This document shows, piece after piece, positions 1 through 64,000 of a stretch of DNA of 64,000 nucleotides. The notes beneath the pieces are model-generated. The model saw only the letters and a list, made by a program, of their open reading frames with translations, did not search any database and was not told the origin of the DNA. How positions within the stretch are numbered: the stretch's first letter is position 1; the number at the start of each line of letters is the position of its first letter. The stretch is from positions 62,001 through 126,000 of the forward strand of contig JALGSV010000006.1 of the NCBI GenBank assembly GCA_029821755.1, written 5' to 3'. A program made the translations under genes and the position numbers. This stretch comes from Candidatus Zipacnadum vermilionense. Its GTDB lineage: Bacteria; Armatimonadota; Zipacnadia; Zipacnadales; Zipacnadaceae.

Positions 1-418
1 GGATCGCGGTCGGCGCCAGCCCGGCGCGGATCAGCCGTTCGCGCTCCTCTCGGTCGTCAGGCCAGTGCACCCCGCAATCCAGGTAGCTCTCGTCCAGCTC
101 CAGGCGCGCCAGGATTTCGCGCACCGCCGCCAGGTGCAGCGCCGTCCCCTGGTGCGAGGCGCAGGCGATGGCCAGGTGGCGCGGCTGCAGACCGAAGCGG
201 TTGGCGGCACCGGAGGTGACTACCGCCAGCGCCTGCAGGGGCTTGGCCGAGGAGCGCATGACCACCGGCGTCTCGGGATCGCCCAGTGCCGCGGCCAACT
301 CGCCGGAGGGCCCGGCCGCCGCGATCTGGCCGTAGTGTACAGCCTCCACGACCGGGCCACGGTACGACAGCGCCAGCGGGACGGCGGCGGGCAGCGTCTC
401 GGCCGCGGCCACGCTCAC
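1..418 (-). CDS. L-asparaginase II family protein, N-terminal part (cut by window edge)
   Basis: Only the first 139 residues are inside the window; the gene runs off the left edge. The residues match the asparaginase II family (PF06089-type). There is an R-G-P-x-V-E start region near residue 20, the motif MRSSAKPLQAL at about residues 54-64, CASHQG at 86-91 and a C-G-x-H-W-P motif near 117-121. Family members are linked to asparagine hydrolysis to aspartate and ammonia in the cytoplasm, but many are experimentally uncharacterised. The start is a GTG at 418 that overlaps the TGA of the upstream DUF1844 gene (GTGA), implying translational coupling. The family call is firm; the substrate is not. 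Confidence 0.85.
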   Translation of the reverse strand, partial: MSVAAAETLPAAVPLALSYRGPVVEAVHYGQIAAAGPSGELAAALGDPETPVVMRSSAKPLQALAVVTSGAANRFGLQPRHLAIACASHQGTALHLAAVREILARLELDESYLDCGVHWPDDREERERLIRAGLAPTAI

Positions 419-867
419 TCAGCCTTCTTCACGAAGTTTACGCGCAGGTTGGCGAGAACGTTGTCGATCTCGCGCTGCTCGTCCAGGTCGAAAGAGGGGC
501 GGAGTTGGTTCGCCAGGGCCTCCAACGAGTCAATGGCCACCCGCGCCTGGCCCAAGTCGGTCACCGCTTCCTTCGCCCCCGGCGCCACCACCAGCCCCAG
601 GTGCATCCAAGCCGCCTGGTTGAGCACGCCAACCATAAAGCGCAGTGTGTCGTAGATGTCCAGGTCGGCCAGCGTCGGCGGGTGCGGCTCCTCCTCGGGC
701 ACACGGTCATGGGGCGGAGGCGAAGGCTCCTCCTCTTCCTTTTCCGGCACTTCGCCCTCGGGGGGGCGGCCGCCGGGGGGAGGGGGCTCCGGGATCTCCT
801 CTTCCTTGCCTTCGACTTCAGGCTCGGGCTCGCCGGCCGGTTCTTCGGTGAGTTCGTCGTCGGTCAT
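415..867 (-). CDS. DUF1844 domain protein with acidic proline-rich N-terminal tail
   Basis: About 150 residues. The first 70 residues are a low-complexity acidic Glu/Pro tail, probably disordered. The rest is a helical DUF1844 domain, recognisable from the segments DIYDTLRFMVGVLNQAAW and LGQARVAIDSLEALANQL. Function is unknown; in other bacteria it is a small cytoplasmic protein. I chose the ATG at 867 because a strong AGGAGGTG lies seven bases before it; a longer reading frame up to 918 lacks such support. Its stop overlaps the start of the asparaginase-like gene, so the two are probably one transcript. Confidence 0.8.
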   Translation of the reverse strand: MTDDELTEEPAGEPEPEVEGKEEEIPEPPPPGGRPPEGEVPEKEEEEPSPPPHDRVPEEEPHPPTLADLDIYDTLRFMVGVLNQAAWMHLGLVVAPGAKEAVTDLGQARVAIDSLEALANQLRPSFDLDEQREIDNVLANLRVNFVKKAE

Positions 868-959
868 GTACAGGCACCTCCTGGGACCTCTGCGTGGCGC
901 GGGGGATGCGACCTCCATTTGTCAGTGCCGCCGGGCGACACAGGTCCCCCGCGATCGGC

Positions 960-998
960 GGGCCGGATTCACTCCGCTGCGCTCCGCTCATCCGGCCC
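960..998. repeat. GGGCCGGAT hairpin, dispersed palindrome
   Basis: GGGCCGGAT (960-968) pairs with ATCCGGCCC (990-998) around a 21-base loop. The GGCCGG-type outer stem resembles the larger nested hairpins at 49624-49677 and 62965-63031. It lies between a dehydrogenase gene and the DUF1844 gene. It may end transcription, but no T-run follows, so a repeat element is the safer call. Confidence 0.5.
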
Positions 999-1033
999 CT
1001 CCTGGAGGGCGACCCTCCCGCCCCCAGCGGACG

Positions 1034-2041
1034 TCACGGCGTCACAATGGCGCGGAGCATATCCCCCGGCCGGGCGGCAGTGGCGTCGAGGGCCTCCTGC
1101 GTCTGGTCGAGGGTGTAGTTGCGGGTGGGCAAGGCCGCCAGATCCACCTGGCCCGTCGCCAGCAAGTGCAGGGACTCCTCCAGGGCGTGGCGCGACCGGC
1201 GGGAGAAGAGGAGGGTCAGCTCGCAGCGGCGGGGAATGGTGGAGTCAAAGCTCACCACGTCCGGGTGGGGGATGCCCACCACCATGATCTTGCCGCCGGG
1301 CCGGGTCACGCGCATGGCCTGCTCCACCGCCGTGTTCTCGCCGGAACATTCGAAGACCACGTCCCCCTCTATCCCCTGTTTTCCCAACTCCTCGTAGGAA
1401 GCCACAACTTTGCAGCCGAGGCGAGCGGGCCAGTCCCGGCGCTCGCACAGCGGCTCGACAACCGTCAGGTCGCGAGCGCCTTTGGCCCGGGCGACCAGGA
1501 GAGTGCACATGCCAATGGCACCGGCGCCTAGGAAGACCAGGTGGTCGGTAGCCCTGAGCTCGGCCAAGCGGACGGCGTGGAGCCCCACCCCCAGCGGCTC
1601 AATTAGCGCCCCCACGCCGTAACTCGTGTCGGGCGGCAGGGGACTCACAGCGTCGGCCGGGCAGGCGATGTACTCGGCCAGCGCCCCGTCGCGCTGGGGG
1701 AAACTGGGGAAGATGATGTGGCGGCACAAGTTCGGCAGGCCCTCGCGGCACAGGTCACATTCGCCGCAAGCCCAGGTGGGCTCTACTGCCACCGGCGTAC
1801 CGACGGGCGGTCCGGAAACCCCGGACCCCAGGGCGGCGACGTCGCCAGAGAACTCGTGGCCCTGAATCATGGGGTGGTCGGGGACGACGCCGCTGGCGTG
1901 GCCGTCCTCGTACAAGCGCCAGTCGGAGGGGCAGATGGAGACCGCGCGCACGCGGACCAGCACCTCCCCCGGACCGGCCTCCGGGGTGGGGATATCGTCG
2001 ATCCGCACGTCGTGTGGGGCGTAAAGTCTAGCTGCTCTCAT
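1034..2041 (-). CDS. Zinc-dependent medium-chain alcohol/polyol dehydrogenase
   Basis: 335 residues, normal for the zinc MDR family (sorbitol/threonine dehydrogenase-like). Visible are the catalytic-zinc Cys37 (SICPSD) and the GHE motif at 61-63. The structural-zinc lobe has Cys92, 95, 98 and 106. The NAD-binding Rossmann motif GAGAIG is near residue 170. It should oxidise a secondary alcohol or sugar alcohol with NAD(P)+ in the cytoplasm. The start ATG at 2041 has AGGTGA six bases upstream; the longer open frame upstream overlaps queC and is not credible. It follows queC by 31 bases in the same direction. The substrate cannot be read from sequence. Confidence 0.85.
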   Translation of the reverse strand: MRAARLYAPHDVRIDDIPTPEAGPGEVLVRVRAVSICPSDWRLYEDGHASGVVPDHPMIQGHEFSGDVAALGSGVSGPPVGTPVAVEPTWACGECDLCREGLPNLCRHIIFPSFPQRDGALAEYIACPADAVSPLPPDTSYGVGALIEPLGVGLHAVRLAELRATDHLVFLGAGAIGMCTLLVARAKGARDLTVVEPLCERRDWPARLGCKVVASYEELGKQGIEGDVVFECSGENTAVEQAMRVTRPGGKIMVVGIPHPDVVSFDSTIPRRCELTLLFSRRSRHALEESLHLLATGQVDLAALPTRNYTLDQTQEALDATAARPGDMLRAIVTP

Positions 2042-2072
2042 GGGTTCATCACCTGTAACTGTAGGGCGGGGA

Positions 2073-2729
2073 CTACCGCGCCTGGAGCGCTCTGTGTAGC
2101 CTCCGACATGACTCGCATCTTCCGCACGGTTCCTCGCCGCCCAGGTAGCAGGACCAGACCAGCTCCAGCGGGGCACCCAGGGCGCGGCCCCGGCGAGCGA
2201 TCTCCGGCTTGTCCAGATCGGCCGTCGGCGAGTATAGCTGCACACCGGTGGCGGTTGAGTACCGCCACAAAGCGTCGGTGGCCTGCATGAAGTCGCGGGA
2301 GTTATCGGGGAAGGTGGCGGCTTCCTCGGCATTGAAGCCGCACACTACCCACTCCGCCCCTCGCCGCTCGGCGTAGGCGGCGGCCACGTTCACCAGCACT
2401 CCATTGCGATTGGGGACCCACACGGCGCGGGCGGTCTCGGCCGTGATCTCCGGCGCGTCCAGTTGCTCCACGGCTGGCTCGGGGAGAACCTGGCTGGCGT
2501 CGGTCAGGGCGTTGCCGCCGAGAGCGCCGAGCCAGGGCAAAGCGATGATCTCATGCGCGCAACCCAGCCACTGCGCCTGCCGGCGGGCCGCCTCCACCTC
2601 CCGCACCGCGGCTCGCTGGCCGTAGTCGCAGGTCAGCGCCAGCACCAACTCGGCCTCGCCCCGCGCCAGCGCTGCCGCTACCAGAGAGTCCAGCCCGCCG
2701 GAAAGCAGCACCACCGCACGCACGGTCAT
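2073..2729 (-). CDS. queC: 7-cyano-7-deazaguanine (preQ0) synthase QueC
   Basis: 218 residues. QueC is the ATP-dependent enzyme converting 7-carboxy-7-deazaguanine and ammonia to preQ0 on the route to queuosine. The PP-loop SGGLDS is at residues 10-15. The zinc site is formed by Cys194, Cys202, Cys205 and Cys208. The internal segment VWVPNRNG is typical of the family. Its start overlaps the end of queD by four bases (ATGA), so the two are co-translated. queE is not in the window. Confidence 0.95.
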   Translation of the reverse strand: MTVRAVVLLSGGLDSLVAAALARGEAELVLALTCDYGQRAAVREVEAARRQAQWLGCAHEIIALPWLGALGGNALTDASQVLPEPAVEQLDAPEITAETARAVWVPNRNGVLVNVAAAYAERRGAEWVVCGFNAEEAATFPDNSRDFMQATDALWRYSTATGVQLYSPTADLDKPEIARRGRALGAPLELVWSCYLGGEEPCGRCESCRRLHRALQAR

Positions 2730-3097
2730 TCCTCCCGGTAAGTCACCGCACTGGTAGGCGACTCATAGACGGTGACTGCCCAGACTTGCGCGGGCAGGTC
2801 CGCCGCTGCGGCGCGGATCTGCTGGAACAGGTAGTGGGCGATCGCCTCGGCGGTCGGGTTGCGCCCGGCAAAAGCGGCGTGGTCGTTGAGGTACTGGTGG
2901 TCCAGGTCGTCCAGCACGGTGTCGCACAGCGACTTGAGCGCGGCGAAGTCCATCAGGAAGCCGCTCTCGTCCAGCGTCGCCCCCCGGAAGGTTACCAGCA
3001 CTCGGTAGTTATGCCCATGCAACCGGGCGCAGGGACCGGCGTAGTTCTCCAGCTTGTGGGCCGCGGCGAATTGGCGTTCAATGGTGAGTTCGTACAT
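2726..3097 (-). CDS. queD: 6-carboxytetrahydropterin synthase QueD
   Basis: 123 residues, normal for QueD/PTPS-type proteins. It forms 6-carboxy-tetrahydropterin from dihydroneopterin triphosphate, the first committed step to preQ0. The zinc ligands His14, His27 and His29 are present (AAAHKL and RLHGHNY), as are the catalytic Cys23 and a C-terminal Glu in YESPTS. It is the first gene of a queD-queC operon, with an extended -10 promoter just upstream. Confidence 0.95.
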   Translation of the reverse strand: MYELTIERQFAAAHKLENYAGPCARLHGHNYRVLVTFRGATLDESGFLMDFAALKSLCDTVLDDLDHQYLNDHAAFAGRNPTAEAIAHYLFQQIRAAAADLPAQVWAVTVYESPTSAVTYREE

Positions 3098-3119
3098 GAG
3101 GCTCCCGCCCGACGGTGCG

Positions 3120-3128
3120 ATTATAGCA
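3120..3128 (-). promoter_or_regulatory. Extended -10 promoter for queD-queC
   Basis: Read on the minus strand the sequence is TGCTATAAT, an extended -10 box (TGnTATAAT), about 25 bases before the queD ATG. No good -35 box is visible, which fits extended -10 promoters. The same word occurs before ilvN (46933-46941). Confidence 0.55.
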
Positions 3129-3212
3129 TAGGACGAGAGGGAGCGGCAACGCGGGGAACCCGGCCCGTCGCCGGCAGCCGTCGGCTGGCGCGCAGTTCAT
3201 CCTGCCCCGGGC

Positions 3213-3545
3213 CTAGACGGCTCGCACCCGAATCACCAGGGAGTCGGCGGTGCACACAATCTCCACCTCCCCGCCCTCTCGTGCGTAGATGGAGCGGAAG
3301 TGCTCCTCCAGCGCAGCCAGCCCCCGCTCGCGTAAGGCCTCCCGCAGCGGCGCATAGTAGACCCGGGTGAACCGGCGCAGGTACGCGCAGACCGTCTCGG
3401 GGCCGTGGGTTTGTTCCAGATAGGTCAGGGCGGCGCTAAGCGCGCCGTGGAAGTCGGGGTGGAAGTAGGGATTGTCGGAGGCGCGGCGGTCGAGCGTGAA
3501 TTTGGGCATGGGTGGAGGAGTCAGTCCCTCTTCCGCCACGGCCAC
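3213..3545 (-). CDS. Small helical hypothetical protein downstream of DapA-like gene
   Basis: About 110 residues from a GTG start, or 98 residues if the internal ATG at 3509 is used. I do not recognise the family with certainty. The body looks alpha-helical and contains DNPYFHPDFHGALS, TVCAYLRRFTRVYYAPLRE and a final beta-like EVEIVCTADSLVIRV. It overlaps the end of the DapA-like gene by 25 bases, so it is probably co-translated with it and may be an accessory subunit. Reading-frame conservation should be checked in relatives. Confidence 0.55.
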   Translation of the reverse strand: MAVAEEGLTPPPMPKFTLDRRASDNPYFHPDFHGALSAALTYLEQTHGPETVCAYLRRFTRVYYAPLREALRERGLAALEEHFRSIYAREGGEVEIVCTADSLVIRVRAV

Positions 3546-4465
3546 AACACCTCCGCCTCCGTTACCAGCGACCGGTCTATCGCCCGCCGGCAGGAGGCGG
3601 TCAGCGTGTAGCCGAGGTAGTTGTTCCCGGTGCGGAAGATCCCCATCTGCACGAGCAGGTACTTGAGGCCGGCTAGCCAGGTGGTGATGCGCTGGCCGCC
3701 GTAGACGGCGTACATCAGGCGGCTCATGCGCGCCTGCAGGCGGTCGGCCCCCCGGCGGTCGCCGTCGGCCATGGCCTGGGTAATCAGGTTCGCCAGGTGA
3801 CCGTTGAACACGGCCCCGCCCAGCAGCAGGCCGTCGTAGCCGGTGGCCAGGAACTCCGGGCAGGCAAACTCGTTGCCGTTGAGTACGCGCAGGTCGGGAT
3901 GCCGGCGACGGGCGGCGAGGGCGATCTGCCCCCGCGCCGGGTCCCCGGAGGAGTCCTTGATCAGTACCACGTTCGGCTCCTGGTAGACCCGGCGCAGTAC
4001 CGACTCAGGAACCACCACCTTCATGCGCGCGCCCAGGTCGTACAGGCCGACCGGCAAGGGGCTGTTGCGGAGGACCTGCAGGTACAGATCGAGCAGTACG
4101 GCTGGGGTGGGGTGGAGGTGGTGGAAGGGCGCGGTCATCACCGCGATCTGCGCGCCGGCCTGGCGCATGGTCTCGATGTTCTCGAGGATGCGCACGGCGG
4201 AGTTGTCGCTGACCTGCGCGGCCAGGATCATGCGCCCGCGGTTGTGGTCGGCGACGATCTCCATGAGCCGGCGGCGCTGGTCGTCGGTCATCCAGGGGCC
4301 CTCCCCGCAGCTTCCCGCGAGGAAGAGGCCCTGGACGCCCAGGCGGACGTGGTGGTCCACCATGCGCTTGACCGAGGCGGTGTCCACTTGCCACTTGTCG
4401 GTGAAGGGCGTGGGCGCAGCGGACCAAACGCCGGTGAGGTAGTCGGGCGCGATTCGGCTATCCAT
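3521..4465 (-). CDS. DapA/N-acetylneuraminate-lyase family aldolase
   Basis: 314 residues forming a class I aldolase TIM barrel. The Schiff-base lysine is Lys170 in VVLIKDSSGD and the catalytic Tyr is probably Tyr142 (GLYDLG). The usual G-T-T-G-E substrate loop reads GSCGEG (residues 51-56), so the substrate is probably not that of true DapA. Members of this branch act on 2-keto-3-deoxy sugar acids or similar pyruvate aldols. The sugar-degradation neighbours fit that role, but this is inference. The ATG at 4465 follows GGGGAGAGG. A palindromic repeat lies directly upstream. Confidence 0.8.
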   Translation of the reverse strand: MDSRIAPDYLTGVWSAAPTPFTDKWQVDTASVKRMVDHHVRLGVQGLFLAGSCGEGPWMTDDQRRRLMEIVADHNRGRMILAAQVSDNSAVRILENIETMRQAGAQIAVMTAPFHHLHPTPAVLLDLYLQVLRNSPLPVGLYDLGARMKVVVPESVLRRVYQEPNVVLIKDSSGDPARGQIALAARRRHPDLRVLNGNEFACPEFLATGYDGLLLGGAVFNGHLANLITQAMADGDRRGADRLQARMSRLMYAVYGGQRITTWLAGLKYLLVQMGIFRTGNNYLGYTLTASCRRAIDRSLVTEAEVLWPWRKRD

Positions 4466-4470
4466 CAGGG

Positions 4471-4525
4471 CCTCTCCCCCAGCCCTCTCCCTGCGCACGT
4501 TCGGTGCGCTGTGCGGGGGAGGGGG
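4471..4525. repeat. C/T-rich palindromic repeat with inner GTTCG-loop hairpin
   Basis: A CCCTCTCCC stretch pairs with GGGGGAGGGGG around an inner TGCGCAC/GTGCGC hairpin. A close copy with the same inner hairpin is at 62897-62952. Shorter relatives occur at 10411-10450, 37341-37383 and 46989-47030. It is located in the leader of the DapA-like gene. Confidence 0.7.
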
Positions 4526-4540
4526 AACCCGCAAGGTGAC

Positions 4541-7500
4541 CTACCCTTTCGCCAACTGTACCTGGGTCACGTTGGCGGGGAGGGTCAGGCGGCATTTGCC
4601 CTCACCCACCCGCTCCCACTTGACACCCGCCGCCGGCTTGACCGGGCTCCAGGCGCCAGGGAGGGTGATGGTGACCTGCAGCTCCTGGTGCCCTGCCGGG
4701 GCGTTGATAGCAGCCGCGGCCTCGCCCGCGCGCAGACTCACGGGAGCGTCGGCTTGGACGGCGCAATCCTCGTACGCCACCTCGCCCGCCGCGTTGAGGG
4801 CCAGGACCAAGCCGGTGGCGCGGTCCTGGATGCAGGCGCTAGTGCCCCGGAAGCGGGCGGCGTCAGCGTCAGCCGTGGCCTCAGCGGCGCTGAGGAAGGC
4901 GTAGTCGGTGCCCCAGTCAGCGGAGACCTTGATGACCTTGCCCCCGCCGAGCGTGGCGAAGGTGGGCACGGGCTCGGTGCGCAGGCGCGGGTACATGGCC
5001 ACGAAGTAGACACCGTCGCCCGGCATCTGGACCTGCAGCAGGTCCTGGTACTCGTCGCCCACCACCCCGTAGTCCCCGTAGTACGTCCCCCAGCGCAGCG
5101 TCCAGCGGGGAGTGCCGGTGGGGGCGGCCAGGTAGTACTCCAGGTCGAGGTCAAGCTGGCCGACGGCGGTGAAGCGGTCGCCGGTCAGCGGACTGGGCGG
5201 AACGGCCGTCTCGCCGGGCTTGTCGGCGAGGAAGGCCGTCACGTCTGCGGCCTGCTCCGGCGTGCCGAGCTTCTCCGACAGCGTCCACATCTGCCACATG
5301 GTGGGCTGGCCGCCGCTGACCGTGTCGCGGAACACCAGGTAGTTGGGACCGCCCGGATCATCGTCCTTCAGGTACAGCACCTGACGGCGCCAGTCGAAGG
5401 GGTCCTGGCCTTCCTGGGCCACCGGGGGCCACTCGGTGAGGTCCGCCGGCACGTCGGTGGTCCACCAGTTGGCGTCGTAGACGCTGCCGATGGCGTAGGT
5501 GGTGTTGACGTAGTCAGCGCGCGGCAATAAGGCGGACAGGTCTTCCCCGGTAACGGTCGCGTTGCCAAAGGGGAGGAACCAGTTGTCCCCGGGCTTCCAG
5601 GTACGGGCGCGCAGCACGCGGCTGGTAAGCAGCTCCTGGCGCTCGGAGTAGCCGGGGCAGAACAGACCGGCGATGGGCCGCCCCTTGGCGAACCACTTCA
5701 TCAGCCCGCCCGGCTCCGAGACACGGGCGAACGCGATCTTGCTGTTGGTGAGCAGCAGAACGTAGTTCTCCTCGAGCGTCCCCACCCCGTTGCGCAGAAT
5801 TGATCCCATCTCGGGGAACCAGTCGGAGCCCCAGGCGGGCTTCTCCGCCGGCTGGTCGGGATCGAGGACCACCACCTCGAAGCCGGAGAGGCGCGTGTCC
5901 ATCACCTTCATGTCGTAGCCCGACTGGGCCCAGCACCACTGCATGATCCGCGAGTACTCCGGCCGTGTCTCGCGGGTGAGAGCCGCGAGCAGGCCCAGGT
6001 GCGCCCACATCTCGCCGGCCTGGGCCCGGCCCAGGGGCGGCGAAGCACGGCGGTCGCCGCGCTGCGGGTCCAGGGGCGTCTGGTGCTTGGCGATGTACAT
6101 ACCGAACCTGAGGAAAGCCGGATCCTTGCCATAGTCGTAGAATCCCGCCCGCTGGGCGGCAAGCGCGAACCAGATCATCGTCGAGTAGGTCACCTGGGCG
6201 TAGTGCCCGCTCTCGTACCACTCACCCTCCGGTCCCACCTCGGTCATCCACTGGTTCATCCGCGCGATGGCCGGCTCCACCCAGGCCTTAGCCATAGGAT
6301 GATCGGGCAGCAGGCAGGCGAGAATCCCGCGGGCGAGCATGTGCGACACGCTCATGTTCGGGTTGCCGGATTTGTAACCGCGTTCAATAGACCAGGTGGA
6401 GGGGTCGTTGATCTTATAGGCCAGGTAGGCCATCTGCGCCCGGTAGAGCGGCCGCTCCTCCGGCGTCACCAGGTCGCTGTCGATCAGAGCGTCGTACAGG
6501 GCCGCCACGATGCCGGTGGAGCGCATGGTGTCGAACTGGCCCAGCAGGTTCAGGTGCTGTGGCAAGCGCTCCGCCAACTGCACCTCAGTGGCGATCTCGT
6601 CTTTCCCCCCCGAGCGCAGCCAGGCCTCCAGCGCCCAAGCGTCCTTGTAGGAGGGTTCGGGGCGAATCTCGGGCTTGGTAGCGAGAATGTACTGAATCTG
6701 CTTCTCATCGTGCGGCGCGGTCCGGAAGTACTCCTGCACCTGCTCGCGCGAGACGAACAGGCGCGGGTGGGAGTCGGGCTGCTCCGGCCAGTCGAGCACA
6801 TAGTCTTTGACCACGTTGAGCGGTTCCCGACCCATTCCTCGTTCCCACCACGAGAAGGCGCCCTCGCCGGTTGGCACCATCACCTGCCGGGAGGTCCAGC
6901 GACGGATCCCCTGGGCGTTGTTGACGCGTAGGTAGACCTCGCCGTTGTCGGCGCGCTCGATGGGAATTAGCTTGTGCTGCCAGCCGCCCCAGTCGCGCAT
7001 CGTCCCCGGTGCGGCGGGCTCGACCCAGGCTCCGGGGTCGCGGCTGGATATCTGCAGTTGCGTGTTCTTGCCGGTGATATTGAGGGGAATGAGTATCTGG
7101 GTGTAGTCGTCCCACCAGTCGTTCCAGGGAGTGAGCTTCGTGACGATACGCTCATTGTAGGCATCGAGTGGCAGCTCGACCAGGTCGCCGACCTTGGCCT
7201 CGCTGTCCAGGAAGACCTTGCGCTTGGTGAACCACTCCATGTTGACGGGAAAGACGAGCGGGGGCAGGCCCTGACTAAGCAGGAAGTCCACGCCGTCTGC
7301 GACGCGGTCGTCCTTGACGTCAGTGTCCCACATGATCCCGCAGTCGCCGGCGTTGACCTGAGCAATCATTCTTAGCGTGTTACCGTCCGCGTAGGTGTAG
7401 AGGTACTCGACGCGGGCGAAGACTCCGCCCACGCTGGTGAGGAGCGCCTGGTAGGAGGTGATGGTGGTATTGCCAAACAGGCGGCTGCCGGAGAACTGCG

Positions 7501-8020
7501 TACCGTCGCCGAGGGCCAGGCTGACAAGGGGCCCGGGTACCTGGGCAGGGACCGCGGGCGGGTCATAGGTCTTCCCGCCCAGGAGGAGCGTCGCGCTGAA
7601 AAGATTCGTGGCAATGTCCACCGAGCCCACCCCCTCCTTGACGGAGAGATCTCCCGCCAGGGGTGGCCTGGCGGGCGGGGTCGCCGCATAGGTGAGCGTG
7701 AAGGTCTTGGTCGTCTGTGGCGCGAGGTCGGTGATAAAGGAGACCTGCGCCTGCTTCACGGTCTGGTTGTCGGGCCACAGCTCGAGGTCGGAGAACTGCA
7801 CCGGCAGGGGCCCGTCGGGGCCGGTCATGCGCAGGCTACCGGGAGCGCAGGCGCCCTGGGGCGCAGAGAAGGGGTAAGTCAGCAGTTCCTGCTCCCAGGT
7901 CTGACCCAGGTGTTCCTTCAGGACGATTTTCTGTTCGGCGGCCATCAGGGCACCCCCGAGGGAAAGGGTAAGTACAGCGGTCACGAGGCAGACGAGCAGG
8001 ATGCGTTGCGAAGCAGTCAT
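4541..8020 (-). CDS. Large secreted heparinase II/III-like protein
   Basis: 1159 residues with a clear signal peptide (residues 1 to about 28, hydrophobic core LLVCLVTAVLTLSLGGAL). The first ~380 residues look like beta-sandwich or RIFT-related modules. The middle (about 400-650) contains HPRLFVSREQVQEYF and an alpha-toroid-like stretch typical of polysaccharide lyases. The C-terminal half is beta-rich and recalls heparinase II/III-type proteins. It would act outside the cytoplasm on uronic-acid polymers, but active residues were not assigned. The ATG at 8020 has GAGGTGA six bases upstream. Its neighbours (aldolase, UroD-like, glycosidase) support glycan degradation. The family call is tentative. 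Confidence 0.6.
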   Translation of the reverse strand: MTASQRILLVCLVTAVLTLSLGGALMAAEQKIVLKEHLGQTWEQELLTYPFSAPQGACAPGSLRMTGPDGPLPVQFSDLELWPDNQTVKQAQVSFITDLAPQTTKTFTLTYAATPPARPPLAGDLSVKEGVGSVDIATNLFSATLLLGGKTYDPPAVPAQVPGPLVSLALGDGTQFSGSRLFGNTTITSYQALLTSVGGVFARVEYLYTYADGNTLRMIAQVNAGDCGIMWDTDVKDDRVADGVDFLLSQGLPPLVFPVNMEWFTKRKVFLDSEAKVGDLVELPLDAYNERIVTKLTPWNDWWDDYTQILIPLNITGKNTQLQISSRDPGAWVEPAAPGTMRDWGGWQHKLIPIERADNGEVYLRVNNAQGIRRWTSRQVMVPTGEGAFSWWERGMGREPLNVVKDYVLDWPEQPDSHPRLFVSREQVQEYFRTAPHDEKQIQYILATKPEIRPEPSYKDAWALEAWLRSGGKDEIATEVQLAERLPQHLNLLGQFDTMRSTGIVAALYDALIDSDLVTPEERPLYRAQMAYLAYKINDPSTWSIERGYKSGNPNMSVSHMLARGILACLLPDHPMAKAWVEPAIARMNQWMTEVGPEGEWYESGHYAQVTYSTMIWFALAAQRAGFYDYGKDPAFLRFGMYIAKHQTPLDPQRGDRRASPPLGRAQAGEMWAHLGLLAALTRETRPEYSRIMQWCWAQSGYDMKVMDTRLSGFEVVVLDPDQPAEKPAWGSDWFPEMGSILRNGVGTLEENYVLLLTNSKIAFARVSEPGGLMKWFAKGRPIAGLFCPGYSERQELLTSRVLRARTWKPGDNWFLPFGNATVTGEDLSALLPRADYVNTTYAIGSVYDANWWTTDVPADLTEWPPVAQEGQDPFDWRRQVLYLKDDDPGGPNYLVFRDTVSGGQPTMWQMWTLSEKLGTPEQAADVTAFLADKPGETAVPPSPLTGDRFTAVGQLDLDLEYYLAAPTGTPRWTLRWGTYYGDYGVVGDEYQDLLQVQMPGDGVYFVAMYPRLRTEPVPTFATLGGGKVIKVSADWGTDYAFLSAAEATADADAARFRGTSACIQDRATGLVLALNAAGEVAYEDCAVQADAPVSLRAGEAAAAINAPAGHQELQVTITLPGAWSPVKPAAGVKWERVGEGKCRLTLPANVTQVQLAKG

Positions 8021-8051
8021 GACAATCACCTCATCTGATTAGACAACCGGG

Positions 8052-8216
8052 CCGGTCTCGTAGGGGCGAATGTTCCGCGGGGCCGTTTCCGCGGAACATC
8101 CGCCCGCGCCTGTCGCTTACGCACCGGATAACCGTCGCACGAGGCGAGGTGTCTGCCGTAGCCGCGGGCGGATATTGTGGCTCGGAAGCCACAATATCCG
8201 CCCCTACGAGAACCGG
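8052..8216. repeat. Two-hairpin intergenic element, copy 1
   Basis: About 165 bp bounded by inverted CTCGTAGGGGCG and CGCCCCTACGAG-like ends. It contains two hairpins: GTTCCGCGG with CCGCGGAAC, and ATTGTGGCT with AGCCACAAT. Each hairpin is flanked by GGCGGAT/ATCCGCC or GGCGAAT/ATCCGCC. Copies with the same plan are at 30973-31118 (opposite orientation) and 53343-53508. It ends two bases before the stop codon of the adjacent UroD-like gene. Confidence 0.8.
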
Positions 8217-8217
8217 T

Positions 8218-9141
8218 TCAGTGGTCGAGTTCCAGTATCTTCTCCCGGTAGTGCAGGTAGTTGACCAGCGGCACGTCCGGGGGCACGCCGTGGTCGGTGG
8301 TGGGGGCGTAGCCGCCGCGGCGGAACATCGCCGGGAGGAGGCGCTCCAGCTCCCGGTCGAGCACACTCAGGTCGGCGCCGTCGGTAAGCAAACGCTTGTC
8401 CAGACCGCCGAAGAGGACCAGGTCTGGGTATTTCTCCCCTATCGCCACCACTTCCTGCCCTGAGGCCACCTCACACGGCGAGACGGCGTCAAAGCCGGCT
8501 TCCCGGTACAGGGGGATGGCCTCGTCCGCGTTGCCATCGGTGTCGAGCATGACGTACAGCGGCCGCGTCTGGCGCTGCCGGGCGCGCTGGATAAGTTCGA
8601 CGTAGTATGGTCGGAGGAACTCCCGCCACACCGCCGGCGAGATGAGCATCCCCGCCTTGTAACAGATGTCCTCGGCCATGGCCAGTTCGTCCAGGGCGTA
8701 GGCGGACTGAATGCGGGCCAAGCTCAGGTCCTGGAAGTTGAGCCACGCCGCCATGATCTCGTGCACCAGCTTCGGCATATCGTAGAAGGCGTAGAGGATG
8801 CCCTCCGGGCCGAACATGTTGCGCAGATACATGTAGCCACCGATGAGGCCCTGGTAGACCCAGAAGGGCGGCGCATCGGCGGCAGAGGCGGCCTCGATTT
8901 CCGCCCGCCCCTGCTCGAAGCCCTCCCACCGGGCCGGATCGGCCGGGTCCAGGCGGTGCTCGACGTTGTCGCGCCAGTCCGCCTCGCAGGCCACCGCGTG
9001 CTGGAGGTAGGTGGGCATGGCCAGGCTGGGCCGGTCCCTGAAGATGCGCTTGATGCGCCCGCTCGTGTCCTGGATGACCTGATACTCCGGAGTCTCCTCC
9101 AGCACTTGCGCCTCGAAGCCGGGCAGTAGGGGCGTTTCCAC
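8218..9141 (-). CDS. UroD-like protein, main part after an in-frame TGA
   Basis: 307 residues covering most of a uroporphyrinogen-decarboxylase-superfamily TIM barrel. The C-terminal motif GGLDKR and the ending TDHGVPPDVPLVNY are typical of UroD-like proteins of sugar or methyl-transfer loci, not of haem synthesis. The missing N-terminus is encoded immediately upstream in the same frame (9142-9360), separated by one TGA. The following codon is GTG, so re-initiation is conceivable, but no ribosome site is seen. Comparison with the intact paralogue at 10469-11530 shows the two parts are one gene. It is either a disrupted gene, a sequencing error or a split gene. Confidence 0.7.
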   Translation of the reverse strand: METPLLPGFEAQVLEETPEYQVIQDTSGRIKRIFRDRPSLAMPTYLQHAVACEADWRDNVEHRLDPADPARWEGFEQGRAEIEAASAADAPPFWVYQGLIGGYMYLRNMFGPEGILYAFYDMPKLVHEIMAAWLNFQDLSLARIQSAYALDELAMAEDICYKAGMLISPAVWREFLRPYYVELIQRARQRQTRPLYVMLDTDGNADEAIPLYREAGFDAVSPCEVASGQEVVAIGEKYPDLVLFGGLDKRLLTDGADLSVLDRELERLLPAMFRRGGYAPTTDHGVPPDVPLVNYLHYREKILELDH

Positions 9142-9360
9142 TCAGCCCAGGTCCACGTTGGGCCCGCGGACGTCCACCGGGTCGAAGCCGAAGAGGTTTG
9201 TCTCGGCCCAATCCTCGGGGAGGCCCTCCCCCTGCCAGCGCTCCAGGGTCTCCGGCCAGAAGTAGAACTCCTGGCGAGGGAAGTGGTCCACCGTGCCGAA
9301 GGTGCAGACGGCCTCGCGGCGCTCGCGGTAGGTCATGGTAGAAGGGGATGGGTTGAACAT
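9142..9360 (-). pseudogene. N-terminal fragment of the UroD-like gene, ended by TGA
   Basis: 72 residues. MTYRERREAV followed by ETLERWQGEGLPEDW closely parallels the N-terminus of the paralogue at 10469-11530 (MTYRELFHEI, then ETLERWYGEGLPRDH). The frame then meets TGA at 9142-9144, and the next codon in the same frame continues the homology (LLPGFEAQVLEET versus LLPAFEEECLEET). The fragment alone cannot fold as a UroD barrel. The start could be the ATG at 9360 or at 9336. Confidence 0.65.
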
Positions 9361-9460
9361 GGGCGGAGGATAATTCGGCGAGAGGAGCGGAGGAACCTGC
9401 CTGGTGCTGCCACCTGGCCGCCTTACGGTGATGCAGAGGAGCTGAGAGTGAGGTGCCGAT

Positions 9461-10393
9461 CTACCACCCCACCACCCGCGGCCCGTCTTGTTCCCATTCC
9501 ACCCCCGTCAGCCACAGCCCCTTCGTCCGGTCGCTGTATGCGTGCTCCACGTCGTCCAGGTCACAGGAGCAGTGGCTCATGTACCAGCGCCCCTCCGCCT
9601 CGAACACCTCGACGGCATGGGCCGGGGAGAAGGCCACGTCCTCCTGGTCCGTGAAGCGCAGGGGATTGTCGGAGACGGCCAGGCGGGTGCCGTCGCGGTG
9701 CTTGTAGAAGAGGTAGTAGAGGCCATCACGGGCGACGACGCAGGGGGATTCCATTGAAGTCGTGGAGTAGTCCGAGGCGAACTCGCGGATCATCACCGGC
9801 CCGGCATCTTGCCAGGAGACGAGGTTGTCCGAGACCGCCGCGCCCAGGGCGACGAGGCGGAAGTGGGTGTCCTTGATCCAGGTGACGTAGTATAGAACGT
9901 ATCCGTAGTCCGGGTGCGGCAGGACGTGCGGATCGCGACAGCAGCCCCAAGTACCCGAGCCCGGCCGATACTCGGCCCAGGAGGTGGAGGGACGGAAGAC
10001 GGGGTTGTGCGGGTGCTTCTCCCAGGTGTACAGGTCCCGCGAGGTCGCCAGGCACATAGACTCCATCTTCAGATCGGTGTTGATGCCGGAGTAGAAGAGG
10101 TAGTAGACGCCCTCTCGCTCGACCACGTAGGGGGCAAAGAGGTGGTGCGTCTCGTGGCGGGAGGCGGGGTCCACCGCCAGCACGTCCGGGCGCGGCTCCC
10201 AGGTCAGCAGGTCCGTGCTGACCGCGTGGCCGAAGCTGATCTCCGCGTCCACGTCATAGCAGCCCCGGCCCGTGGGCCCGACGATGTGGAAGAGGTGCCA
10301 CCGGCCGTCGGGGCCACGGACGAAGCTGTGGTCGTTTACGTAACGACCCTCCGGTTGGTAGACGAGGCGGAAGGGGGAAGGTTGATTGGTCAT
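9461..10393 (-). CDS. GH43/GH32-like five-bladed beta-propeller glycosidase
   Basis: 310 residues without a signal peptide. The start resembles GH32/GH43/GH130-type propellers: VNDHSFVRGPDGRWHLF contains the Asp near residue 20. Blade repeats of the form YYLFYSG, YVLYYV and YYLFYKH follow, and there is a CCRDPHV motif that could carry the central acid. It should hydrolyse or phosphorolyse a small oligosaccharide in the cytoplasm. It lies between two UroD-like genes in the sugar cluster. The ATG at 10393 has no clear ribosome site, and a palindromic repeat sits directly upstream. The exact GH family is uncertain. Confidence 0.65.
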   Translation of the reverse strand: MTNQPSPFRLVYQPEGRYVNDHSFVRGPDGRWHLFHIVGPTGRGCYDVDAEISFGHAVSTDLLTWEPRPDVLAVDPASRHETHHLFAPYVVEREGVYYLFYSGINTDLKMESMCLATSRDLYTWEKHPHNPVFRPSTSWAEYRPGSGTWGCCRDPHVLPHPDYGYVLYYVTWIKDTHFRLVALGAAVSDNLVSWQDAGPVMIREFASDYSTTSMESPCVVARDGLYYLFYKHRDGTRLAVSDNPLRFTDQEDVAFSPAHAVEVFEAEGRWYMSHCSCDLDDVEHAYSDRTKGLWLTGVEWEQDGPRVVGW

Positions 10394-10410
10394 GGGTGAG
10401 CGGCCGGACC

Positions 10411-10450
10411 CACCCCCCTGCCCCCCTCCCTGGTAGGGAGGGGGGAGTTG
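10411..10450. repeat. C-rich palindromic repeat
   Basis: CCCCCCTCCCTGG with TAGGGAGGGGGG forms a short strong hairpin between two minus-strand genes. It belongs to the C/T-rich family also seen at 4471-4525, 37341-37383, 46989-47030 and 62897-62952. Confidence 0.6.
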
Positions 10451-10468
10451 AGAGGGCAAGAGGCGCGG

Positions 10469-11530
10469 CTAGAACCGCAGATTCCGCACCTGGTCCAGAT
10501 ACCACTTGTACATCTCCAGGGATACGCCAGGGGTGATCAGGTGGTCGGGCATCATGAGGTACCCGCCGTCCTTGAGCAGCGGCATCAGGCGGTCGAACTC
10601 AGCGAGAACGTCAACCTGGCTGCGCTCCAGGGTGAGCTTGTCGAAGTTGCCGACGATGCGCAGGTCCTTGCCGTGCTTACGCCGCAAAGCCATGCCATCG
10701 GCATGCCAAACGCCGACCTCGACGGGGAACTGCACGTTCACCCCCGCCTCCAGCCAGGGGCCGACCAGGGCGCTGACATCGCCATCGGAGTCGATGCCGT
10801 ACAACTTCACGCCGTACTCCTCCAGCTTGTTGCGAATCTTGCGGTAGCCCGGCGCGACGCACTCGTTGAAGATCATGGGGCTGACCAGCGGCCCGGCCCG
10901 GCCGCAGATGTCCTCCCAGCCAAAGCCCATGTCCACCTGGATATGCGGCAGCACCTGGTCCAAGCCCCAGCAGGTCAGGTCCGCGACGGTGTTGACCATG
11001 TCGGCATAGCAGTCCCGGTCATCGAACATCAGGTACGACATGCCTTCGACGCCCATCCAGTTGCGGATCCAGCCCATCATCGAAGCGGTCCCCACCGTCA
11101 GGGGGAGACCCGAAGCCTCCGCCGTGGCGATCTGCTGGGAGAGGTTCTCGGGGAGGCGGGCCGGGTCGGGCTGTAGGCGCTTCTTATACTCCGGCCAGTC
11201 CGCAGCCGTCTTGAGCGTGAAGTCGATGAAGTGCGGGATGCAGGACTTGCCCTTCCAGTCCTTGCACACCACGCCATCTCCCTGGCGGAAGATGCGGTAC
11301 TCCTCGGTCTCCTCCAGGCACTCCTCCTCGAAGGCAGGCAGAAGATTCAGGTCGACGCCCACGCCGCCCCATTGAGGGACGGTACCGAAGTATTCGTGCG
11401 TGTGGTCGCGCGGCAGGCCCTCGCCATACCAGCGCTCCAGGGTCTCCTCCCAGCCGGTCCAGTGGATGACCGGCATCCGGTCGAAGTCGCCGTAGAACAT
11501 GATTTCGTGAAACAGCTCGCGATAGGTCAC
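10469..11530 (-). CDS. Uroporphyrinogen-decarboxylase-like protein (intact)
   Basis: 353 residues, the length of the UroD superfamily. It shares the N-terminal MTYRE start, ETLERWYGEGLPRD and the C-terminal GNFDK motif with its damaged neighbour. The haem-pathway UroD N-terminal R-Q-A-G-R motif is absent. Such proteins in heterotroph gene clusters are thought to be cobamide- or substrate-linked methyltransferase/decarboxylase relatives, but no function is established here. The start is the GTG at 11530, nine bases after AAGGGAG; the frame upstream is just intergenic sequence. Confidence 0.75.
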   Translation of the reverse strand: MTYRELFHEIMFYGDFDRMPVIHWTGWEETLERWYGEGLPRDHTHEYFGTVPQWGGVGVDLNLLPAFEEECLEETEEYRIFRQGDGVVCKDWKGKSCIPHFIDFTLKTAADWPEYKKRLQPDPARLPENLSQQIATAEASGLPLTVGTASMMGWIRNWMGVEGMSYLMFDDRDCYADMVNTVADLTCWGLDQVLPHIQVDMGFGWEDICGRAGPLVSPMIFNECVAPGYRKIRNKLEEYGVKLYGIDSDGDVSALVGPWLEAGVNVQFPVEVGVWHADGMALRRKHGKDLRIVGNFDKLTLERSQVDVLAEFDRLMPLLKDGGYLMMPDHLITPGVSLEMYKWYLDQVRNLRF

Positions 11531-11658
11531 TGTGGTGACTCCCTTCAGAATAAGCGTCCGAGGGCCGGGGGGTCCTGTCGGCGTCGGCCGCAGCTTAGCA
11601 AGCGGGCGGCCGTCACGCCGCCGACGGCGCGAAAGCCGCCCCACGCGGACCGACGGCC

Positions 11659-12816
11659 CTACAAGTTCGCCGTGGTCAGCGCCTCCCGGTACAGGTCCAT
11701 GACCTCCGCCTCGGTCGGCACGCGCGGGTTGCAGGCCACGTCCGGGAAGTCCATGCAGTCCTTAAGCACCGGACCCAGGCCCGACTCGGGGACGTTGAGG
11801 TCGCACAGGCTGATATACATCCCGATCCGCTTCATCCAGGCGATGATCGCCTCCACCGCCTCGCCGCAGTCGGTTACCGAGGCCTCGAAAAGCCGGGCCA
11901 CCTTGGTGAACTTGTCCGCTGCCGCCTCGCAGGTGAAGCGCAGGAAGGGCGGGTAGACGACCGCGAGCGACTGGCCGTGCGCCACATGCGGGAAGTGGCC
12001 GCTAATCGGCTGGCCCATGGCGTGGGGCAGCGTTGTCCCCGCGTTGGAGATGGACATGCCGGCCAGGGTGTCGGCCCAGGCCAGGTTGGTGCGCGCCTCC
12101 AGGTTGGCGCCGTCCGCCACGGCCGTCTCGACGTTCTCGGCCAGCAAACGCAGGGCCTCCAGCGTCATCAGGTCCGTCATCGGCGTGGCCCCGGGGTTGG
12201 TGTAGGACTCGAAGGCGTGGGTGAAGGCGTCGAAGGCAGTGGAAGCGGTGAGCGGCGCGGGCAGGCTCAGCATCAGCTCGGGATCCACGATCGCCGCACG
12301 GGGGAAGACCTGATCGTGGGCGATGGCCGACTTACACTCGATGGCGCTGTTGGTGATGACCGCGTAGCGGGTGGCATGAGCGCCGGTCCCCGAGGTGGTG
12401 GTGACCGCGATGATGGGCAGCGTCAGCGGCGTCGGCTGCTGGGGCTGGAAGTACATGTAGTCCCACACACTGCCGGGATGGGTCGCGGCGACGGCGATGC
12501 CCTTGGCGGTGTCAATGGTACTGCCGCCGCCGATGCCGATGACGCACTCGACGCCCTCGTCCTGGGCGATCCGCGCGCCGCGGTCGATGCTCTCCACGGT
12601 GGGGTTGGGGACGGCCTGGTCGTAGACGACCACCGACAGCCGCGCCGCCTCCAGGCTGGCTTGGGCCCGAGCGAACATCGGCTGCAGCGCCGGCTCCCAG
12701 GGCACGGTGACCAGCATGACGCGCCCGCCGTGCGGGGCGGTGAGTTCTCCGAGCATTTCCAGTTTCCCCGCGCCAAACTCGATGGCGGTGGGGGCGAGAT
12801 GGCGGAAGTTGAGCAT
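11659..12816 (-). CDS. Iron-containing alcohol dehydrogenase
   Basis: 385 residues, the standard length for the family. The NAD-binding motif GIGGGSTIDTAKG is near residue 95. The metal ligands are in FDAFTHAFE (Asp and His), LPHAMGQ (His) and VAHGQS (His). It reduces an aldehyde or oxidises an alcohol (lactaldehyde/1,3-propanediol class) with NAD(P)H in the cytoplasm. The ATG at 12816 has a perfect AGGAGG six bases away. It is the third dehydrogenase in the sugar region, suggesting disposal of reducing power or deoxysugar-derived aldehydes. Confidence 0.9.
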   Translation of the reverse strand: MLNFRHLAPTAIEFGAGKLEMLGELTAPHGGRVMLVTVPWEPALQPMFARAQASLEAARLSVVVYDQAVPNPTVESIDRGARIAQDEGVECVIGIGGGSTIDTAKGIAVAATHPGSVWDYMYFQPQQPTPLTLPIIAVTTTSGTGAHATRYAVITNSAIECKSAIAHDQVFPRAAIVDPELMLSLPAPLTASTAFDAFTHAFESYTNPGATPMTDLMTLEALRLLAENVETAVADGANLEARTNLAWADTLAGMSISNAGTTLPHAMGQPISGHFPHVAHGQSLAVVYPPFLRFTCEAAADKFTKVARLFEASVTDCGEAVEAIIAWMKRIGMYISLCDLNVPESGLGPVLKDCMDFPDVACNPRVPTEAEVMDLYREALTTANL

Positions 12817-12876
12817 AGTATCCTCCTGAGTAAGTGTCAGTTGACAGTGTCAGTTGTGGACGTAGGGGCGCGTTTT

Positions 12877-13008
12877 GGGTTGTGTTCAAAAAGGCCGTTT
12901 CCGCGTGGGGCGGGCTTCCAGCCCGCCACGGGAGCCGCATATTCATGGGATGGCGGGCTGGAAGCCCGCCCCACGCGGACAGAAGGAGCGACTTTTTGAA
13001 CACAACCC
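12877..13008. repeat. Nested inverted-repeat element (MITE-like), dimer form
   Basis: The outer arms are 17-bp perfect inverted repeats (12877-12893 and 12992-13008, core GTTGTGTTCAAAAAG). The inner arms are 27-bp perfect inverted repeats (12901-12927 and 12952-12978, core GTGGGGCGGGCTTCCAG). The inner part belongs to a dispersed family whose copies include 43921-43983, 44957-44993, 52192-52271 and 60050-60083. It has no coding content. Whether it is a mobilised miniature element or a REP-like structure is open. Confidence 0.8.
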
Positions 13009-13073
13009 TTGCCGCGTCTGCGCGGCAACACACGCCCGAGCGCTACGGTGTGGACAGCGACGGGCTACAGAGC

Positions 13074-13748
13074 TCACCGCAGAAACCGAGCGATGAAGAG
13101 GCGGACCCCGTCTATCATCAGCGAGACGCGCCCTGGGTCAACGTCTTCGAGTCTTTCGAACCTGTGGTGGTCCACGTCGTTCCGCAGTCCTCCCCACGCG
13201 ACCACGTGTTTCTGTTGGGTCTTGTCGTATTCGGGAAAACCCCCCTGTCCGTGGAGGTGGTACAGGGCTTGGTTGTACTTCTCGATGCTCCCGTCGCCCG
13301 ACCAGGGGCCGACGTGCTCTTCGTGTAGTTTCCTTAGGGCATCTTCCAGGACCGCCCCGGCGAGGCTTGCGGCGGGGATGTGGTACGGGCTGCCTGCGCT
13401 GCAGAAGTGCTTGGCCATTTCGAGCAGGTCGTCGAATACCTCCGCGGTGATCTCCTGGCGTAGGCCCGGAAGAGCCGCGGCCAGGTCGCTTCTAGCGCCC
13501 TGAAGTACCCCCCAGCAGGCGGTGAACACGGCCCGCTCGCCCGACGGCTGTTTCTTCTTGACAACATCCCGGAAGCGGGCCCAGTGCAGGTTCTCCTTGT
13601 ACGGCCCGAAGGACAACCTGATGACGTTCTCCGCCGATGTACGCCAGGCTGCGTACCCTCGCTCCCAAGCGGCACCGCCAGCCCGGTCGATTTCCTCAGC
13701 CGACTTGAGCAACTCATCCATGCGGTTCAGATATGGCTCAATGGCCAT
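13074..13748 (-). CDS. HEPN-like (DUF4145/abortive-infection-like) protein
   Basis: 224 residues, wholly helical by composition. The C-terminal half resembles HEPN-type domains found in abortive-infection and toxin proteins. It has an R-x4-H motif (Arg189 to His194, in LRNDVDHH), which in that superfamily is the RNase site. The N-terminal half (residues 1-100) has no recognised domain. The ATG at 13748 lies ten bases after AGGAGG. It sits alone between an alcohol-dehydrogenase gene and a MITE-like element, with visibly less extreme GC use than its neighbours. That suggests an acquired defence or toxin gene; the role is inference. Confidence 0.55.
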   Translation of the reverse strand: MAIEPYLNRMDELLKSAEEIDRAGGAAWERGYAAWRTSAENVIRLSFGPYKENLHWARFRDVVKKKQPSGERAVFTACWGVLQGARSDLAAALPGLRQEITAEVFDDLLEMAKHFCSAGSPYHIPAASLAGAVLEDALRKLHEEHVGPWSGDGSIEKYNQALYHLHGQGGFPEYDKTQQKHVVAWGGLRNDVDHHRFERLEDVDPGRVSLMIDGVRLFIARFLR

Positions 13749-13816
13749 CGGTCCATGGCCTCCTGAAGCGTCAGATGGTTGGTTATCGATGCTCCACGAC
13801 GCCGCGCCAGCCGCCC

Positions 13817-14899
13817 CTACGTGGTGATCATCACTTTCAAATGGTCCGCGCCCGGCGTCAGCATGAAGCGCACGGCCTCCGGGGTCTGCTCCAGCGCGAA
13901 GCGGTGCGTGATCAGACGCTTGGGGTCCAGGCGACCCTCCGCCAGCAGGGCGAGAGGGATAGTCCACGGCTCCCCGGGCCAGGTGGGGCCGTACGACATC
14001 CACTGGCCGCGCAGGGTTAACATGCGCCGGCAGATTTGTTCCCGCTGCTCCCCGGTGAGCACGACCTCACCCGGGCCGGTACCGACCATCACCAGCGCGC
14101 CGCCCTTGGCCAGAGACTCCAACGCCGGGGCGAAGGCGGCGTAGTGTCCACTGCACTCCAGGCAGACCTCCGTCCCGCGCCCGGCGGTCAGCTCCCGGAC
14201 TTGCTCGGGGACGGAGTCCGCGGTGCTCAGCACCGTCTCGGCCCCCAGCGAGGCGGCCAGGGCCAGCTTCTCCGGGATAACATCACAGGCGATCACCGGC
14301 GCGGCCCCCAGGGCCAGAGCGACCTGGACGGCCAGGAGACCAATGGCACCGGCGCCCATGACGAGGACGGCGGGGCCTGCCCCCCCGGCCTCGCCCGGGA
14401 ACAGACCGGACAGCAGGCAGCCCTTGGTCGCTACCGACAACGGCTCCAACATGGCGGCGGATTCATCGTCCACTGCGTCCGGAAGTGACAGGAAGTTGCT
14501 CGCGGGGGCTACCATGTACTCCGCCAACCCGCCGTCCTTCCGTGAGCCGAAGAAGCTGTAGCCGTCGCAAAGGGAGAACTCCCCGCGCCGGCAGTAGGAG
14601 CAGGTGAAGTCGGGGAGAAGCGGGAGGAGGGCGACGCGCTGGCCGACCGCCAGGGTCTCTCCGCCCGGCACCGACGAGACGCCGGTGTCACCGGGGCGAG
14701 AAGCCTCCACCACTCCGCTGCACTCATGGCCCAGCACCACGCGGTTCCACTTTTCGTCCGGGTCCCGCAGGCGGGCCAGGTCGCTGCCGCAGATCCCGCA
14801 GGCCCGCATGCGCACCAGCACTTCCCCCGGCCCGGGCTCGGGCGGAGGACGGTCCACGACGGTTACCTCGCCGGGTTGGGTGCGCAGGATGGCCCTTAT
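13817..14899 (-). CDS. Zinc-dependent sorbitol/threonine-dehydrogenase-like enzyme, apparent ATA start
   Basis: About 360 residues of the MDR zinc family. The catalytic Cys lies in ACGICGSD and GHE in LGHECSG. A four-Cys structural lobe is only partly present (CSYC, then C in FSLCDGYSF). The Rossmann motif GAGAIG is near residue 180. The first in-frame ATG/GTG (14857) would cut off the strand that begins the fold. The upstream codons read (ATA)-R-A-I-L-R-T-Q-P-G-E-V, the normal MDR N-terminus. The ATA at 14899 overlaps the kinase stop as ATAA, exactly where an ATGA overlap would be, and GGGAGGG lies upstream. It probably acts with the FGGY kinase on a sugar or polyol. Confidence 0.85.
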   Translation of the reverse strand: MRAILRTQPGEVTVVDRPPPEPGPGEVLVRMRACGICGSDLARLRDPDEKWNRVVLGHECSGVVEASRPGDTGVSSVPGGETLAVGQRVALLPLLPDFTCSYCRRGEFSLCDGYSFFGSRKDGGLAEYMVAPASNFLSLPDAVDDESAAMLEPLSVATKGCLLSGLFPGEAGGAGPAVLVMGAGAIGLLAVQVALALGAAPVIACDVIPEKLALAASLGAETVLSTADSVPEQVRELTAGRGTEVCLECSGHYAAFAPALESLAKGGALVMVGTGPGEVVLTGEQREQICRRMLTLRGQWMSYGPTWPGEPWTIPLALLAEGRLDPKRLITHRFALEQTPEAVRFMLTPGADHLKVMITT

Positions 14900-16407
14900 A
14901 CTATATCCCTCCCCCGCGCCAGGTGGTGGAAGCTGGGGCGCAAGACGGTGAAGACCTCGGCCAGGAGGCTACACAGCGGCGCGTAGTGCTGGTGCTGCTC
15001 GGGCCGCGGGTCGTAGCGCTGCTTGAGGCGGATCGGCGCGGTCATGTCGGCCGGGGAGGCGTACAGCTCCGCGCCCAGACCGGCCAGCAGCGCCGCGCCG
15101 TGGCAGGTGACCTCCGGCGCATCCATGATCAGCACCGGCCGGCCGGTTACATCGGCCACTATCTGGTTGACCAGCGGCAAATTGCTCTGCCCGCCGGAGA
15201 TGTGAATCTCCTCAATCTGCCCCTGGTGCACCTCCTCCTGCAGCCCCTGCAGCCGGCCCAGGGCCAGAGCGTTGCCCTCGATGACGGCGCGAATCAGGTG
15301 CCCCGCCGTGTGGTCCGGCCGCAGACCGAAGAATACGCCCCGGCAGTCGTCCTCCCACAGTGGTGCGCGCTGCCCCACCATGTAGGGCAGGAAGAGCAGG
15401 TCGGAGGGTGTATCCAGAGTCGCCTCGGCCAGCGCGGCCATCTGCTCGAAGCTCAACTCCGCCCCGGCCTGCTGGAGCACCCCGCGCAGCCAACTAAGTG
15501 CCGCCCCGCCGTAGTCCACGTTCGCCGCGTGGACCCAGCGCCCCGGCACCGCGTGGTTGTGCATCTGCAGGTCCGTGTAGGGCTGCGGCGCGCGCAGGAT
15601 CGAGGCCAGGACGCTAGCCGTGCCGAGGACCAGGAAGGACTGCCCGTCCTCCACCACTCCCGCTCCGGTCGCCGCTGCCAGCAGGTCCATGCACCCGGCA
15701 ACCACCGGCAAGCCTTCGGCCAGACCGGTGGCAGCCGCGGCCTCGCGGGTCACCTCCCCCACCACCTGCGCGGGTGGGGTCATCGGCGGCAGCTTCTCCG
15801 CCGGCAGGTCAAAGCGTTCCAAGATCTTCGGCGACCAGTCGGCGATGCCCATGTCATACAGCAACGACATGCCGCCCTCGGTCAGATCGGTGGTGGCGGC
15901 GCCGGTCAGGCGGTAGACCAGGAAGCCATTGGCGTGCAGGAGCCAGCGTGCGTTGGCGAGGGTCTCGGGCTCATGCGCGCGCAGCCAGAGCAGCTTGGGG
16001 AGGAGGTAGGAGGGGTCGATCCGGTTGCCGGAGAGGCGCATTATCTCCTCCTCGTCCATCGCCGCCCGGATCGCCTCGCACTCAGCCATGGAACGCCGGT
16101 CTAGCCAGAGCGGAGCGGGGCGCAGGACGCGACCGGCCTCGTCCACTGCCACCACAGCGCTGCTTTGGGAGGCAATCCCCACCGCCCGCGGCTGCAGGCC
16201 GGAGTCCCCCAGGACCTGCCGGATGGTGGCCGCGGAAGCCTCCCACCAAGTATCCGGGTCCTGCTCGGCCCAGCCGGGATGCGGGCGCGCGGTCGGGTAG
16301 TCGCGTTGGGCCGTGGCCAGAACGCGTCCCTCTAAGTCGAACAAAACGGTTTTCACGCTGGAGGTCCCCAGGTCCAGTCCCAGGAGAGCCTCCGAGGAAG
16401 CGGGCAT
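14896..16407 (-). CDS. FGGY-family sugar kinase (xylulokinase-like)
   Basis: 503 residues, typical for FGGY kinases. The N-terminal phosphate-binding motif is GLDLGTSSVKTVLFD (residues about 9-23). The central catalytic segment contains AGCMDLLAAATGAG, and the C-terminal domain has HISGGQSNLPLVNQIVADV. It transfers phosphate from ATP to a ketose or polyol in the cytoplasm. The ATG at 16407 has GAGG eight bases before it; the open frame upstream to 16830 is intergenic. The 3' end overlaps the dehydrogenase gene by four bases, so the dehydrogenase product is plausibly the kinase substrate. Xylulose versus another ketose cannot be decided. Confidence 0.85.
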   Translation of the reverse strand: MPASSEALLGLDLGTSSVKTVLFDLEGRVLATAQRDYPTARPHPGWAEQDPDTWWEASAATIRQVLGDSGLQPRAVGIASQSSAVVAVDEAGRVLRPAPLWLDRRSMAECEAIRAAMDEEEIMRLSGNRIDPSYLLPKLLWLRAHEPETLANARWLLHANGFLVYRLTGAATTDLTEGGMSLLYDMGIADWSPKILERFDLPAEKLPPMTPPAQVVGEVTREAAAATGLAEGLPVVAGCMDLLAAATGAGVVEDGQSFLVLGTASVLASILRAPQPYTDLQMHNHAVPGRWVHAANVDYGGAALSWLRGVLQQAGAELSFEQMAALAEATLDTPSDLLFLPYMVGQRAPLWEDDCRGVFFGLRPDHTAGHLIRAVIEGNALALGRLQGLQEEVHQGQIEEIHISGGQSNLPLVNQIVADVTGRPVLIMDAPEVTCHGAALLAGLGAELYASPADMTAPIRLKQRYDPRPEQHQHYAPLCSLLAEVFTVLRPSFHHLARGRDIV

Positions 16408-16680
16408 GAGTGCAACCTCGGATAGAGAAGTCGGAAGTCGAGAGTAGGTGGGAGATTCGGCACGAGAGAACAATAATCCTTCCAGCGAACAGGCAGGAGT
16501 TGGGAAGTGGGTAGGGGAATGGACAGCGGTCGCTCGCAGGTCAGGCGGAAGCCCGTAGATGAGCCGGGCTCTGCTATACAGAGGGGCCATCCCGGGCAAC
16601 GTCCGCCCACCTGATGGGCTCTGGGCGGCTTCTGGCGCCCGCTCCGGGCTCTCTCTGCCCGGCATTAGGAGGAGCAACTC

Positions 16681-17346
16681 ATGTCCATGAACAACCACCA
16701 GCCTCTCGCGGAGACCACTCCCGGCTTCCCCCGTTTGGGGGAGCCGGCGCCGGCTTTCGAGGCGCTTAGTACCCATGGCCCTCTGCGACTTAGCGAGATG
16801 CGCGGGCGCTGGGTCCTCCTTTTCTCGCACCCGGCCGATTTCACCCCGGTCTGCAGCACCGAGTTCCTGTCCCTGGCCAAGCTACAGCCGGAGTTCGCGG
16901 CGCGCGGCTGCCGCCTGGTGGGACTGAGCGTGGACAGCATCTTCTCCCACATCGCTTGGGCCCGGGAGCTGGAGCAACTGGGCGGGACCAAAATCACTTT
17001 CCCGATCATCGCCGATACGGATATGCAGGTGGCACGCGCCTACGGAATGCTCCATCCGGGCGTCGGCGAGGCCGCAGCGGTACGGGCGGTGTTCTGGATC
17101 GATTCGGAGGGCCTGCTGCGGGCCATGATGTACTACCCGCCCACCACCGGCCGTAGCATGACGGAAATCCTGCGAGTGCTGGAGGCGCTGCAGATGGCGG
17201 ACCATGAGAATGTGGCCACCCCCGCCGACTGGCAGCCGAATGACCGCGTCATCGTCCCCGTCCCCCGCACCCAGGACGCCGCCGAAAGGCGCCTGGAAGA
17301 GGAGCCGGACTGCGAGACGTGGTATCTGTGCCGGAGAAAAGCTTAG
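16681..17346 (+). CDS. Peroxiredoxin, Prx6/AhpC-like with C-terminal cysteines
   Basis: 221 residues. It has the AhpC/TSA fold with peroxidatic Cys58 in HPADFTPVCSTE. A long C-terminal arm has Cys211 and Cys217 (PDCETWYLC), the pattern of the prokaryotic Prx6-type two-Cys enzymes. It reduces hydrogen peroxide and alkyl hydroperoxides using thioredoxin-like donors in the cytoplasm. The start ATG follows AGGAGGAGCAACTC. It is monocistronic by position. The 273 bases upstream contain no gene, only A/G-rich sequence and a weak TATACA box. Confidence 0.95.
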   Translation: MSMNNHQPLAETTPGFPRLGEPAPAFEALSTHGPLRLSEMRGRWVLLFSHPADFTPVCSTEFLSLAKLQPEFAARGCRLVGLSVDSIFSHIAWARELEQLGGTKITFPIIADTDMQVARAYGMLHPGVGEAAAVRAVFWIDSEGLLRAMMYYPPTTGRSMTEILRVLEALQMADHENVATPADWQPNDRVIVPVPRTQDAAERRLEEEPDCETWYLCRRKA

Positions 17347-17538
17347 TGGCAAGGTGGGGCATGGGGCAGGTGGGGATGACAGCGAGGGGAGCGGGGAGGG
17401 TCCGTTCCGATACCTGCCACTCCTTCTTGCACTCTGTGCAACTTCTACCTATAATCCCTGCACTTCTTTGATTTCCTCGCGAGACCTTGGTTCCGGGCCG
17501 CTTGGCGGCTCGAATCCCTTCCACAGGGGGCGATTGCT

Positions 17539-18495
17539 GTGCGTGCAGTCTCCTTAGTGATGTTTATCCTCGGCCTGGCTCTCCTTACTCTGGGTGGCTG
17601 CCGGCCTGCCGCAACAACTCCGCCCGTGACCGACACCGGGGGCCAGCAGCAGAAGGAACTCCAGGACATGAAGAAAGCCCTGGATCAATACGGCGGTAAC
17701 CTGCAGGGCCTGCTGGACGAATTCCGGCAGATGAAGGCCCAGCAGGAGGACACCGGCGGCGTCAAGGCCCTGGGGGAGGACATCCAGGTTTGCCGGGCCC
17801 TGTCGAGCGCGGCGCGGCGGGCGGCCAACGACAAGAAGCCCACCGAGACCGCGGCGGCCTTGAACCGGCTGGGGCCCGCGCTGATCTCTTTGCGGGCGAC
17901 GCTGCCGGCGGCGCGCGTGGCGGAAGCGGTGGAGCGAGCCGCAGCGGCCCTCAACTCCTACGAGACCGAAGATGCGGTCAAGATCGCCTCGCGCGACCTG
18001 ATGCAGGCCCAGGAGATCCGCGGCAGCGCCCCGGCCACGCTGGCCCCCGACATCCTAAAGGACCTGGAGAGCGCCAAACAGCAGGTGGGGAAGTCGGACA
18101 TCTCGGCGGCCAACCAGACGCTGCTGAGGATCATCGATACGTTGGCCGGCGATGAATCGGTACGCAGCGCCGCCCAGGCCCTGGCCACCGGGCGCGGCGC
18201 GCAGGAGGCGCTGGGCCGCGAGGCGTGGGGCGTAGTCCTGGCCGAGCTGGACAATCTCGACGCGCTCCTGGCCGCGCTGGGACAGAAGGTGGAGGGCGCC
18301 AAGACGGCCCTAGCGGGCGAGAAGCCCCTGGCCACCGCTGGCGGCGAGACCAAGCCCGAGACGCCGCCAACCGGCACCCCGCCGGCAACCGAAGCGCTAG
18401 TCGCGGAGACGCAACCGGCCGCAGGGACAGCCCCGGCTCCACCGGCGACTCCGGCGGCTCCAGCGACAGGGGCGGCGACGAGTAGTACGAGGTAG
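17539..18495 (+). CDS. Predicted lipoprotein, helical, Pro/Ala-rich tail
   Basis: 318 residues from a GTG start. The N-terminus is a lipoprotein signal with lipobox TLGGC (Cys21). The mature protein is almost all alpha-helical (residues 30-235), with several Ala-rich amphipathic segments such as ELQDMKKALDQYGG. It ends in a disordered Pro/Ala/Thr tail (235-318). No known domain is recognised. It would be anchored on the outer face of a membrane. It is a single gene ahead of dnaE. Confidence 0.7.
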   Translation: MRAVSLVMFILGLALLTLGGCRPAATTPPVTDTGGQQQKELQDMKKALDQYGGNLQGLLDEFRQMKAQQEDTGGVKALGEDIQVCRALSSAARRAANDKKPTETAAALNRLGPALISLRATLPAARVAEAVERAAAALNSYETEDAVKIASRDLMQAQEIRGSAPATLAPDILKDLESAKQQVGKSDISAANQTLLRIIDTLAGDESVRSAAQALATGRGAQEALGREAWGVVLAELDNLDALLAALGQKVEGAKTALAGEKPLATAGGETKPETPPTGTPPATEALVAETQPAAGTAPAPPATPAAPATGAATSSTR

Positions 18496-18582
18496 CACTC
18501 CCGAGCACTGACCCTGGACGCGTCTGCGCGGCCGGTGTCTGTCCCCGTCGTTTGCGGCCCTACCGGGCGCGACGATGTGGTG

Positions 18583-18612
18583 CCCAGGCGCTGGAAGCCC
18601 GGCCCACGCGGA
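18583..18612. repeat. Short copy of the CCCACGCGGA palindromic family
   Basis: The segment reads CCCAGGCGCTGGAAGCCCGG and continues CCCACGCGGA. This is the right half of the dispersed element seen complete at 52192-52271. It lies in the dnaE leader and directly precedes the GAAGAGAAG ribosome-binding region. Confidence 0.5.
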
Positions 18613-18627
18613 AGAGAAGCAATCCCC

Positions 18628-21600
18628 ATGGCAGCCAACTTCGCACACCTGCACGTCCACAGCGAGTACAGCCTGCTTGACGGCGCCTGCCGCATCAAGG
18701 ACCTGGCCGCGCGCGCGGCGGAGTTGGAGATGCCGGCGATGGCCCTCACCGACCACGGGGTCATGTATGGGGCCATTGACTTCTACCAGGCCTGCCAGAA
18801 GGCCGGGGTCAAGCCGATCCTGGGCTGCGAGGTCTACGTCGCCGCCCGCACTCGCTTCGACCGCGAGGGGCAGATCGACCGCGCCAATTGCCACTTGACC
18901 CTCCTCGCTGAGACCCTCGACGGTTACCGCAACCTGCTCAAGATTGTCTCCGCCTCCCATCTGGAAGGCTTCTACTACCGGCCCCGCGTGGATATGGAGC
19001 TGCTGGACCAGTACCACGAGGGGATCATCGCCATGAGCGCCTGCCTGCAAGGCGCCGTGGCCCAGGCAGTAGTGCAACAGTCAGTCAATGCCGCCGCCGA
19101 CCAGGCCGCACGCCTGCGGGAGATCTTCGGGGCCGACCACTTCTACCTGGAGCTGATGGACAACGGCCTGCCTCAGCAGCTCCGCGCCAACGCCGGCCTG
19201 CGCGAGGTGGCCGCGCGCCTGGACCTCCCGCTGGTCGCCACCAACGATGCGCACTACCTCCATCAGGCCGACGCCGAGATGCATGACGTGCTCCTGTGCA
19301 TCCAGACCGGCGCGACCCTGCACGAGGCCAATCGCCTCAAGTTCGACACCGACCAGTTCTACCTGCGCACGCCCAGCGAGATGGCCGCGCTGTTCCCCGA
19401 CTGCCCCGAGGCCCTGACCAACACGATAGAGGTCGCCGAGCGCTGCAACGTGGAGCTGAAGCTGGGCGAATTGATGCTACCCCGCTTCGACGTGCCGGAG
19501 GGACATGACCTGTCCAGCTACCTCCGCCACCTGTGCGAACAGGCTCTCCCCACTCGCTACGGGGCGCAAGTTTCGCCCGAGGCCATCGATCGGCTCAACT
19601 ACGAGCTGGACGTCATTGATCAGTGCAACTACTCTGGGTACTTCCTGATCGTCAGTGACTTCGTCCAGGAGGCCAAGCGGCGGGGGATGCTGGTCGGACC
19701 AGGACGCGGCTCGGCCACGGCCAGCGTCGTCGCCTATCTGCTGGGCATCGTGGATGTGGACCCCCTGCGCTACGGGCTGATCTTCGAGCGCATGCTCAAC
19801 CCCGAGCGCAAGAGCCCGCCCGATATTGACATGGACTTCCCGGACGACCGCCGGGAAGAGATCATGGAGTACGTCAAGGAGAAGTACGGCCGCGAACAGG
19901 TCGCGCAGGTGGGCACCTTCAACACCATGGGCCCCCGCGCGGCCATCCGCGACGTGGGGCGGGTGCTGGGCGTGGCCCTGGATAAGGTGGATCGCGTGGC
20001 CAAGCTGGTGCCCGGCGTCAAGGCCTCCATCGCCGACGCGCTCGATCAGGTCCCGGAGCTGCAGGCCTTGGTGCGCGAGGACAGCGAGGTCGCCCGGGTC
20101 ATGGACCTGGCCAGCCGCCTAGAGGGCCTGGCCCGACACGTCTCCGTCCACGCCGCTGCTGTCGTGATTTCCGACCGGGTGCTGACCGACTACGTCCCCC
20201 TTCGCGGTGAGAAGGATGGCACCATCTCCACCCAGTACGCCATGAACCCCGTGGTAGAGGTGGGCCTGGTGAAGATGGACTTCCTGGGGCTCAAGACCCT
20301 GACCGTCATCGACCGCACGGTGCAGGCGGTCAAGCGCAACCACGGCGTCGAGGTCGACCTGTACAATCTGCCACTGGATGACGAGAAGACCTACGACCTG
20401 CTCAGCCGGGGTGACACGGTGGCAGTGTTCCAGCTGGAAAGTGAGGGCATGCGCCAGCTCCTGCGGGACCTGCAGCCCAACCGCTTCGAGCACGTCATCG
20501 CCCTGGTGGCGCTCTACCGCCCCGGCCCTATGGCCAGCGCCCCGCAGTTCTGCGCCGGCCGCCACGGGGCAATTGTGGAGTATCTCGACCCGCGTCTCAA
20601 GCCCCTGCTGGAGGAGACCTACGGCGTCATCCTCTACCAAGAGCAGGTTATGCAGATCGCCCAGGAGATCGCCGGCTTCTCCATGCCGCAGGCCGAAATC
20701 ATCATGCGGGCCATGGCCAAGAAGCAGGCCGCGAAGATGGAGCAGATGAAGCCGCTGTTCCTCGAGGGCTGCCTCAAGAACGGTCTATCCCCGGAAGCTA
20801 CCCAGACGCTATTTGAGCGGATGGAGACCTTCAGCAACTACGGTTTCAACAAGTCGCACTCCGCCGGCTACGGGCTGGTCGCCTACTGGACGGCATACCT
20901 GAAGGCCAACTACGCGGCCGAGTTCATGGCCGCGCATCTGTCCACCGTCATGGACAAGAGCGAAGACGTAGCCAAGGCGGTCACCGAGGTCCGGCGGCTG
21001 GGGCTGAAGGTCCGCCCGCCGTCGGTGAACCAGTCCGAGGCGGGGTTCTCCGTAGCCGAGGGGGACGTGGTCTTTGGGCTGGCGGCGATCAAGGGTTTCG
21101 GGCTGGCCGGGGCGGAGGCGATCGTGGCGGAGCGGGAGGCGGGGGGACCCTTCGGGGGGCTGTGGAACTTCTGTCGGAGGATGCCGGGCGACAAGGTGCA
21201 GCGGGCGGCGATCAAGACGCTGGCAGAGGCGGGGGCCTTCGACAAGTTTGGCGAGCGCAATGCCGTCCTGGCCGTGGTGGAGCAAGCGGCGGCAGCGGGG
21301 CAGAGGCATCAGCGAGATCAGGCGGAGGGCCAGGGCGCCTTTTCGTTTGGGGAGACGCCGGTGACGTCCGAGGCCCCGGGGGCGGGATCGCTGGCTGAGC
21401 CGGCCCTGCCCGACGTGCCTCCTATGTCCGACGAGGACCTCCTCGACGTGGAGCGCCGGGTGCTGGGGTTGTACGTCTCCGCGCACCCGCTGGAGAAGAA
21501 CGCCGACCGCGTGGCCCAGTGCACCACGGCCCGCGTGGAGGACGTGAGCGAATACCCCACCAAGTGCCCGTTGCAGGTGGCCGGGCTGGTGGAGGAGGCA

Positions 21601-22257
21601 CGCCGCCACCTGACCCGCAAGGGCGACCCCATGATGTACGTCACCCTCCAGGGCGTCGCCGATTCGGTAGAGGTAACCGTCTTCCCCTCGGCCTTCGAGG
21701 CCTGCGTGGATATTCTGGTCCCGGGGAACCTCGCCGTCGTCGCCGGCAAGGTGGAGCGGCGCGACCGCAACGGCAACAGCGGCGAGCATCGCAGCGGCGG
21801 GGCCAAGCTGCTGTGCGACCGGGCCTGGCCCCTGGCGGAGGCGCCCAAAGTCTATAAGAAGAAGAAAGGGGAGGCCGAGGAAGCCCGTCGGCGCTATGCG
21901 GCGGAGCTAGCCGCTCCCCCTCCCCCGCCGCCGCCGAATGTAGTCATCGAGATCGACGCGCTGACCATGGTGCCGGAGGACCTGCGCGACGTGCGGGGGC
22001 TGCTGGAGCAGTTCCCCGGCTATCAGCACGTCGTGCTGCGTTACCTGGGCAACGGCACCCGCCGGCGCGTCCGCTTGGGCGACCGCTTCCGGGTCAACCT
22101 GGACGGCGACCTCTCAGTCCGGGCGCGCAAGCTACCGGTGGTGCTGGGCATCTACGAGGAGAAAGCAGCAGCAACGCCCGCTGCGGCGACACCGGCAGCG
22201 ACGCCCGCGCCGCTGGAGGGCGCAGCGGACGATGCCGACTTCGCGGGGTACGAGTAG
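18628..22257 (+). CDS. dnaE: DNA polymerase III alpha subunit DnaE
   Basis: 1209 residues, normal for DnaE. The N-terminal PHP domain starts with HLHVHSEYSLLDG. The catalytic palm has PDIDMDFPDD near residue 398, which supplies two of the catalytic aspartates. A helix-hairpin-helix region lies around 830-900, and an OB-fold near 980-1060 (PLQVAGLVEEARRHL). The C-terminus ends with a short Ala/Pro linker. It is the replicative polymerase. The ATG at 18628 begins the family-typical MAANFAHLHVHSEYS; the open frame upstream to 18535 runs through a repeat and is rejected. Confidence 0.97.
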   Translation: MAANFAHLHVHSEYSLLDGACRIKDLAARAAELEMPAMALTDHGVMYGAIDFYQACQKAGVKPILGCEVYVAARTRFDREGQIDRANCHLTLLAETLDGYRNLLKIVSASHLEGFYYRPRVDMELLDQYHEGIIAMSACLQGAVAQAVVQQSVNAAADQAARLREIFGADHFYLELMDNGLPQQLRANAGLREVAARLDLPLVATNDAHYLHQADAEMHDVLLCIQTGATLHEANRLKFDTDQFYLRTPSEMAALFPDCPEALTNTIEVAERCNVELKLGELMLPRFDVPEGHDLSSYLRHLCEQALPTRYGAQVSPEAIDRLNYELDVIDQCNYSGYFLIVSDFVQEAKRRGMLVGPGRGSATASVVAYLLGIVDVDPLRYGLIFERMLNPERKSPPDIDMDFPDDRREEIMEYVKEKYGREQVAQVGTFNTMGPRAAIRDVGRVLGVALDKVDRVAKLVPGVKASIADALDQVPELQALVREDSEVARVMDLASRLEGLARHVSVHAAAVVISDRVLTDYVPLRGEKDGTISTQYAMNPVVEVGLVKMDFLGLKTLTVIDRTVQAVKRNHGVEVDLYNLPLDDEKTYDLLSRGDTVAVFQLESEGMRQLLRDLQPNRFEHVIALVALYRPGPMASAPQFCAGRHGAIVEYLDPRLKPLLEETYGVILYQEQVMQIAQEIAGFSMPQAEIIMRAMAKKQAAKMEQMKPLFLEGCLKNGLSPEATQTLFERMETFSNYGFNKSHSAGYGLVAYWTAYLKANYAAEFMAAHLSTVMDKSEDVAKAVTEVRRLGLKVRPPSVNQSEAGFSVAEGDVVFGLAAIKGFGLAGAEAIVAEREAGGPFGGLWNFCRRMPGDKVQRAAIKTLAEAGAFDKFGERNAVLAVVEQAAAAGQRHQRDQAEGQGAFSFGETPVTSEAPGAGSLAEPALPDVPPMSDEDLLDVERRVLGLYVSAHPLEKNADRVAQCTTARVEDVSEYPTKCPLQVAGLVEEARRHLTRKGDPMMYVTLQGVADSVEVTVFPSAFEACVDILVPGNLAVVAGKVERRDRNGNSGEHRSGGAKLLCDRAWPLAEAPKVYKKKKGEAEEARRRYAAELAAPPPPPPPNVVIEIDALTMVPEDLRDVRGLLEQFPGYQHVVLRYLGNGTRRRVRLGDRFRVNLDGDLSVRARKLPVVLGIYEEKAAATPAAATPAATPAPLEGAADDADFAGYE

Positions 22258-22302
22258 GGAAACGACAGTGGCCCGTGGGGAGGAGACGGGAGGAAAGCGC
22301 GG

Positions 22303-23703
22303 ATGAGCGAATACTTGAGGGTGATTGAGGCCCGGGACGACGACAGCGCGTTCCGGGCGTTTAAGACGCAGCGATATGGGCTCGGCCCGAGGGCCGGACA
22401 AATCGATCTGGACCTACGGAATGAGGTTCACGACATCTTGCACAACGTGGGCTATCACGACGACGGGGTCCTAGCGACATATGAGCGGCGGGGGGCCGCT
22501 TACTACGACGACGGGATGCTCGTCAAGTGGGAAACCCAGCTCGACTGTCCCACCTATACCCGCGAGCACATTCGCGTGTCGGAAGACGACATAGAGGCCG
22601 CTTACGAGAAGGTCTCTGCGGAGCATCCGGAGCACCTGGCGGCGCTGAAGTCGGCGATTGAGAATGTGCGGGCGTACCATGAGCGGGAAGTGCAGCAGGG
22701 ATGGCGGGAGGATATCGGCGGGCTGAGCCTGGGGAGCCGGGTGAGACCGCTGGAATCGGTGGGGATTTATGTGCCGGCGGGGCAGGCGCCGCTTCCGTCG
22801 AGCTTGTACATGTGCGCGGTCCCGGCGCAGGTGGCCGGGGTGAAGCGCCTAGCCGTGTGCAGCCCGCCGCGCAGGGATGGAAACGTGGACCCGCTGACCT
22901 TGGTTGCGGCGAAGGAGACGCACGTGACGGAGGTGTACCGGCTGGGTGGGGCGCAGGCGATTGGGGCGATGGCATGGGGAAGCAAGAGGGAGCCCGAGAC
23001 GCCGGGGTACCCCTGGACTGTCGCCCCGGTGGACAAGATCGTGGGGCCGGGGAATCGGTGGGTAGTGGAGGCCAAGCGCCAGGTCTTTGGGGCGGTCGGG
23101 ATTGACTCGCTGGCGGGGCCGAGCGAGTCGGCGATGATCGCGGATGACTCGGCGGACCCGGAGCTGGTGGCGGCCGACCTGCTCTCGCAGGCCGAGCACT
23201 CTGGGGACAATACGGTGGTGCTGCTGACGCCCTCAGAGCGGCTGGCGGCGGCGGTACAGGCAGCGATTCCGGCGCAGGTCGCCACCCTGGAGCGGGCGGA
23301 GTTGATCGGGCGGTCGCTACAGGAGCAGGGGGCGCTGGTGCTGGTGCGGGACCTGGCCCACGCCGCGGCGCTCGTCTCGGAGCTGGCCCCGGAGCATCTG
23401 GAGCTGGCGGTGCAGGACCCGGAGGCGCTGGCCGAGCGCGTCGAGAACGCCGGCTGCATCTTCCTGGGCCACCGGGCGGCGGTGCCGCTGGGGGACTATG
23501 CGGCCGGGCCCAGCCACGTCCTGCCCACCGGCGGCACGGCGAGGTTCTCCTCGCCGCTATCGGTGCAGGATTTCGTCAAGCGGACCTCACTGGTGGGGGT
23601 GTCGGAGGAAGGCCTGCGGAGAATCGGCCCGGACGTGATCGCGCTGGCCGAGGCGGAGGGCCTGACCGCGCACGCGGAGGCGGTGCGGAGGCGGTTGCAG
23701 TAA
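22303..23703 (+). CDS. hisD: Histidinol dehydrogenase HisD
   Basis: 466 residues, slightly longer than the usual 430. HisD oxidises L-histidinol to histidine with two NAD+, using zinc. Visible motifs are GIYVPAG, the NAD-binding IVGPGNRWV, AGPSESAMIAD, and the zinc/substrate region PEHLELAVQ. The C-terminal signature is AGPSHVLPTGGTARF. The extra length is a Tyr/Asp-rich segment at residues 45-75. The ATG follows GGGAGGAAAGCGCGG. It is 45 bases after dnaE in the same direction, and no other his genes are near. Confidence 0.95.
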   Translation: MSEYLRVIEARDDDSAFRAFKTQRYGLGPRAGQIDLDLRNEVHDILHNVGYHDDGVLATYERRGAAYYDDGMLVKWETQLDCPTYTREHIRVSEDDIEAAYEKVSAEHPEHLAALKSAIENVRAYHEREVQQGWREDIGGLSLGSRVRPLESVGIYVPAGQAPLPSSLYMCAVPAQVAGVKRLAVCSPPRRDGNVDPLTLVAAKETHVTEVYRLGGAQAIGAMAWGSKREPETPGYPWTVAPVDKIVGPGNRWVVEAKRQVFGAVGIDSLAGPSESAMIADDSADPELVAADLLSQAEHSGDNTVVLLTPSERLAAAVQAAIPAQVATLERAELIGRSLQEQGALVLVRDLAHAAALVSELAPEHLELAVQDPEALAERVENAGCIFLGHRAAVPLGDYAAGPSHVLPTGGTARFSSPLSVQDFVKRTSLVGVSEEGLRRIGPDVIALAEAEGLTAHAEAVRRRLQ

Positions 23704-23804
23704 TCAGCGGGGTGCGGGCTTGCCAGTCCGCTATCGATACCCACCAACAAAAGAGGGGCAGGCTCGAAAGCCCGCCCACGCGGAATCTTCTGGTAAAACG
23801 ACCC

Positions 23805-24386
23805 CTACAGACCTCGCGTCTCCGGCTCGATCAGCCCGTAGCCGCCGGCCTTGCGGCGATAGACGACGCCGACCTGCTCCGTCTCGCCGTCCATGAAGAC
23901 GAAGAAGTCGTGGCCCAGCAGTTCCATCTGCAAAGCGGCTTCCTCCGGGGTCATGGGCTTCATCTCGAAGGCCTTGGTCCGCACAATCCGAATGCCCTCC
24001 GGCTCCTCTTCTTCCGCTTCCTCCACCAGCAGCGCCGGCTCCTCGAGCAATTCCGGACCGCCCTTGCCGGTAGCCAGGGTGCGGAGCGACTCATGGCCGA
24101 AACTGTTCCGCCGCTCCTTGATCTTCGTCAACTGGCGCTCCATGCGGGGGAGAGCCTTGTCAAAGGCGCGTATGGGGTCGTCGCCGCGTTCCTCCGCCCG
24201 CAGCAGCGCGCCGTGCAGTTGCACCGTCATGTCCACGGTCCGCCAGTTGCGTTGCGCCGCAACGGTGACCCTGACTCCCTCAATCCGCTCGTATACACGG
24301 GTCAGCCCCTCCACCCGCGGCTGGGCATGCTCCTCGAACTTCTGCTGCCCCTCATCCATGTTGCGGTACACGAAAGTGATGTGCAC
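23805..24386 (-). CDS. hpf: Ribosome hibernation promoting factor, long form
   Basis: 193 residues with the S30AE domain at 1-110 (MHITFVYRNM, then DMTVQLHG) and a C-terminal dimerisation domain at about 130-185 (KAFEMKPMTPEEAALQMELL). The latter is the signature of long HPF. It binds the 30S subunit and dimerises ribosomes to 100S particles in stationary phase. The start is a GTG at 24386, eleven bases after AGGGAGAG. The preceding convergent segment (23704-23804) holds only fragments of the CCCACGCGG palindrome family. Confidence 0.93.
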   Translation of the reverse strand: MHITFVYRNMDEGQQKFEEHAQPRVEGLTRVYERIEGVRVTVAAQRNWRTVDMTVQLHGALLRAEERGDDPIRAFDKALPRMERQLTKIKERRNSFGHESLRTLATGKGGPELLEEPALLVEEAEEEEPEGIRIVRTKAFEMKPMTPEEAALQMELLGHDFFVFMDGETEQVGVVYRRKAGGYGLIEPETRGL

Positions 24387-24503
24387 AGTACTTGAAACTC
24401 TCCCTTATACCTAGGCGTCCTCAAACGGCTTGGGTGTGATCCACCAAGCCGGGGAAGAAACCCGCGAAGCCGGTGAAGCATTCCCCACAAGTGGGGGGGG
24501 GTG

Positions 24504-24779
24504 TCACCAGGGCTGTGCGGCTTCGTCCTCTGCGGAGGGGGGCACTTCTTCGGCGGGGGGAGCTTCCGCGACTACCGCGGTGCGGCAGACGCGAGCCGCT
24601 TGCGGCCCGCGGTCGGTAGTCACGATGTCAAACTCCACTTCCTCCCCGTCGTCCAGGGCCTTGTACCCGTCCATCTCGATGGAAGAGAAGTGGACGAATA
24701 CATCCTCCTGGTCCTCCCGAGCGATGAAGCCATAGCCCTTGCGGGCGTCGAACCACTTAACACGCCCTCGGAGCCGCAT
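24504..24779 (-). CDS. Cold-shock domain protein with acidic tail
   Basis: 91 residues. Residues 1-65 are a CspA-type OB fold with RNP1 KGYGFI (14-19) and RNP2 VFVHF (27-31). An acidic Ala/Glu/Pro tail follows. It binds single-stranded RNA or DNA as an RNA chaperone. The ATG at 24779 lies seven bases after GGAGGG, and a good sigma-70 promoter is at 24817-24845. The longer open frame upstream covers promoter DNA and is rejected. Confidence 0.93.
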
Positions 24780-24816
24780 CCTCAGTCCCTCCCGACAAGT
24801 GCTCTGGGACGGCACA

Positions 24817-24845
24817 ACTGTATCCCAACCATCGCCGTTTGTCAA
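24817..24845 (-). promoter_or_regulatory. Sigma-70 promoter of the cold-shock gene
   Basis: On the minus strand TTGACA (24840-24845) is followed after 17 bases by TACAGT (24817-24822). The predicted start lies about 30 bases before the ATG, giving a short leader, unlike the long thermosensing leaders of enteric cspA. Confidence 0.7.
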
Positions 24846-25114
24846 CGAGAGAGGGCGCACTCCTGTTGATACAACGTAAGATGACGTCAGCACGTTGTCA
24901 GTTATGTGACGGGGGATGCCGCGGGGGTGGCCGCGCGGGTAGCGGGGGCGTCGTTGGCGCACGAAATGGGAGCCATCCGGCCCTGCTGCGGCACCACCTG
25001 CCCTTGCCTCACCCCGCCGCCGGGTGTAGAATCATGGCCCAATACTCTGGACGACGCGACCAGGCCCTAGGTCTGGCCCCCGCGACTTCCCATGCTGGCA
25101 GGAGGAATCTCATC
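24846..25114. other. Intergenic region upstream of pdxS
   Basis: This is the rest of the 335-base gap between the divergent cold-shock gene and pdxS. I see no gene, no strong hairpin and no clear promoter on the plus strand. The only supported site is the AGGAGGAAT ribosome-binding sequence just before the pdxS GTG. Confidence 0.5.
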
Positions 25115-26029
25115 GTGTCGGAACAGTCCGTAGATAAATCAACTGTCGATCAATCGACTTGGCGAAACAAGGTGGGCCTCGCCGAGATGCTGCGGGGCGG
25201 GGTGATCATGGACGTTACCACTCCCGAGCAGGCCAAGATCGCCGAGGACGCCGGCGCGGTTTCGGTCATGGCCCTGGAGAGGGTCCCCGCCGACATCCGC
25301 GCCGAGGGCGGCGTGGCCCGCATGGCCGACCTCCCGGTCATCGAGCGCATCATGGAGGTCGTGACCATTCCGGTCATGGCCAAGTGCCGCATCGGCCACT
25401 TCGCCGAGGCGCAGGTGCTGGAGTCCGTCGGCGTGGACTTCATCGACGAGAGCGAAGTCCTTACTCCTGCCGACGAGAAATACCACGTGTGGAAGCACGA
25501 CTTCAAGGTGCCCTTCGTTTGTGGCTGCACTTGCCTGGCCGAGGCCCTGCGGCGCATCGGGGAGGGCGCGGCGATGATCCGCACCAAAGGCGAGGCCGGC
25601 AGCGGCAATATCGTCGAGGCCACCCGCCACATGCGCACCGTCATCTCTGAGATGAACCGGATCAAAGAATTGCGCCAGGAAGAGCTGATGACCACCGCCA
25701 AGGAGATGGGCGCGCCCTTCGACCTGGTGCAGGTTATCCATGACAGCGGTAAGCTCCCCGTCCCCAACTTCTCCGCAGGCGGCATCGCCACCCCGGCCGA
25801 CGCGGCGCTCATGATGCAACTGGGGGCCGAGGCGGTCTTCGTGGGCTCGGGCATCTTCAAGTCCGAAGATCCGGCCGAGCGCGCCGCGGCAGTCGTACAC
25901 GCCATCACCTACTACGAGGACCCGGCCGAAGTCGCCAAGGCCTGCCGCGGCCTGCGCGGCGCGGCCATGGCGGGGATAGACGTGAGCAAGCTGGAGGACC
26001 ACGAGCGCATGGCGACGAGGGGCTGGTAG
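25115..26029 (+). CDS. pdxS: Pyridoxal 5'-phosphate synthase subunit PdxS
   Basis: 304 residues, near the family's 290-300. PdxS condenses ribose 5-phosphate, glyceraldehyde 3-phosphate and ammonia into PLP and works with PdxT. Motifs include [32 protein letters not shown] with the first Schiff-base lysine region, and [10 protein letters not shown] with the second lysine. The start is the GTG at 25115, following GGCAGGAGGAATCTCATC; the open frame upstream is longer but not family-like. pdxT is not adjacent but 6.4 kb downstream at 32478. Confidence 0.97.
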
Positions 26030-26096
26030 TCCCCGGTGGCACCGGCGTCTCGCGGGTACTAGGGCGCAGGCTAAGAGGCCCGCGCTACCCACCGCA

Positions 26097-26831
26097 ATGA
26101 TCATCATCGGCCTGCCCGCCTACAATGAGGAAAAAGCACTCTCGCGTCTCCTCCCGGACCTGGCCGCAGCGATGGGGGAGGCGCACCTCCCCTATCGCAT
26201 CCTGGTGGTGGACGACGGCAGCTCCGACCGGACCGCTGCCGTCGTCGAGTCCTGCGCCGACCACCTGAGCGTCAAGCTGGTGCAGCATCCTCACAACCAG
26301 GGCCTGGGCGCGGCCATGCAGACCATGTTCAGCACGGCCCTGGCCGACCTGGGTGAGGACGACATCCTGGTCACCATGGACGCTGATGAGTCTCACCGCC
26401 CGGCGCTGATCGCCCCTATGGTGCAGAAGATCCGCGAGGGCGCCGAGGTGGTCATCGCCTCTCGCTACCGGCCCGGCGCGCAGATCATCGGCGTTCCCAC
26501 CCACCGCAACCTGATGAGCAGCGGCGCCGCCTGGCTCTTCCGCATCTTGGCCCCGGTGCGCGGCGCCAAAGACTACACCTGCGGTTACCGGGCCTACACC
26601 GCCCCGGTCCTGCGCCGCATGGCCGCCGCCTACGGCGAGACGCTCACCACCGAATCCGGCTTCGCCTGCATGGTGGACCTCCTGCTCAAGCTCGGCAGCC
26701 TGGGCGCGGTGGTGGCCGAGGTGCCGATGATCCTGCGCTACGACCTCAAGCCGGGCCCGTCCAAGATGAACGTGCGCCAGACGGTGCGGGATACGCTGCG
26801 GCTGTTGGGGCGGAGGAGAAGTCGCAGGTAG
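26097..26831 (+). CDS. Family 2 glycosyltransferase (DPM1/ArnC-like)
   Basis: 244 residues of GT-A fold. The motifs are GLPAYNEEKAL at the start, VVDDGSSDRT (residues about 39-48) and TMDADESHRP with the metal-binding acidic motif. It has no membrane segment at the C-terminus. It probably transfers a sugar from a nucleotide donor to a polyprenyl phosphate at the cytoplasmic membrane. It lies first in a group with a polytopic membrane protein and another GT2, so it likely supplies lipid-linked sugar to them. No clear ribosome site precedes the ATG. Confidence 0.85.
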   Translation: MIIIGLPAYNEEKALSRLLPDLAAAMGEAHLPYRILVVDDGSSDRTAAVVESCADHLSVKLVQHPHNQGLGAAMQTMFSTALADLGEDDILVTMDADESHRPALIAPMVQKIREGAEVVIASRYRPGAQIIGVPTHRNLMSSGAAWLFRILAPVRGAKDYTCGYRAYTAPVLRRMAAAYGETLTTESGFACMVDLLLKLGSLGAVVAEVPMILRYDLKPGPSKMNVRQTVRDTLRLLGRRRSRR

Positions 26832-26899
26832 TAACTCAAAGGTCGGAAGTAGGGGCACGGTCCACGGTGCCCGCTTGAGGGGCTTAGTCAAAGAAGACG

Positions 26900-28516
26900 A
26901 TGAAGGACGAGTCCCCGCTATCCCCCAGCACTCCCTCCCCACCCTCGCCGGCAAGGGCGCCCTCTCGTCTCCTGTGGTGGCTCTTTGCGGCTGTGCTGGC
27001 TGGCAACCTCCTGCTCTTCTCGGGGACTGTGCGCTCGGCGGACGGCGGGACCATGCTGGCCGTGACCCGCAGCCTAGCCACGCACGGAGACGCTGCGGTG
27101 CCCCCGGGATCGGTGGGGCGCCCGGGTCGGGACGGACGGCTCTACGCGCAGTATGGCCCGGCCTGTTCGGTGGCTGCCCTCCCGCTCTTCCTGGCCGGAC
27201 ATGGCCTGGCGCGGGCTGCCCACCTATCGCCGGAGCGTACCGCGCAGGTCGAGGAGTTTGCGGTCGCCCTGTTCAACCCGCTGGTCGTGGCTCTGATCGC
27301 GGTGCTGGCGTGCGCCGCAGCCTTGGAGTTGGGGGTAGGCCCTCGCTGGGCCGCGGCCGGGGGGCTGCTGTGTACTTTCGGCACCGGCCTGGTCGTGCAG
27401 ATGAAGGACTTCAACAGCGAGCCGCTGACCGCCCTGCTCTTGCTGGCCGCCTTCTATGTGCTCTTGCGGCAGCGGAGGTCGGTAACCGGCGGCGGCATGG
27501 CCCTGGCCGGAGCGTTGGCTGGAGCGGCGATTCTCGCCCGCCCGTCCAACGCGCTGGGGGCAGCTATACTCGGCGGGGCGGTGGTGGTCCTGGCGGTGAG
27601 GAAGGCAGGGGGTCTCCGCGGCCTCGCCGCCGTAGTCTGCTTCGCGCTGCCGGTTCTGGCCGGAATGGGGCTGTACGGCTGGTACAACTACGCCCGCTTC
27701 GGCAATGCCCTGGACACCGGCTACCACCAGGTGACCTTCAACTACCCTCTCTGGCGAGGGCTATGGCTACAGCTTTTCAGCCTCGAGCGCGGGCTGGTCT
27801 GGTACGACCCACTGGTCCTCCTGGCCCCGGCGGGAGCGGCCCTCCTGTGGCGGCGCGAGCGGGGCGCGACGGCGCTGGCGGGGGCGCTGGCGATCGGCTT
27901 CCTGTTGCTGTACTCTACCTACGCCCAGGCTCCCGCGGGCGGGCACAGCATGGGGCAGCGGTTCCTGCTGATGGTGATCCCGCTGCTGGTGCTACTGGCG
28001 CTGCCGGCGGTCGAGAAGGCCTTCGGAGGGGCGCATCACGGGTCCGCGCCCTACAGCACGCCCCGTCCTTGGACACGCCGCCTGGTTGTGGCTATAATCG
28101 CAGTCTCGGTGCTGGTGCAGTTGCCACTCGTGTGGGTCAATCCCTCCTACTACTACGCGGTGCTCGGCGCCGAGCGGGAAGCAGAGGGAGCGCCGACGGT
28201 GGGGGTACAGGCGGGGCAGACGGTGTTGGCTCGCTCCTGGAGCCTGGCCGCGCAGGTCGCGGGAGACGTGCTAGCCCGGCCCGGATGGGTCCGCGCCCTG
28301 CCGGAGCACATCGGTCCCACCGCGACGGCGGCGGAGATGTTGCCCGGCCCGCGCTCCTTCCACGTCCCCTACTTCTGGTGGGCGCTGGCCTGGGCCTATG
28401 GGGTGCCGGTGGTGGTGCTGCTGGGGGTGGGGCTGGTGAATCTACTCTTGGCTGCCTACTGCGCTGGAAGGCTGGCTCGTTATCTACGGCTTGCACCCGA
28501 GGTGATTGCCACATGA
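26900..28516 (+). CDS. Polytopic membrane protein, GT39/ArnT-like
   Basis: 538 residues with about ten membrane segments; the first is WWLFAAVLAGNLLLFSG at about 26-42. A loop near residue 46 contains SADGGTMLAVTRSLA with an acidic residue, the usual position of the catalytic Asp in GT-C glycosyltransferases using polyprenyl-phosphate sugars. It ends with a TGA that overlaps the ATG of the next GT2 gene. It likely transfers sugars outside the membrane; the acceptor is unknown. Another reading frame of similar length covering this region is a shadow. Confidence 0.65.
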   Translation: MKDESPLSPSTPSPPSPARAPSRLLWWLFAAVLAGNLLLFSGTVRSADGGTMLAVTRSLATHGDAAVPPGSVGRPGRDGRLYAQYGPACSVAALPLFLAGHGLARAAHLSPERTAQVEEFAVALFNPLVVALIAVLACAAALELGVGPRWAAAGGLLCTFGTGLVVQMKDFNSEPLTALLLLAAFYVLLRQRRSVTGGGMALAGALAGAAILARPSNALGAAILGGAVVVLAVRKAGGLRGLAAVVCFALPVLAGMGLYGWYNYARFGNALDTGYHQVTFNYPLWRGLWLQLFSLERGLVWYDPLVLLAPAGAALLWRRERGATALAGALAIGFLLLYSTYAQAPAGGHSMGQRFLLMVIPLLVLLALPAVEKAFGGAHHGSAPYSTPRPWTRRLVVAIIAVSVLVQLPLVWVNPSYYYAVLGAEREAEGAPTVGVQAGQTVLARSWSLAAQVAGDVLARPGWVRALPEHIGPTATAAEMLPGPRSFHVPYFWWALAWAYGVPVVVLLGVGLVNLLLAAYCAGRLARYLRLAPEVIAT

Positions 28517-29199
28517 AACTCTCCGTGATCATGCCGGTTTACAACGAGAGGCCGACGGTGGAGGAGATCGTGCGGCGGGTGCTGGCCGAGGGGCATGAGA
28601 AGGAGCTGATCATCGTCGATGATGGCTCTACCGACGGCACGCGCGAGATTCTGGCGCGACTGGCGCAGGCCCAGCCGGACCGCATCCGCGTGATCCTGCA
28701 CGAGCGCAACCAGGGCAAGGGCGCCGCGGTACGCACCGGCTTGGCGCAGGCCACCGGCGACGTCCTGCTCATCCAGGACGCCGACCTGGAGTACGACCCT
28801 GCCGACTACAGCCTCCTGCTCGAACCGATTGAGCAGGGGCAGGCCGATGTCGTCTACGGCTCGCGCTTCCTGGGGGTGCACCGCGCTTTTATGTTCTGGC
28901 ACATGGTCGGCAACCGGCTACTGACCTTCGTCACCAACGTCTTGTACAACGCCACCCTCACCGACATGGAGACCTGCTACAAGGCCATCCGCAGGGAGTT
29001 CCTGGTGGGGATGCGCCTGCGCAGCAACACCTTCGATATCGAGCCGGAGATCACCGCCAAGCTACTCAAGCGCAAGGCGCGGCTGTATGAAGTGCCCATC
29101 CACTACTACGGCCGGGACTTCACCGAGGGCAAGAAGATTCACTGGCACGACGGCTTCCGGGCGATCTGGACGTTGATAAAGTACCGGTTTGTAGAGTAG
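28513..29199 (+). CDS. Family 2 glycosyltransferase, polyprenyl-phosphate type
   Basis: 228 residues. The GT-A motifs are VIMPVYNERPTVEEI, IIVDDGSTDGT (about 33-43) and LIQDADLEYDP. The C-terminal half has FMFWHMVGNRLLTFVTNVLYN, a possible amphipathic or membrane-associated helix, and IEPEITAKLLKR, typical of dolichyl/undecaprenyl-phosphate glucosyl- or mannosyltransferases. The ATG at 28513 overlaps the stop of the membrane protein (ATGA), so they are coupled and probably act in sequence. Confidence 0.88.
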   Translation: MKLSVIMPVYNERPTVEEIVRRVLAEGHEKELIIVDDGSTDGTREILARLAQAQPDRIRVILHERNQGKGAAVRTGLAQATGDVLLIQDADLEYDPADYSLLLEPIEQGQADVVYGSRFLGVHRAFMFWHMVGNRLLTFVTNVLYNATLTDMETCYKAIRREFLVGMRLRSNTFDIEPEITAKLLKRKARLYEVPIHYYGRDFTEGKKIHWHDGFRAIWTLIKYRFVE

Positions 29200-29245
29200 T
29201 CACCAGTCGCGAGTAGGGGACGAGAGACAGTAAGGAGTACCTATC

Positions 29246-29638
29246 ATGCCGAGCAAGATGCACCACATCGGAGTAGAGGTCAGGGACATCGAGCGGTCCG
29301 AGGCGTTCTACGTCGGCCTGCTGGACTTCCACAAGGTAGCGGAGTTCCAGTTCGAGGAGAGTGGGCGGCGGATCGTCTTCCTCGACCTGGACGGCGTGAG
29401 CCTGGAGCTCTTGAGCGCGCCGGGGGATGAGGCGTACATGGAGCCGCCGGAGACGCAGTGCGGCTACAAGCACCTGGCCCTGGTCACCGAGGACGTGGAC
29501 GGCGACATCGCCCGCTTGCGCGAGGCGGGGACGACCATTCGCCTAGAGCCCACCGAGATCCCAGCGATCAAGGCCCGCATCGCCTTTGTGGAGGATCCCG
29601 ACGGGATTCCGGTCGAGTTGTGGCAGGACCTCGCCTAG
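29246..29638 (+). CDS. Glyoxalase/VOC-superfamily protein
   Basis: 130 residues with the paired beta-alpha-beta-beta-beta modules of the vicinal-oxygen-chelate fold. Metal ligand candidates are His7 (MHHIGVEV), Glu in LELLSA, His in YKHLALVTEDVD and Glu in GIPVELWQ. It resembles lactoylglutathione lyase or methylmalonyl-CoA epimerase, but the substrate is not determined. AAGGAG lies eight bases before the ATG. It is followed by two transporter genes. Confidence 0.85.
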   Translation: MPSKMHHIGVEVRDIERSEAFYVGLLDFHKVAEFQFEESGRRIVFLDLDGVSLELLSAPGDEAYMEPPETQCGYKHLALVTEDVDGDIARLREAGTTIRLEPTEIPAIKARIAFVEDPDGIPVELWQDLA

Positions 29639-29732
29639 CCAGTGACAGTGGGCAGTAGACAGGGCCAGTGAACCCTCCCGGCAGCGCTTCCCGCTGCCCC
29701 TGACGTCCGCCGACTGATACCTTCTGATTCCC

Positions 29733-30947
29733 ATGCGCAGATACGTCGTCCTCATCGCCTCCGTGGTCATTCAGATATGCCTCGGGGGCACTTATGCGTG
29801 GAGCGCTTTTGTCCCGGCGCTCAGCGAGAAGTATGGCCTGAGCAGCGCCCAGACGCAAACCATCTTCGGCGTCACCATCGCGGTGCTGACCCTCTCCATG
29901 GTGCTTTCTGGGAGGTTACAGGATCGCTACGGGCCGCGCCTGGTGGCCATGATCGGCGCTGCTCTGTACGCTTGTGGCTACGTGCTGGCCTCCTTCTCCC
30001 ACGGCGCGTATCCCCTGCTCTTGCTGGAGGTCGGCTTCATCGTCGGCGCCGGCATCGGCTTCGTCTACGTCTGCTCCCTGGCCACCTGCATCAAATGGTT
30101 CCCCGAGCGCAAGGGGCTGATCACCGGCGTAGCGGTGGCGGGCTACGGCGCGGGGGCCATCGTCCTGTCCTACCTGGCAACGGCCCTGTTCGCCCGGGGA
30201 CTAGACGTGCTGGAGATCTTCCGCTGGATTGGCCTCTGCTACGGTGTGGTGGTCTTTCTGGGCGCGCTGCTGCTGAGTGTCCCCGCGACCGCCAGCCCGG
30301 CGCAGGCGCGGGTGAGTGTGGGCTTGGGCGAGGTGCTCGGCCACCGGGCCTTCTGGGGACTGGCAGTCGGGGTGTTCTGCGGCACCTGCGCCGGGGTGAT
30401 TGTGATCGGCAATCTCAAGCCTATGGGCCTCCACGCCGGGGTCGGTCTCGGCGTGGCCACGACCGCGATCAGTGCCCTGGCGGTCGGCAACGCTCTCGGC
30501 CGGATCTCCTGGGGCCTGCTCTACGACCGCTGGGGACAAGCGGTTATCCCGTTGTCGCTGCTCTTCCTGGCGGGAGCCGACCTGGCCTTGCTGGGTGCGC
30601 GGGGCAGCGGAGCTGGGCTCCTGCTGGCCGCCCTCGCGGTGGGCCTAGGTTACGGAGCCTGCGTGGTCCTGTATGCCGCCCGCGTCGCCTCGGTCTGGGG
30701 CCCCGAGCGCGTGGGGAGCGTCTACCCCATGGTTATGCTCTTCCACGGGGCCGCCGCCTTCGTGGCCCCGGCGCTGGGCGGGCGACTGTTCGACGTGACT
30801 GGCGACTTCACTCTGTCGCTGCTGCTGGCCGCCAGCACCGCCCTGGTGGGCGCTGCGGCGGTGTGGATGCTCATGGCGCGCGACGCAGCCCCGCCGACCC
30901 CGGCGGTGACCTCCGAAGCAATGCTGATGGTCGAGCCGCCGGACTGA
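29733..30947 (+). CDS. Major facilitator transporter, OFA (oxalate/formate antiporter) type
   Basis: 404 residues with twelve membrane segments. The family signature is visible at the start (GGTYAWSAFVPALSEKYGLS), together with SGRLQDRYGPR in the loop after segment 2 and KWFPERKGLITGVAVAGYGAGA in the middle. OFA members exchange small carboxylates such as oxalate and formate; the real substrate is unknown. A second, similar transporter follows at 31156, and a two-hairpin repeat element separates them. Confidence 0.85.
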   Translation: MRRYVVLIASVVIQICLGGTYAWSAFVPALSEKYGLSSAQTQTIFGVTIAVLTLSMVLSGRLQDRYGPRLVAMIGAALYACGYVLASFSHGAYPLLLLEVGFIVGAGIGFVYVCSLATCIKWFPERKGLITGVAVAGYGAGAIVLSYLATALFARGLDVLEIFRWIGLCYGVVVFLGALLLSVPATASPAQARVSVGLGEVLGHRAFWGLAVGVFCGTCAGVIVIGNLKPMGLHAGVGLGVATTAISALAVGNALGRISWGLLYDRWGQAVIPLSLLFLAGADLALLGARGSGAGLLLAALAVGLGYGACVVLYAARVASVWGPERVGSVYPMVMLFHGAAAFVAPALGGRLFDVTGDFTLSLLLAASTALVGAAAVWMLMARDAAPPTPAVTSEAMLMVEPPD

Positions 30948-30972
30948 ACGTACGCACGGGAAGCCGCGTCGA

Positions 30973-31118
30973 CTCCCCGTAGGGGCGGATATTGCGGCTT
31001 CCGAGCCGCAATATCCGCCCGCGCCCGTCGAGAACGTCACTATTGCCATGGCTTGTGGCTTCCGTGGGCGGATGTTTCGCGGGATACGGCCCCGCGAAGT
31101 ATCCGCCCCTACGGGGTC
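30973..31118. repeat. Two-hairpin intergenic element, copy 2 (inverted)
   Basis: About 146 bp with inverted ends CCCCGTAGGGGCGG and CCGCCCCTACGGGG. The first hairpin is ATTGCGGCT/AGCCGCAAT. The second is TTCGCGGG with CCCGCGAA around ATACGG. The order is reversed relative to copies at 8052-8216 and 53343-53508, so this copy is in the opposite orientation. Confidence 0.8.
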
Positions 31119-31155
31119 ACCGGAACCGTTCACACACGCCCTGGACGCAGACTTC

Positions 31156-32454
31156 ATGGATCACCATCTCCCCGAGACAATCAGCGTCGCCGATGAACTG
31201 GCCGGTCCGTTGGAGCCGGCCGCACTGACCTGTCCGGTCCCCTCCAGGCGGCGCTGGACGGTACTGGTCGCCTCGGTGGTGATGCAACTAGCGCTCGGCG
31301 GCATCTACGCCTGGAGCACCTTCGCCGTTCCTCTGCGCCAAGGGCACGGCTTAACCAACGCCCAAACCCAGATGATCTTCGGCCTCACCATCGCCCTGCT
31401 AACCACCTCCCAAATCATCTCCGGCCGCCTACAGATACGCCACGGCCCCCGCCGGGTGGCGCTGCTGGGCGCCGTGCTCTACGGCAGCGGCTACGTGATC
31501 GCCGGCTACTCCGGCGGCAGCTTCCCGGTGCTGCTAGTGGGCATCGGTCTCATCGGCGGACTGGGCACCGGCCTGGCCTACCTGTGCCCGGTTACCAGTT
31601 GCCTTTGCTGGTTCCCCGAGCGCAAGGGCCTCATCACCGGCATCGCCGTCGCGGGCTTCGGGGCGGGGGCAATTGTCCTGTCGGTAGTGGCTCGCGTGGC
31701 CTTCAACCACGGCTGGGACGTGCTGCGCTTCTTTTGCTGGATGGGCCCTGTCTGGGGCGCGATAGTCCTGCTCAGCGCTCTGTTCCTGTCGACGCCCGCC
31801 CTCGCGCCCGGCGAGGAGCTGCCGGAGCGGCCCCTGTTCTTGACGCTGCTCCGCAGGCGAGATTTCCAGCGCCTGGTTTTGGGGACGTATTGCATCTCCT
31901 TCGCCGGCCTGACCGTCATCGGCAGCCTGGAGCCAATGGGGCGCGCGGCCAGTCTCGCCCCGGCGATAGCTACCCTCGCCATCAGCCTGCTGGCGGTGGG
32001 GAATTCCGTCGGGCGGATCACCTGGGGCGGGGTATATGATCGCGTGGGGCGCGCCTCCGTGCCTGCGGCCCTGTTCTGCACCGGCCTGGCGGCCCTGGCC
32101 ATGCTCTCGCTGGGCCGGAGCCAACCGGGCTACCTCTTCGCCGCCATCGTCACCGGGCTGACCTACAGCGCGACCACAGTGCTGTTCGCCGCGGAGGTCG
32201 CCACCCTCTGGGGTCCCTCGCTGGTCGGCGTCATCTACCCCTTCCTAAGTGTCTTCACCGGTCTGGCGGCGCTCACCGGCCCCTCGATAACCGGTGCCCT
32301 ATACGACCGCACCGGAAGCTACGCCCCCGCTCTGCTGCTCAGCGCGGCGGTAGCGATAATCGGAGCGGCTCTGATATGGAAGTGGCCGCACCTTGACGAT
32401 ACGCGGCCAACCAACGACAATAGCAGACAGACGGCGCCAGCGACGAGGGAGTAG
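31156..32454 (+). CDS. Second OFA-type major facilitator transporter
   Basis: 432 residues with twelve predicted membrane segments after a 33-residue cytoplasmic extension. It is paralogous to the transporter at 29733: GGIYAWSTFAVPLRQGHG, SGRLQIRHGPRR and CWFPERKGLITGIAVAGFGAGA all line up. The ATG at 31156 is chosen because the open frame further upstream runs through the two-hairpin repeat; no good ribosome site is present. The tandem pair suggests duplication and import or exchange of related carboxylates. Confidence 0.83.
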   Translation: MDHHLPETISVADELAGPLEPAALTCPVPSRRRWTVLVASVVMQLALGGIYAWSTFAVPLRQGHGLTNAQTQMIFGLTIALLTTSQIISGRLQIRHGPRRVALLGAVLYGSGYVIAGYSGGSFPVLLVGIGLIGGLGTGLAYLCPVTSCLCWFPERKGLITGIAVAGFGAGAIVLSVVARVAFNHGWDVLRFFCWMGPVWGAIVLLSALFLSTPALAPGEELPERPLFLTLLRRRDFQRLVLGTYCISFAGLTVIGSLEPMGRAASLAPAIATLAISLLAVGNSVGRITWGGVYDRVGRASVPAALFCTGLAALAMLSLGRSQPGYLFAAIVTGLTYSATTVLFAAEVATLWGPSLVGVIYPFLSVFTGLAALTGPSITGALYDRTGSYAPALLLSAAVAIIGAALIWKWPHLDDTRPTNDNSRQTAPATRE

Positions 32455-32477
32455 GCGCCGGTGGAGGTTTTCCAGTA

Positions 32478-33053
32478 GTGAAGATCGGGGTATTGAGCTT
32501 ACAGGGCGATTTCGCCGAGCATATAGTGGCTTTGCGGGAGGCGGGAGCGGACGCGGCAGCGGTCAAGAAGCCGGAGGACGTGCTCTCCTGCGCCGGACTA
32601 GTGATTCCCGGCGGAGAGTCCACTACCATCGGCAAGCTGTGCGTGCGCTTTGGCGTGGGGGAGGCTATCCAGGAGCTGGCCCGCCGCGGCGCCCCGATCT
32701 GGGGCACCTGCGCCGGGATGATCCTGCTCGCCAAGGAGATTGAGGAGAGCGACCAGTGGCGTCTGGGCCTGATGGACATTGCCGTGCGCCGCAATGCCTT
32801 CGGGCGGCAGGTGGATAGCTTCGAGGCGGACGTGCCGATGGCCGGTGTCGAGGGCGGCCCGGTGAGGGCAGTATTCATCCGCGCCCCCCACGTCACGCGA
32901 GTCCTCGACGGCGCCGAGGCGCTGGCGACCCTCCATGACAAGATCATCGCCGCCCGCCAGGGCCAGTTCCTGGTCACGGCGTTTCATCCGGAGCTGACGG
33001 ACGACCGGCGGGTGCAGGAGTATTTCATCGGGATGGTGCGGGAGGGGAAGTGA
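32478..33053 (+). CDS. pdxT: Pyridoxal 5'-phosphate synthase glutaminase subunit PdxT
   Basis: 191 residues. PdxT is the class I glutaminase that feeds ammonia to PdxS. The oxyanion/Gln loop is LQGDFAEH, the glycine strip PGGESTTIGKL, the nucleophile Cys in GTCAGM, and the His-Glu pair in FHPELT near the C-terminus. The start is GTG, with GGAGG ten bases upstream. The last 15 codons are duplicated imperfectly 1.28 kb downstream (34291-34334), beyond the nuclease gene. Confidence 0.96.
   Translation: MKIGVLSLQGDFAEHIVALREAGADAAAVKKPEDVLSCAGLVIPGGESTTIGKLCVRFGVGEAIQELARRGAPIWGTCAGMILLAKEIEESDQWRLGLMDIAVRRNAFGRQVDSFEADVPMAGVEGGPVRAVFIRAPHVTRVLDGAEALATLHDKIIAARQGQFLVTAFHPELTDDRRVQEYFIGMVREGK
33010..33053 (+). 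repeat. Direct repeat, left copy (3' end of pdxT)
   Basis: 44 bp forming the last codons and stop of pdxT. They match 34291-34334 at about 40 of 44 positions, beginning GGGTGCAGGAGTATTTCATC in both. Together they flank a single gene of restriction-nuclease type. Confidence 0.85.
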
Positions 33054-33148
33054 GGTAGGGCGGGGGCTACGTCCCCCGCCGCTCCCCAGCTCCATCCCAG
33101 CCATAGTACTGCGACCACCAGCATCGGTCTCAGAAAGGGTGAGCATCC

Positions 33149-34276
33149 ATGCAAGGCGACTTAGACGAACTGCGGCGCTTCGTGGAAAAGGTGAAGGGTT
33201 TGGTGGCGCAAAGGGCTGACTTTGTCGAGGCACAGACCAGAATCGCTCTCGTGGATCCGCTGCTCAGGTGGCTGGGGTGGGACGTATCTGACCCCTCCCA
33301 GGTGCAGGTGGAATGGAAGCGAAAGGGCCAGAAAGAGGGTGTTGACTACGCCCTGTTCGAGGGGGACGATCTCCTGCTCCTAGTCGAAGCGAAGCAGCTC
33401 ACTGACCCTCTCAAAGATAGAGGTTTGTGGCAGCTAATCAAGTACGTTCCGATAAGCGAGTCAGAAAAGGCCCGGTGGGGCATCCTCACGAGTGGCCGCG
33501 TGATAGTATTGGTGAACGCCGACCAGAAGGGCACCCTGGAGAGCAAAATCTTCTGGAGACTCGATCTGGCGCAGGTCGACGCCCCTGGCGGGCCGTCGCT
33601 TCAAGAGGCAGCAGACAATCTCCGCCTCCTCAGAAAGGAAGCACTCTCCAGTGGAGAGACCGACAAGGCTTGGGATGAGGAGCAGGTGCAAAGCAAAGCA
33701 AGGGCCGCCGTCGAGGCCCTTTTAGGCGCCCCCTCGGAGGAGCTGGTGGAACTGGTCCGCAACCAGGCCGGCGCATCGGACCTGCCGAAGGACGTTGTCG
33801 CCGTTCATCTGGCGGCGCTAGTGGGAAAAGAGCCCAATGCCACGGCCACTGCAACGCCGGCAGGAGGCGGGGTTACCCATAGACGAAAGCTCGAGGTATA
33901 TGATCGACCCTTCTACGAGGAGTCGCACGATGCAAAAGCCGTTGATCAGTTCCTCGCCGTGGCTGACGCGATAGAGAAGCTCGCGTCCGCCAAGAGGTGG
34001 GCTGTTAAGAAGAAACCCAATATGTACTACGTAGGGTTCAAGTACGGGAGTAGGATATGCTTTCTGGTACATTGGATCAGTAGAGTGAGTTGGGACCTGG
34101 GCTTCAGAGTCCCCGAGGGTGCAGTCGAGGAGATGGGGGCAGAGCACTGGAGCGTTCATAGCTACGATAGCAAATCGAGTTGGGCGGTAATTCGCTGTGC
34201 GGAGCCGGAAACGGCCAATATAGAGGAACTCGAAGCGCTATTCGAGGCTGCCTACCGCTTCATCGCTGGGGCGTAA
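33149..34276 (+). CDS. Type I restriction HsdR-N-like PD-(D/E)XK nuclease protein
   Basis: 375 residues. The N-terminal half resembles the HsdR_N/PF13588-type nuclease domain. EAQTRIALVDPLLRWLGWDV precedes the catalytic set Glu28, Asp66 (GVDYALF) and Glu80-Ala-Lys82 (LVEAKQ). The C-terminal half (250-375) has no recognised helicase; it looks like a compact alpha/beta domain (MYYVGFKYGSRICFLVHW). Without a translocase it is not a full type I R subunit. It may be a stand-alone defence nuclease. Its DNA is visibly less GC-rich than pdxT and the transferase gene beside it. It is flanked by a 44-bp duplication of the pdxT end, indicating insertion. Confidence 0.7.
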   Translation: MQGDLDELRRFVEKVKGLVAQRADFVEAQTRIALVDPLLRWLGWDVSDPSQVQVEWKRKGQKEGVDYALFEGDDLLLLVEAKQLTDPLKDRGLWQLIKYVPISESEKARWGILTSGRVIVLVNADQKGTLESKIFWRLDLAQVDAPGGPSLQEAADNLRLLRKEALSSGETDKAWDEEQVQSKARAAVEALLGAPSEELVELVRNQAGASDLPKDVVAVHLAALVGKEPNATATATPAGGGVTHRRKLEVYDRPFYEESHDAKAVDQFLAVADAIEKLASAKRWAVKKKPNMYYVGFKYGSRICFLVHWISRVSWDLGFRVPEGAVEEMGAEHWSVHSYDSKSSWAVIRCAEPETANIEELEALFEAAYRFIAGA

Positions 34277-34290
34277 CGCATAGGCCCGAT

Positions 34291-34334
34291 GGGTGCAGGA
34301 GTATTTCATCCGGATGGTGCGGGAGAGAGAGTGA
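34291..34334 (+). repeat. Direct repeat, right copy (pdxT 3'-end remnant)
   Basis: A diverged copy of 33010-33053. In the pdxT frame it still reads VQEYFIRMVRERE then TGA, so it looks like the end of a pdxT allele now separated from its gene. It lies 14 bases after the nuclease gene and 56 bases before the nucleotidyltransferase gene. Confidence 0.85.
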
Positions 34335-34390
34335 CGATCGACTGACACTTTCCCCCTTGCGTCTCGCGACTTCCCGACGGAGGTAAACGT

Positions 34391-35146
34391 GTGAAGGGCA
34401 TCATCCTCGTCGGTGGCCTGGGGACTCGGCTCTACCCGATGACGCGGGTGACCAACAAGCACCTGCTGCCGGTGGACCGCTTTCCCATGGTCTACTACCC
34501 CGTGCACAACTTGGTCGAGGCCGGGGTGCGTGATATCATGCTGGTGACCGGCGGCAACCAGGTCGGCGCCTTCCTGGAGTTGCTGCGGGACGGGCGCGAG
34601 TTCGGCCTGGAGCATCTGTACTTCGCCTACCAGCACGCGCCGCGGGGCATCGCCGACGCCCTGCGCTGCGCCGAGCGCTTCGCGGACCGCGAGCGCTGCA
34701 TCGTCATGCTGGGCGACAACATCCTGGCCGGTAGCATCAAGCCCTTCGTGGACAAATTCCGCGCCCAGCCCGCCGGCGCTCGGGTGCTGGCCAAGGAGGT
34801 CCCCGACCCCCACCGCTTCGGCGTCCCCCGCTTCGACGACCAAGGCCACATCACCGAAATCATCGAAAAACCGGCTGATCCGCCCTCCAATCTGGCCATC
34901 ATCGGCGTCTATATGTACGACGAGACGCTGTGGGACATCCTGCCCGCGCTGGAGCTGTCGGCGCGGGGCCAGTACGAGATCACCGACGTAAACAACGCCT
35001 ACTTGGCAAAGCACCAATTGGAGTGTGACACCATTCCCTTCGCCTGGTCCGATGCCGGCACCCCCGAGAGCCTCCACCGCGCCGCAGAAATGATGCGCGC
35101 CAGTGACTTCCTACCGGCGGTGGCAGAGGGAGTATGGGAGGCGTAG
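34391..35146 (+). CDS. Glucose-1-phosphate thymidylyltransferase-like nucleotidyltransferase
   Basis: 251 residues, shorter than canonical RmlA (about 290). The nucleotide-binding signature GGLGTRLYPMT is at the start, followed by KHLLPVDRFPMVYYPV, the catalytic Asp region MLGDNI, and FGVPRFDD with IIEKPADPPSN. It makes a dTDP- (or other NDP-) sugar from sugar 1-phosphate. The start is GTG 34391, after GGAGGTAAACGT. Missing C-terminal helices suggest loss of the allosteric part seen in RmlA. Confidence 0.85.
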   Translation: MKGIILVGGLGTRLYPMTRVTNKHLLPVDRFPMVYYPVHNLVEAGVRDIMLVTGGNQVGAFLELLRDGREFGLEHLYFAYQHAPRGIADALRCAERFADRERCIVMLGDNILAGSIKPFVDKFRAQPAGARVLAKEVPDPHRFGVPRFDDQGHITEIIEKPADPPSNLAIIGVYMYDETLWDILPALELSARGQYEITDVNNAYLAKHQLECDTIPFAWSDAGTPESLHRAAEMMRASDFLPAVAEGVWEA

Positions 35147-35171
35147 AAGAGAGGAGTGGCAGTCGCTGCCC

Positions 35172-35219
35172 GACAGTGTCAGGGAAGACCGCTGACGTGC
35201 TTCCCCCACTGACACTGTC
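35172..35219. repeat. GACAGTGTCAG inverted repeat
   Basis: GACAGTGTCAG (35172-35182) and CTGACACTGTC (35209-35219) are perfect inverted arms, extended by GGAAG/CTTCC. The same words occur singly at about 12833-12855 and 34341, so they may be a dispersed motif. It sits between the nucleotidyltransferase gene and mscS and may act as a terminator. Confidence 0.6.
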
Positions 35220-35236
35220 CACCAGCGCTAACAGCT

Positions 35237-36106
35237 ATGCCCTTCTGGCAAGCCCTACTTAGTGAAGCCGGTGACACCCAAACCTGGGCGGGACGACTAC
35301 TCAGCGTCCTGGCGACCGCCCTGGTCGCGACGCTGCTGATCACTCTAATCGTCGCCGTTGAGCGCCGTCTGCGTCCCGCTCTGCTGCGCCGGGCGGAGGC
35401 TGCCCCCGGCGCCAAGGCCGCTCGCGCCCGCGCCGCGACCACGGCCGTCTCTTTGCTTGGCAGTGTGGCCCGCTGGGCCGTCCTGCTGCTGGCCGGGCTC
35501 TACATTCTCGCCTCGTTAGGCATCAACCTCCTGCCGGTGCTCACCGGTCTCGGCTTCCTCGGCGCCGCCCTGGCCTTTGGCTCCCAATCCCTCGTGAGGG
35601 ACCTCGTCACCGGCCTGTTCATCCTCCTGGAGGGCCAGTACGCCGTGGGCGACTACGTCTCCCTCAACGGCACCTTCGGCCAAGTCGCCGCCGTCAGCCT
35701 GCGCACCACCGCCCTGGACACCCCCGACGGCAAGCGCCAATACTTCCCTAACGGCACCATCAGCAAGGTCGCCGTCTACACCGAGCCATTGGCCTGGTTC
35801 GAGCTGACCATCCCCCTCGCCACCGCCCCGCAAGCCGCCGACCTGGAGGAGCCTTTGACCCGCCTAGCCGAGGAACTCCACGCGGCCTTCCCCGAGCGAG
35901 TCCTGCAAGTCAGGGAAGCCGAGCCCTACGCCGAGGAGGGCCAGATGGTCCACGGCCTCCGCCTGCAAGTGGCGGTCTGCCCCGGCTACGAGTGGCTGGC
36001 GACGGACGAGCTGATAGGCCGGGTCAAAGGACTGTTGGAGGCGCGGGAGGCAACTCCGCCGGGAGGACTGCTGCCGGTAGCAAGGGCCCAGGGCATCACT
36101 TCCTGA
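35237..36106 (+). CDS. Small-conductance mechanosensitive channel, MscS family
   Basis: 289 residues. Three N-terminal membrane helices lie at about 20-40, 72-92 and 95-120. The pore helix is GLGFLGAALAFGSQSLVRD, followed by the beta domain signature GDYVSLNGTFGQV and YFPNGTISKV. A C-terminal alpha/beta region (190-260) completes the vestibule. It releases solutes upon hypo-osmotic shock in the inner membrane. It lacks the long N-terminal extension of MscK-type proteins. Confidence 0.92.
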   Translation: MPFWQALLSEAGDTQTWAGRLLSVLATALVATLLITLIVAVERRLRPALLRRAEAAPGAKAARARAATTAVSLLGSVARWAVLLLAGLYILASLGINLLPVLTGLGFLGAALAFGSQSLVRDLVTGLFILLEGQYAVGDYVSLNGTFGQVAAVSLRTTALDTPDGKRQYFPNGTISKVAVYTEPLAWFELTIPLATAPQAADLEEPLTRLAEELHAAFPERVLQVREAEPYAEEGQMVHGLRLQVAVCPGYEWLATDELIGRVKGLLEAREATPPGGLLPVARAQGITS

Positions 36107-36192
36107 AGGCGGCGCATGCCCGCTACGAAACCTTTCCCCCTCCCCCGGGGTCTAACCTATTGTTCCTCAACGCACTCCTATGGAGGCCGATG

Positions 36193-37287
36193 ATGACCGC
36201 AGCCCTCGCGATCGTGTTCCTGCTGAACGGCGCCCAGGTGGACCTGCCGGTACCGGCGCTCATAGTGAACAACGCCGCTTACGTCCCGGCGCGCGCGGTG
36301 TTGGAGCAGCTCGGCTGGAAGGTGGAGTGGGACGCCGCGGCCCAGAAGCTGAACGCTTCGGTGGAAGAGGTGTGCACCTACAGCTTCACCGTCGGCTCGC
36401 CCCAGATGACGCTGGAGTGCAGCGTCTGCGCCACCACCCCCGCCGGCACGCAAGAGACCCTCGACGCCCCGCCGCTGATCATCGGCGACTACCTTTACCT
36501 CCCGGTACGGGCGGTGGCGATTATGGCCGCCGGTCGTACGGAATGGAACGGCCCGACCATGACCGTGAACCTGATCACCGAAGCGCAAGGCAACCCCCAG
36601 GACGCGGAGACGGGCAGCATCATCGCCGATCCGGCCGCCTGGGTCCGCAAGCTGGTGCGCTTGCAGGGAGAATATACCGGCTGGCAAGCCGACCCCTTCG
36701 GCCCGGCCGTCTCCCACGGCCCCCCCGTCACCCGCAGCGACTGGACGATCCGCGACCTGAGCGGCTCGCTCTACTGCACCCGCCCCACAAGCGTGCAGGA
36801 GTTTGCCGTCAAGCTCGACCCCCAGGCTGACCTCGGCCGACGGCTCGAGGTGCTTGGCACCGTCGCTCTGACCGCGGACGGCTGGCCCTACCTCCAGATC
36901 AGCGACATCTCGCCCTTGGAGGGTCTGGCCGGGCTGACCTGCTACCTGACCACGGACCGGCATACCTACCAGCCGGGTGAGGTAGCCAAGCTTCAGATGA
37001 AGGTGTTCAACCCCACCGAGGAGGCCCAGATACTGCAGTTCCGCACCAGCCAGCAGTTCGACTTCAGCGCGCGCAACCCCGACGGCGAGACGGTCTGGAA
37101 GTGGTCACAGGGCCTCATGTTCGCGCAGATGCTGACCCAGAAGGCGCTCCAGCCGGGCGAAGGCTACAGCGTGACTGCGGACTGGACCCTCCCCGCGGAC
37201 CTGCCCCCCGCCCTCTACCGGGTGAGCGGCGAACTCAACCGCGAGGTCTCTTCGTACGTCAAGACCGTCTCGGTGACGAAGGAGTAA
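36193..37287 (+). CDS. Envelope protein with copper-amine-oxidase-N stalk and BsuPI-type domains
   Basis: About 364 residues. A short hydrophobic start (TAALAIVFLLNGAQV) may be a signal peptide. Residues 15-130 match the copper amine oxidase N-terminal (stalk) domain: LPVPALIVNNAAYVPARAV and GDYLYLPVRAVAIMA. The middle (150-245) is an OB-like beta domain (VRKLVRLQGEYTGW). Residues 255-355 resemble the BsuPI proteinase-inhibitor fold (TTDRHTYQPGEVAKLQMKV). Such proteins are exported and bind cell-surface partners. The ATG at 36193 is six bases after GGAGG; ATG at 36190 is an alternative. mscS lies upstream. Confidence 0.75.
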   Translation: MTAALAIVFLLNGAQVDLPVPALIVNNAAYVPARAVLEQLGWKVEWDAAAQKLNASVEEVCTYSFTVGSPQMTLECSVCATTPAGTQETLDAPPLIIGDYLYLPVRAVAIMAAGRTEWNGPTMTVNLITEAQGNPQDAETGSIIADPAAWVRKLVRLQGEYTGWQADPFGPAVSHGPPVTRSDWTIRDLSGSLYCTRPTSVQEFAVKLDPQADLGRRLEVLGTVALTADGWPYLQISDISPLEGLAGLTCYLTTDRHTYQPGEVAKLQMKVFNPTEEAQILQFRTSQQFDFSARNPDGETVWKWSQGLMFAQMLTQKALQPGEGYSVTADWTLPADLPPALYRVSGELNREVSSYVKTVSVTKE

Positions 37288-37297
37288 CCCTCGGCGC

Positions 37298-38302
37298 ATG
37301 ACGGACTCGCGCCCAGAGCCCCTCGCCAACCTCTCCTCTGACTCCCCCTCTCCTGCAAGGAGAGGGAGTTGGGGGGTGAGGCTCTCCTTGCTCGGGTGGC
37401 TCCTCCTAGTGGCCGTTCTCGGCTGGGGCCTGGGACATCTCGTACCCCGGCGCGGCTCTCCCCAGCCCCCCTCCCCCGCGGTGATGGCCAGTGAGCCGGA
37501 GAAGATTCCCGACGAAGTGGTCATCAGCCCCACCGACCGGCGGCTGGAGAGTACCCCGGTGCTACTACCGGTCACGGTGGTGCCCCTGTACTGCTTCTAC
37601 CGCCTGGACCGTCTCCCGGCCCGCTCCCCCCTGCAGGTGACCTGGAAGCTCAATGGCCAGGACCTGGGCGAGTTGCCCCTCGAGGATAACCGTCCGCAGG
37701 GGAAGACCGCCTTGGCCGGGCGCTTCCTGCTCCGCCCGCCCCAGGACGCCCGGGAATTCGCGCCCGGGCTCTACCAGTTGATCTTCCACAGCGGCGGGGA
37801 GGAGATCGTGGACGCCTCCTTCGTGGCGGCGGTGGACGCGGAGAAGATCCTTACGCAGCAGGCGCCGCCTGCGGGGGAAATCCGGGTGGTGAGTCTGACC
37901 ACCTGCACCGGTGTGGATGCCCAGGGCCGCCCCTCGGGCTTGACCGGGACCTTTCGCCCCACCGACCGCGTCCACGGGTTGTTTACGTACCTCAACGGGG
38001 TCAAGCAGGCGCGGTTTGAGGTGCGCTGGCTAGCGCAGGACGTGGTCATCCCCCAGGCGACGCAGCAGGTGGAGATGAAAGCAGGCGCGGGGCAGTCATA
38101 CGCATGGCTCCAGGCAGGCGGGGAGGGCCTGCCGGAGGGCCCCTGCCAGGTGCAGGTGCTGGTTGCGGGCAGTGAGCAGCCGCTGGCGTCGGTTCCCTTC
38201 ACCATCAGCAAGACCGCCGCCTCGCCAGCGCCAACCGCCGCTGCCCCGCCCCTCCCGGCGCTCCCGGCCCCGCCGACGCTACCCCCGCGGCCCAGCCCGT
38301 AG
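37298..38302 (+). CDS. Membrane-anchored hypothetical protein with repeat-encoded N-terminus
   Basis: 334 residues. A single membrane segment at about 29-46 (LSLLGWLLLVAVLGWGLG) is followed by an external beta-rich region (80-300) with no recognised family, and a Pro/Ala-rich tail. Residues about 15-28 before the membrane segment are encoded by a C/T-rich palindromic repeat (37341-37383). It starts 11 bases after the previous stop and is probably in one operon with it. Both look like surface proteins. The function is unknown. Confidence 0.6.
   Translation: MTDSRPEPLANLSSDSPSPARRGSWGVRLSLLGWLLLVAVLGWGLGHLVPRRGSPQPPSPAVMASEPEKIPDEVVISPTDRRLESTPVLLPVTVVPLYCFYRLDRLPARSPLQVTWKLNGQDLGELPLEDNRPQGKTALAGRFLLRPPQDAREFAPGLYQLIFHSGGEEIVDASFVAAVDAEKILTQQAPPAGEIRVVSLTTCTGVDAQGRPSGLTGTFRPTDRVHGLFTYLNGVKQARFEVRWLAQDVVIPQATQQVEMKAGAGQSYAWLQAGGEGLPEGPCQVQVLVAGSEQPLASVPFTISKTAASPAPTAAAPPLPALPAPPTLPPRPSP
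37341..37383. repeat. C/T-rich palindrome inside a coding region
   Basis: ACTCCCCCTCTCCTGCAAGG pairs with the following GAGAGGGAGTTGGGGGGTGA. It is the same family as the intergenic copies at 4471-4525, 10411-10450 and 62897-62952, but here it is read through as protein (SPSPARRGSWGV). Confidence 0.65.
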
Positions 38303-38335
38303 GACCTGCCGCGGCGGGAGGGCGCCCCCCGACCT

Positions 38336-39046
38336 TCACCCAACTCTCTCCTCTCCCCAGAACCCCTTCAGGGTACCCAACGCCTCTTCCTCGCTTACAT
38401 CGTGCCACTGCTGGTAGGCCTCGGCCACCGCGAACCTGCCGCTCCGCCGAACGTTGGCGCAGTACAACCCGTCCGCCAGCGGGGCCACGCGGCCGATCGC
38501 CTCGGGGTGGCCCGTCGGGACGGCCACAATGATCTTGGCGGCCCCCGCCGCGCGCAGCGCCTGGGCGGCCGCGACCATGGTGTAACCCGAGGCCAAGCCG
38601 TCGTCGACCAGGATCACCGTACGCTCCCGCACCGCGAGTGGTGCGCGTCCCGGCCGTAGCCGCGCTACTCGCCCCGCCACCTTCTCCCGCGTCTCGGCAA
38701 TCCCGCGCCCCACCTCCTCCTCGCTCAGCCCTGCCCTGATCAGCATCTCGTGATTGAGCACGACCGTGCCGTCCCACGCTACTGCGCCATAACCGGCCTC
38801 CGCAGTCCAGGGCAGGAGTATCTTGCTGGTCGGGGCGGCCTCCAGGTCCAGCCCTAGCCAGCGCGCCAGGGCCGCCGCCACCGGCACTCCGCCAGCGGGG
38901 ATGGCCACCACCAGTGCCCCCGAGTCACGCCACTCGGCCAGCATCTCGGCCAGTATTTCCCCGGCCGCCTCCCGGTCCGGCAAAATCCCCACCCGATCGC
39001 GCAACTCGGGCAGGTCAACGATCTGTGCAGGGGTTCTGTCATCCAT
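38336..39046 (-). CDS. Phosphoribosyltransferase-family protein
   Basis: 236 residues of type I PRTase fold. The PRPP-binding loop is VILVDDGLASGYTM (about residues 144-157), and the PPi loop region is AIPAGGVPVA. Proteins of this type, often annotated as predicted phosphoribosyltransferases, occur next to diverse genes and their substrates are unknown. The ATG at 39046 is nine bases after GGAG; the longer open frame is not supported. It is convergent with the preceding gene and divergent from comEC. Confidence 0.8.
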   Translation of the reverse strand: MDDRTPAQIVDLPELRDRVGILPDREAAGEILAEMLAEWRDSGALVVAIPAGGVPVAAALARWLGLDLEAAPTSKILLPWTAEAGYGAVAWDGTVVLNHEMLIRAGLSEEEVGRGIAETREKVAGRVARLRPGRAPLAVRERTVILVDDGLASGYTMVAAAQALRAAGAAKIIVAVPTGHPEAIGRVAPLADGLYCANVRRSGRFAVAEAYQQWHDVSEEEALGTLKGFWGEERVG

Positions 39047-39316
39047 GGACGCACTCCACCACTTCCACAAGCCGCAAAGCGTATTGCCCACCCTTAATGA
39101 CTGGCGCAAGCGGGAACTGGTTCGCTAGCGAGAGAGATGGTGATGCGCGTCAAGACTGGGGAGAGTCCAACTGATCGCTATCCTCGGTCCGCGATCGAGT
39201 GAGCAGTGGGGGGTAAACGGGGGGCGCTAGAGGGCGACTTGGGCCCGTGCCACTATCGTTGGTAGACCGGGGGGCCAAGCAGGAACTCTCCCCTTCCCCT
39301 GCGAAACAGACCGTCG

Positions 39317-41776
39317 ATGCGCGTGTCTTCGCCGCCGCGACCTGAGGGACTCCGCCGCGACCTGGCCCGACAGCTTGCCTATCGGCCGCTGGTGCTGATG
39401 GCCGTCGGCCTGGCCGCCGGCATTGCCCTGGCCGAGGCGCTGGAGCTACCCTTCTCCCCCGCCCTGCTGGTGTTGTGCGCCGCGGTGACCACCTTGGCTT
39501 TGGTGCTGGGGAGGCTTACCGGCTCGTTGCGGCTGTGGCTTGCCCTCGTCTTTCTCGCCCTGGGTGTCCTCCTACACAGTCTCCACTCGGTCGTGCCCCC
39601 CTACCACTTGCAGTCCCAGCTGCCCCTGCACGGCGTGCGCCTGCTGGGCCGCCTAGTGGAGGCGCCCCGGACGACCGCGCACGGACGCCGCCTGGCCCTG
39701 GATTGCCAGTGGCTGGAGATCGGGAGCGGCTGGCAGCGGACCGCCGGTCGGGCATCCTTGTACCAGTGGGGCTCCGGGCCCACGCTATATGAGGGCGATC
39801 AGGTCACCGTAGTCGTCAGCCGACTGGCCGCCCCCCCCCGCGCGACCAATCCGGGGCAGTTCGACGCGCGCCGATACTATCGGCACCGGGGCTTGTGCGC
39901 GCGGGGCACCGCTCAAGACGTGCAGGTCGCGCCGGGACCGCCCTCGGTGAGCGGGCGCGTGGAGGACTTCGTGGCGCAGCGGCAGCGGACCGCCCTCGCG
40001 GCGCTGCGGCGAGCCATGCCGGGCGACAACCCCGACTTCTACGCGGGACTGCTGGGCGGGATGGTCTACGGCCGGCGGGCCGTCGGGTCACTGGACGAGG
40101 CAACCGAGGACCTCTTCCGACGCACCGGCACCATCCATCTCCTCGTCGTCTCCGGCGCGCAGATCACCTTCATCATCTTCACCCTCATCTTCCTGATTAG
40201 CGGCCGGGACCGCTGGGCGCTCCAGCCTTGGCATCTGCTGCTCATCTTCCCCCCCATGCTTGCCTTCTCTCTCTTCGCCGGGATCGCCGCCTCGGTGATT
40301 CGCGGCCTGATCATGGCCGGGGTGCTGGCCTATGCGCTAGTCAGCCACCGCGACTACGACCCCTACAGCGCCCTGGCTCTGGCAGCGCTGGCCCTGATGG
40401 TGGCCGACACCACTGCCGTCTTTAACGTGGGTACGCAACTGACCTTCGCCGCCTGTCTCGGAGTGATCACTTTCCCCCCGCGCCTGCGAATTGACGAGTG
40501 GACCGGCCGCCACCAACGCCCACCGCTGCTGGTCACCGTTTTCTGGGCCAGTGTAGGCGCCTGGGCCCTGACCACCCCCATCATCGTTGCCACCTTCCAC
40601 AGCCTACCCTTGCTAGGGAACCTCGCCAACCTGCTCGCCGTGCCCCTGTCGATGCTAATCATGCCTCTGGGCATGGTCGCCCTGCTCACCGGTGCCTGGC
40701 TGCTGCCGGTCACCGCCGTTGCATGTTGGCTATCCCGGTTGCTGCTAGTGATCATGCTCACCGGGAACCGTCTCTGCCAGGCCCTGCCCGGCGCTTTCTT
40801 GGACCTGGTAGAGTTCAGTCCTGAACTGACCCTGGGCTGGTACATGGTGGTGGCCGGGGGATTGCTGCTGGTAGCGAGGGCCGACCTGCGCCGGTGGCTC
40901 GGCTCGCGGTGGCGGTTGCTGCCGCACGAGGCCCTGTGGATAGGTGTCGGCGCGCTGCTGGCCCTTGGGGTGGTCGCCGGCGCCCTCTCTCTAGGCCAAC
41001 CGCCTCGTCTCACGCTGAGCCTGCTGGACGTGGGGGAGGGCAACTGCTTCCTGGTGCAGGCGCCCGGGGGGGCGACGATGATGATCGACGCCGGGACCAA
41101 TGGTGACGGCGGGGCACTCGCTCAGGACACCGTCATTCCCTATCTCGCGCATCGGGGCGTGCGGCGGCTGGACTACTTCCTACTCACCCACGGCGATACG
41201 GACCACTGCAACGCCCTGGCGGAGCTGCTTCCCCGCGTACCGATAGGGCGGTACCTCGATCCGCAACTGGGTGGCACGCCCACCTACCAGGAGGCCCTGC
41301 GGGAGGTGCGGGCCCGCGGCGTGCCCCGCTACCGCGCGGGCGCGGGGCAGGAGATCTCGTTGGGCGCGGATGTGACGGCGCTATTATTGGCCCCCACTGA
41401 ACCCTTACTGCGGGGCACCGGCGCCGACGAGAACAACAACTCCGTCGCGGTGTTGCTCCGCTACGGCTCGACCCGCCTGCTGGTCCTGGGCGACCAGCAG
41501 GAGCCCGGCCTACTCCGCCTGACGGCCTGGGCGGACGCGCACCGCATGCCCCTGCAGGCGCAAGTGGTCGTCATCCCCCATCACGGCCGCTCGGCTCCCT
41601 GGTGTCGCGAACTGCTACGCCTCTCCGGCGCTCACTGGGCCCTGGTCTCCGGCAGCCGCGGCCCCTTCACGCGAGGCACGCTCGCCGCCTCGGTCCAGGT
41701 TCTTTCCACCGGCGAGGTCGGCGCAATTGAGGTGATCAGCGATGGGAAGGAGGTACGGGTAAGACGAGCGCGTTAG
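39317..41776 (+). CDS. comEC: ComEC/Rec2 DNA-uptake channel
   Basis: 819 residues. It has an N-terminal membrane and OB-like DUF4131 part (1-210). The Competence-domain membrane bundle (about 235-520) has GLLGGMVYGRR and TGTIHLLVVSGAQITF. A C-terminal metallo-beta-lactamase domain (570-810) has the metal motif LTHGDTDHC near residue 625 and PHHGRSAPW. It transports single-stranded DNA across the inner membrane during transformation; the lactamase domain may degrade the other strand. Its presence suggests natural competence, although no comEA or pilus genes are in the window. The 270 bases upstream show no gene. Confidence 0.93.
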   Translation: MRVSSPPRPEGLRRDLARQLAYRPLVLMAVGLAAGIALAEALELPFSPALLVLCAAVTTLALVLGRLTGSLRLWLALVFLALGVLLHSLHSVVPPYHLQSQLPLHGVRLLGRLVEAPRTTAHGRRLALDCQWLEIGSGWQRTAGRASLYQWGSGPTLYEGDQVTVVVSRLAAPPRATNPGQFDARRYYRHRGLCARGTAQDVQVAPGPPSVSGRVEDFVAQRQRTALAALRRAMPGDNPDFYAGLLGGMVYGRRAVGSLDEATEDLFRRTGTIHLLVVSGAQITFIIFTLIFLISGRDRWALQPWHLLLIFPPMLAFSLFAGIAASVIRGLIMAGVLAYALVSHRDYDPYSALALAALALMVADTTAVFNVGTQLTFAACLGVITFPPRLRIDEWTGRHQRPPLLVTVFWASVGAWALTTPIIVATFHSLPLLGNLANLLAVPLSMLIMPLGMVALLTGAWLLPVTAVACWLSRLLLVIMLTGNRLCQALPGAFLDLVEFSPELTLGWYMVVAGGLLLVARADLRRWLGSRWRLLPHEALWIGVGALLALGVVAGALSLGQPPRLTLSLLDVGEGNCFLVQAPGGATMMIDAGTNGDGGALAQDTVIPYLAHRGVRRLDYFLLTHGDTDHCNALAELLPRVPIGRYLDPQLGGTPTYQEALREVRARGVPRYRAGAGQEISLGADVTALLLAPTEPLLRGTGADENNNSVAVLLRYGSTRLLVLGDQQEPGLLRLTAWADAHRMPLQAQVVVIPHHGRSAPWCRELLRLSGAHWALVSGSRGPFTRGTLAASVQVLSTGEVGAIEVISDGKEVRVRRAR

Positions 41777-41797
41777 CCTACCGCCCAGGAAAAGCAC

Positions 41798-41823
41798 AGA
41801 AGCGACCCACAAGGATCGCTTCT
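41798..41823. terminator. Hairpin between convergent comEC and response-regulator genes
   Basis: AGAAGCGA (41798-41805) pairs with TCGCTTCT (41816-41823). It is placed in the 93-base gap between two converging genes, so it may stop transcription in both directions, but only short T/A runs accompany it. Confidence 0.5.
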
Positions 41824-41869
41824 CTATCGCGTCGATGGTCGCGGGTTGGTCCGTCTGCGCCGCGGGCGT

Positions 41870-42253
41870 CTACTCTGTATTGGTGCTGTCCAGCACCCGC
41901 CGAATGACCAGCGCCAGGTCGTCGTAGTCCGTGATCGGCTTGGTGTAAAACCAGGTGCAGCCCAGGTCGAAGCCCGTCAGCACGTTGACCGGCTCCTTGA
42001 GGGCGGTTAACATCAGCACTGGAATCTTCGCGTTCTCCTCATCGGTCTGGAGCATCTGCAGCGTCGCCCAACCGTCGAGACGCGGCATCATCACGTCCAG
42101 GATGATCAGGTCCGGCTTCTCCTTGCCCACGACCTCCAGCCCCTCGAGACCGTCGTAAGCCTCCAGTACCTTGTAGCCCTGGCTCTCCAGGAATAGCCTG
42201 GTGGCGAAGACGAAGTCGCGGTGGTCGTCAACAATCAGGATCGTCTCGGCCAT
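41870..42253 (-). CDS. Single-domain response regulator
   Basis: 127 residues, a bare CheY-like receiver. The acidic pocket Asp9-Asp10 (IVDDHRD), phospho-acceptor Asp53 (IILDVMMPRLDG), Thr in MLTALKE and Lys in FYTKPI are all present, so phosphorylation should occur. There is no output domain. Its stop lies downstream of a GGDEF-protein gene only six bases away, so the two form an operon. The cognate kinase is not in the window. Confidence 0.92.
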   Translation of the reverse strand: MAETILIVDDHRDFVFATRLFLESQGYKVLEAYDGLEGLEVVGKEKPDLIILDVMMPRLDGWATLQMLQTDEENAKIPVLMLTALKEPVNVLTGFDLGCTWFYTKPITDYDDLALVIRRVLDSTNTE

Positions 42254-42259
42254 ACTGCT

Positions 42260-43261
42260 CTACTCTCCCTTGATCTCGCGTGGCGGGCCCGCGCCGGTGA
42301 GGTGCGTGTGGCGCCGGTCCCCGACTAGTCCCGTTTTCTCCGTGCGGCGGGCATATTCCTTCAACTCCGCCAGGATCGCGGAAACCTGCCCCGGGTGGTC
42401 CACGTCCTCTGCCTCGTTCGTCACGGCCACCGCCACCAGGCGAGTCAGCGGCACCAGACGTTCCTCGCCGGTGCGGGTGATGACCGTCACTCCGCCCACC
42501 GCTCGATCTTGCGTATCATACAGCCTAGGGGCCAGATGGTCAAACCTTTCCTGCGCTGCCGTCACCAGTGCCTCCATGCGCGCGGGGATGGTCACCAGGA
42601 AGAAGTCGTCCCCGCCCAGGTGAGAGAGCACGTCCTCCGGCCCACCGTGCTCCCGTAGCACCGCGAGGAGCGTGTCCCGCAGTAGTAGCAGCACGCCGTC
42701 GCCCCGGGCATAGCCGTAGCAGTCGTTGTAGGCCTTGAAATGGCGCAGATCCAGGGCGACGACCGCCAGTCGGCCCCGCTCCGGCAGGCGCCGCAGCAGC
42801 TCGCGCTCCAGGACCCCGACGCCGGGAAGTCCGGTCAGCGGGTTGCTCTCCTGCCGCCGCCAGGCGAGGCGCAGCCGCACGCGCAAGCGCCGCAGCAGTC
42901 GCGCTCCCATCTGCGCTGGGTCCACGAACTCGTCCGCTCCCGCCTCCAGCGCCTGCTCCTCGCCCTGGTCGCTGAAGCGCTCCGCGACGACTATCATCGG
43001 CAGGTCGGCTCCCACCTGCCCCGCTCGCAGCGCCCGGCACAAGTCGAGCGCCGGCATGTCTTCCAGTTGTTCCCCTATCACCGCCGCCCCCGCTTGCCCC
43101 CGCCGCGCCTCCGCCATAATCTCTTCCCCACGCGCCACCAGGCGTACCTCGCCCAGGTCCAGCAGGTGAGCCAGACGCTCCCCTGGCCCCGGCGTAGCCA
43201 GCAGTGGCACCGCTCGCATGGGGACGGCCGGCAGAGGTTGTTCGAGGCTGTCATCGGCCAT
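42260..43261 (-). CDS. Receiver-like plus GGDEF-domain protein with altered signature
   Basis: 333 residues. Residues 1-135 look like a receiver-type domain without a clear phospho-acceptor (AAVIGEQLEDMPALD). Residues 145-285 are a GGDEF domain: LDLRHFKAYNDCYGYARGD keeps the Mg/GTP residues, but the signature reads GGDDF instead of GG(D/E)EF. Diguanylate cyclase activity is therefore doubtful. The ATG at 43261 is chosen over the open frame further upstream. It is co-transcribed with the single-domain regulator downstream. Confidence 0.85.
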   Translation of the reverse strand: MADDSLEQPLPAVPMRAVPLLATPGPGERLAHLLDLGEVRLVARGEEIMAEARRGQAGAAVIGEQLEDMPALDLCRALRAGQVGADLPMIVVAERFSDQGEEQALEAGADEFVDPAQMGARLLRRLRVRLRLAWRRQESNPLTGLPGVGVLERELLRRLPERGRLAVVALDLRHFKAYNDCYGYARGDGVLLLLRDTLLAVLREHGGPEDVLSHLGGDDFFLVTIPARMEALVTAAQERFDHLAPRLYDTQDRAVGGVTVITRTGEERLVPLTRLVAVAVTNEAEDVDHPGQVSAILAELKEYARRTEKTGLVGDRRHTHLTGAGPPREIKGE

Positions 43262-43326
43262 TGCGACACTAACTTTAGGCCACAGCCGGAGGCAGGTCAA
43301 GATGCGCCGAGGGCGAATATTGCGCT

Positions 43327-44934
43327 ATGCCGCGACGCCTCTCGGCCCTCATCTGGCTGGGCCTCTTCGCCGCCTTCTATGTCGGTTTCGCCTCCGGCCT
43401 CCAGCGGCTGTGGGACTATGACTTCTGGTGGCACCTCAAAACCGGCGAGTTGATTGTCCACCAGGGCGCCATTCCCCATGCCGACCCCTTCTCCTGGAGC
43501 CGCCCCGGCGCGGCCTGGACCGCTCACGAGTGGGGCTGGGACGCCGTGCTTTACCTGGTTTACTCGGCCGGTGGGTGGCTCGGGCTCATCTATCTCAAGG
43601 CCACGCTCTTCGGCCTCTGCGCCGCCCTGGCCGCCTACCTAGCCCTGCGCTGGGGCGCGGGCCTGCTGCCGGCGCTAGCAGTGACCGCCCTAATGTCCGT
43701 CGCCGTCAGCCTCTGGCTCAACGCCCGCCCGCAGATGCTGATCGTGCTCTATGTCCTGCTCATCCTGCACCTGTTGACCTCGTACCGCGAGGGCCGTCCC
43801 CGCGCCCTGTGGTGGCTGCCGGTAACCTTCCTCTTCTGGGCCAATACCCATGGGGCTTTCCTGCTTGGGTGGGCCATACTCGCGCTGTTCGGGGTGTGCG
43901 AAGTCTTCCAGCCCTCTCTGCGTGGCGCGGACTTTCTAGCCCGCGCTCCCCTGGGCGGACTAGGAAGCCCGGCCCACGCGGACCCGTCAGACCTCCGCCT
44001 CACCTGGCCCCGGCCGCGACTGGGTGCGCTGGTGCCCCTGCTCCTGCCGGGCCTCGCCTCCGTGCTTATCTGCCTCGCCAACCCCAATGGCATCGCCGGC
44101 GCCCTGTATCCCTTCTCCTACATCTTCGGCGAAAACGCTTACCATTCGCAGATCATCACCGAATACGCCTCGCCCAATTTCCATGAACCCGTTTTGCTGG
44201 CTCTGCAAGCCTTGATGCTGGTCACCATTCTCGCCCTGATCCTCTCGCCGCTGGGGCCCAGTCTATGGGAGCTAGCGCTGCTGCTGGTGGGGATCTACCT
44301 GTTCCTCAAGTGGGTCCGCAACGGCCCGCTACTGGCCGTATTCTGTGTCCCCCTCGCCGCGCGGCACCTCTCCGCCCGCGCCCGCGAGAGCCGCTGGCTG
44401 CACTGGCTGGGCGACCCCCAACTCTCCCGGCAGCCCGTGCGTCCGCTAATGGTGGGCCTGGCGGTGGTGGTCCTGCTGCTGGCGCTGGCCATCGTCGCCC
44501 CCCGCGATCCCTCCGCCACCGCCACCATCTCCTCCCACCTCCTCCCGGCCCGGGCCGTGGAGGTGGTCAAGCTCAACCACTTTGAGGGGAACATGTTCGA
44601 CAGTTACGAGTGGGGCGGGTACCTCATCTGGACGCTGTGGCCCGACTACCGCGTCTACATCGACGGGCGGGCCGACATGTACGGCACCCCCATGCTGCAG
44701 GAGTACGAGCGGGTTGTCAAGCTGCGGGCGGGCTGGCGTGTTACCCTCAAGGAGCGGAATATCCAGTGGCTACTGCTGCGTTCGGAGTCGGCCCTGGCAG
44801 TGGTGCTGGAGGGAGAGGACGACTACGCCAAGGTCTATGAGGACGATATCGCGGTGCTCCTGGTCCGTCGGAGCGGCGTTAACCAGCGTCTCATCGACGC
44901 GGCACAGACGGGCACGCTCAAGACTCCGGAGTAG
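43327..44934 (+). CDS. Polytopic membrane protein (GT-C-like), carrying an in-frame repeat
   Basis: 535 residues with about eleven hydrophobic segments. The N-terminal loop HADPFSWSRPGAAW followed by THEWGWD is shared by uncharacterised bacterial membrane proteins resembling GT-C glycosyltransferases. The end contains a soluble domain with MFDSYEWGGYLIWTLW and VYIDGRADMYG. A cytoplasmic loop of 21 residues (199-219) is encoded exactly by a palindromic repeat element (43921-43983). The function is not known. It is transcribed divergently from the GGDEF gene. Confidence 0.7.
   Translation: MPRRLSALIWLGLFAAFYVGFASGLQRLWDYDFWWHLKTGELIVHQGAIPHADPFSWSRPGAAWTAHEWGWDAVLYLVYSAGGWLGLIYLKATLFGLCAALAAYLALRWGAGLLPALAVTALMSVAVSLWLNARPQMLIVLYVLLILHLLTSYREGRPRALWWLPVTFLFWANTHGAFLLGWAILALFGVCEVFQPSLRGADFLARAPLGGLGSPAHADPSDLRLTWPRPRLGALVPLLLPGLASVLICLANPNGIAGALYPFSYIFGENAYHSQIITEYASPNFHEPVLLALQALMLVTILALILSPLGPSLWELALLLVGIYLFLKWVRNGPLLAVFCVPLAARHLSARARESRWLHWLGDPQLSRQPVRPLMVGLAVVVLLLALAIVAPRDPSATATISSHLLPARAVEVVKLNHFEGNMFDSYEWGGYLIWTLWPDYRVYIDGRADMYGTPMLQEYERVVKLRAGWRVTLKERNIQWLLLRSESALAVVLEGEDDYAKVYEDDIAVLLVRRSGVNQRLIDAAQTGTLKTPE
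43921..43983. repeat. Palindromic element inside a membrane-protein gene
   Basis: CGTGGCGCGGACTTTCTAGC and the following CCGCG form the left arm. The right arm is GGGCGGACTAGGAAGCCCGG followed by CCCACGCGG. The layout equals the dimer element at 52192-52271. The length is 63 bp, a whole number of codons in the phase of the gene. Confidence 0.75.
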
Positions 44935-44956
44935 AAGCCTCAGGCGCGGCTCCCTT

Positions 44957-44993
44957 CCCCGTGGCGCGGGCTGGAAAGCCTGCCCCACGCGGG
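44957..44993. repeat. CCCACGCGG palindromic family, single-hairpin form
   Basis: CGTGGCGCGGGCT pairs with AGCCTGCCCCACG around a GGAA loop. It sits 23 bases after the membrane-protein stop codon and 37 bases before the convergent lipoprotein gene's stop, so it may also serve as a terminator. Confidence 0.7.
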
Positions 44994-45029
44994 AACGGCC
45001 GTGGGTGGCGCAGCCTTGCCCCGTGCCCC

Positions 45030-45395
45030 TCACTCTCCCGTCGCCTCAATCGTCTCGTCCTGCTTCGCGGCGCTCTTCCCCGCGGGCGCCTGGGCCAACT
45101 CCGAGCACGTAGGGCTCATTTCGATGTCGTAGGTCAGCCGCCTCGGCGTCATGAGGGTGACCCTCCCGCCCACTTGCACCGTGAACCGTTGGACCGCCAT
45201 CCGGTCGCCGGCAACCCAGCGCACCACCATCGGACTGGCAGTGTCGCCCTGGTTAGTGAAGACCAGCGACACGTCGCCGGTCCCGATGGTCTCATCCTGG
45301 CCGCCACAGCCGGCCACCAGGGCCAGACCCAGCGCCAGCGCGGCGCCGGCGGCCAGAGCGAAACTGAATCGCAGCGAGAGGCGGTGGTGTTTCAT
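45030..45395 (-). CDS. Small predicted lipoprotein
   Basis: 121 residues. The signal segment ALAAGAALALGLALVAGC ends in lipobox LVAGC (Cys about 30). The mature part is beta-rich (DVSLVFTNQGDTASPMVVRW) and may be an immunoglobulin-like sandwich. The C-terminus has a short Lys/Ala/Glu tail. AGGAGA lies eight bases before the ATG at 45395. Partner genes are unknown; the gene downstream of the previous membrane protein converges on it. Confidence 0.7.
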   Translation of the reverse strand: MKHHRLSLRFSFALAAGAALALGLALVAGCGGQDETIGTGDVSLVFTNQGDTASPMVVRWVAGDRMAVQRFTVQVGGRVTLMTPRRLTYDIEMSPTCSELAQAPAGKSAAKQDETIEATGE

Positions 45396-45447
45396 GGTGG
45401 GTTCTCCTGAGGGTAATGCCGAGGGGGCGCTCGGAGCCGCCCGCTGA

Positions 45448-46344
45448 TCACAACTCATAGCCGTAATCTCGCAGAATCTTTCCATAGTCCCGTCCGGTCG
45501 CCCGGCGGAGAGCGCCCGCGACCAGTCGGTTCCCCTGGTGGCGATCGGCGGCCTGGGTCAGCGGCTCTCCCGACGCGTTCAGCTCGGCGAAGAACCGGCG
45601 CCATGTTGCGGATGATAGCCCCGACCCCACGGCGCGCCAGCAGGCGATCCCGCGTTGGCGCTCCCAGGTCACCGGCTCCATGCCCTTCGGCGGCCAGCCG
45701 TGCTCCCGCCAGTAGCGAACCGTGTTCGCCTCCCGCTCCTCAAAGACCAGGGTCAGCGCGTTAATATCGCCGGCGCGTAGGCCGCCCCACAGCGTCGGCC
45801 CTAGGTCCCGGGCCGTCACGGCGGCCAGGCCCGCGCTCAGGTCGGTGCGGTCCAGGCCGAGATACTCGTGGAAGGCGTAGGCCAGCCCCTCCAGCGTTCC
45901 CAGCGTATCGGCCTGCGCCCAGCGATCATCCCCGGGAGGCGCGGCCAGATAGTCCACACTCATGCGCAGCCGCCCCTGCCCCTCGTACACAGGCAGCGCG
46001 GGGAGGTCGTACCGGACGGCGCCGATCTCCGGCTCATAGGAAACCTGCCACGCGTAGGGCGGCGTCACTCCGTACAGGCGCTGCAGGGCCCGCCAGCAGC
46101 GGTCATGGAGTTCCCGGGTTTGGTCCTCGGCCCACTGGTAGTCGGCGGGGATGCGCACGTCAAACGCGGGCGCCAGCGTCTGAGCGGCGCCCGCCGGGTC
46201 CTGCCCGTCCTGCCCGCTTGCCACCTGCCCTAGCGTAGCCAGGCCGGTCCGGACGTCCGGGAAGCGCACAGACATTAACAGCCCGACGCCAAGCAGGGCC
46301 GCTCCAGCGAAGCCCATGATACGGCCCGCCCGTCTTATGCCCAT
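45448..46344 (-). CDS. Exported or membrane-anchored hypothetical protein
   Basis: 298 residues. One N-terminal membrane segment or signal anchor (MGFAGAALLGVGLLMSV) is followed by an external helical region. FHEYLGLDR at about residue 160 and the late segments RDYGKILRDYGYEL suggest a peptidase-MA-like or structural fold, but no H-E-x-x-H zinc motif is present. It lies upstream of the small lipoprotein gene on the same strand with a 52-base gap and may share its transcript. Confidence 0.6.
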   Translation of the reverse strand: MGIRRAGRIMGFAGAALLGVGLLMSVRFPDVRTGLATLGQVASGQDGQDPAGAAQTLAPAFDVRIPADYQWAEDQTRELHDRCWRALQRLYGVTPPYAWQVSYEPEIGAVRYDLPALPVYEGQGRLRMSVDYLAAPPGDDRWAQADTLGTLEGLAYAFHEYLGLDRTDLSAGLAAVTARDLGPTLWGGLRAGDINALTLVFEEREANTVRYWREHGWPPKGMEPVTWERQRGIACWRAVGSGLSSATWRRFFAELNASGEPLTQAADRHQGNRLVAGALRRATGRDYGKILRDYGYEL

Positions 46345-46410
46345 CGCCTCTCCGACAGCGTCCCCTCCTCCCCTACCCCTCTGTCGTTCCCTGCCGCTCC
46401 CACTGCCGTA

Positions 46411-46896
46411 CTACGTCGCTTGCAGCCCCCGGGCCAGCACGACTTTACCGGTGCGCACAAGTTCCTCAATGCCGTAGTCGGACATCAGCCGGCTGAAGGC
46501 ATCTATCTTGGCGGTATCCCCGGTGATCTCGATGATGACCGTCCCGTTGCCGACGTCGACGATCTCGCCACGGAAGATGTTCGCCATCTGGATGACCTCG
46601 GCACGCGTCTTGCGGTTGACCTTTACCTTGATCAGGCACAATTCCCGCTCTACGGTCGCATCCTGGGTATGGTCGAGGACCTTGATGACGTCCACCAGCT
46701 TCTCGAGCTGGCGGCAGATCTGTTCCAGCACGCAGTCGTCGCCGGTGACGGTGAGAATCATCCGGGAGACCTCAGGGCTCTCGGTCTCGGCAACGGCCAG
46801 CGAGTCAATGTTGAAGCCGCGGCGGGCAAAGAGCGAGGCAGCGCGCGCCAGTACTCCCGGCTTATTCTCGACCAGCGCAGAGATGGTGTGCTTCAT
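46411..46896 (-). CDS. ilvN: Acetolactate synthase small (regulatory) subunit
   Basis: 161 residues, the usual size. The ACT domain (1-75) starts HTISALVENKPGVLARAASL and contains NIDSLAVAETE. The C-terminal regulatory domain (80-155) has VKVNRKTRAEVIQMANIFR and MSDYGIEELVRTGKV. It binds valine and activates the catalytic subunit IlvB, which is not in the window. The ATG at 46896 is 11 bases after AAAGGA, with an extended -10 promoter upstream. It is divergent from the isopropylmalate/homocitrate synthase-like gene, placing two branched-chain-type genes side by side. Confidence 0.95.
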   Translation of the reverse strand: MKHTISALVENKPGVLARAASLFARRGFNIDSLAVAETESPEVSRMILTVTGDDCVLEQICRQLEKLVDVIKVLDHTQDATVERELCLIKVKVNRKTRAEVIQMANIFRGEIVDVGNGTVIIEITGDTAKIDAFSRLMSDYGIEELVRTGKVVLARGLQAT

Positions 46897-46932
46897 ATGC
46901 AGTCCGTCCTTTCGGCGATGGGGTGTGTGCGA

Positions 46933-46941
46933 ATTATAGCA
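46933..46941 (-). promoter_or_regulatory. Extended -10 promoter for ilvN
   Basis: The minus strand reads TGCTATAAT, identical to the box before queD, about 37 bases from the ilvN start. No convincing -35 hexamer is present. Confidence 0.55.
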
Positions 46942-46988
46942 TATTGGCCTCCCCTCCGCGCGAATCTCTCCTCTTGTCGCCTTTCCGC

Positions 46989-47030
46989 TCCCCCTTCCCT
47001 GGGAGGGCGAGGGGCAGGGGCTGAGGCTCA
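46989..47030. repeat. C/T-rich palindromic repeat
   Basis: CTCCCCCTTCCCTGGGAGGG leads into CGAGGGGCAGGGGCTGAGGC, a short hairpin of the same C/T-rich family as at 10411-10450 and 37341-37383. It lies in the 282-base divergent region between ilvN and the synthase gene; the rest of that region shows no gene. Confidence 0.55.
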
Positions 47031-47178
47031 CCGATCGCCGCGCGCGGGCGTCAACTTGCATTCCTGCCGCCTTTCGTTTATCATCGATCATGTCCCAACG
47101 GACCGGCTGCAGGTTTTCTTTGGCAGTCGGTTTCGCCTACCCGGCGGGTCCTCCTCCCGCCCGAAGGAGTGTGGCCAC

Positions 47179-48423
<1,245 letters not shown>

Positions 48424-48448
48424 GACCGCCAGGCGGGAAGAATCACCC

Positions 48449-48477
48449 ACGGGCGTGGTCAAACTGGCCACGCCCGT
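48449..48477 (+). terminator. Hairpin after the synthase gene
   Basis: ACGGGCGTGG (48449-48458) and CCACGCCCGT (48468-48477) form a perfect 10-bp stem 25 bases after the stop codon. The downstream bases CGCTGTTGT are only weakly T-rich. Confidence 0.6.
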
Positions 48478-48548
48478 CGCTGTTGTAGGGGCGTTTGCCT
48501 GGGGCGGGACCTCTCCCAGCTCCCGTCCCACCCACAAGGAGACCTCTC

Positions 48549-49613
48549 ATGCGCAAAGAATCCCTCGCTTTCCTCGAGAAACTCGTCAGCACTCCCTCGC
48601 CCTCCGGCTTCGAGCAGCCGGTGCAACGGGTCATCCGCGACTACGTCGCCCCCTGGGCCGATGAGGTCACCGTCGACGTCAACGGCAACCTCACCGCCAC
48701 ACTCAACCCCGGCGGGTTTCCCCGGGTCATGCTGGCCGGGCACTGCGACCAGATCGGCTTCATGGTCCAGCACCTGGGCGACGAAGGCTGCGTCTACTTT
48801 TCCGCCATCGGCGGGATTGACACGGCCATCGTCCCGGGCGAACATGTGGTGCTGCACACCCGCAAGGGTCCGATCCCCGGGGTCATCGGCCGCAAGCCCA
48901 TCCACCTGCAGAAGCCCGAGGAGCGCAAGAGTCAGACCAAGGACCTCAGCTCCATGTGGATTGACATCGGCGCCGCTGACAAAGCCGAGGCGGAAAGCGT
49001 CCTGGAGATCGGCGACCCCATCACCTTCGAGCTGGGCCTGACCCGCCTGCTGGGCCGGCGCGTGGCCGCGCCGGGCCTGGACGATAAGGTCGGCGTCTTC
49101 GCGATCATGGAGGCCCTGCGTCTCCTGGCCAAGCGCAAGCTCAAGTGCGCCGTCTACGCCGTCTCCACGGTGCAGGAGGAGCTGGGCCTCCGCGGCGCTC
49201 GCACCGGCGCCTATGCGGTGGACCCGCAGGTGGCCATCGCGGTGGACCTCACCTTCGCCACTGATCACCCGTACGTGGAGAAGAGCCTCATCGGCGACCT
49301 GCGTTTGGACCGGGGCCCGGTGATCGCCAAGGGGCCCAACATTAACCCGGTTCTTCACGGTATGCTGGTACAAGCCGCGAAGAAGAAGAACCTGGCCTGG
49401 CAGCCGGAGGCCGTCTCCCGCGCCACCGGCACCGACGCCAACGTCATCCAGATCTCCCGCGCTGGCGTAGCCGCGGCCCTGGTTAGCATCCCTAACCGCT
49501 ACATGCACACCTCGGTGGAGATCATCTCCCTCGACGATCTCGAGCACACGGTGGAGTTGCTGACCGAGACCCTCATGCTCGTCGGCCCGGACACGGACTT
49601 CACACCGAAGTAG
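48549..49613 (+). CDS. M42-family aminopeptidase (glutamyl aminopeptidase/cellulase M-like)
   Basis: 354 residues. The metal-binding motif is GHCDQIGFMV (His65 and Asp67), followed by APGLDDKVGV (bridging Asp) and STVQEELGLRGA (general-base and metal Glu). Later come VDLTFATDHP (Asp) and NRYMHTSVE (His). M42 enzymes assemble as dodecameric tetrahedra in the cytoplasm and remove N-terminal residues from peptides. AAGGAGACCTCTC precedes the ATG at 48549; the open frame upstream is intergenic. It stands alone between the synthase hairpin and a nested palindrome. Confidence 0.93.
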   Translation: MRKESLAFLEKLVSTPSPSGFEQPVQRVIRDYVAPWADEVTVDVNGNLTATLNPGGFPRVMLAGHCDQIGFMVQHLGDEGCVYFSAIGGIDTAIVPGEHVVLHTRKGPIPGVIGRKPIHLQKPEERKSQTKDLSSMWIDIGAADKAEAESVLEIGDPITFELGLTRLLGRRVAAPGLDDKVGVFAIMEALRLLAKRKLKCAVYAVSTVQEELGLRGARTGAYAVDPQVAIAVDLTFATDHPYVEKSLIGDLRLDRGPVIAKGPNINPVLHGMLVQAAKKKNLAWQPEAVSRATGTDANVIQISRAGVAAALVSIPNRYMHTSVEIISLDDLEHTVELLTETLMLVGPDTDFTPK

Positions 49614-49623
49614 CTACCTTCTC

Positions 49624-49677
49624 CGGGGGGGCCGCGATGAGTTGCGCACGAAGTGCGCGGCGAATCCGGCCCCCCCG
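49624..49677. terminator. Nested G/C hairpin with GAA-loop inner stem
   Basis: The outer stem is CGGGGGGGCCG (49624-49634) with CGGCCCCCCCG (49667-49677). The inner stem is GCGCAC (49644-49649), loop GAA, GTGCGC (49653-49658). A structure with the same plan and the same GAA loop occurs at 62965-63024, followed there by a T-run. It follows the M42 gene by 10 bases and probably ends its transcript, or it is a repeat family member. Confidence 0.65.
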
Positions 49678-49766
49678 AAAGAAGGAAACTGCCCCCCCCA
49701 AGGTCAACTATCCCCCACGCACTGCTCCCTGTCCCTGGCGGAGTGGTCATCATTGAGGTGAATGAG

Positions 49767-52178
49767 TTGGCACCAGCACAGGAACTGTCCCCTGCGAATC
49801 TGCGCCGGGTCTGTAACCCCAAGAGCTTGGGCGTCAAGACCACGGCTGACGTTGAGCCCCTCGACCAGCCGCTAGGCCAGCCTCGGGCGCTGGCCGCCCT
49901 GGAGTTCGGCACCAACGTCGGCGCGCAGGGGTACAACATCTTCGTCATGGGCATCGCCGGCACCGGTCGCGCACTGATGACCAAGATGACCCTGGAGGCC
50001 GCCGCCGCCCAGCGCCCCGCCGCCGTGGAGTGGTGCTACGTCCACAATTTCGACGACCCCCGCCGCCCGCAAGCTCTGGCCCTCCCCGCCGGGCGCGGCA
50101 GTGAGTTCCGCCACGACATGGAGAAGCTCATCAAGAGCCTCGACCAGTCCATCCGGGCCGTCTTCGACAGCGACGACTACCAGCAGCGTCGCGATGGACT
50201 GCTCAAAGCTTTCCGCGAGGAGCGCCAGGCGGAGATCGGCGAATTCGAGCGCGGCGCCCAGGAAGCCGGTTTCTCCATCGGCCGCGGCCCTGACGGTCTG
50301 ATCGTCGCCCCCGCCAAAGACGGCGAAATCCTGGCTCCCCAGGACTACGCCGCCCTCCCCGAGGAGGAGCGCGAAGCCCTGGAGAAGAAGCGTCAGGAGC
50401 TGCAGGAACAGCTCATCGACATCCTCCGCCGCGGCCACCGCAAGGAGCACGAAGCCCGCGACCAGGTGCGGCAGCTCGACCGGGAGATGGTCCAGTTCGC
50501 CGCCGCGCATCTCATCGAGGAAGTGGCGAGCAAGTATCAGGACCTCCCCGAAGTGGTCGAGCACCTCAAGGCGATGATGAGCGACCTGGTAGAGAACGTC
50601 GCGCAATTCCGCGACGGCGAGGAGCAAAGCGTGCCCCTGCCCATGCCTTCCGGGCTGGCGCCGACGGAGGCCAGCCCTTACTCCCGCTATCGCGTCAACC
50701 TACTGGTGGAGCACGGCAAGGACAAGGCAGCACCTGTCGTCTACGAACCCAACCCCACCCTGCACAATCTCACCGGAGAGGTGGAGTACCAGACCCAGAT
50801 GGGGGCGCTGGTCACCGACTTCACCATGATCCGCCCCGGCGCCCTGCATCGGGCCAATGGCGGCTACCTCATCCTCGACGTCCTGGCAGTCCTGCAGCGC
50901 CCTTACGCCTGGGATGCGCTCAAGCGCTGCCTGAAGAACCGCGAGCTTAAGATCGAGTCGCTGGGCGACCAGTTCCGCTTCGTCTCCACCGTCACCCTGG
51001 AGCCCGAGCCCATCCCTCTCGACCTCAAGGTCGTCCTCATCGGCACCCCGCAGCTTTACTACTTGCTGCACCAGTGGGACGAGGACTTTGGCAAGCTGTT
51101 CAAGGTCAAGGCCGACCTGGGCTCGGACATGGCCCGCGACAAGGAAGGCGAGCGGCTGTACCTGGGCTACATCGCCCGCACCTGCCAGGAGAGCGACCTG
51201 CCACCCTTCACCGCCGGAGCCGTCGCCCAGGTGGTGGAGCACGGCTCCCGCCTCGCCGAGGACCAGGCCAAGCTCACCACCCGCTTCATGGACATCGGCG
51301 ACCTCATCCAGGAGTCGGCCTACTGGACCTCGCAGCGTAAGGCCGGGGCCGCCGTGGAGGCCAAGGACGTCATCCGCGCCATCGATCAGCACGTCTTGCG
51401 CTCCAACCGCATCGAGGAGCGCCTGCTGGACATGATCGAGGACGGCGTGCTCATGGTCGACACCGAGGGCAGCGCCGTGGGCCAACTCAACGGCATCGCC
51501 CTCATGCCCCTGGGCGACTACACCGTGGGCAAACCCACTCGCATCACCGCCCGCACCTACCTGGGCCGCCCCGGCGTCATCAACATCGAGCGCGAAGTCA
51601 AGCTGTCCGGCCCCATCCACGACAAGGGCGTGCTCATCCTCAGCGGCTACCTGGGTGAGAAGTACGCCTCCGACCGCCCGCTCAGTTGCACCGTTAGCCT
51701 GGGCTTCGAGCAAAGTTACGACGAAATGGAGGGCGATTCGGCCTCCGCGGCCGAACTATTCGCGCTGCTCTCCAGTCTCGGCCGTATGCCGCTCCGCCAG
51801 GACCTGGCGGTTACGGGCTCGGTCAACCAGCACGGCTACATCCAGCCCGTCGGCGGGGTCACCCGCAAGGTGGAGGGCTTCTTCGACGCCTGCCGCCGCA
51901 AGGGCCTGACCGGCACGCAAGGCGTGATTCTGCCCGCCTCCAACCGCCCCCACCTGATGCTGCGCGCGGAGGTGGTCGAGGCCGTTCGCGCCGGCCAGTT
52001 CCACCTGTATACCATGACCACGCTCGACGACGGCCTGGAGTTGCTGGCCGGTCTCCCCGCGGGCGAACCGGACGAGCACGGGGAGTACCCGCCGGAGACC
52101 GTTCACGGCGCCGTGCAGCGCCGTCTGTCCCACTTCGCCCAGGTATTGAGGGAGTATGGGCCGTCGGATAGGGACTGA
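49767..52178 (+). CDS. Lon-like ATP-dependent protease (AAA_32 type)
   Basis: 803 residues. The N-terminal region (1-330) has a charged coiled-coil insertion (EEEREALEKKRQELQEQL). The nucleotide loop reads MGIAGTGRALM, with Arg in place of the usual Walker A Lys. The C-terminal Lon domain (570-770) has catalytic Ser658 in MEGDSASAAE and its partner Lys in GGVTRKVEGF. It degrades unfolded proteins in the cytoplasm. The TTG at 49767 is chosen because GAGGTGA precedes it and the protein then begins like its family (MAPAQELSPANLRR); GTG 49743 or 49758 are alternatives. Confidence 0.88.
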   Translation: MAPAQELSPANLRRVCNPKSLGVKTTADVEPLDQPLGQPRALAALEFGTNVGAQGYNIFVMGIAGTGRALMTKMTLEAAAAQRPAAVEWCYVHNFDDPRRPQALALPAGRGSEFRHDMEKLIKSLDQSIRAVFDSDDYQQRRDGLLKAFREERQAEIGEFERGAQEAGFSIGRGPDGLIVAPAKDGEILAPQDYAALPEEEREALEKKRQELQEQLIDILRRGHRKEHEARDQVRQLDREMVQFAAAHLIEEVASKYQDLPEVVEHLKAMMSDLVENVAQFRDGEEQSVPLPMPSGLAPTEASPYSRYRVNLLVEHGKDKAAPVVYEPNPTLHNLTGEVEYQTQMGALVTDFTMIRPGALHRANGGYLILDVLAVLQRPYAWDALKRCLKNRELKIESLGDQFRFVSTVTLEPEPIPLDLKVVLIGTPQLYYLLHQWDEDFGKLFKVKADLGSDMARDKEGERLYLGYIARTCQESDLPPFTAGAVAQVVEHGSRLAEDQAKLTTRFMDIGDLIQESAYWTSQRKAGAAVEAKDVIRAIDQHVLRSNRIEERLLDMIEDGVLMVDTEGSAVGQLNGIALMPLGDYTVGKPTRITARTYLGRPGVINIEREVKLSGPIHDKGVLILSGYLGEKYASDRPLSCTVSLGFEQSYDEMEGDSASAAELFALLSSLGRMPLRQDLAVTGSVNQHGYIQPVGGVTRKVEGFFDACRRKGLTGTQGVILPASNRPHLMLRAEVVEAVRAGQFHLYTMTTLDDGLELLAGLPAGEPDEHGEYPPETVHGAVQRRLSHFAQVLREYGPSDRD

Positions 52179-52191
52179 GGTCTCCTCCTTC

Positions 52192-52271
52192 CGCGTGGGG
52201 CGGGCTTTCTAGCCCGCGTAGCGAATCGCGTGTCCAGCGGAGGGCGGGCCAGAAAGCCCGCCCCACGCGGA
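52192..52271. repeat. CCCACGCGG palindromic family, dimer form
   Basis: The left arm 52192-52218 (GTGGGGCGGGCTTTCTAGCC) and the right arm 52245-52271 are inverted repeats with one mismatch around a 26-base spacer. Ten bases later comes the next gene's start, so its GGAGAG ribosome site is partly built from the repeat. Confidence 0.8.
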
Positions 52272-52281
52272 GAGAACCACC

Positions 52282-53286
52282 ATGTCCAAGACCATGATCG
52301 CCGAACTCGTTCCCGGCCAGACAGTGCAGGAGGCCTTCGCCCTCACCAGCCTCAAGCTGGCGCCCTTCCGGAACAAGCCCGGTTACTACCTCGACCTTCG
52401 CCTCGCCGACCGGAGCGGCGAGATACCCGCACGCATGTGGGACCGGGCCGAGGAGACCGCCGCCTCGCTGGAAACCGGCACGGTGGTCGTGGGGGAAGCG
52501 CGTGTGGATGAGTACAAGGGTGAAAAGCAGCTGGTCCTCACCAGCCTCCGCCGCGCCGAGCCCGGCGAGTACGAGCACGCCGACTTCGTGCGCGTCGCCT
52601 CCCGGCCGCTCGAGGAGATGATCGAGGAGCTGGGCCAGACCATTGAGGAAGTCGACAACCCCCACCTGCAGGGCTTGCTCCGGCAGATCTTCCAGGAGTC
52701 CGACTTTGGTGACCGCTTTGCCTACGCCCCCGGCGCCGAGCGCCTGCACCATGCTTGTGTCGGGGGCCTGCTCCAGCACACCCTATCCGTAGCAGCGATC
52801 TGCCGCCAAGCGGCGGAGGTCCATCCCGAACTGGACCGCGACCTCCTCCTGGCCGGGGCGTTGCTGCATGATGTCGGCAAGGTTTGGGAGTTGACGGGCG
52901 AATTGGCCTATGCGTATACAGACGCGGGCCGGTTTTTCGGGCACATAGTGCTGACTGACCGTTTCATAACTCGGCAGATCGAGACCATCGAGGGCTTCCC
53001 CGCACCTCTCGCAGACCTGCTGACTCACATCCTGCTCAGCCACCACGGCCGCCTGGACTGGGGCGCGCCCATCCGCCCGGCAATCCCCGAGGCCCTGGCC
53101 CTGCACTACGCCGACAACCTCGACGCCAAGCTGCAGATAGCCGCCGATTTCATGAACAGCCCTGACGCCCGAGAGGGGCACTGGACAAAGCGGCACTGGC
53201 AGTTGGAGACCCGCCTGTACCTGCGTCCCCCCGAGCCGGAGGGGGACACCGAGGAGGAGGAGTCCGATGCTCTGCCGGGGCTCTAG
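52282..53286 (+). CDS. 3'-5' exoribonuclease YhaM-like (OB fold plus HD domain)
   Basis: 334 residues. Residues 1-95 form an OB-type nucleic-acid-binding domain (LRLADRSGEIPARMWD). The HD domain follows, with HTLSVAAICRQAA, LLHDVGK (His196-Asp197) and LLSHHGRLDWGAP. This matches the YhaM/CBF1 family, which degrades RNA or single-stranded DNA from the 3' end with manganese or cobalt. It has an acidic tail. GGAGAG lies eight bases before the ATG. Confidence 0.88.
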   Translation: MSKTMIAELVPGQTVQEAFALTSLKLAPFRNKPGYYLDLRLADRSGEIPARMWDRAEETAASLETGTVVVGEARVDEYKGEKQLVLTSLRRAEPGEYEHADFVRVASRPLEEMIEELGQTIEEVDNPHLQGLLRQIFQESDFGDRFAYAPGAERLHHACVGGLLQHTLSVAAICRQAAEVHPELDRDLLLAGALLHDVGKVWELTGELAYAYTDAGRFFGHIVLTDRFITRQIETIEGFPAPLADLLTHILLSHHGRLDWGAPIRPAIPEALALHYADNLDAKLQIAADFMNSPDAREGHWTKRHWQLETRLYLRPPEPEGDTEEEESDALPGL

Positions 53287-53342
53287 CCGCATGGTTGTTG
53301 GGACCGGCCCCGATCTCGGAGAGTGTGCGGAAAGCCGGGTGC

Positions 53343-53508
53343 CTTCGTAGGGGCGGATATTTCGCGGGGTCGTCTCCCGCGAAACATCCGCCCGCGCAAG
53401 CGGCGAAACCTCCGGATTGCCGGGATGCGACGGCCACGGCGCTTTGGTTGTGGCATTCGCGGGCGGATATTGGGCGCTCGGAAGCTCCCAATATCCGCCC
53501 CTACCAAG
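53343..53508. repeat. Two-hairpin intergenic element, copy 3
   Basis: About 166 bp with inverted ends CTTCGTAGGGGCGG and CCGCCCCTACCAAG. The first hairpin is TTTCGCGGG with CCCGCGAAA; the second is ATTGGGCGCTC with GAAGCTCCCAAT (imperfect). The order is as in copy 1 (8052-8216). It fills the gap before the sigma-factor gene. Confidence 0.8.
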
Positions 53509-53558
53509 CTCCGGCTCCTAATCGCAAGCGAACTTCTGACCGGAACTCCCCGTCACTT

Positions 53559-54239
53559 ATGAGCAGACGCGCTCACAACCAGGACAAGGTGGAGGCGCTG
53601 GTCGGAGCCGCCCGCGCCGGCGACCTGGAGGCCTTCGAGGGGCTCGTGGCCCACTACCAGGACCGCGTCTATAACTATGTTCTGCGCATGATCTACGATC
53701 CGCTGGAGGCGCAGGATGTGGCGCAGGAGACTTTCGTTCGTGCCTGGCAGGGCCTGCCGCGCTTCCGGGGAGCCTCCAGCTTCCAAACCTGGCTCTACCG
53801 GATCGCCTCTAACCTGGCCATCGACGCCGCCCGTACCCGCAAGCGCCGCGGCCTGGCCACCGTCTCGCTGGACGAGCGGGTCGAGGGTGTGGACGCGACC
53901 GAGCTGGAGCACGACTTGCCCGACGAGAGCCGTTACGGACCGGCCGAGGCGCTGGAGCAGCAGGAGTTACGCCAGTATGTCTGGGAAGCCATCGGAGAAC
54001 TGTCGGACAAGCTGCGCCCGGTGATTGTTCTGACTGATTTGCAGGGCCTTAGCTACAGAGAGGTCGCCAAGATCCTGGGGTGCCCGGTCGGCACCGTCAA
54101 AAGCCGGCTGTTCAATGCCCGCGGTCAACTGCGGGATAAGCTCAAGGAGAGGCTGCCTCTGGAGATACTGAGCGTGTGGTCCGCGCCGGCGGGGAGCGCC
54201 ACCCTGGGGGCCACGGGCGTGGGTGGCAATCGTTCATGA
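53559..54239 (+). CDS. ECF-type RNA polymerase sigma factor
   Basis: 226 residues. Region 2 is visible as LVAHYQDRVYNYVLRMIYD, with the -10 recognition part QDVAQETFVRAWQ and TWLYRIASNLAID. Region 4 is LRPVIVLTDLQGLSYREVAKIL with CPVGTVKSRLFNARGQLR. It directs RNA polymerase to a stress or envelope regulon. Its last codons overlap the ATG of the zinc-finger anti-sigma-like gene (ATGA), the usual arrangement for a sigma/anti-sigma pair. The ATG at 53559 is chosen because the open frame upstream crosses the two-hairpin repeat. Confidence 0.95.
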   Translation: MSRRAHNQDKVEALVGAARAGDLEAFEGLVAHYQDRVYNYVLRMIYDPLEAQDVAQETFVRAWQGLPRFRGASSFQTWLYRIASNLAIDAARTRKRRGLATVSLDERVEGVDATELEHDLPDESRYGPAEALEQQELRQYVWEAIGELSDKLRPVIVLTDLQGLSYREVAKILGCPVGTVKSRLFNARGQLRDKLKERLPLEILSVWSAPAGSATLGATGVGGNRS

Positions 54240-54502
54240 AATGTAGATACTTCCGCAGACTGATCGTACTGACGAAAGAAGCTGAACTGACCCACAAGCA
54301 GCGCAGCTCGGGCAACCACCACCAGGCCGAATGCCTGCCCTGCCGCGAGTTCTGTCGGGAGATGCGCGGGGTGGAACACCTGCTAAGCCTGGTCCGCAGC
54401 GACGAGGCCTCGGTCGACTTCTCCGGCGCCGTCATGCAGCGCATCCGCGAAACCCCCACCCGCTCCCGCCGGGCCGGCTTCTTCCTCCCCTGGCGGCGCT
54501 AG
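54236..54502 (+). CDS. Short zinc-binding anti-sigma-like protein
   Basis: 88 residues. The H-x3-C-x2-C zinc-anti-sigma motif is present (HHQAECLPC). It has no membrane segment, and the body is short and charged (MRGVEHLLSLVRSDEASVDF). By position and motif it should hold the sigma factor encoded just before it; it is translationally coupled by a 4-base overlap. Without a membrane domain it may sense a cytoplasmic redox or metal signal; that is inference. Confidence 0.75.
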   Translation: MKCRYFRRLIVLTKEAELTHKQRSSGNHHQAECLPCREFCREMRGVEHLLSLVRSDEASVDFSGAVMQRIRETPTRSRRAGFFLPWRR

Positions 54503-54534
54503 CGCGATGGCCTCGTCTCTTCTTCTCCTCCCCA

Positions 54535-54564
54535 TTGACTATCATCCGGGATTGGCTATATAAT
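54535..54564 (+). promoter_or_regulatory. Sigma-70-like promoter
   Basis: TTGACT (54535-54540) and TATAAT (54559-54564) with an 18-base spacer lie 64 bases before the secretin-N-like gene. This gives that gene its own housekeeping promoter, separate from the sigma/anti-sigma transcript. Confidence 0.75.
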
Positions 54565-54627
54565 GCTTCAGTAGGAAAAGTTCATGCCGAGTGTCGAAGC
54601 AATGCCGCCTTAAGGGGCGGGTCAGAC

Positions 54628-55341
54628 ATGAGTAAGACCTCAGCGATGGTCTTGATCGCGATTTGCGGGCTGCTTAGCGCCAGGGCAGTAGCTGCGCCCG
54701 ACATCAGCCTGTCAGCGTCAGAGGCAACTTTGGCGTCTCAACTGGAATTGCTGGCCCGAGCGACAGGCATTCAGTATAGCCTGGGGCCAGGTCTGGCCGA
54801 CCATCTGGTGTCTTACCAAGTGACTGGTTCCGTTCGCGAAGTGCTTCAGGCGATGGCCGCGAGCGCAGATGCGGACCTTGCGGAAGTGGGGGCCGTCTGG
54901 ACTCTCCAGGTGAAGCCCCAACCAACTCCGCCCACACGCCTCGCGCCTCCGCCATCACCTCCGCCCCCGCAGAGGGCTATCTCGCCAGCGACGGCTCTGA
55001 CCCCGTTCGACACGTATTGGCAACAGCAGATGCGGGCAGGTCTCCAAATCGAACAAAACCCACCTGCTTATGCGCCTGGCGTATTCAACGGCCCAGGCGG
55101 TTGGTACTACCGCAACGACCTCGGGCAACACATGGGATTGGACGAATCCGGCAACTGGTTTCGCACCCCGATCCCCGGTTCGCGCCTGGACCGAGTTAAG
55201 GAGGGCGTTATCGGCGGCACGTTCCTTCCGTGGCTACCCAGTGGTATTTACGGCGGTACGTTCCGTTCGTGGTCGCCCAGACCCGGTGTTATCATGGGAA
55301 GTGGTGTCATCAGCGGTACGTTCCACCCGCGAGATCCGTAG
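54628..55341 (+). CDS. Secreted protein with secretin/TonB N-like domain and C-terminal repeats
   Basis: 237 residues. The signal peptide is residues 1 to about 23 (VLIAICGLLSARAVAA). Residues 25-90 resemble the STN domain of secretins and TonB receptors (ATLASQLELLARATGIQYSL, then SVREVLQAMAA). A Pro-rich linker (95-115) and an Asn/Gly/Trp-rich part follow. The end carries three related G-x-x-x-G-T-F units (GVIGGTF, GIYGGTF, GVISGTF). There is no channel-forming secretin domain, so it may be a cell-surface or decoy protein. AAGGGGCGG precedes the ATG. Codon use and GC are less extreme than next door. Confidence 0.6.
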   Translation: MSKTSAMVLIAICGLLSARAVAAPDISLSASEATLASQLELLARATGIQYSLGPGLADHLVSYQVTGSVREVLQAMAASADADLAEVGAVWTLQVKPQPTPPTRLAPPPSPPPPQRAISPATALTPFDTYWQQQMRAGLQIEQNPPAYAPGVFNGPGGWYYRNDLGQHMGLDESGNWFRTPIPGSRLDRVKEGVIGGTFLPWLPSGIYGGTFRSWSPRPGVIMGSGVISGTFHPRDP

Positions 55342-55489
55342 TGACCGCGCCCCGCTGTAACAGGCGGCAGCGAAAAGCGCTCGTCGCGGACTAGACGACG
55401 CATCCCCGCGTTTTCCGTCGTTACTAGTCTACCGGCGAAGGCCAGCGCTACCGCAACAGACCCGTGAGAGGCGGACAAGGAGAACGAGG

Positions 55490-55702
55490 ATGGCTACCTA
55501 CGCGGAGATTCTGGCGTATGTACGTGAGACTTCCGGCCGCTCGGTCAAGACCTGCTGGATTGCACACGTCAAGGAGCTAAACGGGTTGCACCCTTCAGTT
55601 GCGCCAAACCGCATCTCATCGAAGGTCAGACAGAACCCATGCGAGCCGTGGGCAAGGCCGCTGATCGAGGAAGCGATGCGGCATTTCGGGATGATCGGTT
55701 GA
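55490..55702 (+). CDS. Small conserved hypothetical protein
   Basis: 70 residues. The core TCWIAHVKELNGL, then PNRISSKVRQNPCEPW and EEAMRHFGMIG, is a pattern I recall from small proteins of unknown function in many bacteria, sometimes mis-annotated as an RNA methyltransferase. It has one helical domain and two conserved Cys (residues 21 and 51). AAGGAGAACGAGG precedes the ATG. It stands alone; the preceding 148 bases hold weak inverted repeats only. Confidence 0.65.
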   Translation: MATYAEILAYVRETSGRSVKTCWIAHVKELNGLHPSVAPNRISSKVRQNPCEPWARPLIEEAMRHFGMIG

Positions 55703-55749
55703 GACGGGCGGGAATCGACAACCGATTCTCTCTCCCCTCCCCTCTCTGA

Positions 55750-56211
55750 TTATCGATTATCGTTTATCGATCCTCCCTCCGCCTCCCGTTGGATCGCCGC
55801 CAGCATCGCGTCCGTATTCGCCTGCATCTTCTTCCTCAGCAGGTTCTGAATCAGCGCCCCCACCAGGGGCACGTTGTAATCGTAGTCCAGCCGCAGACGC
55901 AGCCGCGTCCCCTCTCCCTCCGCCGCGAACTCCCACCGTCCACTGTAGTCGGTGAAGTCCCCTTCCGTCTGCCGGAAGACGCAGGTGTGCTCCTGGTCGC
56001 TCCAGAAGTCCTCCTCCGTCCAGGCGATGGTCCGCCGCAGCTCCTTGATCGCCCCCACCCAGCGGCTCACCTGCCGCTCCGGCGTCTGCTCCAGGATCGT
56101 GACCTCCTCTACGTTCTCCATGAACTGCGGAAACCGCTCAATATCGCGCGCCAGGGCATAGACCCGCTCCAGCGGGGCGTTGACGACGACTTCACTCTCA
56201 ACTGTCGGCAT
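55750..56211 (-). CDS. SRPBCC/polyketide-cyclase-like lipid-binding protein
   Basis: 153 residues of START/SRPBCC fold: SEVVVNAPLERVYALARDI, FPQFMENVEEVTILEQ and a final helix PLVGALIQNLLRKKMQANTD. It binds a hydrophobic ligand and resembles coenzyme Q-binding COQ10-type proteins. AGGAGGAG precedes the ATG at 56211. It may share a transcript with the HAD gene on the same strand 68 bases upstream. Confidence 0.85.
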   Translation of the reverse strand: MPTVESEVVVNAPLERVYALARDIERFPQFMENVEEVTILEQTPERQVSRWVGAIKELRRTIAWTEEDFWSDQEHTCVFRQTEGDFTDYSGRWEFAAEGEGTRLRLRLDYDYNVPLVGALIQNLLRKKMQANTDAMLAAIQREAEGGSINDNR

Positions 56212-56278
56212 AATACTCCTCCTCAGGTGTCCCTCTGCGGGCGTTGCGCTCGGGGCGAGCCGTCTCGCTCCCGGCTGC

Positions 56279-57088
56279 TTACCCCTTCCCCAGGAACCAG
56301 TCAATTGCCTCGGCCACGCCGGTTTCCTGGTGCTGCGGCACGAATTCGGCGGCCTGCTGGAGCGCCTCCTCGCCGCCGGGCATGGCCACCGGGCAGCCGG
56401 CGTGCTCCAGCATCGGCATGTCGTTCATGCGGTCCCCCACCGCCATTATCCGCTCCCGGGGCACGGAGAAATGCTCGCTCAGCCAGTCCAGGGCCGCGCC
56501 CTTGGTCGCCTCCAGCGGCATGAACTCCAGGTACTCGATCATGGAGGGCGTCACGTACAGCCGGCCTTGCCAGCGCGCCTGAAACTCCGGCAGCAACGCC
56601 TCGATCACCGGCGGCTCGTCGACGATCAGCAGCTTGATCGGCCGCTGCCCGCGGAATCGGCGCAGGTCCCCCGCCGGCACACAGTCCATCTCCGCCCGCC
56701 GGCAGTACAGCCGCGCCCACTTGTGGCAAGCCGTGACGTACAGCGTATCCCCCAGGTAATACTGCAGATGCAGCCGCCGCGCCACACATTCCTCCACCAC
56801 TTCCTCCGCCAAGTCCGCCGAGATCAGCGCCTCGTGCAGCGTCTCGCCACCTCCCGGCATACGAATGACCGCGCCGTTGAAGGACACCATCGGCGTGTCC
56901 TGCAGCCCCAGCCGCCGGACGATGAGGTCCGCGGAAACGTACGGCCGCCCCGTCACGATTACTACCTCCGCTCCCACTTCCTGCGCTCGCGTAATAGCCG
57001 CCAGGTTCTCCGCAGAGACGGAGTTGTCGTCCGCCAGCAAAGTGCCGTCTAGATCAAGTGCGATCAGTTTGTCCGATTTGTCTGCCAC
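56279..57088 (-). CDS. Cof-type HAD-superfamily phosphatase
   Basis: 269 residues. HAD motif I is DLDGTLL (residues 11-17), motif II lies in VTGRPY, the lysine of motif III is in PIKLLIVDE or EATKGAAL, and motif IV is VGDRMNDMPML near 220. The C2 cap lies between 85 and 195. Such enzymes dephosphorylate sugar phosphates or flavin/pyridoxal phosphates. The start is GTG at 57088; further upstream the frame runs into a palindromic repeat (57108-57150). Confidence 0.92.
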   Translation of the reverse strand: MADKSDKLIALDLDGTLLADDNSVSAENLAAITRAQEVGAEVVIVTGRPYVSADLIVRRLGLQDTPMVSFNGAVIRMPGGGETLHEALISADLAEEVVEECVARRLHLQYYLGDTLYVTACHKWARLYCRRAEMDCVPAGDLRRFRGQRPIKLLIVDEPPVIEALLPEFQARWQGRLYVTPSMIEYLEFMPLEATKGAALDWLSEHFSVPRERIMAVGDRMNDMPMLEHAGCPVAMPGGEEALQQAAEFVPQHQETGVAEAIDWFLGKG

Positions 57089-57107
57089 AGTAACCCCACA
57101 AGTAAAA

Positions 57108-57150
57108 GGGGCGGGCTCTCGCGCAAGTCGCGAGGGGCAGCCCGCCCGCG
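57108..57150. repeat. GGGCGGGCT palindrome
   Basis: GGGGCGGGCTCTCGCG pairs with CGCGAGGGGCAGCCCGCCC, with a small bulge, around CAAGT. It is related to the CCCACGCGG family by its GGGCGGGCT core and lies in the leader of the HAD gene. Confidence 0.6.
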
Positions 57151-57219
57151 TAGTCATGCCCGACTAAGGATAACTGAACCGTTCTTCCGCTGCAAGGGAA
57201 GAGGACGCCGGGGCGGGCC

Positions 57220-58326
57220 TCATTGCGCCTCGTGCCACCTCGCCAACATCTCTCCCGCCAGCGGCATGGTCTCGTCCCTCCCGCACGACAGGATCAGCCC
57301 CCGTCGCTCGCCCTGGAGATAGCGGATCACCCGCGCGAAGTACGCCTCCAGACTCTCCTGCGGACCCCGATCGAGGTAGCCGTAGTACAGCTTCCCCGCC
57401 CCGAGAACGGCCTCGAACACTGCCGCCAGGTCATACCGGTTTGGCTGTCCCAAGTTGATCCCCTTGACTCCCGGCAAACTCAGGTACAGCGGCACCAGGT
57501 GGAAGTCCCCACCGCACCAATGCACCCACCCGCCGCCGAAGGCCTCCAGCCCCCGCTGGTGGTAGGGCAGCACGAACTCCTCGTGCAGCCGCGGCGAGAG
57601 CAGCGTCCCCGAGTCGTCGCACATCCGCACCCCCGCGCCCACCATCTGCAAGTTCCCGCTGTGGTGCCCACCGTCCAGCGGCTCCCCCGTCGCCTGCTTC
57701 AGCCGCTTGGTGCCCTCCACATAGACGTGGGTCGCCAGCTCCATCAGATGGTGCACGAAGGGCGGGTCGTCCACCAAGTCGGTCAGCAGATCATGCCCGC
57801 GCGCCAGGTGGGCCAGGTCGAAGGGGCCCTGCGTGTCGGGCAGGTATACCTCCAGCCGCCCGCCCAACTCCCGCCGGAAATGCTCCGCGACCCGGCACAT
57901 CGTCGGCACCAGACTGCTTTCCCAGTCCAGGTCCTCCGGCTCCAGCCCCGCCAGCCGCTCCTTGCTGGCCGGGGCCGTCACCCACGGCGCCCCGTACCGC
58001 GCCGACAGCTCATACTCCACGCCAAAGACCGAGGCCAGTCCGCCCACCCCGAACTGTGGCCGCACCGACAGCACCGAATCGGACTGCGCCGGGTGCACCT
58101 TGACCGCATTCAGCAGCGCCTCATGCAGCATCTTGTCCGGGTCGGCCACCTGCTCCGGCAGCGTGTAGACCTGCCCGTCCCAAGGCTGACCCACAGCCTC
58201 CACCAGCAGGGGCAGGTAGTCGGCCTGCTCGCCGCGCCAAACGGCAGCCTGGCGGGCCTCGGCCACTTCCCGCCGGGCATCCGGCGCCGCCAGTTGATCC
58301 AGCAGATGCAGGTTAAGGTCAGACAT
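57220..58326 (-). CDS. Uroporphyrinogen-decarboxylase-like protein
   Basis: 368 residues of UroD-like fold, diverged from the pair at 8-11 kb. Recognisable parts are LPDTQGPFDLAHL, MCDDSGTLLSPRLHEEFVLP, WVHWCGGDFHLVPLY (His and Cys, as in cobamide methyltransferase relatives), and KLYYGYLDRGPQ. It is probably a methyltransferase or decarboxylase with unknown substrate. It is followed on the same strand, upstream in DNA, by a sugar-isomerase-like gene 36 bases away, so the two form an operon. Confidence 0.75.
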   Translation of the reverse strand: MSDLNLHLLDQLAAPDARREVAEARQAAVWRGEQADYLPLLVEAVGQPWDGQVYTLPEQVADPDKMLHEALLNAVKVHPAQSDSVLSVRPQFGVGGLASVFGVEYELSARYGAPWVTAPASKERLAGLEPEDLDWESSLVPTMCRVAEHFRRELGGRLEVYLPDTQGPFDLAHLARGHDLLTDLVDDPPFVHHLMELATHVYVEGTKRLKQATGEPLDGGHHSGNLQMVGAGVRMCDDSGTLLSPRLHEEFVLPYHQRGLEAFGGGWVHWCGGDFHLVPLYLSLPGVKGINLGQPNRYDLAAVFEAVLGAGKLYYGYLDRGPQESLEAYFARVIRYLQGERRGLILSCGRDETMPLAGEMLARWHEAQ

Positions 58327-58362
58327 ATCGGCACCTGCGGGGCCGCCCGCGACCCTCGACTA

Positions 58363-59244
58363 TCACTTATCCAGCTCCGCGAGCATCTCCGTTATGTTCC
58401 CCAGGCAAATCCGGCTCGCTTCCTCCCCGCCCTCGCTAAAGGTCGCCCCGCCGGGACGATTGAGCAACTCCGTGTCTAGCTCCTTGGCCATCCGCCAGTG
58501 CGTCTCCAGCGAGCAGGCCCCGTTGTAGCCCATCTCCTTCAGCGCGCGAAGCTGGCCGGGGAAATCGATGTATCCCCCGTCGCCGACTGGCACGGTGCGG
58601 GCCCCCTCCGGGGCGCCGGCGTCCTTGACCGCGTCCTTCAGGTGTACGTGGATGACCCACGGCTTCATCTTCTCCCAGGCCTCGGGGAAGGGCCGCTCCC
58701 CCGTCTTTGCATAGACCTCGTTGGCTGGGTCCCAGATCGCCCGGATACGCGGGTGGTTGAGGTCCTCGTACAACCGCGCCGCCTCGGCGGCCGTGCCGAT
58801 ATGCGTGGAGGCCTCGTTCTCGATCCCCAGGTAAATGTCTTCCTCCTCGCAGATGCGCAGCGGCTCCTCGAAGGCGTCCAGCAGTTGCGGCCAGACGTCC
58901 GCCGCCGGGCCCGTGCGCCAAAAGGTGAACCCGCGCACGATCAACGTGTCCCACAGGTGGGCCATTTCGGCGAACCGCCGCAGATACCCCAGGTGCTGGG
59001 CGTGCTGCTCGGCGTTGCCCAGGTCACACTTAAAGAAGGGCGAGGCCAGGGCGACGATGCGCAGGCCCGCGTCGTCCAGGATCTGCTTGAGGTTACGGCA
59101 GTCCTCATCGGTCAGTACCGGCAGCGGCTTGTCCCACACCGACCGGGGCTCTACCCCTTTGAGGATGGGGAAGTCTTGAGCCACGGCGACGATGCGCGCC
59201 GGGTCCTGGGAGATCTCGTCGGAGATAACGCTAATGGTGAACAT
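58363..59244 (-). CDS. Sugar phosphate isomerase/epimerase-like TIM-barrel protein
   Basis: 293 residues of the AP-endonuclease-2/xylose-isomerase-like barrel. ISVISDEISQDPARIV is at the start. Metal-ligand candidates are Glu in GIENEAST, Asp-Pro in IWDPANEV, His in VIHVHLKD and Glu in SLETHWR. It isomerises or dehydrates a sugar derivative in the cytoplasm. AGGAGG lies nine bases before the ATG at 59244. The longer frame upstream crosses the parS-like palindrome and is rejected. Confidence 0.87.
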   Translation of the reverse strand: MFTISVISDEISQDPARIVAVAQDFPILKGVEPRSVWDKPLPVLTDEDCRNLKQILDDAGLRIVALASPFFKCDLGNAEQHAQHLGYLRRFAEMAHLWDTLIVRGFTFWRTGPAADVWPQLLDAFEEPLRICEEEDIYLGIENEASTHIGTAAEAARLYEDLNHPRIRAIWDPANEVYAKTGERPFPEAWEKMKPWVIHVHLKDAVKDAGAPEGARTVPVGDGGYIDFPGQLRALKEMGYNGACSLETHWRMAKELDTELLNRPGGATFSEGGEEASRICLGNITEMLAELDK

Positions 59245-59329
59245 GGAGACCGCCTCCTGCGAGGGGATCGGGATAGGGATGCAGGGCGCATTTCGGCGGG
59301 AGGCAAGCAAAGACCTTCCGTGTGGGCGA

Positions 59330-59363
59330 GGTTTCATGTGAAACACTTGTTTCACATGAAACA
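59330..59363. promoter_or_regulatory. Paired parS-like palindromes
   Basis: Two 16-base sites, GGTTTCATGTGAAACA (59330-59345) and TGTTTCACATGAAACA (59348-59363), lie two bases apart. Their shared arms form a perfect 15-bp inverted repeat. Each differs from the bacterial parS consensus TGTTTCACGTGAAACA by one or two bases. They lie between divergent genes, 46 bases before a promoter for the TetR gene, so an operator role is equally possible. Confidence 0.5.
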
Positions 59364-59408
59364 TTGCCGGGAAGCGGAGAGAATGTTGCGCGTTTTCTGA
59401 ACTTCCCC

Positions 59409-59437
59409 TTGACACCCGCCGTCATATCAGGTATAAA
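59409..59437 (+). promoter_or_regulatory. Sigma-70 promoter of the TetR gene
   Basis: A perfect TTGACA (59409-59414) and TATAAA (59432-59437) are separated by 17 bases. The predicted transcript start falls near 59444, only about 12 bases before the ATG, so the message is nearly leaderless. Confidence 0.85.
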
Positions 59438-59455
59438 GTAATCGTCTGATGACTT
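59436..59455. promoter_or_regulatory. Candidate TetR operator
   Basis: AAGTAATCGTCTGATGACTT is a 20-base imperfect palindrome (one mismatch in eight paired positions). It overlaps the -10 box and runs up to the ATG of the TetR gene. The placement suggests autorepression. Confidence 0.5.
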
Positions 59456-60046
59456 ATGCCCAAGATACTCGGGCGGCCCCCCGCCGAAGAAGCCAAACGC
59501 GAAGACATCGTCAGTGCCGCTCTCGTCCTCTTCCGGGAACGCGGGATCAAGGCTACTACTATCCGCGAGATAGCGGCGGAGGCGGGAGTCACCAGCGGCG
59601 CGTTGTACCGGCACTTTGACAGCAAGGTCAGCCTGGCCCAGGCCCTGTTTGAGGATTGCGCTGATCGTATGACCGCCTCCCTCCGGCAAGCGGCTGGCGA
59701 GACGGACGACCCCCGCGAGGCCCTGACGTGCACCACCCGGGCTCTGCTGGAGTTCTCCCGCGCGGAGCCGGCGGCGTTCGGGTATATTCTGGACCGCCAC
59801 GAGCGCGAGGTCCAGCGCGCCCAGGTCGGCCGGGTCCTGCCCAAGGACGTCTTCGAGGAGACCATTCGTGCGGGGGTAGAGCGAGAACACTTCCCCCCCC
59901 AGGACGTCAGTCTAAGCGCCGCCCTGATCATCGGCATGAGCCTACGCGCGGTCTTCTTCCACGAGCGGGAGATGCTGGAGTCGTCCTGGGAGGAGATGGC
60001 CGACCGGGTAGTAGCGGCGGCCCGCCGGGTGGTTACACAAGAATGA
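59456..60046 (+). CDS. TetR-family transcriptional regulator
   Basis: 196 residues. The N-terminal helix-turn-helix (about 12-58) contains ALVLFRERGIKATTIREIAA and TSGALYRHFDSK. The C-terminal ligand-binding helices are unique. It is predicted to repress its own promoter and the ferredoxin, DsrE-like and CooS-like genes that follow in the same direction. No ribosome site is seen before the ATG, in keeping with the very short leader. Confidence 0.93.
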   Translation: MPKILGRPPAEEAKREDIVSAALVLFRERGIKATTIREIAAEAGVTSGALYRHFDSKVSLAQALFEDCADRMTASLRQAAGETDDPREALTCTTRALLEFSRAEPAAFGYILDRHEREVQRAQVGRVLPKDVFEETIRAGVEREHFPPQDVSLSAALIIGMSLRAVFFHEREMLESSWEEMADRVVAAARRVVTQE

Positions 60047-60049
60047 CCG

Positions 60050-60083
60050 CAGGGCGCGGGCTAGAAAGCCCGCGCCACACGGA
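60050..60083. repeat. CCCACGCGG palindromic family, single-hairpin form
   Basis: GGCGCGGGCT pairs with AGCCCGCGCC around AGAA, followed by ACACGGA. It lies between the TetR stop and the ferredoxin ribosome site. The same single-hairpin form occurs at 44957-44993. Confidence 0.65.
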
Positions 60084-60103
60084 AGAGACAAGGAGGAATC
60101 ACC

Positions 60104-60487
60104 ATGCCCCAAGTACTGCGCAAGATAGTCAGCATCGACGAGGACCTCTGCAATGGCTGCGGCGCTTGCGTCGCCCCCTGCGCCGAGGGCGCCATACAAA
60201 TGGTGGACGGTAAGGCGAAGGTCGTCCGCGACGAGCTGTGCGACGGCGCCGGCTTCTGCCTGGGCGTCTGCCCCACCGGGGCCTTGCAGATCACCGAGCG
60301 CGAGGCCGAGGCCTTCGACGAAGGCGCGGTGGAACAGCATCTGGAGGAGCGTGGCCCCCTAGCGGTCACCGAGACTTGCTTCCGCTGCGGCACCAACGAG
60401 AATGATGCTCCGCTGCTTCCTTGCCGCACCGGGGGGAAGAGCGTCTGGGTCTGCACACGCTGCCTGCCTGCGTTGATTCATGGGTGA
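60104..60487 (+). CDS. Ferredoxin-like protein with extra C-terminal Cys cluster
   Basis: 127 residues. Cluster motif one is Cys16, 19, 22 and 26 ([11 protein letters not shown]). Motif two has only Cys46, 52 and 56, lacking the usual cysteine at 49 ([12 protein letters not shown]), so the second cluster may be incomplete or carry another ligand. The C-terminal part has five more cysteines (92, 95, 107, 117, 120; CFRCGTNEN, then VCTRC), a possible zinc ribbon or further metal site. It is likely the electron carrier for the CooS-like protein two genes downstream. AGGAGGAATCACC precedes the ATG. Confidence 0.88.
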
Positions 60488-60524
60488 TTCGTCCCGGGTA
60501 CGACGGGCGCCTCGTCGGTTTGGC

Positions 60525-60555
60525 GGGGAGCACCGGCGAGACGCCGGTGCTCCCC
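60525..60555. repeat. Perfect 14-bp hairpin between ferredoxin and DsrE-like genes
   Basis: GGGGAGCACCGGCG and CGCCGGTGCTCCCC are separated by AGA. It ends two bases before the GGAGGAAAGGAG that supplies the ribosome site of the next gene. A related but diverged word (GGCACCGGCGTCTCGCG) is at about 26038. Without a T-run, it may be a transcript stabiliser or attenuator. Confidence 0.65.
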
Positions 60556-60577
60556 GGAGGAAAGGAGAAATGAACCA

Positions 60578-60907
60578 ATGAAGAAGGTCGCCTATCTTAT
60601 AACCAGGAGTGGAACCCAGGAACTCATCGGCGGCTGCCTGCTCAACACCACCAGCACCGGACGCCAGGGCGTGCAGGTCGTAGCTATGTACTTCGCGGAG
60701 GACGGTGTCTTCCACCTGGTCAAGGGCAGCAAGAATGCCGCTAAGGTCGCTCGCGCCATAGCCGAGCAGGGCGTGAAGGTGCTGGCGTGCGAGTGCTCCG
60801 TGAACAACCGTGGTCTCGAGGACCTGTTGATAGACGGCGTGGAGACCGGCCATTTCGCCGAGTTCTTCGCCGCCGCCGAAGAGGCGGACCACGTGATCGC
60901 CCTGTAG
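60578..60907 (+). CDS. DsrE/DsrF-like small protein
   Basis: 109 residues of DsrE-like alpha/beta fold: KKVAYLITRSGTQELIGGC, QVVAMYFAEDGVFHLVKG and EQGVKVLACECSVNNRGL. Cys20 and Cys72/Cys74 could serve as the persulfide or metal-handling sites found in DsrE/TusD-type proteins. In this operon it could deliver sulfur or hold a metal during maturation of the CooS-like enzyme; this is inference. AAGGAG precedes the ATG by ten bases. Confidence 0.75.
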   Translation: MKKVAYLITRSGTQELIGGCLLNTTSTGRQGVQVVAMYFAEDGVFHLVKGSKNAAKVARAIAEQGVKVLACECSVNNRGLEDLLIDGVETGHFAEFFAAAEEADHVIAL

Positions 60908-61005
60908 GAAGAGGGAGCACAGGCTTCCCCGCCGATGCCTCCAGCGACGTTACCCAAGCGGGCAGGCTTGCCGGCCTGCCCTACCCAGACAAGGAGTGAC
61001 CCCCC

Positions 61006-62892
61006 TTGGACCTGACCCAGAAACCCAGCGAGCATCCTTCCGTAGTCGAAGCCTACGAGACCGTGCACGAGGCGGACCTGAGCAACACCGTGGACCGCAT
61101 GGTGGCGCAGGGCGTACGCTGCCAGTTCTGCGAGGGCGGCATCCGCTGCTCCATCTGTTCCCAAGGCCCCTGCCGCATCCTCCCCCGCGCCCCGCGCGGC
61201 GTCTGCGGCATCGACGCCGACGCCCTGGCCATGCGCAACCTGATCCACCTGAACATCATGGGCATCGCGGCCTATAGCCACCACACCCGCGAGGTCGCCC
61301 GCACCCTCAAGGCCACCGCTCAGGGCAAGACTCCCTTCTCCCTCAAGGAGCCCGAGAAGCTGGCCTCCGTCTGCGCCATGCTGGGCGTGGAGGGCAGTAC
61401 CGTAGAGGAGCAGGCTATTGGCCTGGCTGACAAGATGGTGGAGGAGCTGAACCGGGACTACTACGACGAGTCGCTCATGGTCGAGGCCCTGGCCCCCGAG
61501 GGCCGCAAGGCGCTCTGGCGCAAGCTAGACATTTTCCCCGGCGGGCCGCTGGCCGAGATCCAGGCAGCCACCACCCGGGCTATGACCAACATCGATGGCG
61601 ACTTCGTCTCCCTAGCTCTGACCGGCCTGCGCTTGGGCGTCTCCAGCGCCTACGGAGCGCTAGCTCCGCTGGAGCTGGCCCAGGACATTCTCTTCGGTAC
61701 CCCGCGGCCGCATGCCGCCAAGGTCGACCTGGGCATCCTCGACCCGGACTACGTCAACGTCATGCCCAACGGCCACATGCCCTTCGTCGGTTTCGCCCTG
61801 GTGCAGGTTGCCCACAAGCCGGCGAACCAGGAGAAGGCCCGGGCCGCCGGGGCTAAGGGGCTGCACATCGTCGGCTCCATCGAGACCGGCCAGGAGATGC
61901 TCCAGCGCCTGCCCGTAGATGACGTCTTCGTCGGTCTCACCGGCAACTGGATTACCCTGGAGTACGCCCTCGGCACCGGCGCGGTGGACCTGCTGGCCGC
62001 CGACATGAACTGCACTCCGCCGCACATCAAGGAGGTCGCCGATCAGTTCGGCACCGTCGTCAAGGCCGTCTCGGAGGTGATCGGTGTGCCCGGCGTGGAG
62101 CACATGAACTACCGGCCGGAGACCGCGGAGGAGTTGGCCCAGGCCCTCGTCGACCTAGCCATCGAGAACTTCCCCAAGCGCAAGGTCATGCCGCACCATC
62201 CGGTGGAGCGCACCCAGGAGATCCTGACCGGCTTCTCCAACGAGGCGCTCATCGAGGCCCTGGGCGGCACGCTCGACCCGCTGCTGGAGGCCATCAAGAG
62301 CGGCGCTGTCCGCGGCATCGCCGCGCTGGTGAGCTGCACCACGCTCAAGAACGGTCCCCACGATTCCATGACGGTCAACGTGGCGCGGGAGTTGATTAAG
62401 CGCAACATTCTGGTACTCTCCGCCGGCTGTGGCAACGCGGCGACCCAGGTGGCGGGGCTCAATTCGCTCTCCGCGCAGAAGTTGGCCGGCCCCAAGCTGC
62501 GCCCGGTCCTGGAGATGCTCGGCATCCCACCGGTGCTCAGCTTCGGCACTTGCACCGACTGCGGGCGGCTGGCTCTGCTGGTCGGGGCAGTAGCGGACGC
62601 CCTGGGCGTGGATACCGACAAGCTGCCGATAGTGGTGACGGCCCCAGAGTACATGGAGCAGAAGGCGACCATCGACGCGCTCTCCGCACTGGCGCTGGGT
62701 CTGTATACCCACATCAGCCCGGCGCCCTTCATCAGCGGGGCGCCGGCCTTGGGCAAGCTGCTCACGGAGGACCTGGAGGGCATCACCGGCGCCAAGGTCG
62801 CCCTGGGCGAGGACCCGGCCGAGGTAGCGGAGGCGATGGCCCAGCACATCGACGACAAGCGGACCGGCCTGGGGCTGTCCTGCGAGGTGTAG
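61006..62892 (+). CDS. CooS-like Ni-Fe-S protein (anaerobic CO dehydrogenase family), altered C-cluster ligands
   Basis: 628 residues, full CooS length. B-cluster cysteines 48, 51, 56 and 67 are present. The D-cluster region is Cys39-x2-Cys42 (CQFC), not the Cys39/Cys47 pair; residue 47 is Arg. A Cys-x2-Cys D-cluster with [2Fe-2S] is known from Desulfovibrio vulgaris CODH. C-cluster ligands His257 (NGHMPF), Cys336 (DMNCTP), Cys444 (VSCTTL), Cys475 (AGCGN) and Cys516 (FGTCTDC) are kept. The motif matching CooS G-I-C-C-T-G-N-E reads GSIETGQE, so the Cys295-equivalent is Glu293. Lys553 is kept. The start is TTG, ten bases after AAGGAG. No cooC or acs genes are near. CO oxidation is therefore uncertain. 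Confidence 0.88.
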   Translation: MDLTQKPSEHPSVVEAYETVHEADLSNTVDRMVAQGVRCQFCEGGIRCSICSQGPCRILPRAPRGVCGIDADALAMRNLIHLNIMGIAAYSHHTREVARTLKATAQGKTPFSLKEPEKLASVCAMLGVEGSTVEEQAIGLADKMVEELNRDYYDESLMVEALAPEGRKALWRKLDIFPGGPLAEIQAATTRAMTNIDGDFVSLALTGLRLGVSSAYGALAPLELAQDILFGTPRPHAAKVDLGILDPDYVNVMPNGHMPFVGFALVQVAHKPANQEKARAAGAKGLHIVGSIETGQEMLQRLPVDDVFVGLTGNWITLEYALGTGAVDLLAADMNCTPPHIKEVADQFGTVVKAVSEVIGVPGVEHMNYRPETAEELAQALVDLAIENFPKRKVMPHHPVERTQEILTGFSNEALIEALGGTLDPLLEAIKSGAVRGIAALVSCTTLKNGPHDSMTVNVARELIKRNILVLSAGCGNAATQVAGLNSLSAQKLAGPKLRPVLEMLGIPPVLSFGTCTDCGRLALLVGAVADALGVDTDKLPIVVTAPEYMEQKATIDALSALALGLYTHISPAPFISGAPALGKLLTEDLEGITGAKVALGEDPAEVAEAMAQHIDDKRTGLGLSCEV

Positions 62893-62896
62893 GGAG

Positions 62897-62952
62897 CCTC
62901 ACCCCCTGCCCCCTCCCTGCGCACGTTCCGTGCGCTTTGCAGGGGAGGGGGT
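62897..62952. repeat. C/T-rich palindrome with inner hairpin
   Basis: CCCCCTGCCCCCTCCC, then GCGCAC/GTGCGC around GTTCC, then GGGGAGGGGG. It is nearly the same as 4471-4525 and follows the CooS-like stop codon by four bases. Confidence 0.7.
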
Positions 62953-62964
62953 ACAGGAAGATCA

Positions 62965-63031
62965 GGGGGGCCGGACAGGTGGCTCGCGCCGGAACGGCGC
63001 GAGAGCGAACCTAGCCGGCCCCCCTTTGTTT
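62965..63031 (+). terminator. Nested hairpin terminator after the CooS-like gene
   Basis: The outer stem is GGGGGGCCGG (62965-62974) with CCGGCCCCCC (63015-63024), followed by TTTGTTT. The inner stem is CTCGCGCCG (62983-62991), loop GAA, CGGCGCGAG (62995-63003). It sits between converging genes. Its plan equals that at 49624-49677. Confidence 0.75.
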
Positions 63032-63035
63032 GCTC

Positions 63036-63296
63036 CTAAGGCAACCTGTCGTTCAGTTCGCTCTCCGTCATCCCCGCCACCCGCACCACCTTATTCCTGG
63101 CCCTCTCGCCCGCCACGATCTCCAACTCGCTCGCCCGCACCTCCAACTGCTTCGCCAGGAACTTCAACAGCGCCTCATTCGCCGCGCCTTCCACCGGCGG
63201 CGCCTGCAGGCGAACCACCAGCGCCTCCCCTCGCTTGCCGCCCCATTCGGTCTTGCTCGCGCGAGGAATGACCCGGATCTTGAGGGTCGCACTCAC
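63036..63296 (-). CDS. DUF167/YggU-family protein
   Basis: 86 residues: KIRVIPRASKTEWGGKRGE, VRLQAPPVEGAANEALLKF and LEIVAGERARNKVVRV are the family signature. Function is unknown; the fold is a small alpha/beta protein in the cytoplasm. The start GTG at 63296 overlaps the stop of the CAAX protease gene (GTGA), giving a coupled pair. Confidence 0.93.
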   Translation of the reverse strand: MSATLKIRVIPRASKTEWGGKRGEALVVRLQAPPVEGAANEALLKFLAKQLEVRASELEIVAGERARNKVVRVAGMTESELNDRLP

Positions 63297-64000
63297 AGCG
63301 CCATCACCGCATACATCAGCGTGAATACCAGAGTGTTGTGCAGTACGTGGACGAGGATGCAGGGGATGATTGAGCGAGTGTTCTCGTAGAGGAGCCCCAG
63401 GGCGAAGCCCAGGGCGACGACCAGCAGGGCGGCGGCGCTGGGAGTGGGCAAGTGCGCCCCCGTGAAGGCGAGCGCGCTGACCATCGCTGCCCAGCCCGGC
63501 GAGAACAGCCGCCGCAGCCCCCCGTAGAGGAAACCCCGGAAGATGATCTCCTCCACCACCGGGGCGATCACGCACACCAGCACGAAGTACAGTGCATACG
63601 CCGCCGGGGTATCGTGGCCGCGCAGGAAGACGCTCGCGGAGGCCAGATAGCTATATGAGACGTACAGGCCCAGCGGCGCCAGCAGGAACAGCATCAGTGC
63701 ATAGACTCGCAGGGCCGACCACACCGTGGCCCCGGCAGCTAGCGGCCGCAGCCCCAGCAGACGCCCCGCCTGCGCGCTTACCCCCGCCCTCCGCCACGCC
63801 ATCAGCACTGCCGGTCCCATGTACAGCAGGTACGCCACCAGCATGATCAGGGCCGGGAGCGGCCCGGCGGCCGCTCGTCCCCAGGGCAGCAGACTCCGCC
63901 CCACGCTCACCGCCACCATCAGGAAGACCATGACGGCGATAACCTCGGTCGCCTCCCACAGCCCCCACGGCACCCGTAGCGGCGCTCGCCAACGCCGCGG
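63293..64000 (-). CDS. CAAX (CPBP-family) membrane protease, N-terminus beyond window edge
   Basis: At least 235 residues remain open to the right edge, so the true start is outside or at an uncertain codon. About six membrane segments carry the CPBP/Abi motifs: VVEEIIFRGFLYGG (Glu-Glu and Arg), FTGAHLP (His) and HVLHNTLVF (His, Asn). It is an intramembrane glutamate-type metalloprotease-like protein. Substrates are unknown. It is coupled to the DUF167 gene. Confidence 0.88.
   Translation of the reverse strand, partial: PRRWRAPLRVPWGLWEATEVIAVMVFLMVAVSVGRSLLPWGRAAAGPLPALIMLVAYLLYMGPAVLMAWRRAGVSAQAGRLLGLRPLAAGATVWSALRVYALMLFLLAPLGLYVSYSYLASASVFLRGHDTPAAYALYFVLVCVIAPVVEEIIFRGFLYGGLRRLFSPGWAAMVSALAFTGAHLPTPSAAALLVVALGFALGLLYENTRSIIPCILVHVLHNTLVFTLMYAVMAL

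Follow-up and report, generated by a model that had tools for sequence, protein, structure and literature searches.

Modification-dependent, or type IV, restriction has the reader classes McrB-N, SRA, RAMA, EVE and winged helix. As far as the excerpts go from which all papers are cited below, GmrSD is modification-dependent and targets DNA with glucosylated hydroxymethylcytosine, and DUF4268, DUF4357 and DNA_binding_1 are listed as its extra domains (PMC4619093). RAMA was proposed as a reader of adenine methylation, without confirmation that it prefers methylated DNA (PMC11037411). The C-terminal domain (CTD) of T4 MotA binds a box sequence and leaves room in the major groove for glucosyl-hydroxymethyl groups (PMC6755090); a title in the reference list of that paper states that the MotA CTD specifically recognises modified DNA. 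MmcQ/YjbR is a MotA-like double wing, and fusions of a nuclease with YjbR and EVE were reported (PMC7641849). Insertion with a long, variable target duplication has been associated with restriction genes (PMC3031569, PMC1643837), and a lone HsdR_N protein of unclear role is described in a phage-resistant Campylobacter strain (PMC8713573). In the limited literature collection searched, PMC7641849 was the only paper found on the double wing together with modification-dependent restriction, and its excerpt does not name DUF5655. The two papers matched for lone HsdR in the same collection dealt with type I restriction, one with an enzyme and the other with a system, and no paper on DUF5655 or PDC-S18 was found there.

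The gene described here lies in a stretch of 64,000 nucleotides from Candidatus Zipacnadum vermilionense (the window). It encodes a protein that very probably joins a nuclease to a tail of a DNA-reading type. Table 1 lists the features of the locus.

Table 1. Features of the nuclease locus (window coordinates)
Feature	Position	Strand	Details or basis
pdxT (SNO glutamine amidotransferase), left neighbour	32478..33053	+	Pfam, conserved pairing
Upstream direct repeat	33005..33053	+	last 49 nt of pdxT
GC-rich hairpin-like sequence just past pdxT, within the apparent inserted unit	33059..33080	+	read from sequence
Stand-alone nuclease gene	33149..34276	+	375 aa, ATG start
HSDR_N-type PD-(D/E)XK nuclease core and helical segment, residues 1-205	33149..33763	+	Pfam, invariance, predicted fold
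DUF5655-related, predicted double-wing (MotA-CTD/YjbR-like) domain, residues 248-375	33890..34273	+	PDC-S18 tail, hhalign, fold
Downstream direct repeat	34286..34334	+	43/49 identical to pdxT end, period 1281 bp
rfbA-like nucleotidyltransferase, right neighbour	34391..35146	+	Pfam, conserved pairing

The nuclease gene and its locus

The open reading frame of the nuclease was confirmed as real, with an intact frame. HSDR_N was the sole Pfam family in the 375-aa protein; its score of 26.3 bits (E 8e-6) exceeded the curated cut-off of 25.1. The catalytic set comprised E27, D66 and E80-A-K82, followed by Q95-xxx-Y99 (QxxxY), and the segment LVDPLLRWLGWDV occupied residues 34-46. We aligned 26 sequences, drawn from 29 loci matching the N-terminal domain (the window's own included) that were taken among the matches listed. 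Besides the 375-aa protein itself, the alignment held one sequence of a viral contig and 24 that came from genomes within the phylum; L003, L006, L014 and L017 (partial frames or an internal stop) were left out and L120 was added. E27, D66, E80 and K82 were invariant in all 26 sequences, and Q95 was kept in at least 90% of them. Pfam detected HSDR_N in 25/26 and HSDR_N_2 in 21/26 at E<=0.01. As the catalytic residues were invariant and HSDR_N was detected in all but one sequence, it is very unlikely that the resemblance to HSDR_N arose by chance. An earlier reading of the sequence alone (the sequence-only reading) had proposed an HsdR-N-like nuclease from the Asp66/Glu80-x-Lys82 set and the segment at residues 34-46. 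These results bear the proposal out, and the loss of catalytic residues in homologues that would speak against it did not occur in the aligned sequences.

Matches to the nuclease family or to the tail were found in 55 of the 291 phylum genomes, its own included (G092 and G129 through the tail only), so the nuclease family is common. Two relatives of the HSDR_N chassis, L006 and L017, had a stop codon within the matched frame, so some copies of the family may decay. Among solved structures, the type I R subunit 3h1t was a weak match of the chassis profile (E 0.023).

The C-terminal helicase/translocase of type I enzymes is absent, since the protein stops at 375 aa and HSDR_N is the only Pfam family in it. 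Partner genes were searched in the whole assembly of the organism (95% complete, 115 contigs), in which the window belongs to contig C69. Methylase_S had no match at E<=0.001 in a profile search of this assembly. N6_Mtase had three matches, with frames of 1092-1267 aa on contigs C85, C38 and C29, and ResIII had nine; no match of either family was located on C69. Partners of the hsdM and hsdS kind were thus not found nearby. The sequence-only reading had held that no helicase follows the nuclease domain and that no methylase or specificity gene is near, and both statements agree with these searches. N6_Mtase was the methylase family searched, and its three proteins elsewhere in the assembly make a methylase acting in trans possible. 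When 50 window ORFs (the nuclease included) were compared with PADLOC at E<=1e-10, three families were matched by one ORF each, namely PDC-S18 (the 375-aa nuclease), LmuA (9.6e-13) and PDC-M48B (5.8e-11).

The GC content of the nuclease gene was 0.582 (z -4.5; GC3 z -3.2), against 0.672 (s.d. 0.020) in a crudely called set of 39 further window ORFs with at least 190 aa. Its two neighbours are housekeeping genes that form a conserved pair in the order. A pdxT match, weak in some cases, was present in 36 of 41 genomes of the order, and 30 loci among the matches listed were examined, several of those left out being weak. rfbA was located next to pdxT in 28 of the 29 other loci, 27 of them with rfbA at most 198 bp from the end of the pdxT alignment; the exceptions were L119, at 509 bp, and L117, where no rfbA was in reach. 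Genome G289 of the same genus has the order MFS-pdxT-rfbA with 103 bp from pdxT to rfbA and without the nuclease. G290, also of the same genus, does not have the pair; rfbA there follows a CBS-domain-like ORF (by eye), and a weak pdxT match was found elsewhere only.

A direct repeat of the pdxT end flanks the insert at a site that is empty in a relative. In a flanking-repeat test of 55 window ORFs, the pair around the nuclease gene scored 32 and the next best pair 15. Compared with the pdxT ends of 29 relatives, the upstream copy was the nearer of the two in 22 (5 ties, 2 reversed), as expected if it is functional and the duplicate drifts. The two copies are 88% identical, so the insertion would be old or diverged. 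Within the unit of about 1.28 kb no recombinase was recognised. Together these sequence features suggest that the gene is of foreign origin and was inserted singly, within this unit, between pdxT and rfbA; site-specific integration at the 3' end of pdxT would leave an identical pattern of repeats. At 24 relative loci (L010 having almost no upstream flank) the best repeat scores were 8-14 against 32 here. Such repeats were thus seen at the window locus only, and the idea that the family habitually duplicates its target was rejected.

Other genes of the window were read in passing. Positions 24839-26029 read as pdxS by eye, more than 6 kb from pdxT, and a pdxS match directly precedes pdxT in several relatives of the order. 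At 29733-32454 lie two adjacent genes for MFS transporters, both of which align to one place in G289. A gene of the Prismane/CO dehydrogenase family (61006-62892; Pfam 5e-141) is located downstream of a ferredoxin-like ORF (by eye).

The C-terminal domain and its relatives

Residues 248-374 matched the tail of PDC-S18 (5e-26), which PADLOC lists as a candidate for phage defence. The match was confined to profile positions 181-306 of 307 and did not include the NucS-like nuclease part. A second protein with a related tail is encoded in the same genome (L002, 353 aa). It matches PDC-S18 over the full length (1-307) and has a NucS-like nuclease (NucS_C 0.0034, below cut-off) ahead of a tail about 30% identical to that of the 375-aa protein. 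The own-genome NucS-like nuclease with this tail and a full PDC-S18 match was also noted at L050:7230-8291 (G000:C12), with two similar hydrolase-like genes (by eye) near it at L050:8340-9254 and 11724-12635.

DUF5655 (PF18899) was undetected by Pfam in the 375-aa protein at E<=10, and the DUF5655 profile had no match in its genome. L005 (genome G006), which has the HSDR_N chassis and the same tail, showed strong PDC-S18 matches in its tail (4.8e-23) and a weak DUF5655 match (0.0009, below cut-off). When five tails were compared with 18 DUF5655 domains by hhalign, they were matched with a probability of 96.3% (E 1.9e-9). The tail profile gave nine matches in 8 of the 291 phylum genomes. HSDR_N precedes the tail in two of the nine, the 375-aa protein and L005, and a NucS-like nuclease does so in the other seven: L002, L019, L020 and L044 by weak NucS_C matches, and L043, L045 and L046 as read by eye. 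DUF5655 proper was present in 65 of the 291 genomes, in at least three architectures: DUF4287-DUF5655 of about 190 aa (L062), NucS-like-DUF5655 of about 300 aa (L044) and GmrSD-DUF5655 (L088). Many of the best DUF5655 matches in the phylum fell in frames of about 190-210 aa. L062, the one scanned, has no nuclease, so DUF5655 is not a nuclease-only domain. L088, from genome G246, is a GmrSD-type restriction enzyme that carries DUF5655 at its C-terminus. The tail occurs, then, on three nuclease chassis, HSDR_N (L005), NucS-like (L002, L044) and GmrSD (L088).

The HSDR_N chassis in turn carries different tails. RAMA was found behind it in 2 of the 26 aligned sequences, L120 (3.4e-15) and L010. 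Clustering by phmmer at E 1e-3 of the 23 C-terminal parts with at least 50 aa gave six groups, one of 14, one of 5 and four singletons; the 375-aa protein and L005 were separate singletons that phmmer did not join. The most similar nuclease among the matches listed, L004 of the same bacterial family, was 40% identical over residues 3-224, and no similarity was detected between its tail and that of the 375-aa protein. Such differing tails on similar nucleases, in L004 and across the six groups, indicate that the HSDR_N chassis is modular. The tail of L004 appeared PUA/EVE-like by eye, and EVE was rejected: the EVE profile (E<=10) matched another contig of genome G284 instead, and no significant PDB match was obtained with phmmer (best E 0.93).

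A sequence search of solved structures with the tail of the 375-aa protein gave nothing meaningful, some of the matches being to a short helix only. No relatives of the tail were found in viruses or plasmids by peptide patterns, nor by tblastn on plasmids; distant DUF5655 nucleases were found in viral contigs by a search with another query. MAFFT, run in four modes, misregistered the tail against these viral DUF5655 tails each time, as judged by eye.

An AlphaFold2 model was made from two sequences, the 375-aa protein and one viral relative, with a mean pLDDT of 53.6 and tail blocks of 45-59. In this low-confidence model, VIA-align placed residues 262-371 closest to the T4 MotA CTD (1kaf; Z 10.3, 2.5 A over 100 residues), and the MotA-DNA complex 5jlt gave Z 10.0. 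Type III secretion chaperones (Z at most 8.9), YjbR (6.8) and the McrB DNA-binding domain (6.2-6.5) ranked below, values of Z 7-8 in such comparisons being possibly due to a common arrangement. Foldseek matched the same tail model to 1kaf weakly, with E 0.017 at best. Modelled residues 4-167 resembled the nuclease domains of the type IIG enzymes DrdV (Z 10.8), BpuSI (9.2) and BsaXI (8.4) and of EcoR124I HsdR (7.6).

An independent model was made for a viral NucS-like-DUF5655 protein, L172, from five sequences (tail blocks pLDDT 60-92). Its tail aligned with YdhG/DUF1801 (Z 9.4-9.7), YjbR (8.4), MotA (7.3) and frataxins (about 7). The nuclease part of the L172 model matched EndoMS and a repair endonuclease from archaea (Z 11.5-11.6). 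Both models fall in one fold group, YdhG/YjbR/MotA/frataxin. The helix, antiparallel sheet and helix of a double wing are predicted in the tail, and the DUF5655 model is in the same fold group. On the models, the tail of the 375-aa protein probably adopts a double-wing fold. The fold group spans DNA binders (MotA, YjbR) as well as frataxin and secretion chaperones, so the fold alone does not decide the function.

In the sequence-only reading the last 125 or so residues were an unknown domain that could be a sensor. They do form a separate domain. It is no longer without relatives, as the profile and structure comparisons suggested there led to the PDC-S18 tail, to DUF5655 and to a predicted MotA-type fold; on the same comparisons the domain is plausibly a sensor or a reader.

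Genomic contexts and possible function

Neighbouring genes were compared with PADLOC in 22 of 23 context regions (L151 was without a strong anchor), with at most three crude ORFs per side and ORFs above 1200 aa excluded. Controls were drawn from 20 further stretches of these genomes, mostly contig starts, of which 18 yielded ORFs. At E<=1e-15, 2 of 119 neighbours and 2 of 116 control ORFs were matched, and the expected enrichment in defence islands was thus not borne out.

Relatives of the chassis were found in phages. In Corynebacterium phage Juicebox the gene adjoins the immunity repressor on the same strand, seven genes before the integrase, and in Terrisporobacter phage TPELB_ph1 it has a transcriptional regulator on one side and the integrase on the other, all three sharing a strand. 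A position between repressor or regulator and integrase in these two integrase-bearing phages is as expected of a gene expressed in the lysogen. In a Porphyromonas phage a chassis relative follows HicA-like and HicB-like genes. Among 20 matching plasmid records, five annotated contexts were read; they held mainly ordinary, unrelated genes, with RES-family genes near the chassis relative in two of the five; an E. coli plasmid record was unannotated around it. Housekeeping surroundings, which had been named as evidence against a defence role, are thus found in part, whereas at the window locus the gene is not a conserved housekeeping gene but a foreign-looking insertion into a conserved pair. 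Two viral contigs carried NucS-like-DUF5655 nucleases. On L172:5-4921 the gene lies downstream of hsdM, hsdS and a further ORF, all on one strand with overlapping ends, and on L175:2030-6766 it lies beside two D12-class adenine methylases. A serine-recombinase-like ORF was seen by eye near the latter.

We tentatively read the gene, from its sequence and its relatives, as a single gene gained by horizontal transfer that encodes a type IV-like (modification-dependent) restriction enzyme with an HSDR_N chassis, and give this reading slightly less than an even chance. The C-terminal domain, with its predicted MotA-CTD/YjbR double-wing fold, would straddle the major groove of DNA and recognise there either a modified motif or a base modification of the phage type. 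Docked or dimerised at such a site, the protein would cut the invader DNA with its metal-dependent nuclease. Unmodified host DNA would be spared, so that no partner methylase would be needed. A wider proposal is possible, if doubtful: DUF5655 and the domains related to it would form a reader of modified DNA not recognised before, with the double-wing architecture that MotA applies to T4's own glucosyl-hydroxymethylcytosine DNA. Joined to at least three kinds of nuclease (HSDR_N, NucS-like, GmrSD), it would serve bacteria to destroy phages with such DNA, and the HSDR_N version could spread on its own through insertions that duplicate the target.

The sensor idea of the sequence-only reading leads to another kind of defence nuclease, whose C-terminal domain would sense a phage protein or small ligand and unleash non-specific cleavage, as in abortive infection. 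The same fold binds proteins in type III secretion chaperones, with Z up to 8.9 here, and NucC and Cdn1, two defence effectors, have nuclease domains that aligned with the model at Z 5.7-5.9. However, the tail is common to GmrSD and NucS-like nucleases and is swapped with RAMA, a proposed DNA reader, and PADLOC recognised no signalling partner among the 50 window ORFs (LmuA and PDC-M48B were matched); we consider ligand sensing unlikely. Less likely again is a sequence-specific, type II-like orphan restriction nuclease, in which the double wing would read a motif and the host would lack the sites or have a distant methylase. The box binding by the MotA CTD (PMC6755090), the type IIG enzymes DrdV and BpuSI as nearest solved nuclease domains, and the sister nucleases beside hsdM/hsdS (L172) and D12 methylases (L175) are consistent with it. 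Three N6_Mtase proteins are indeed encoded elsewhere in the assembly, but none on C69, and an unprotected single-gene insertion would presumably be toxic.

Use in DNA repair or on particular DNA structures, in the manner of NucS/EndoMS, instead of in defence would account for sister proteins with the same tail on a NucS-like chassis, for the likeness of the L172 model to EndoMS (Z 11.5) and for the several family members among ordinary metabolic genes. It is improbable, given the patchy distribution (the tail profile in 8/291 phylum genomes), the foreign composition and apparent insertion of the gene, and the chassis relatives borne by phages. The gene might finally be an inert remnant or a selfish passenger without present function, as the stops in L006 and L017 and the isolated locus could suggest; with the frame intact and all catalytic residues present here, this is very improbable.

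Should the type IV-like reading hold, a reader class would be added to type IV restriction, and compact single-chain enzymes for detecting modified bases could follow. A domain of unknown function has in this way given rise to a reader hypothesis common to HSDR_N, NucS-like and GmrSD-type nucleases. The locus is also a clear case of a lone restriction-type gene that apparently entered together with a target repeat and is not part of any detected defence island; island-based discovery would miss such a gene.

Comparison with known systems

The 375-aa protein is not a type I enzyme, and it falls outside PDC-S18 and DUF5655 by those families' own definitions. With HsdR (PF04313, HSDR_N) it shares an N-terminal nuclease with D...E-x-K and QxxxY and a predicted fold like that of EcoR124I HsdR (Z 7.6), but a helicase motor is missing, Methylase_S had no match in the assembly and N6_Mtase none on the contig, and the C-terminal domain is its own. 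PDC-S18 has the same C-terminal domain (5e-26) behind a NucS-like nuclease, and only its last 126 or so positions match the 375-aa protein. The likeness to DUF5655 (PF18899) consists in the profile-profile match, with a link through L005; the domain is below Pfam detection in the 375-aa protein, and Pfam assigns DUF5655 no function.

GmrSD, according to the excerpt available, restricts modified phage DNA and has a ParB/Srx and HNH chassis (PMC4619093), unlike the PD-(D/E)XK nuclease here; L088, with its C-terminal DUF5655, is the point of likeness. The double wings of the T4 MotA CTD and E. coli YjbR resemble the tail in predicted fold (Z 10.3 and 6.8), but MotA is a transcription factor, with 9% identity over the aligned residues. 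Insertions with a long target duplication have in common with this locus a restriction-type gene, a flanking repeat of the target end and an empty site in relatives. The locus differs from them in that a lone nuclease gene is present, with no methylase, and in the divergence of the two repeat copies.

Follow-up and report, generated by a model that had tools for sequence, protein, structure and literature searches.

A CooS-V-type protein with the TetR and ferredoxin families of HCP operons: a candidate reductase of reactive nitrogen species in Zipacnadia

The window (the whole stretch of 64,000 nucleotides of Candidatus Zipacnadum vermilionense that was analysed) encodes a protein of CO dehydrogenase (CODH) ancestry that we propose to reduce reactive nitrogen species with electrons from a ferredoxin, replacing HCP in the same operon slot, a reading to which we assign a probability of about 0.6. 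On balance, we also favour the broader view that CooS-V-type enzymes functionally replace HCP: WS1/Zipacnadia and their relatives would share a module of TetR, operator and FrdX-like ferredoxin in which the enzyme has been swapped more than once, with the CODH scaffold recruited as a reactive-nitrogen reductase. While the enzyme type is already known (CooS-V), the operon context appears to be new: in the open-licence literature, we found neither the sharing of TetR, palindrome and ferredoxin nor the mutual exclusion with HCP described before.

The CooS reading frame opens with a TTG start codon and encodes 628 amino acids without internal stops. Its product scores 746 bits against the NCBIfam model TIGR01702 (CODH catalytic subunit; cut-off 478), which together with the alignment bears out the whole-length likeness to CODH claimed by an earlier, sequence-only reading of this DNA. 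The segment G-S-I-E-T-G-Q-E aligns on G-x-C-C-T-G-N-E of CODH, with Ile292 and Glu293 in the places of Cys294 and Cys295. That reading had described the replacement of a C-cluster cysteine pair by Ile-Glu; both residues are indeed exchanged, but one C-cluster ligand is changed and not two, because only Cys295 of the pair binds the cluster. Its assignment of Glu293 to the ligand position held up in the alignment with CODHs, in which no substitute cysteine that could fill this position was seen near Glu293. Glutamate is invariant at this site in 96 of 96 clade homologues and cysteine is present in all 14 canonical CODHs compared; since Glu293 is fixed across a large family, a sequencing error is excluded. 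The remaining five C-cluster ligands (His257, Cys336, Cys444, Cys475 and Cys516) and the cysteines of the B-cluster motif (48, 51, 56 and 67) are intact, as had been claimed, and the D-cluster is of the Cys-x2-Cys form noted there (type III, Cys39-x2-Cys42). The acid-base residue His93 of CODH is replaced by Tyr90: tyrosine occupies this position in 93/93 homologues with letters there, and histidine in 14/14 of the canonical CODHs compared. In-frame TGA and TAG flags had suggested selenocysteine or pyrrolysine in homologues, a candidate that was rejected, the flags being terminal stops in the loci checked. Compared with canonical Ni,Fe-CODHs (CooS clades A, E and F), the window protein has the fold, the B-cluster motif and five C-cluster ligands in common but lacks Cys295 and the acid-base His93; its identity to canonical CODHs of the same genome set is 31-39%, with one Methanoperedens group at 43-44%.

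Judged by its sequence, the window protein is a CooS-V-type member of clade D, group D-1, the name given within CODH clade D to the structural group of the Cys295-to-Glu type (PMC6344411). Among solved proteins, CooS-V of Carboxydothermus hydrogenoformans (CODH-V; PDB 7B7Q) comes closest, with 714 bits versus 418 for the next. The best structural matches of an AlphaFold2 model of the window protein (pLDDT 90.9), a kind of check that the earlier reading had proposed, are the CooS-V entries 7b9a/7b7q (TM 0.97, 52% identity). In a tree of 107 prismane-family proteins covering clade D by its group D-1 (groups D-2 to D-4 left out), the window protein and CooS-V fall into one 85-member D-1 clade (support 0.92). 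The protein is therefore placeable, contrary to the earlier statement that it could not be put in a clade from sequence, and it lies outside any clade that combines proven CO activity with the same residues, grouped instead with the CO-inactive CooS-V. Named homologues from candidate division WS1/Zipacnadia are 62-73% identical to it.

CooS-V carries, besides the Cys-to-Glu exchange, a correlated Gly-to-Cys exchange that creates a Cys-x2-Cys D-cluster; its active site is a Ni-free Fe/S/O hybrid cluster, and it catalyses neither CO oxidation nor CO2 reduction (PMC9311411). Hydroxylamine is reduced slowly (0.13 per s, with methyl viologen as donor), no reduction of NO could be measured over background with artificial donors, and the potentials are ~300 mV lower than in E. 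coli HCP, a gap that led the authors to infer a function different from that of HCP; a redox-dependent cluster rearrangement and channel gating were also described (PMC9311411). The likeness of the window protein to CooS-V extends over the whole length and the fold and includes both exchanges, and all of the CooS-V residues His259, Asn337, Cys338, Cys449, Cys480, Cys521 and Glu556 are kept (window His257, Asn335, Cys336, Cys444, Cys475, Cys516 and Glu551), whereas Cys519 stands where CooS-V has threonine. By homology to CooS-V, the window protein is predicted to hold a Ni-free Fe/S/O hybrid cluster. The sequence-only reading had proposed that a changed Ni-Fe-S cluster might mean a reaction other than CO oxidation; the altered reaction is well supported, CooS-V having the same glutamate and no CO activity, but the cluster of CooS-V is a Ni-free hybrid and not a modified Ni-Fe-S cluster.

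The window protein further differs from CooS-V in its surroundings, as it is encoded in a one-strand operon in the order TetR-ferredoxin-DsrE-CooS (Table 1) and is the sole member of its family in the genome, no further Prismane/CODH-family gene having been found there. The promoter-like element ahead of the operon recurs as the same -35 box with an AT-rich -10 region at the equivalent place in four related genomes (G001, G021, G026 and G042). The structure model of the ferredoxin is poor (pLDDT 62.7), its C-terminal part being better modelled, and the orthology of the protein to FrdX is putative. The DsrE-family protein scores 57 bits against the SaoD model, under the cut-off of 169, and a DsrE-family gene is also present in G002 (L032). 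In this genome, which lacks the TetR, an ORF at about 6.1-7.1 kb of L032, judged by eye to resemble a flavoprotein of the thioredoxin-reductase type, lies directly upstream of the ferredoxin and could be the electron input. The inverted repeat ahead of the DsrE gene is not followed by a T run.

Table 1. Features of the CooS operon (window positions)
Feature	Position	Strand	Basis
Promoter-like TTGACA-N17-TATAAA ahead of the operon	59409..59437	+	Direct reading
Likely TetR operator (predicted): imperfect palindrome AAGTAATCGTCTGATGACTT that overlaps the -10 box at its end	59436..59455	.	Comparison of upstream regions
TetR-family regulator	59456..60046	+	PF00440, 65 bits
FrdX-like ferredoxin, 2x[4Fe-4S] motifs and C-terminal CxxC...CxxC; likely electron donor	60104..60487	+	Pfam Fer4 models
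Perfect 15-nt inverted repeat with 3-nt loop, between ferredoxin and DsrE genes	60524..60556	.	Repeat search
DsrE-family protein (SaoD-like)	60578..60907	+	PF02635, 35.6 bits
CooS-V-type enzyme gene (CODH clade D, group D-1)	61006..62892	+	ORF, models, alignment, tree, fold

An inverted-repeat search of the promoter returned nothing, and the imperfect palindrome emerged only on comparing five upstream regions. In each of these, whether from a D-1 operon (the window, G001 and G042) or an HCP operon (G021 and G026), AAGTAA precedes the TetR gene at the 3' end of the -10 region or a little past it, and is followed by TnACTT or TnACTC after 8 bases (window and G001) or 4 bases (G042, G021 and G026), a difference in spacing from which we conclude that the operator-like site has drifted. 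Genome-wide searches with the pattern AAGTAA-N4-8-TnACTY recovered the operon site as the sole match in G021, G026 and G042, together with one more in G001 and two more in the window genome (G000); in G002, which lacks TetR, the pattern had no match anywhere in the genome. The more diverged TetR genes of G020 and G025 have a different palindrome, around GTTAGTTATCGATAACTAAC, at the equivalent place. We infer that TetR binds at the palindrome. A search of twelve genomes with the window TetR gave a match in seven, and in 7/7 the best match was at the ferredoxin operon: at D-1 CooS operons in G000, G001, G020, G025 and G042, and at HCP operons in G021 and G026.

In G021 and G026, which have no D-1 CooS, the order is TetR-ferredoxin-HCP: the HCP gene is preceded by a TetR homologue (38-41% identical to that of the window) and a ferredoxin of the same family, and a palindrome similar to that of the window follows the -10 box. 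Searches for the Prismane family, the ferredoxin and the CooS of the window were run on 61 related genomes; once classified, the matches showed D-1 CooS in 15 and HCP in 29 genomes (eight HCP-class matches being short fragments assigned by exclusion) and both in none (Fisher p = 9e-6, with kinship ignored and assemblies incomplete); widening the set to the whole order added zero genomes. HCP identity was confirmed in three operons by scores of 767-837 bits to two HCP models. The ferredoxin family, nearly always present in one copy per genome, lies within 6 kb of D-1 CooS in 12 genomes, of HCP in 11 and of canonical CODH in 0, and apart from all of these in the remainder. By a tree of 35 ferredoxins, the partner must have changed four times, and well-supported branches impose at least two of these switches, many single forks being weak; the tree nests the HCP-linked pair of G021 and G026 among short forms linked to D-1. 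In other operons of the set, the neighbour of the ferredoxin is an Rrf2-family regulator, again with either enzyme (HCP, e.g. in G003; D-1 CooS in G038). The D-1 CooS of G038 is read in two frames (G038:C8:141891-143650, L128; residues 4-365 and 385-625), reflecting either an assembly error or a broken gene. In two loci, a small Cys-rich zinc-ribbon-like protein is encoded between the ferredoxin and HCP genes (L114:3173-3463 and L118:3113-3349).

Beyond these relatives, the ferredoxin, chosen beforehand from the window, occurs within 5 kb of 22 of 80 D-1 loci versus 0 of 20 canonical CODH loci taken from D-1-bearing genomes (p = 0.005). Recurrent neighbours of the 80 loci include Crp/Fnr regulators (about 11-12), flavo-diiron proteins of the anaerobic NO reductase type (9), MsvR (9), rubrerythrin (8), HAO-like multihaem cytochromes (7, mostly in the Methanoperedens group) and ferredoxin-thioredoxin reductase, as well as a YgbA-family gene (PF11756) at six loci of Desulfurobacteriaceae (L090, L101, L105, L106, L108 and L110), whereas 32/80 have none of the listed families. 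These counts are descriptive only, since the D-1 loci themselves, many of them close kin, supplied the list of families; a pooled stress-gene test (45/80 vs 0/20) was dropped as evidence, being circular for the same choice of families. At L108, the YgbA-family gene lies directly downstream of D-1 CooS. Among 49 D-1 genomes outside the window relatives, whose assemblies may be incomplete, HCP was found in two (G079 and G098) and D-1 CooS was the only Prismane/CODH-family protein in 16. A 2026 survey of gene contexts reported no clear pattern for clade D and a high co-occurrence of clade D with HCP; this differs from the exclusion seen here between D-1 and HCP, and the survey had pooled all of clade D. 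In Methanoperedens BLZ2 (L043:2449-4314, minus strand), a second CODH-like gene lies ~3.7 kb from D-1 CooS; its product, about 43-44% identical to the window protein, keeps cysteine at the 295 position (GSMCTGQE) and has glycine at the second D-cluster cysteine, and is a clade-D-like relative useful for dating the Cys-to-Glu change.

The arrangement resembles the hcp-frdX operon of the HcpR regulon in Desulfovibrio and Clostridium, in which a hybrid-cluster-type enzyme is likewise accompanied by a local regulator and a ferredoxin-like protein (PMC545781, PMC1274295, PMC12915319), except that the enzyme is of the CooS-V type and the regulator is TetR and not HcpR (Crp/Fnr); the window CooS adjoins a ferredoxin family that itself adjoins HCP in relatives, as in an operon of that type. 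The hcp-frdX pairing has been described (PMC545781, PMC1274295), and in Clostridioides difficile NO induces both genes together and cells become NO-sensitive when either is knocked down (PMC12915319). With HCP, as represented by TIGR01703 and NF003658, the window protein has in common the superfamily, the TetR/ferredoxin slot and, by homology to CooS-V, a hybrid-cluster-type site, yet it scores only 51-52 bits against these models (cut-offs 360.8 and 367) and has CODH-type N-terminal cluster motifs. As D-1 CooS stands in HCP's place with the same kind of ferredoxin and TetR, the simplest assumption is that it has a similar task. We envisage a Ni-free homodimer in which a Fe/S/O hybrid cluster would be held by His257, Glu293, Cys336, Cys444, Cys475, Cys516 and Glu551. 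Electrons would pass from the FrdX-like ferredoxin to the D-cluster, the B-cluster and the hybrid cluster, where the substrate, in all likelihood NO or hydroxylamine or else another small reactive nitrogen species, could be reduced. The TetR repressor, seated just behind the -10 box, would silence the operon until displaced on a stress signal, and in the window lineage CooS would stand in for HCP, with a regulator and a donor of the same kinds.

The slow turnover of hydroxylamine by CooS-V and its undetected NO reduction, both with artificial donors, are a counterpoint to NO or hydroxylamine as substrate, and the potential gap of ~300 mV to E. coli HCP is one to an HCP-like role, although such low potentials would also fit a low-potential ferredoxin as donor. 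The same data raise the alternative that the enzyme is a hybrid-cluster reductase for another substrate (peroxide, a sulfur compound or some further small oxidant), with the HCP slot denoting general redox stress. The rubrerythrin, flavo-diiron and ferredoxin-thioredoxin reductase neighbours fit oxidative stress as well, and the operon of the window contains a DsrE-type sulfur protein; on the other hand, the TetR and ferredoxin families are common to HCP, which, where studied together with frdX, serves in NO defence, and D-1 loci have YgbA and flavo-diiron proteins of the NO-reductase type as neighbours. We therefore regard another substrate as rather unlikely, while taking it seriously.

For clades C and D, a function in redox or gas sensing or in regulation has been suggested. 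Here, it could draw on the redox-dependent cluster rearrangement and channel gating of CooS-V and on the regulators near clade D genes, but seems improbable, given that the regulator is a separate TetR common to HCP operons and that a dedicated ferredoxin and a complete B/D cluster relay suggest turnover. The sensor or storage role raised by the sequence-only reading likewise gained no specific support from this context, which favours a reductase with its own ferredoxin. Still harder to sustain is a working CO dehydrogenase with Glu293 substituting for the cysteine ligand: TIGR01702 does name the protein a CODH catalytic subunit and 5/6 C-cluster ligands remain, but CooS-V with the same residues is without CO activity and without Ni, the C295E variant of CODH-II is Ni-deficient and impaired (PMC6344411, PMC9311411), the acid-base histidine has become tyrosine, and the genome has no second Prismane/CODH gene; we give this reading almost no credence.

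With a regulator, an operator-like palindrome and a ferredoxin in common with HCP operons, along with the exclusion of HCP, the physiological role of CooS-V-type 'CODHs' gains a specific, testable proposal, namely the ferredoxin-dependent reduction of reactive nitrogen species, and a named likely electron donor. The findings are also a caution that many genes annotated as CO dehydrogenase, some of them the only 'CODH' of a genome, should not be taken as evidence of CO metabolism.
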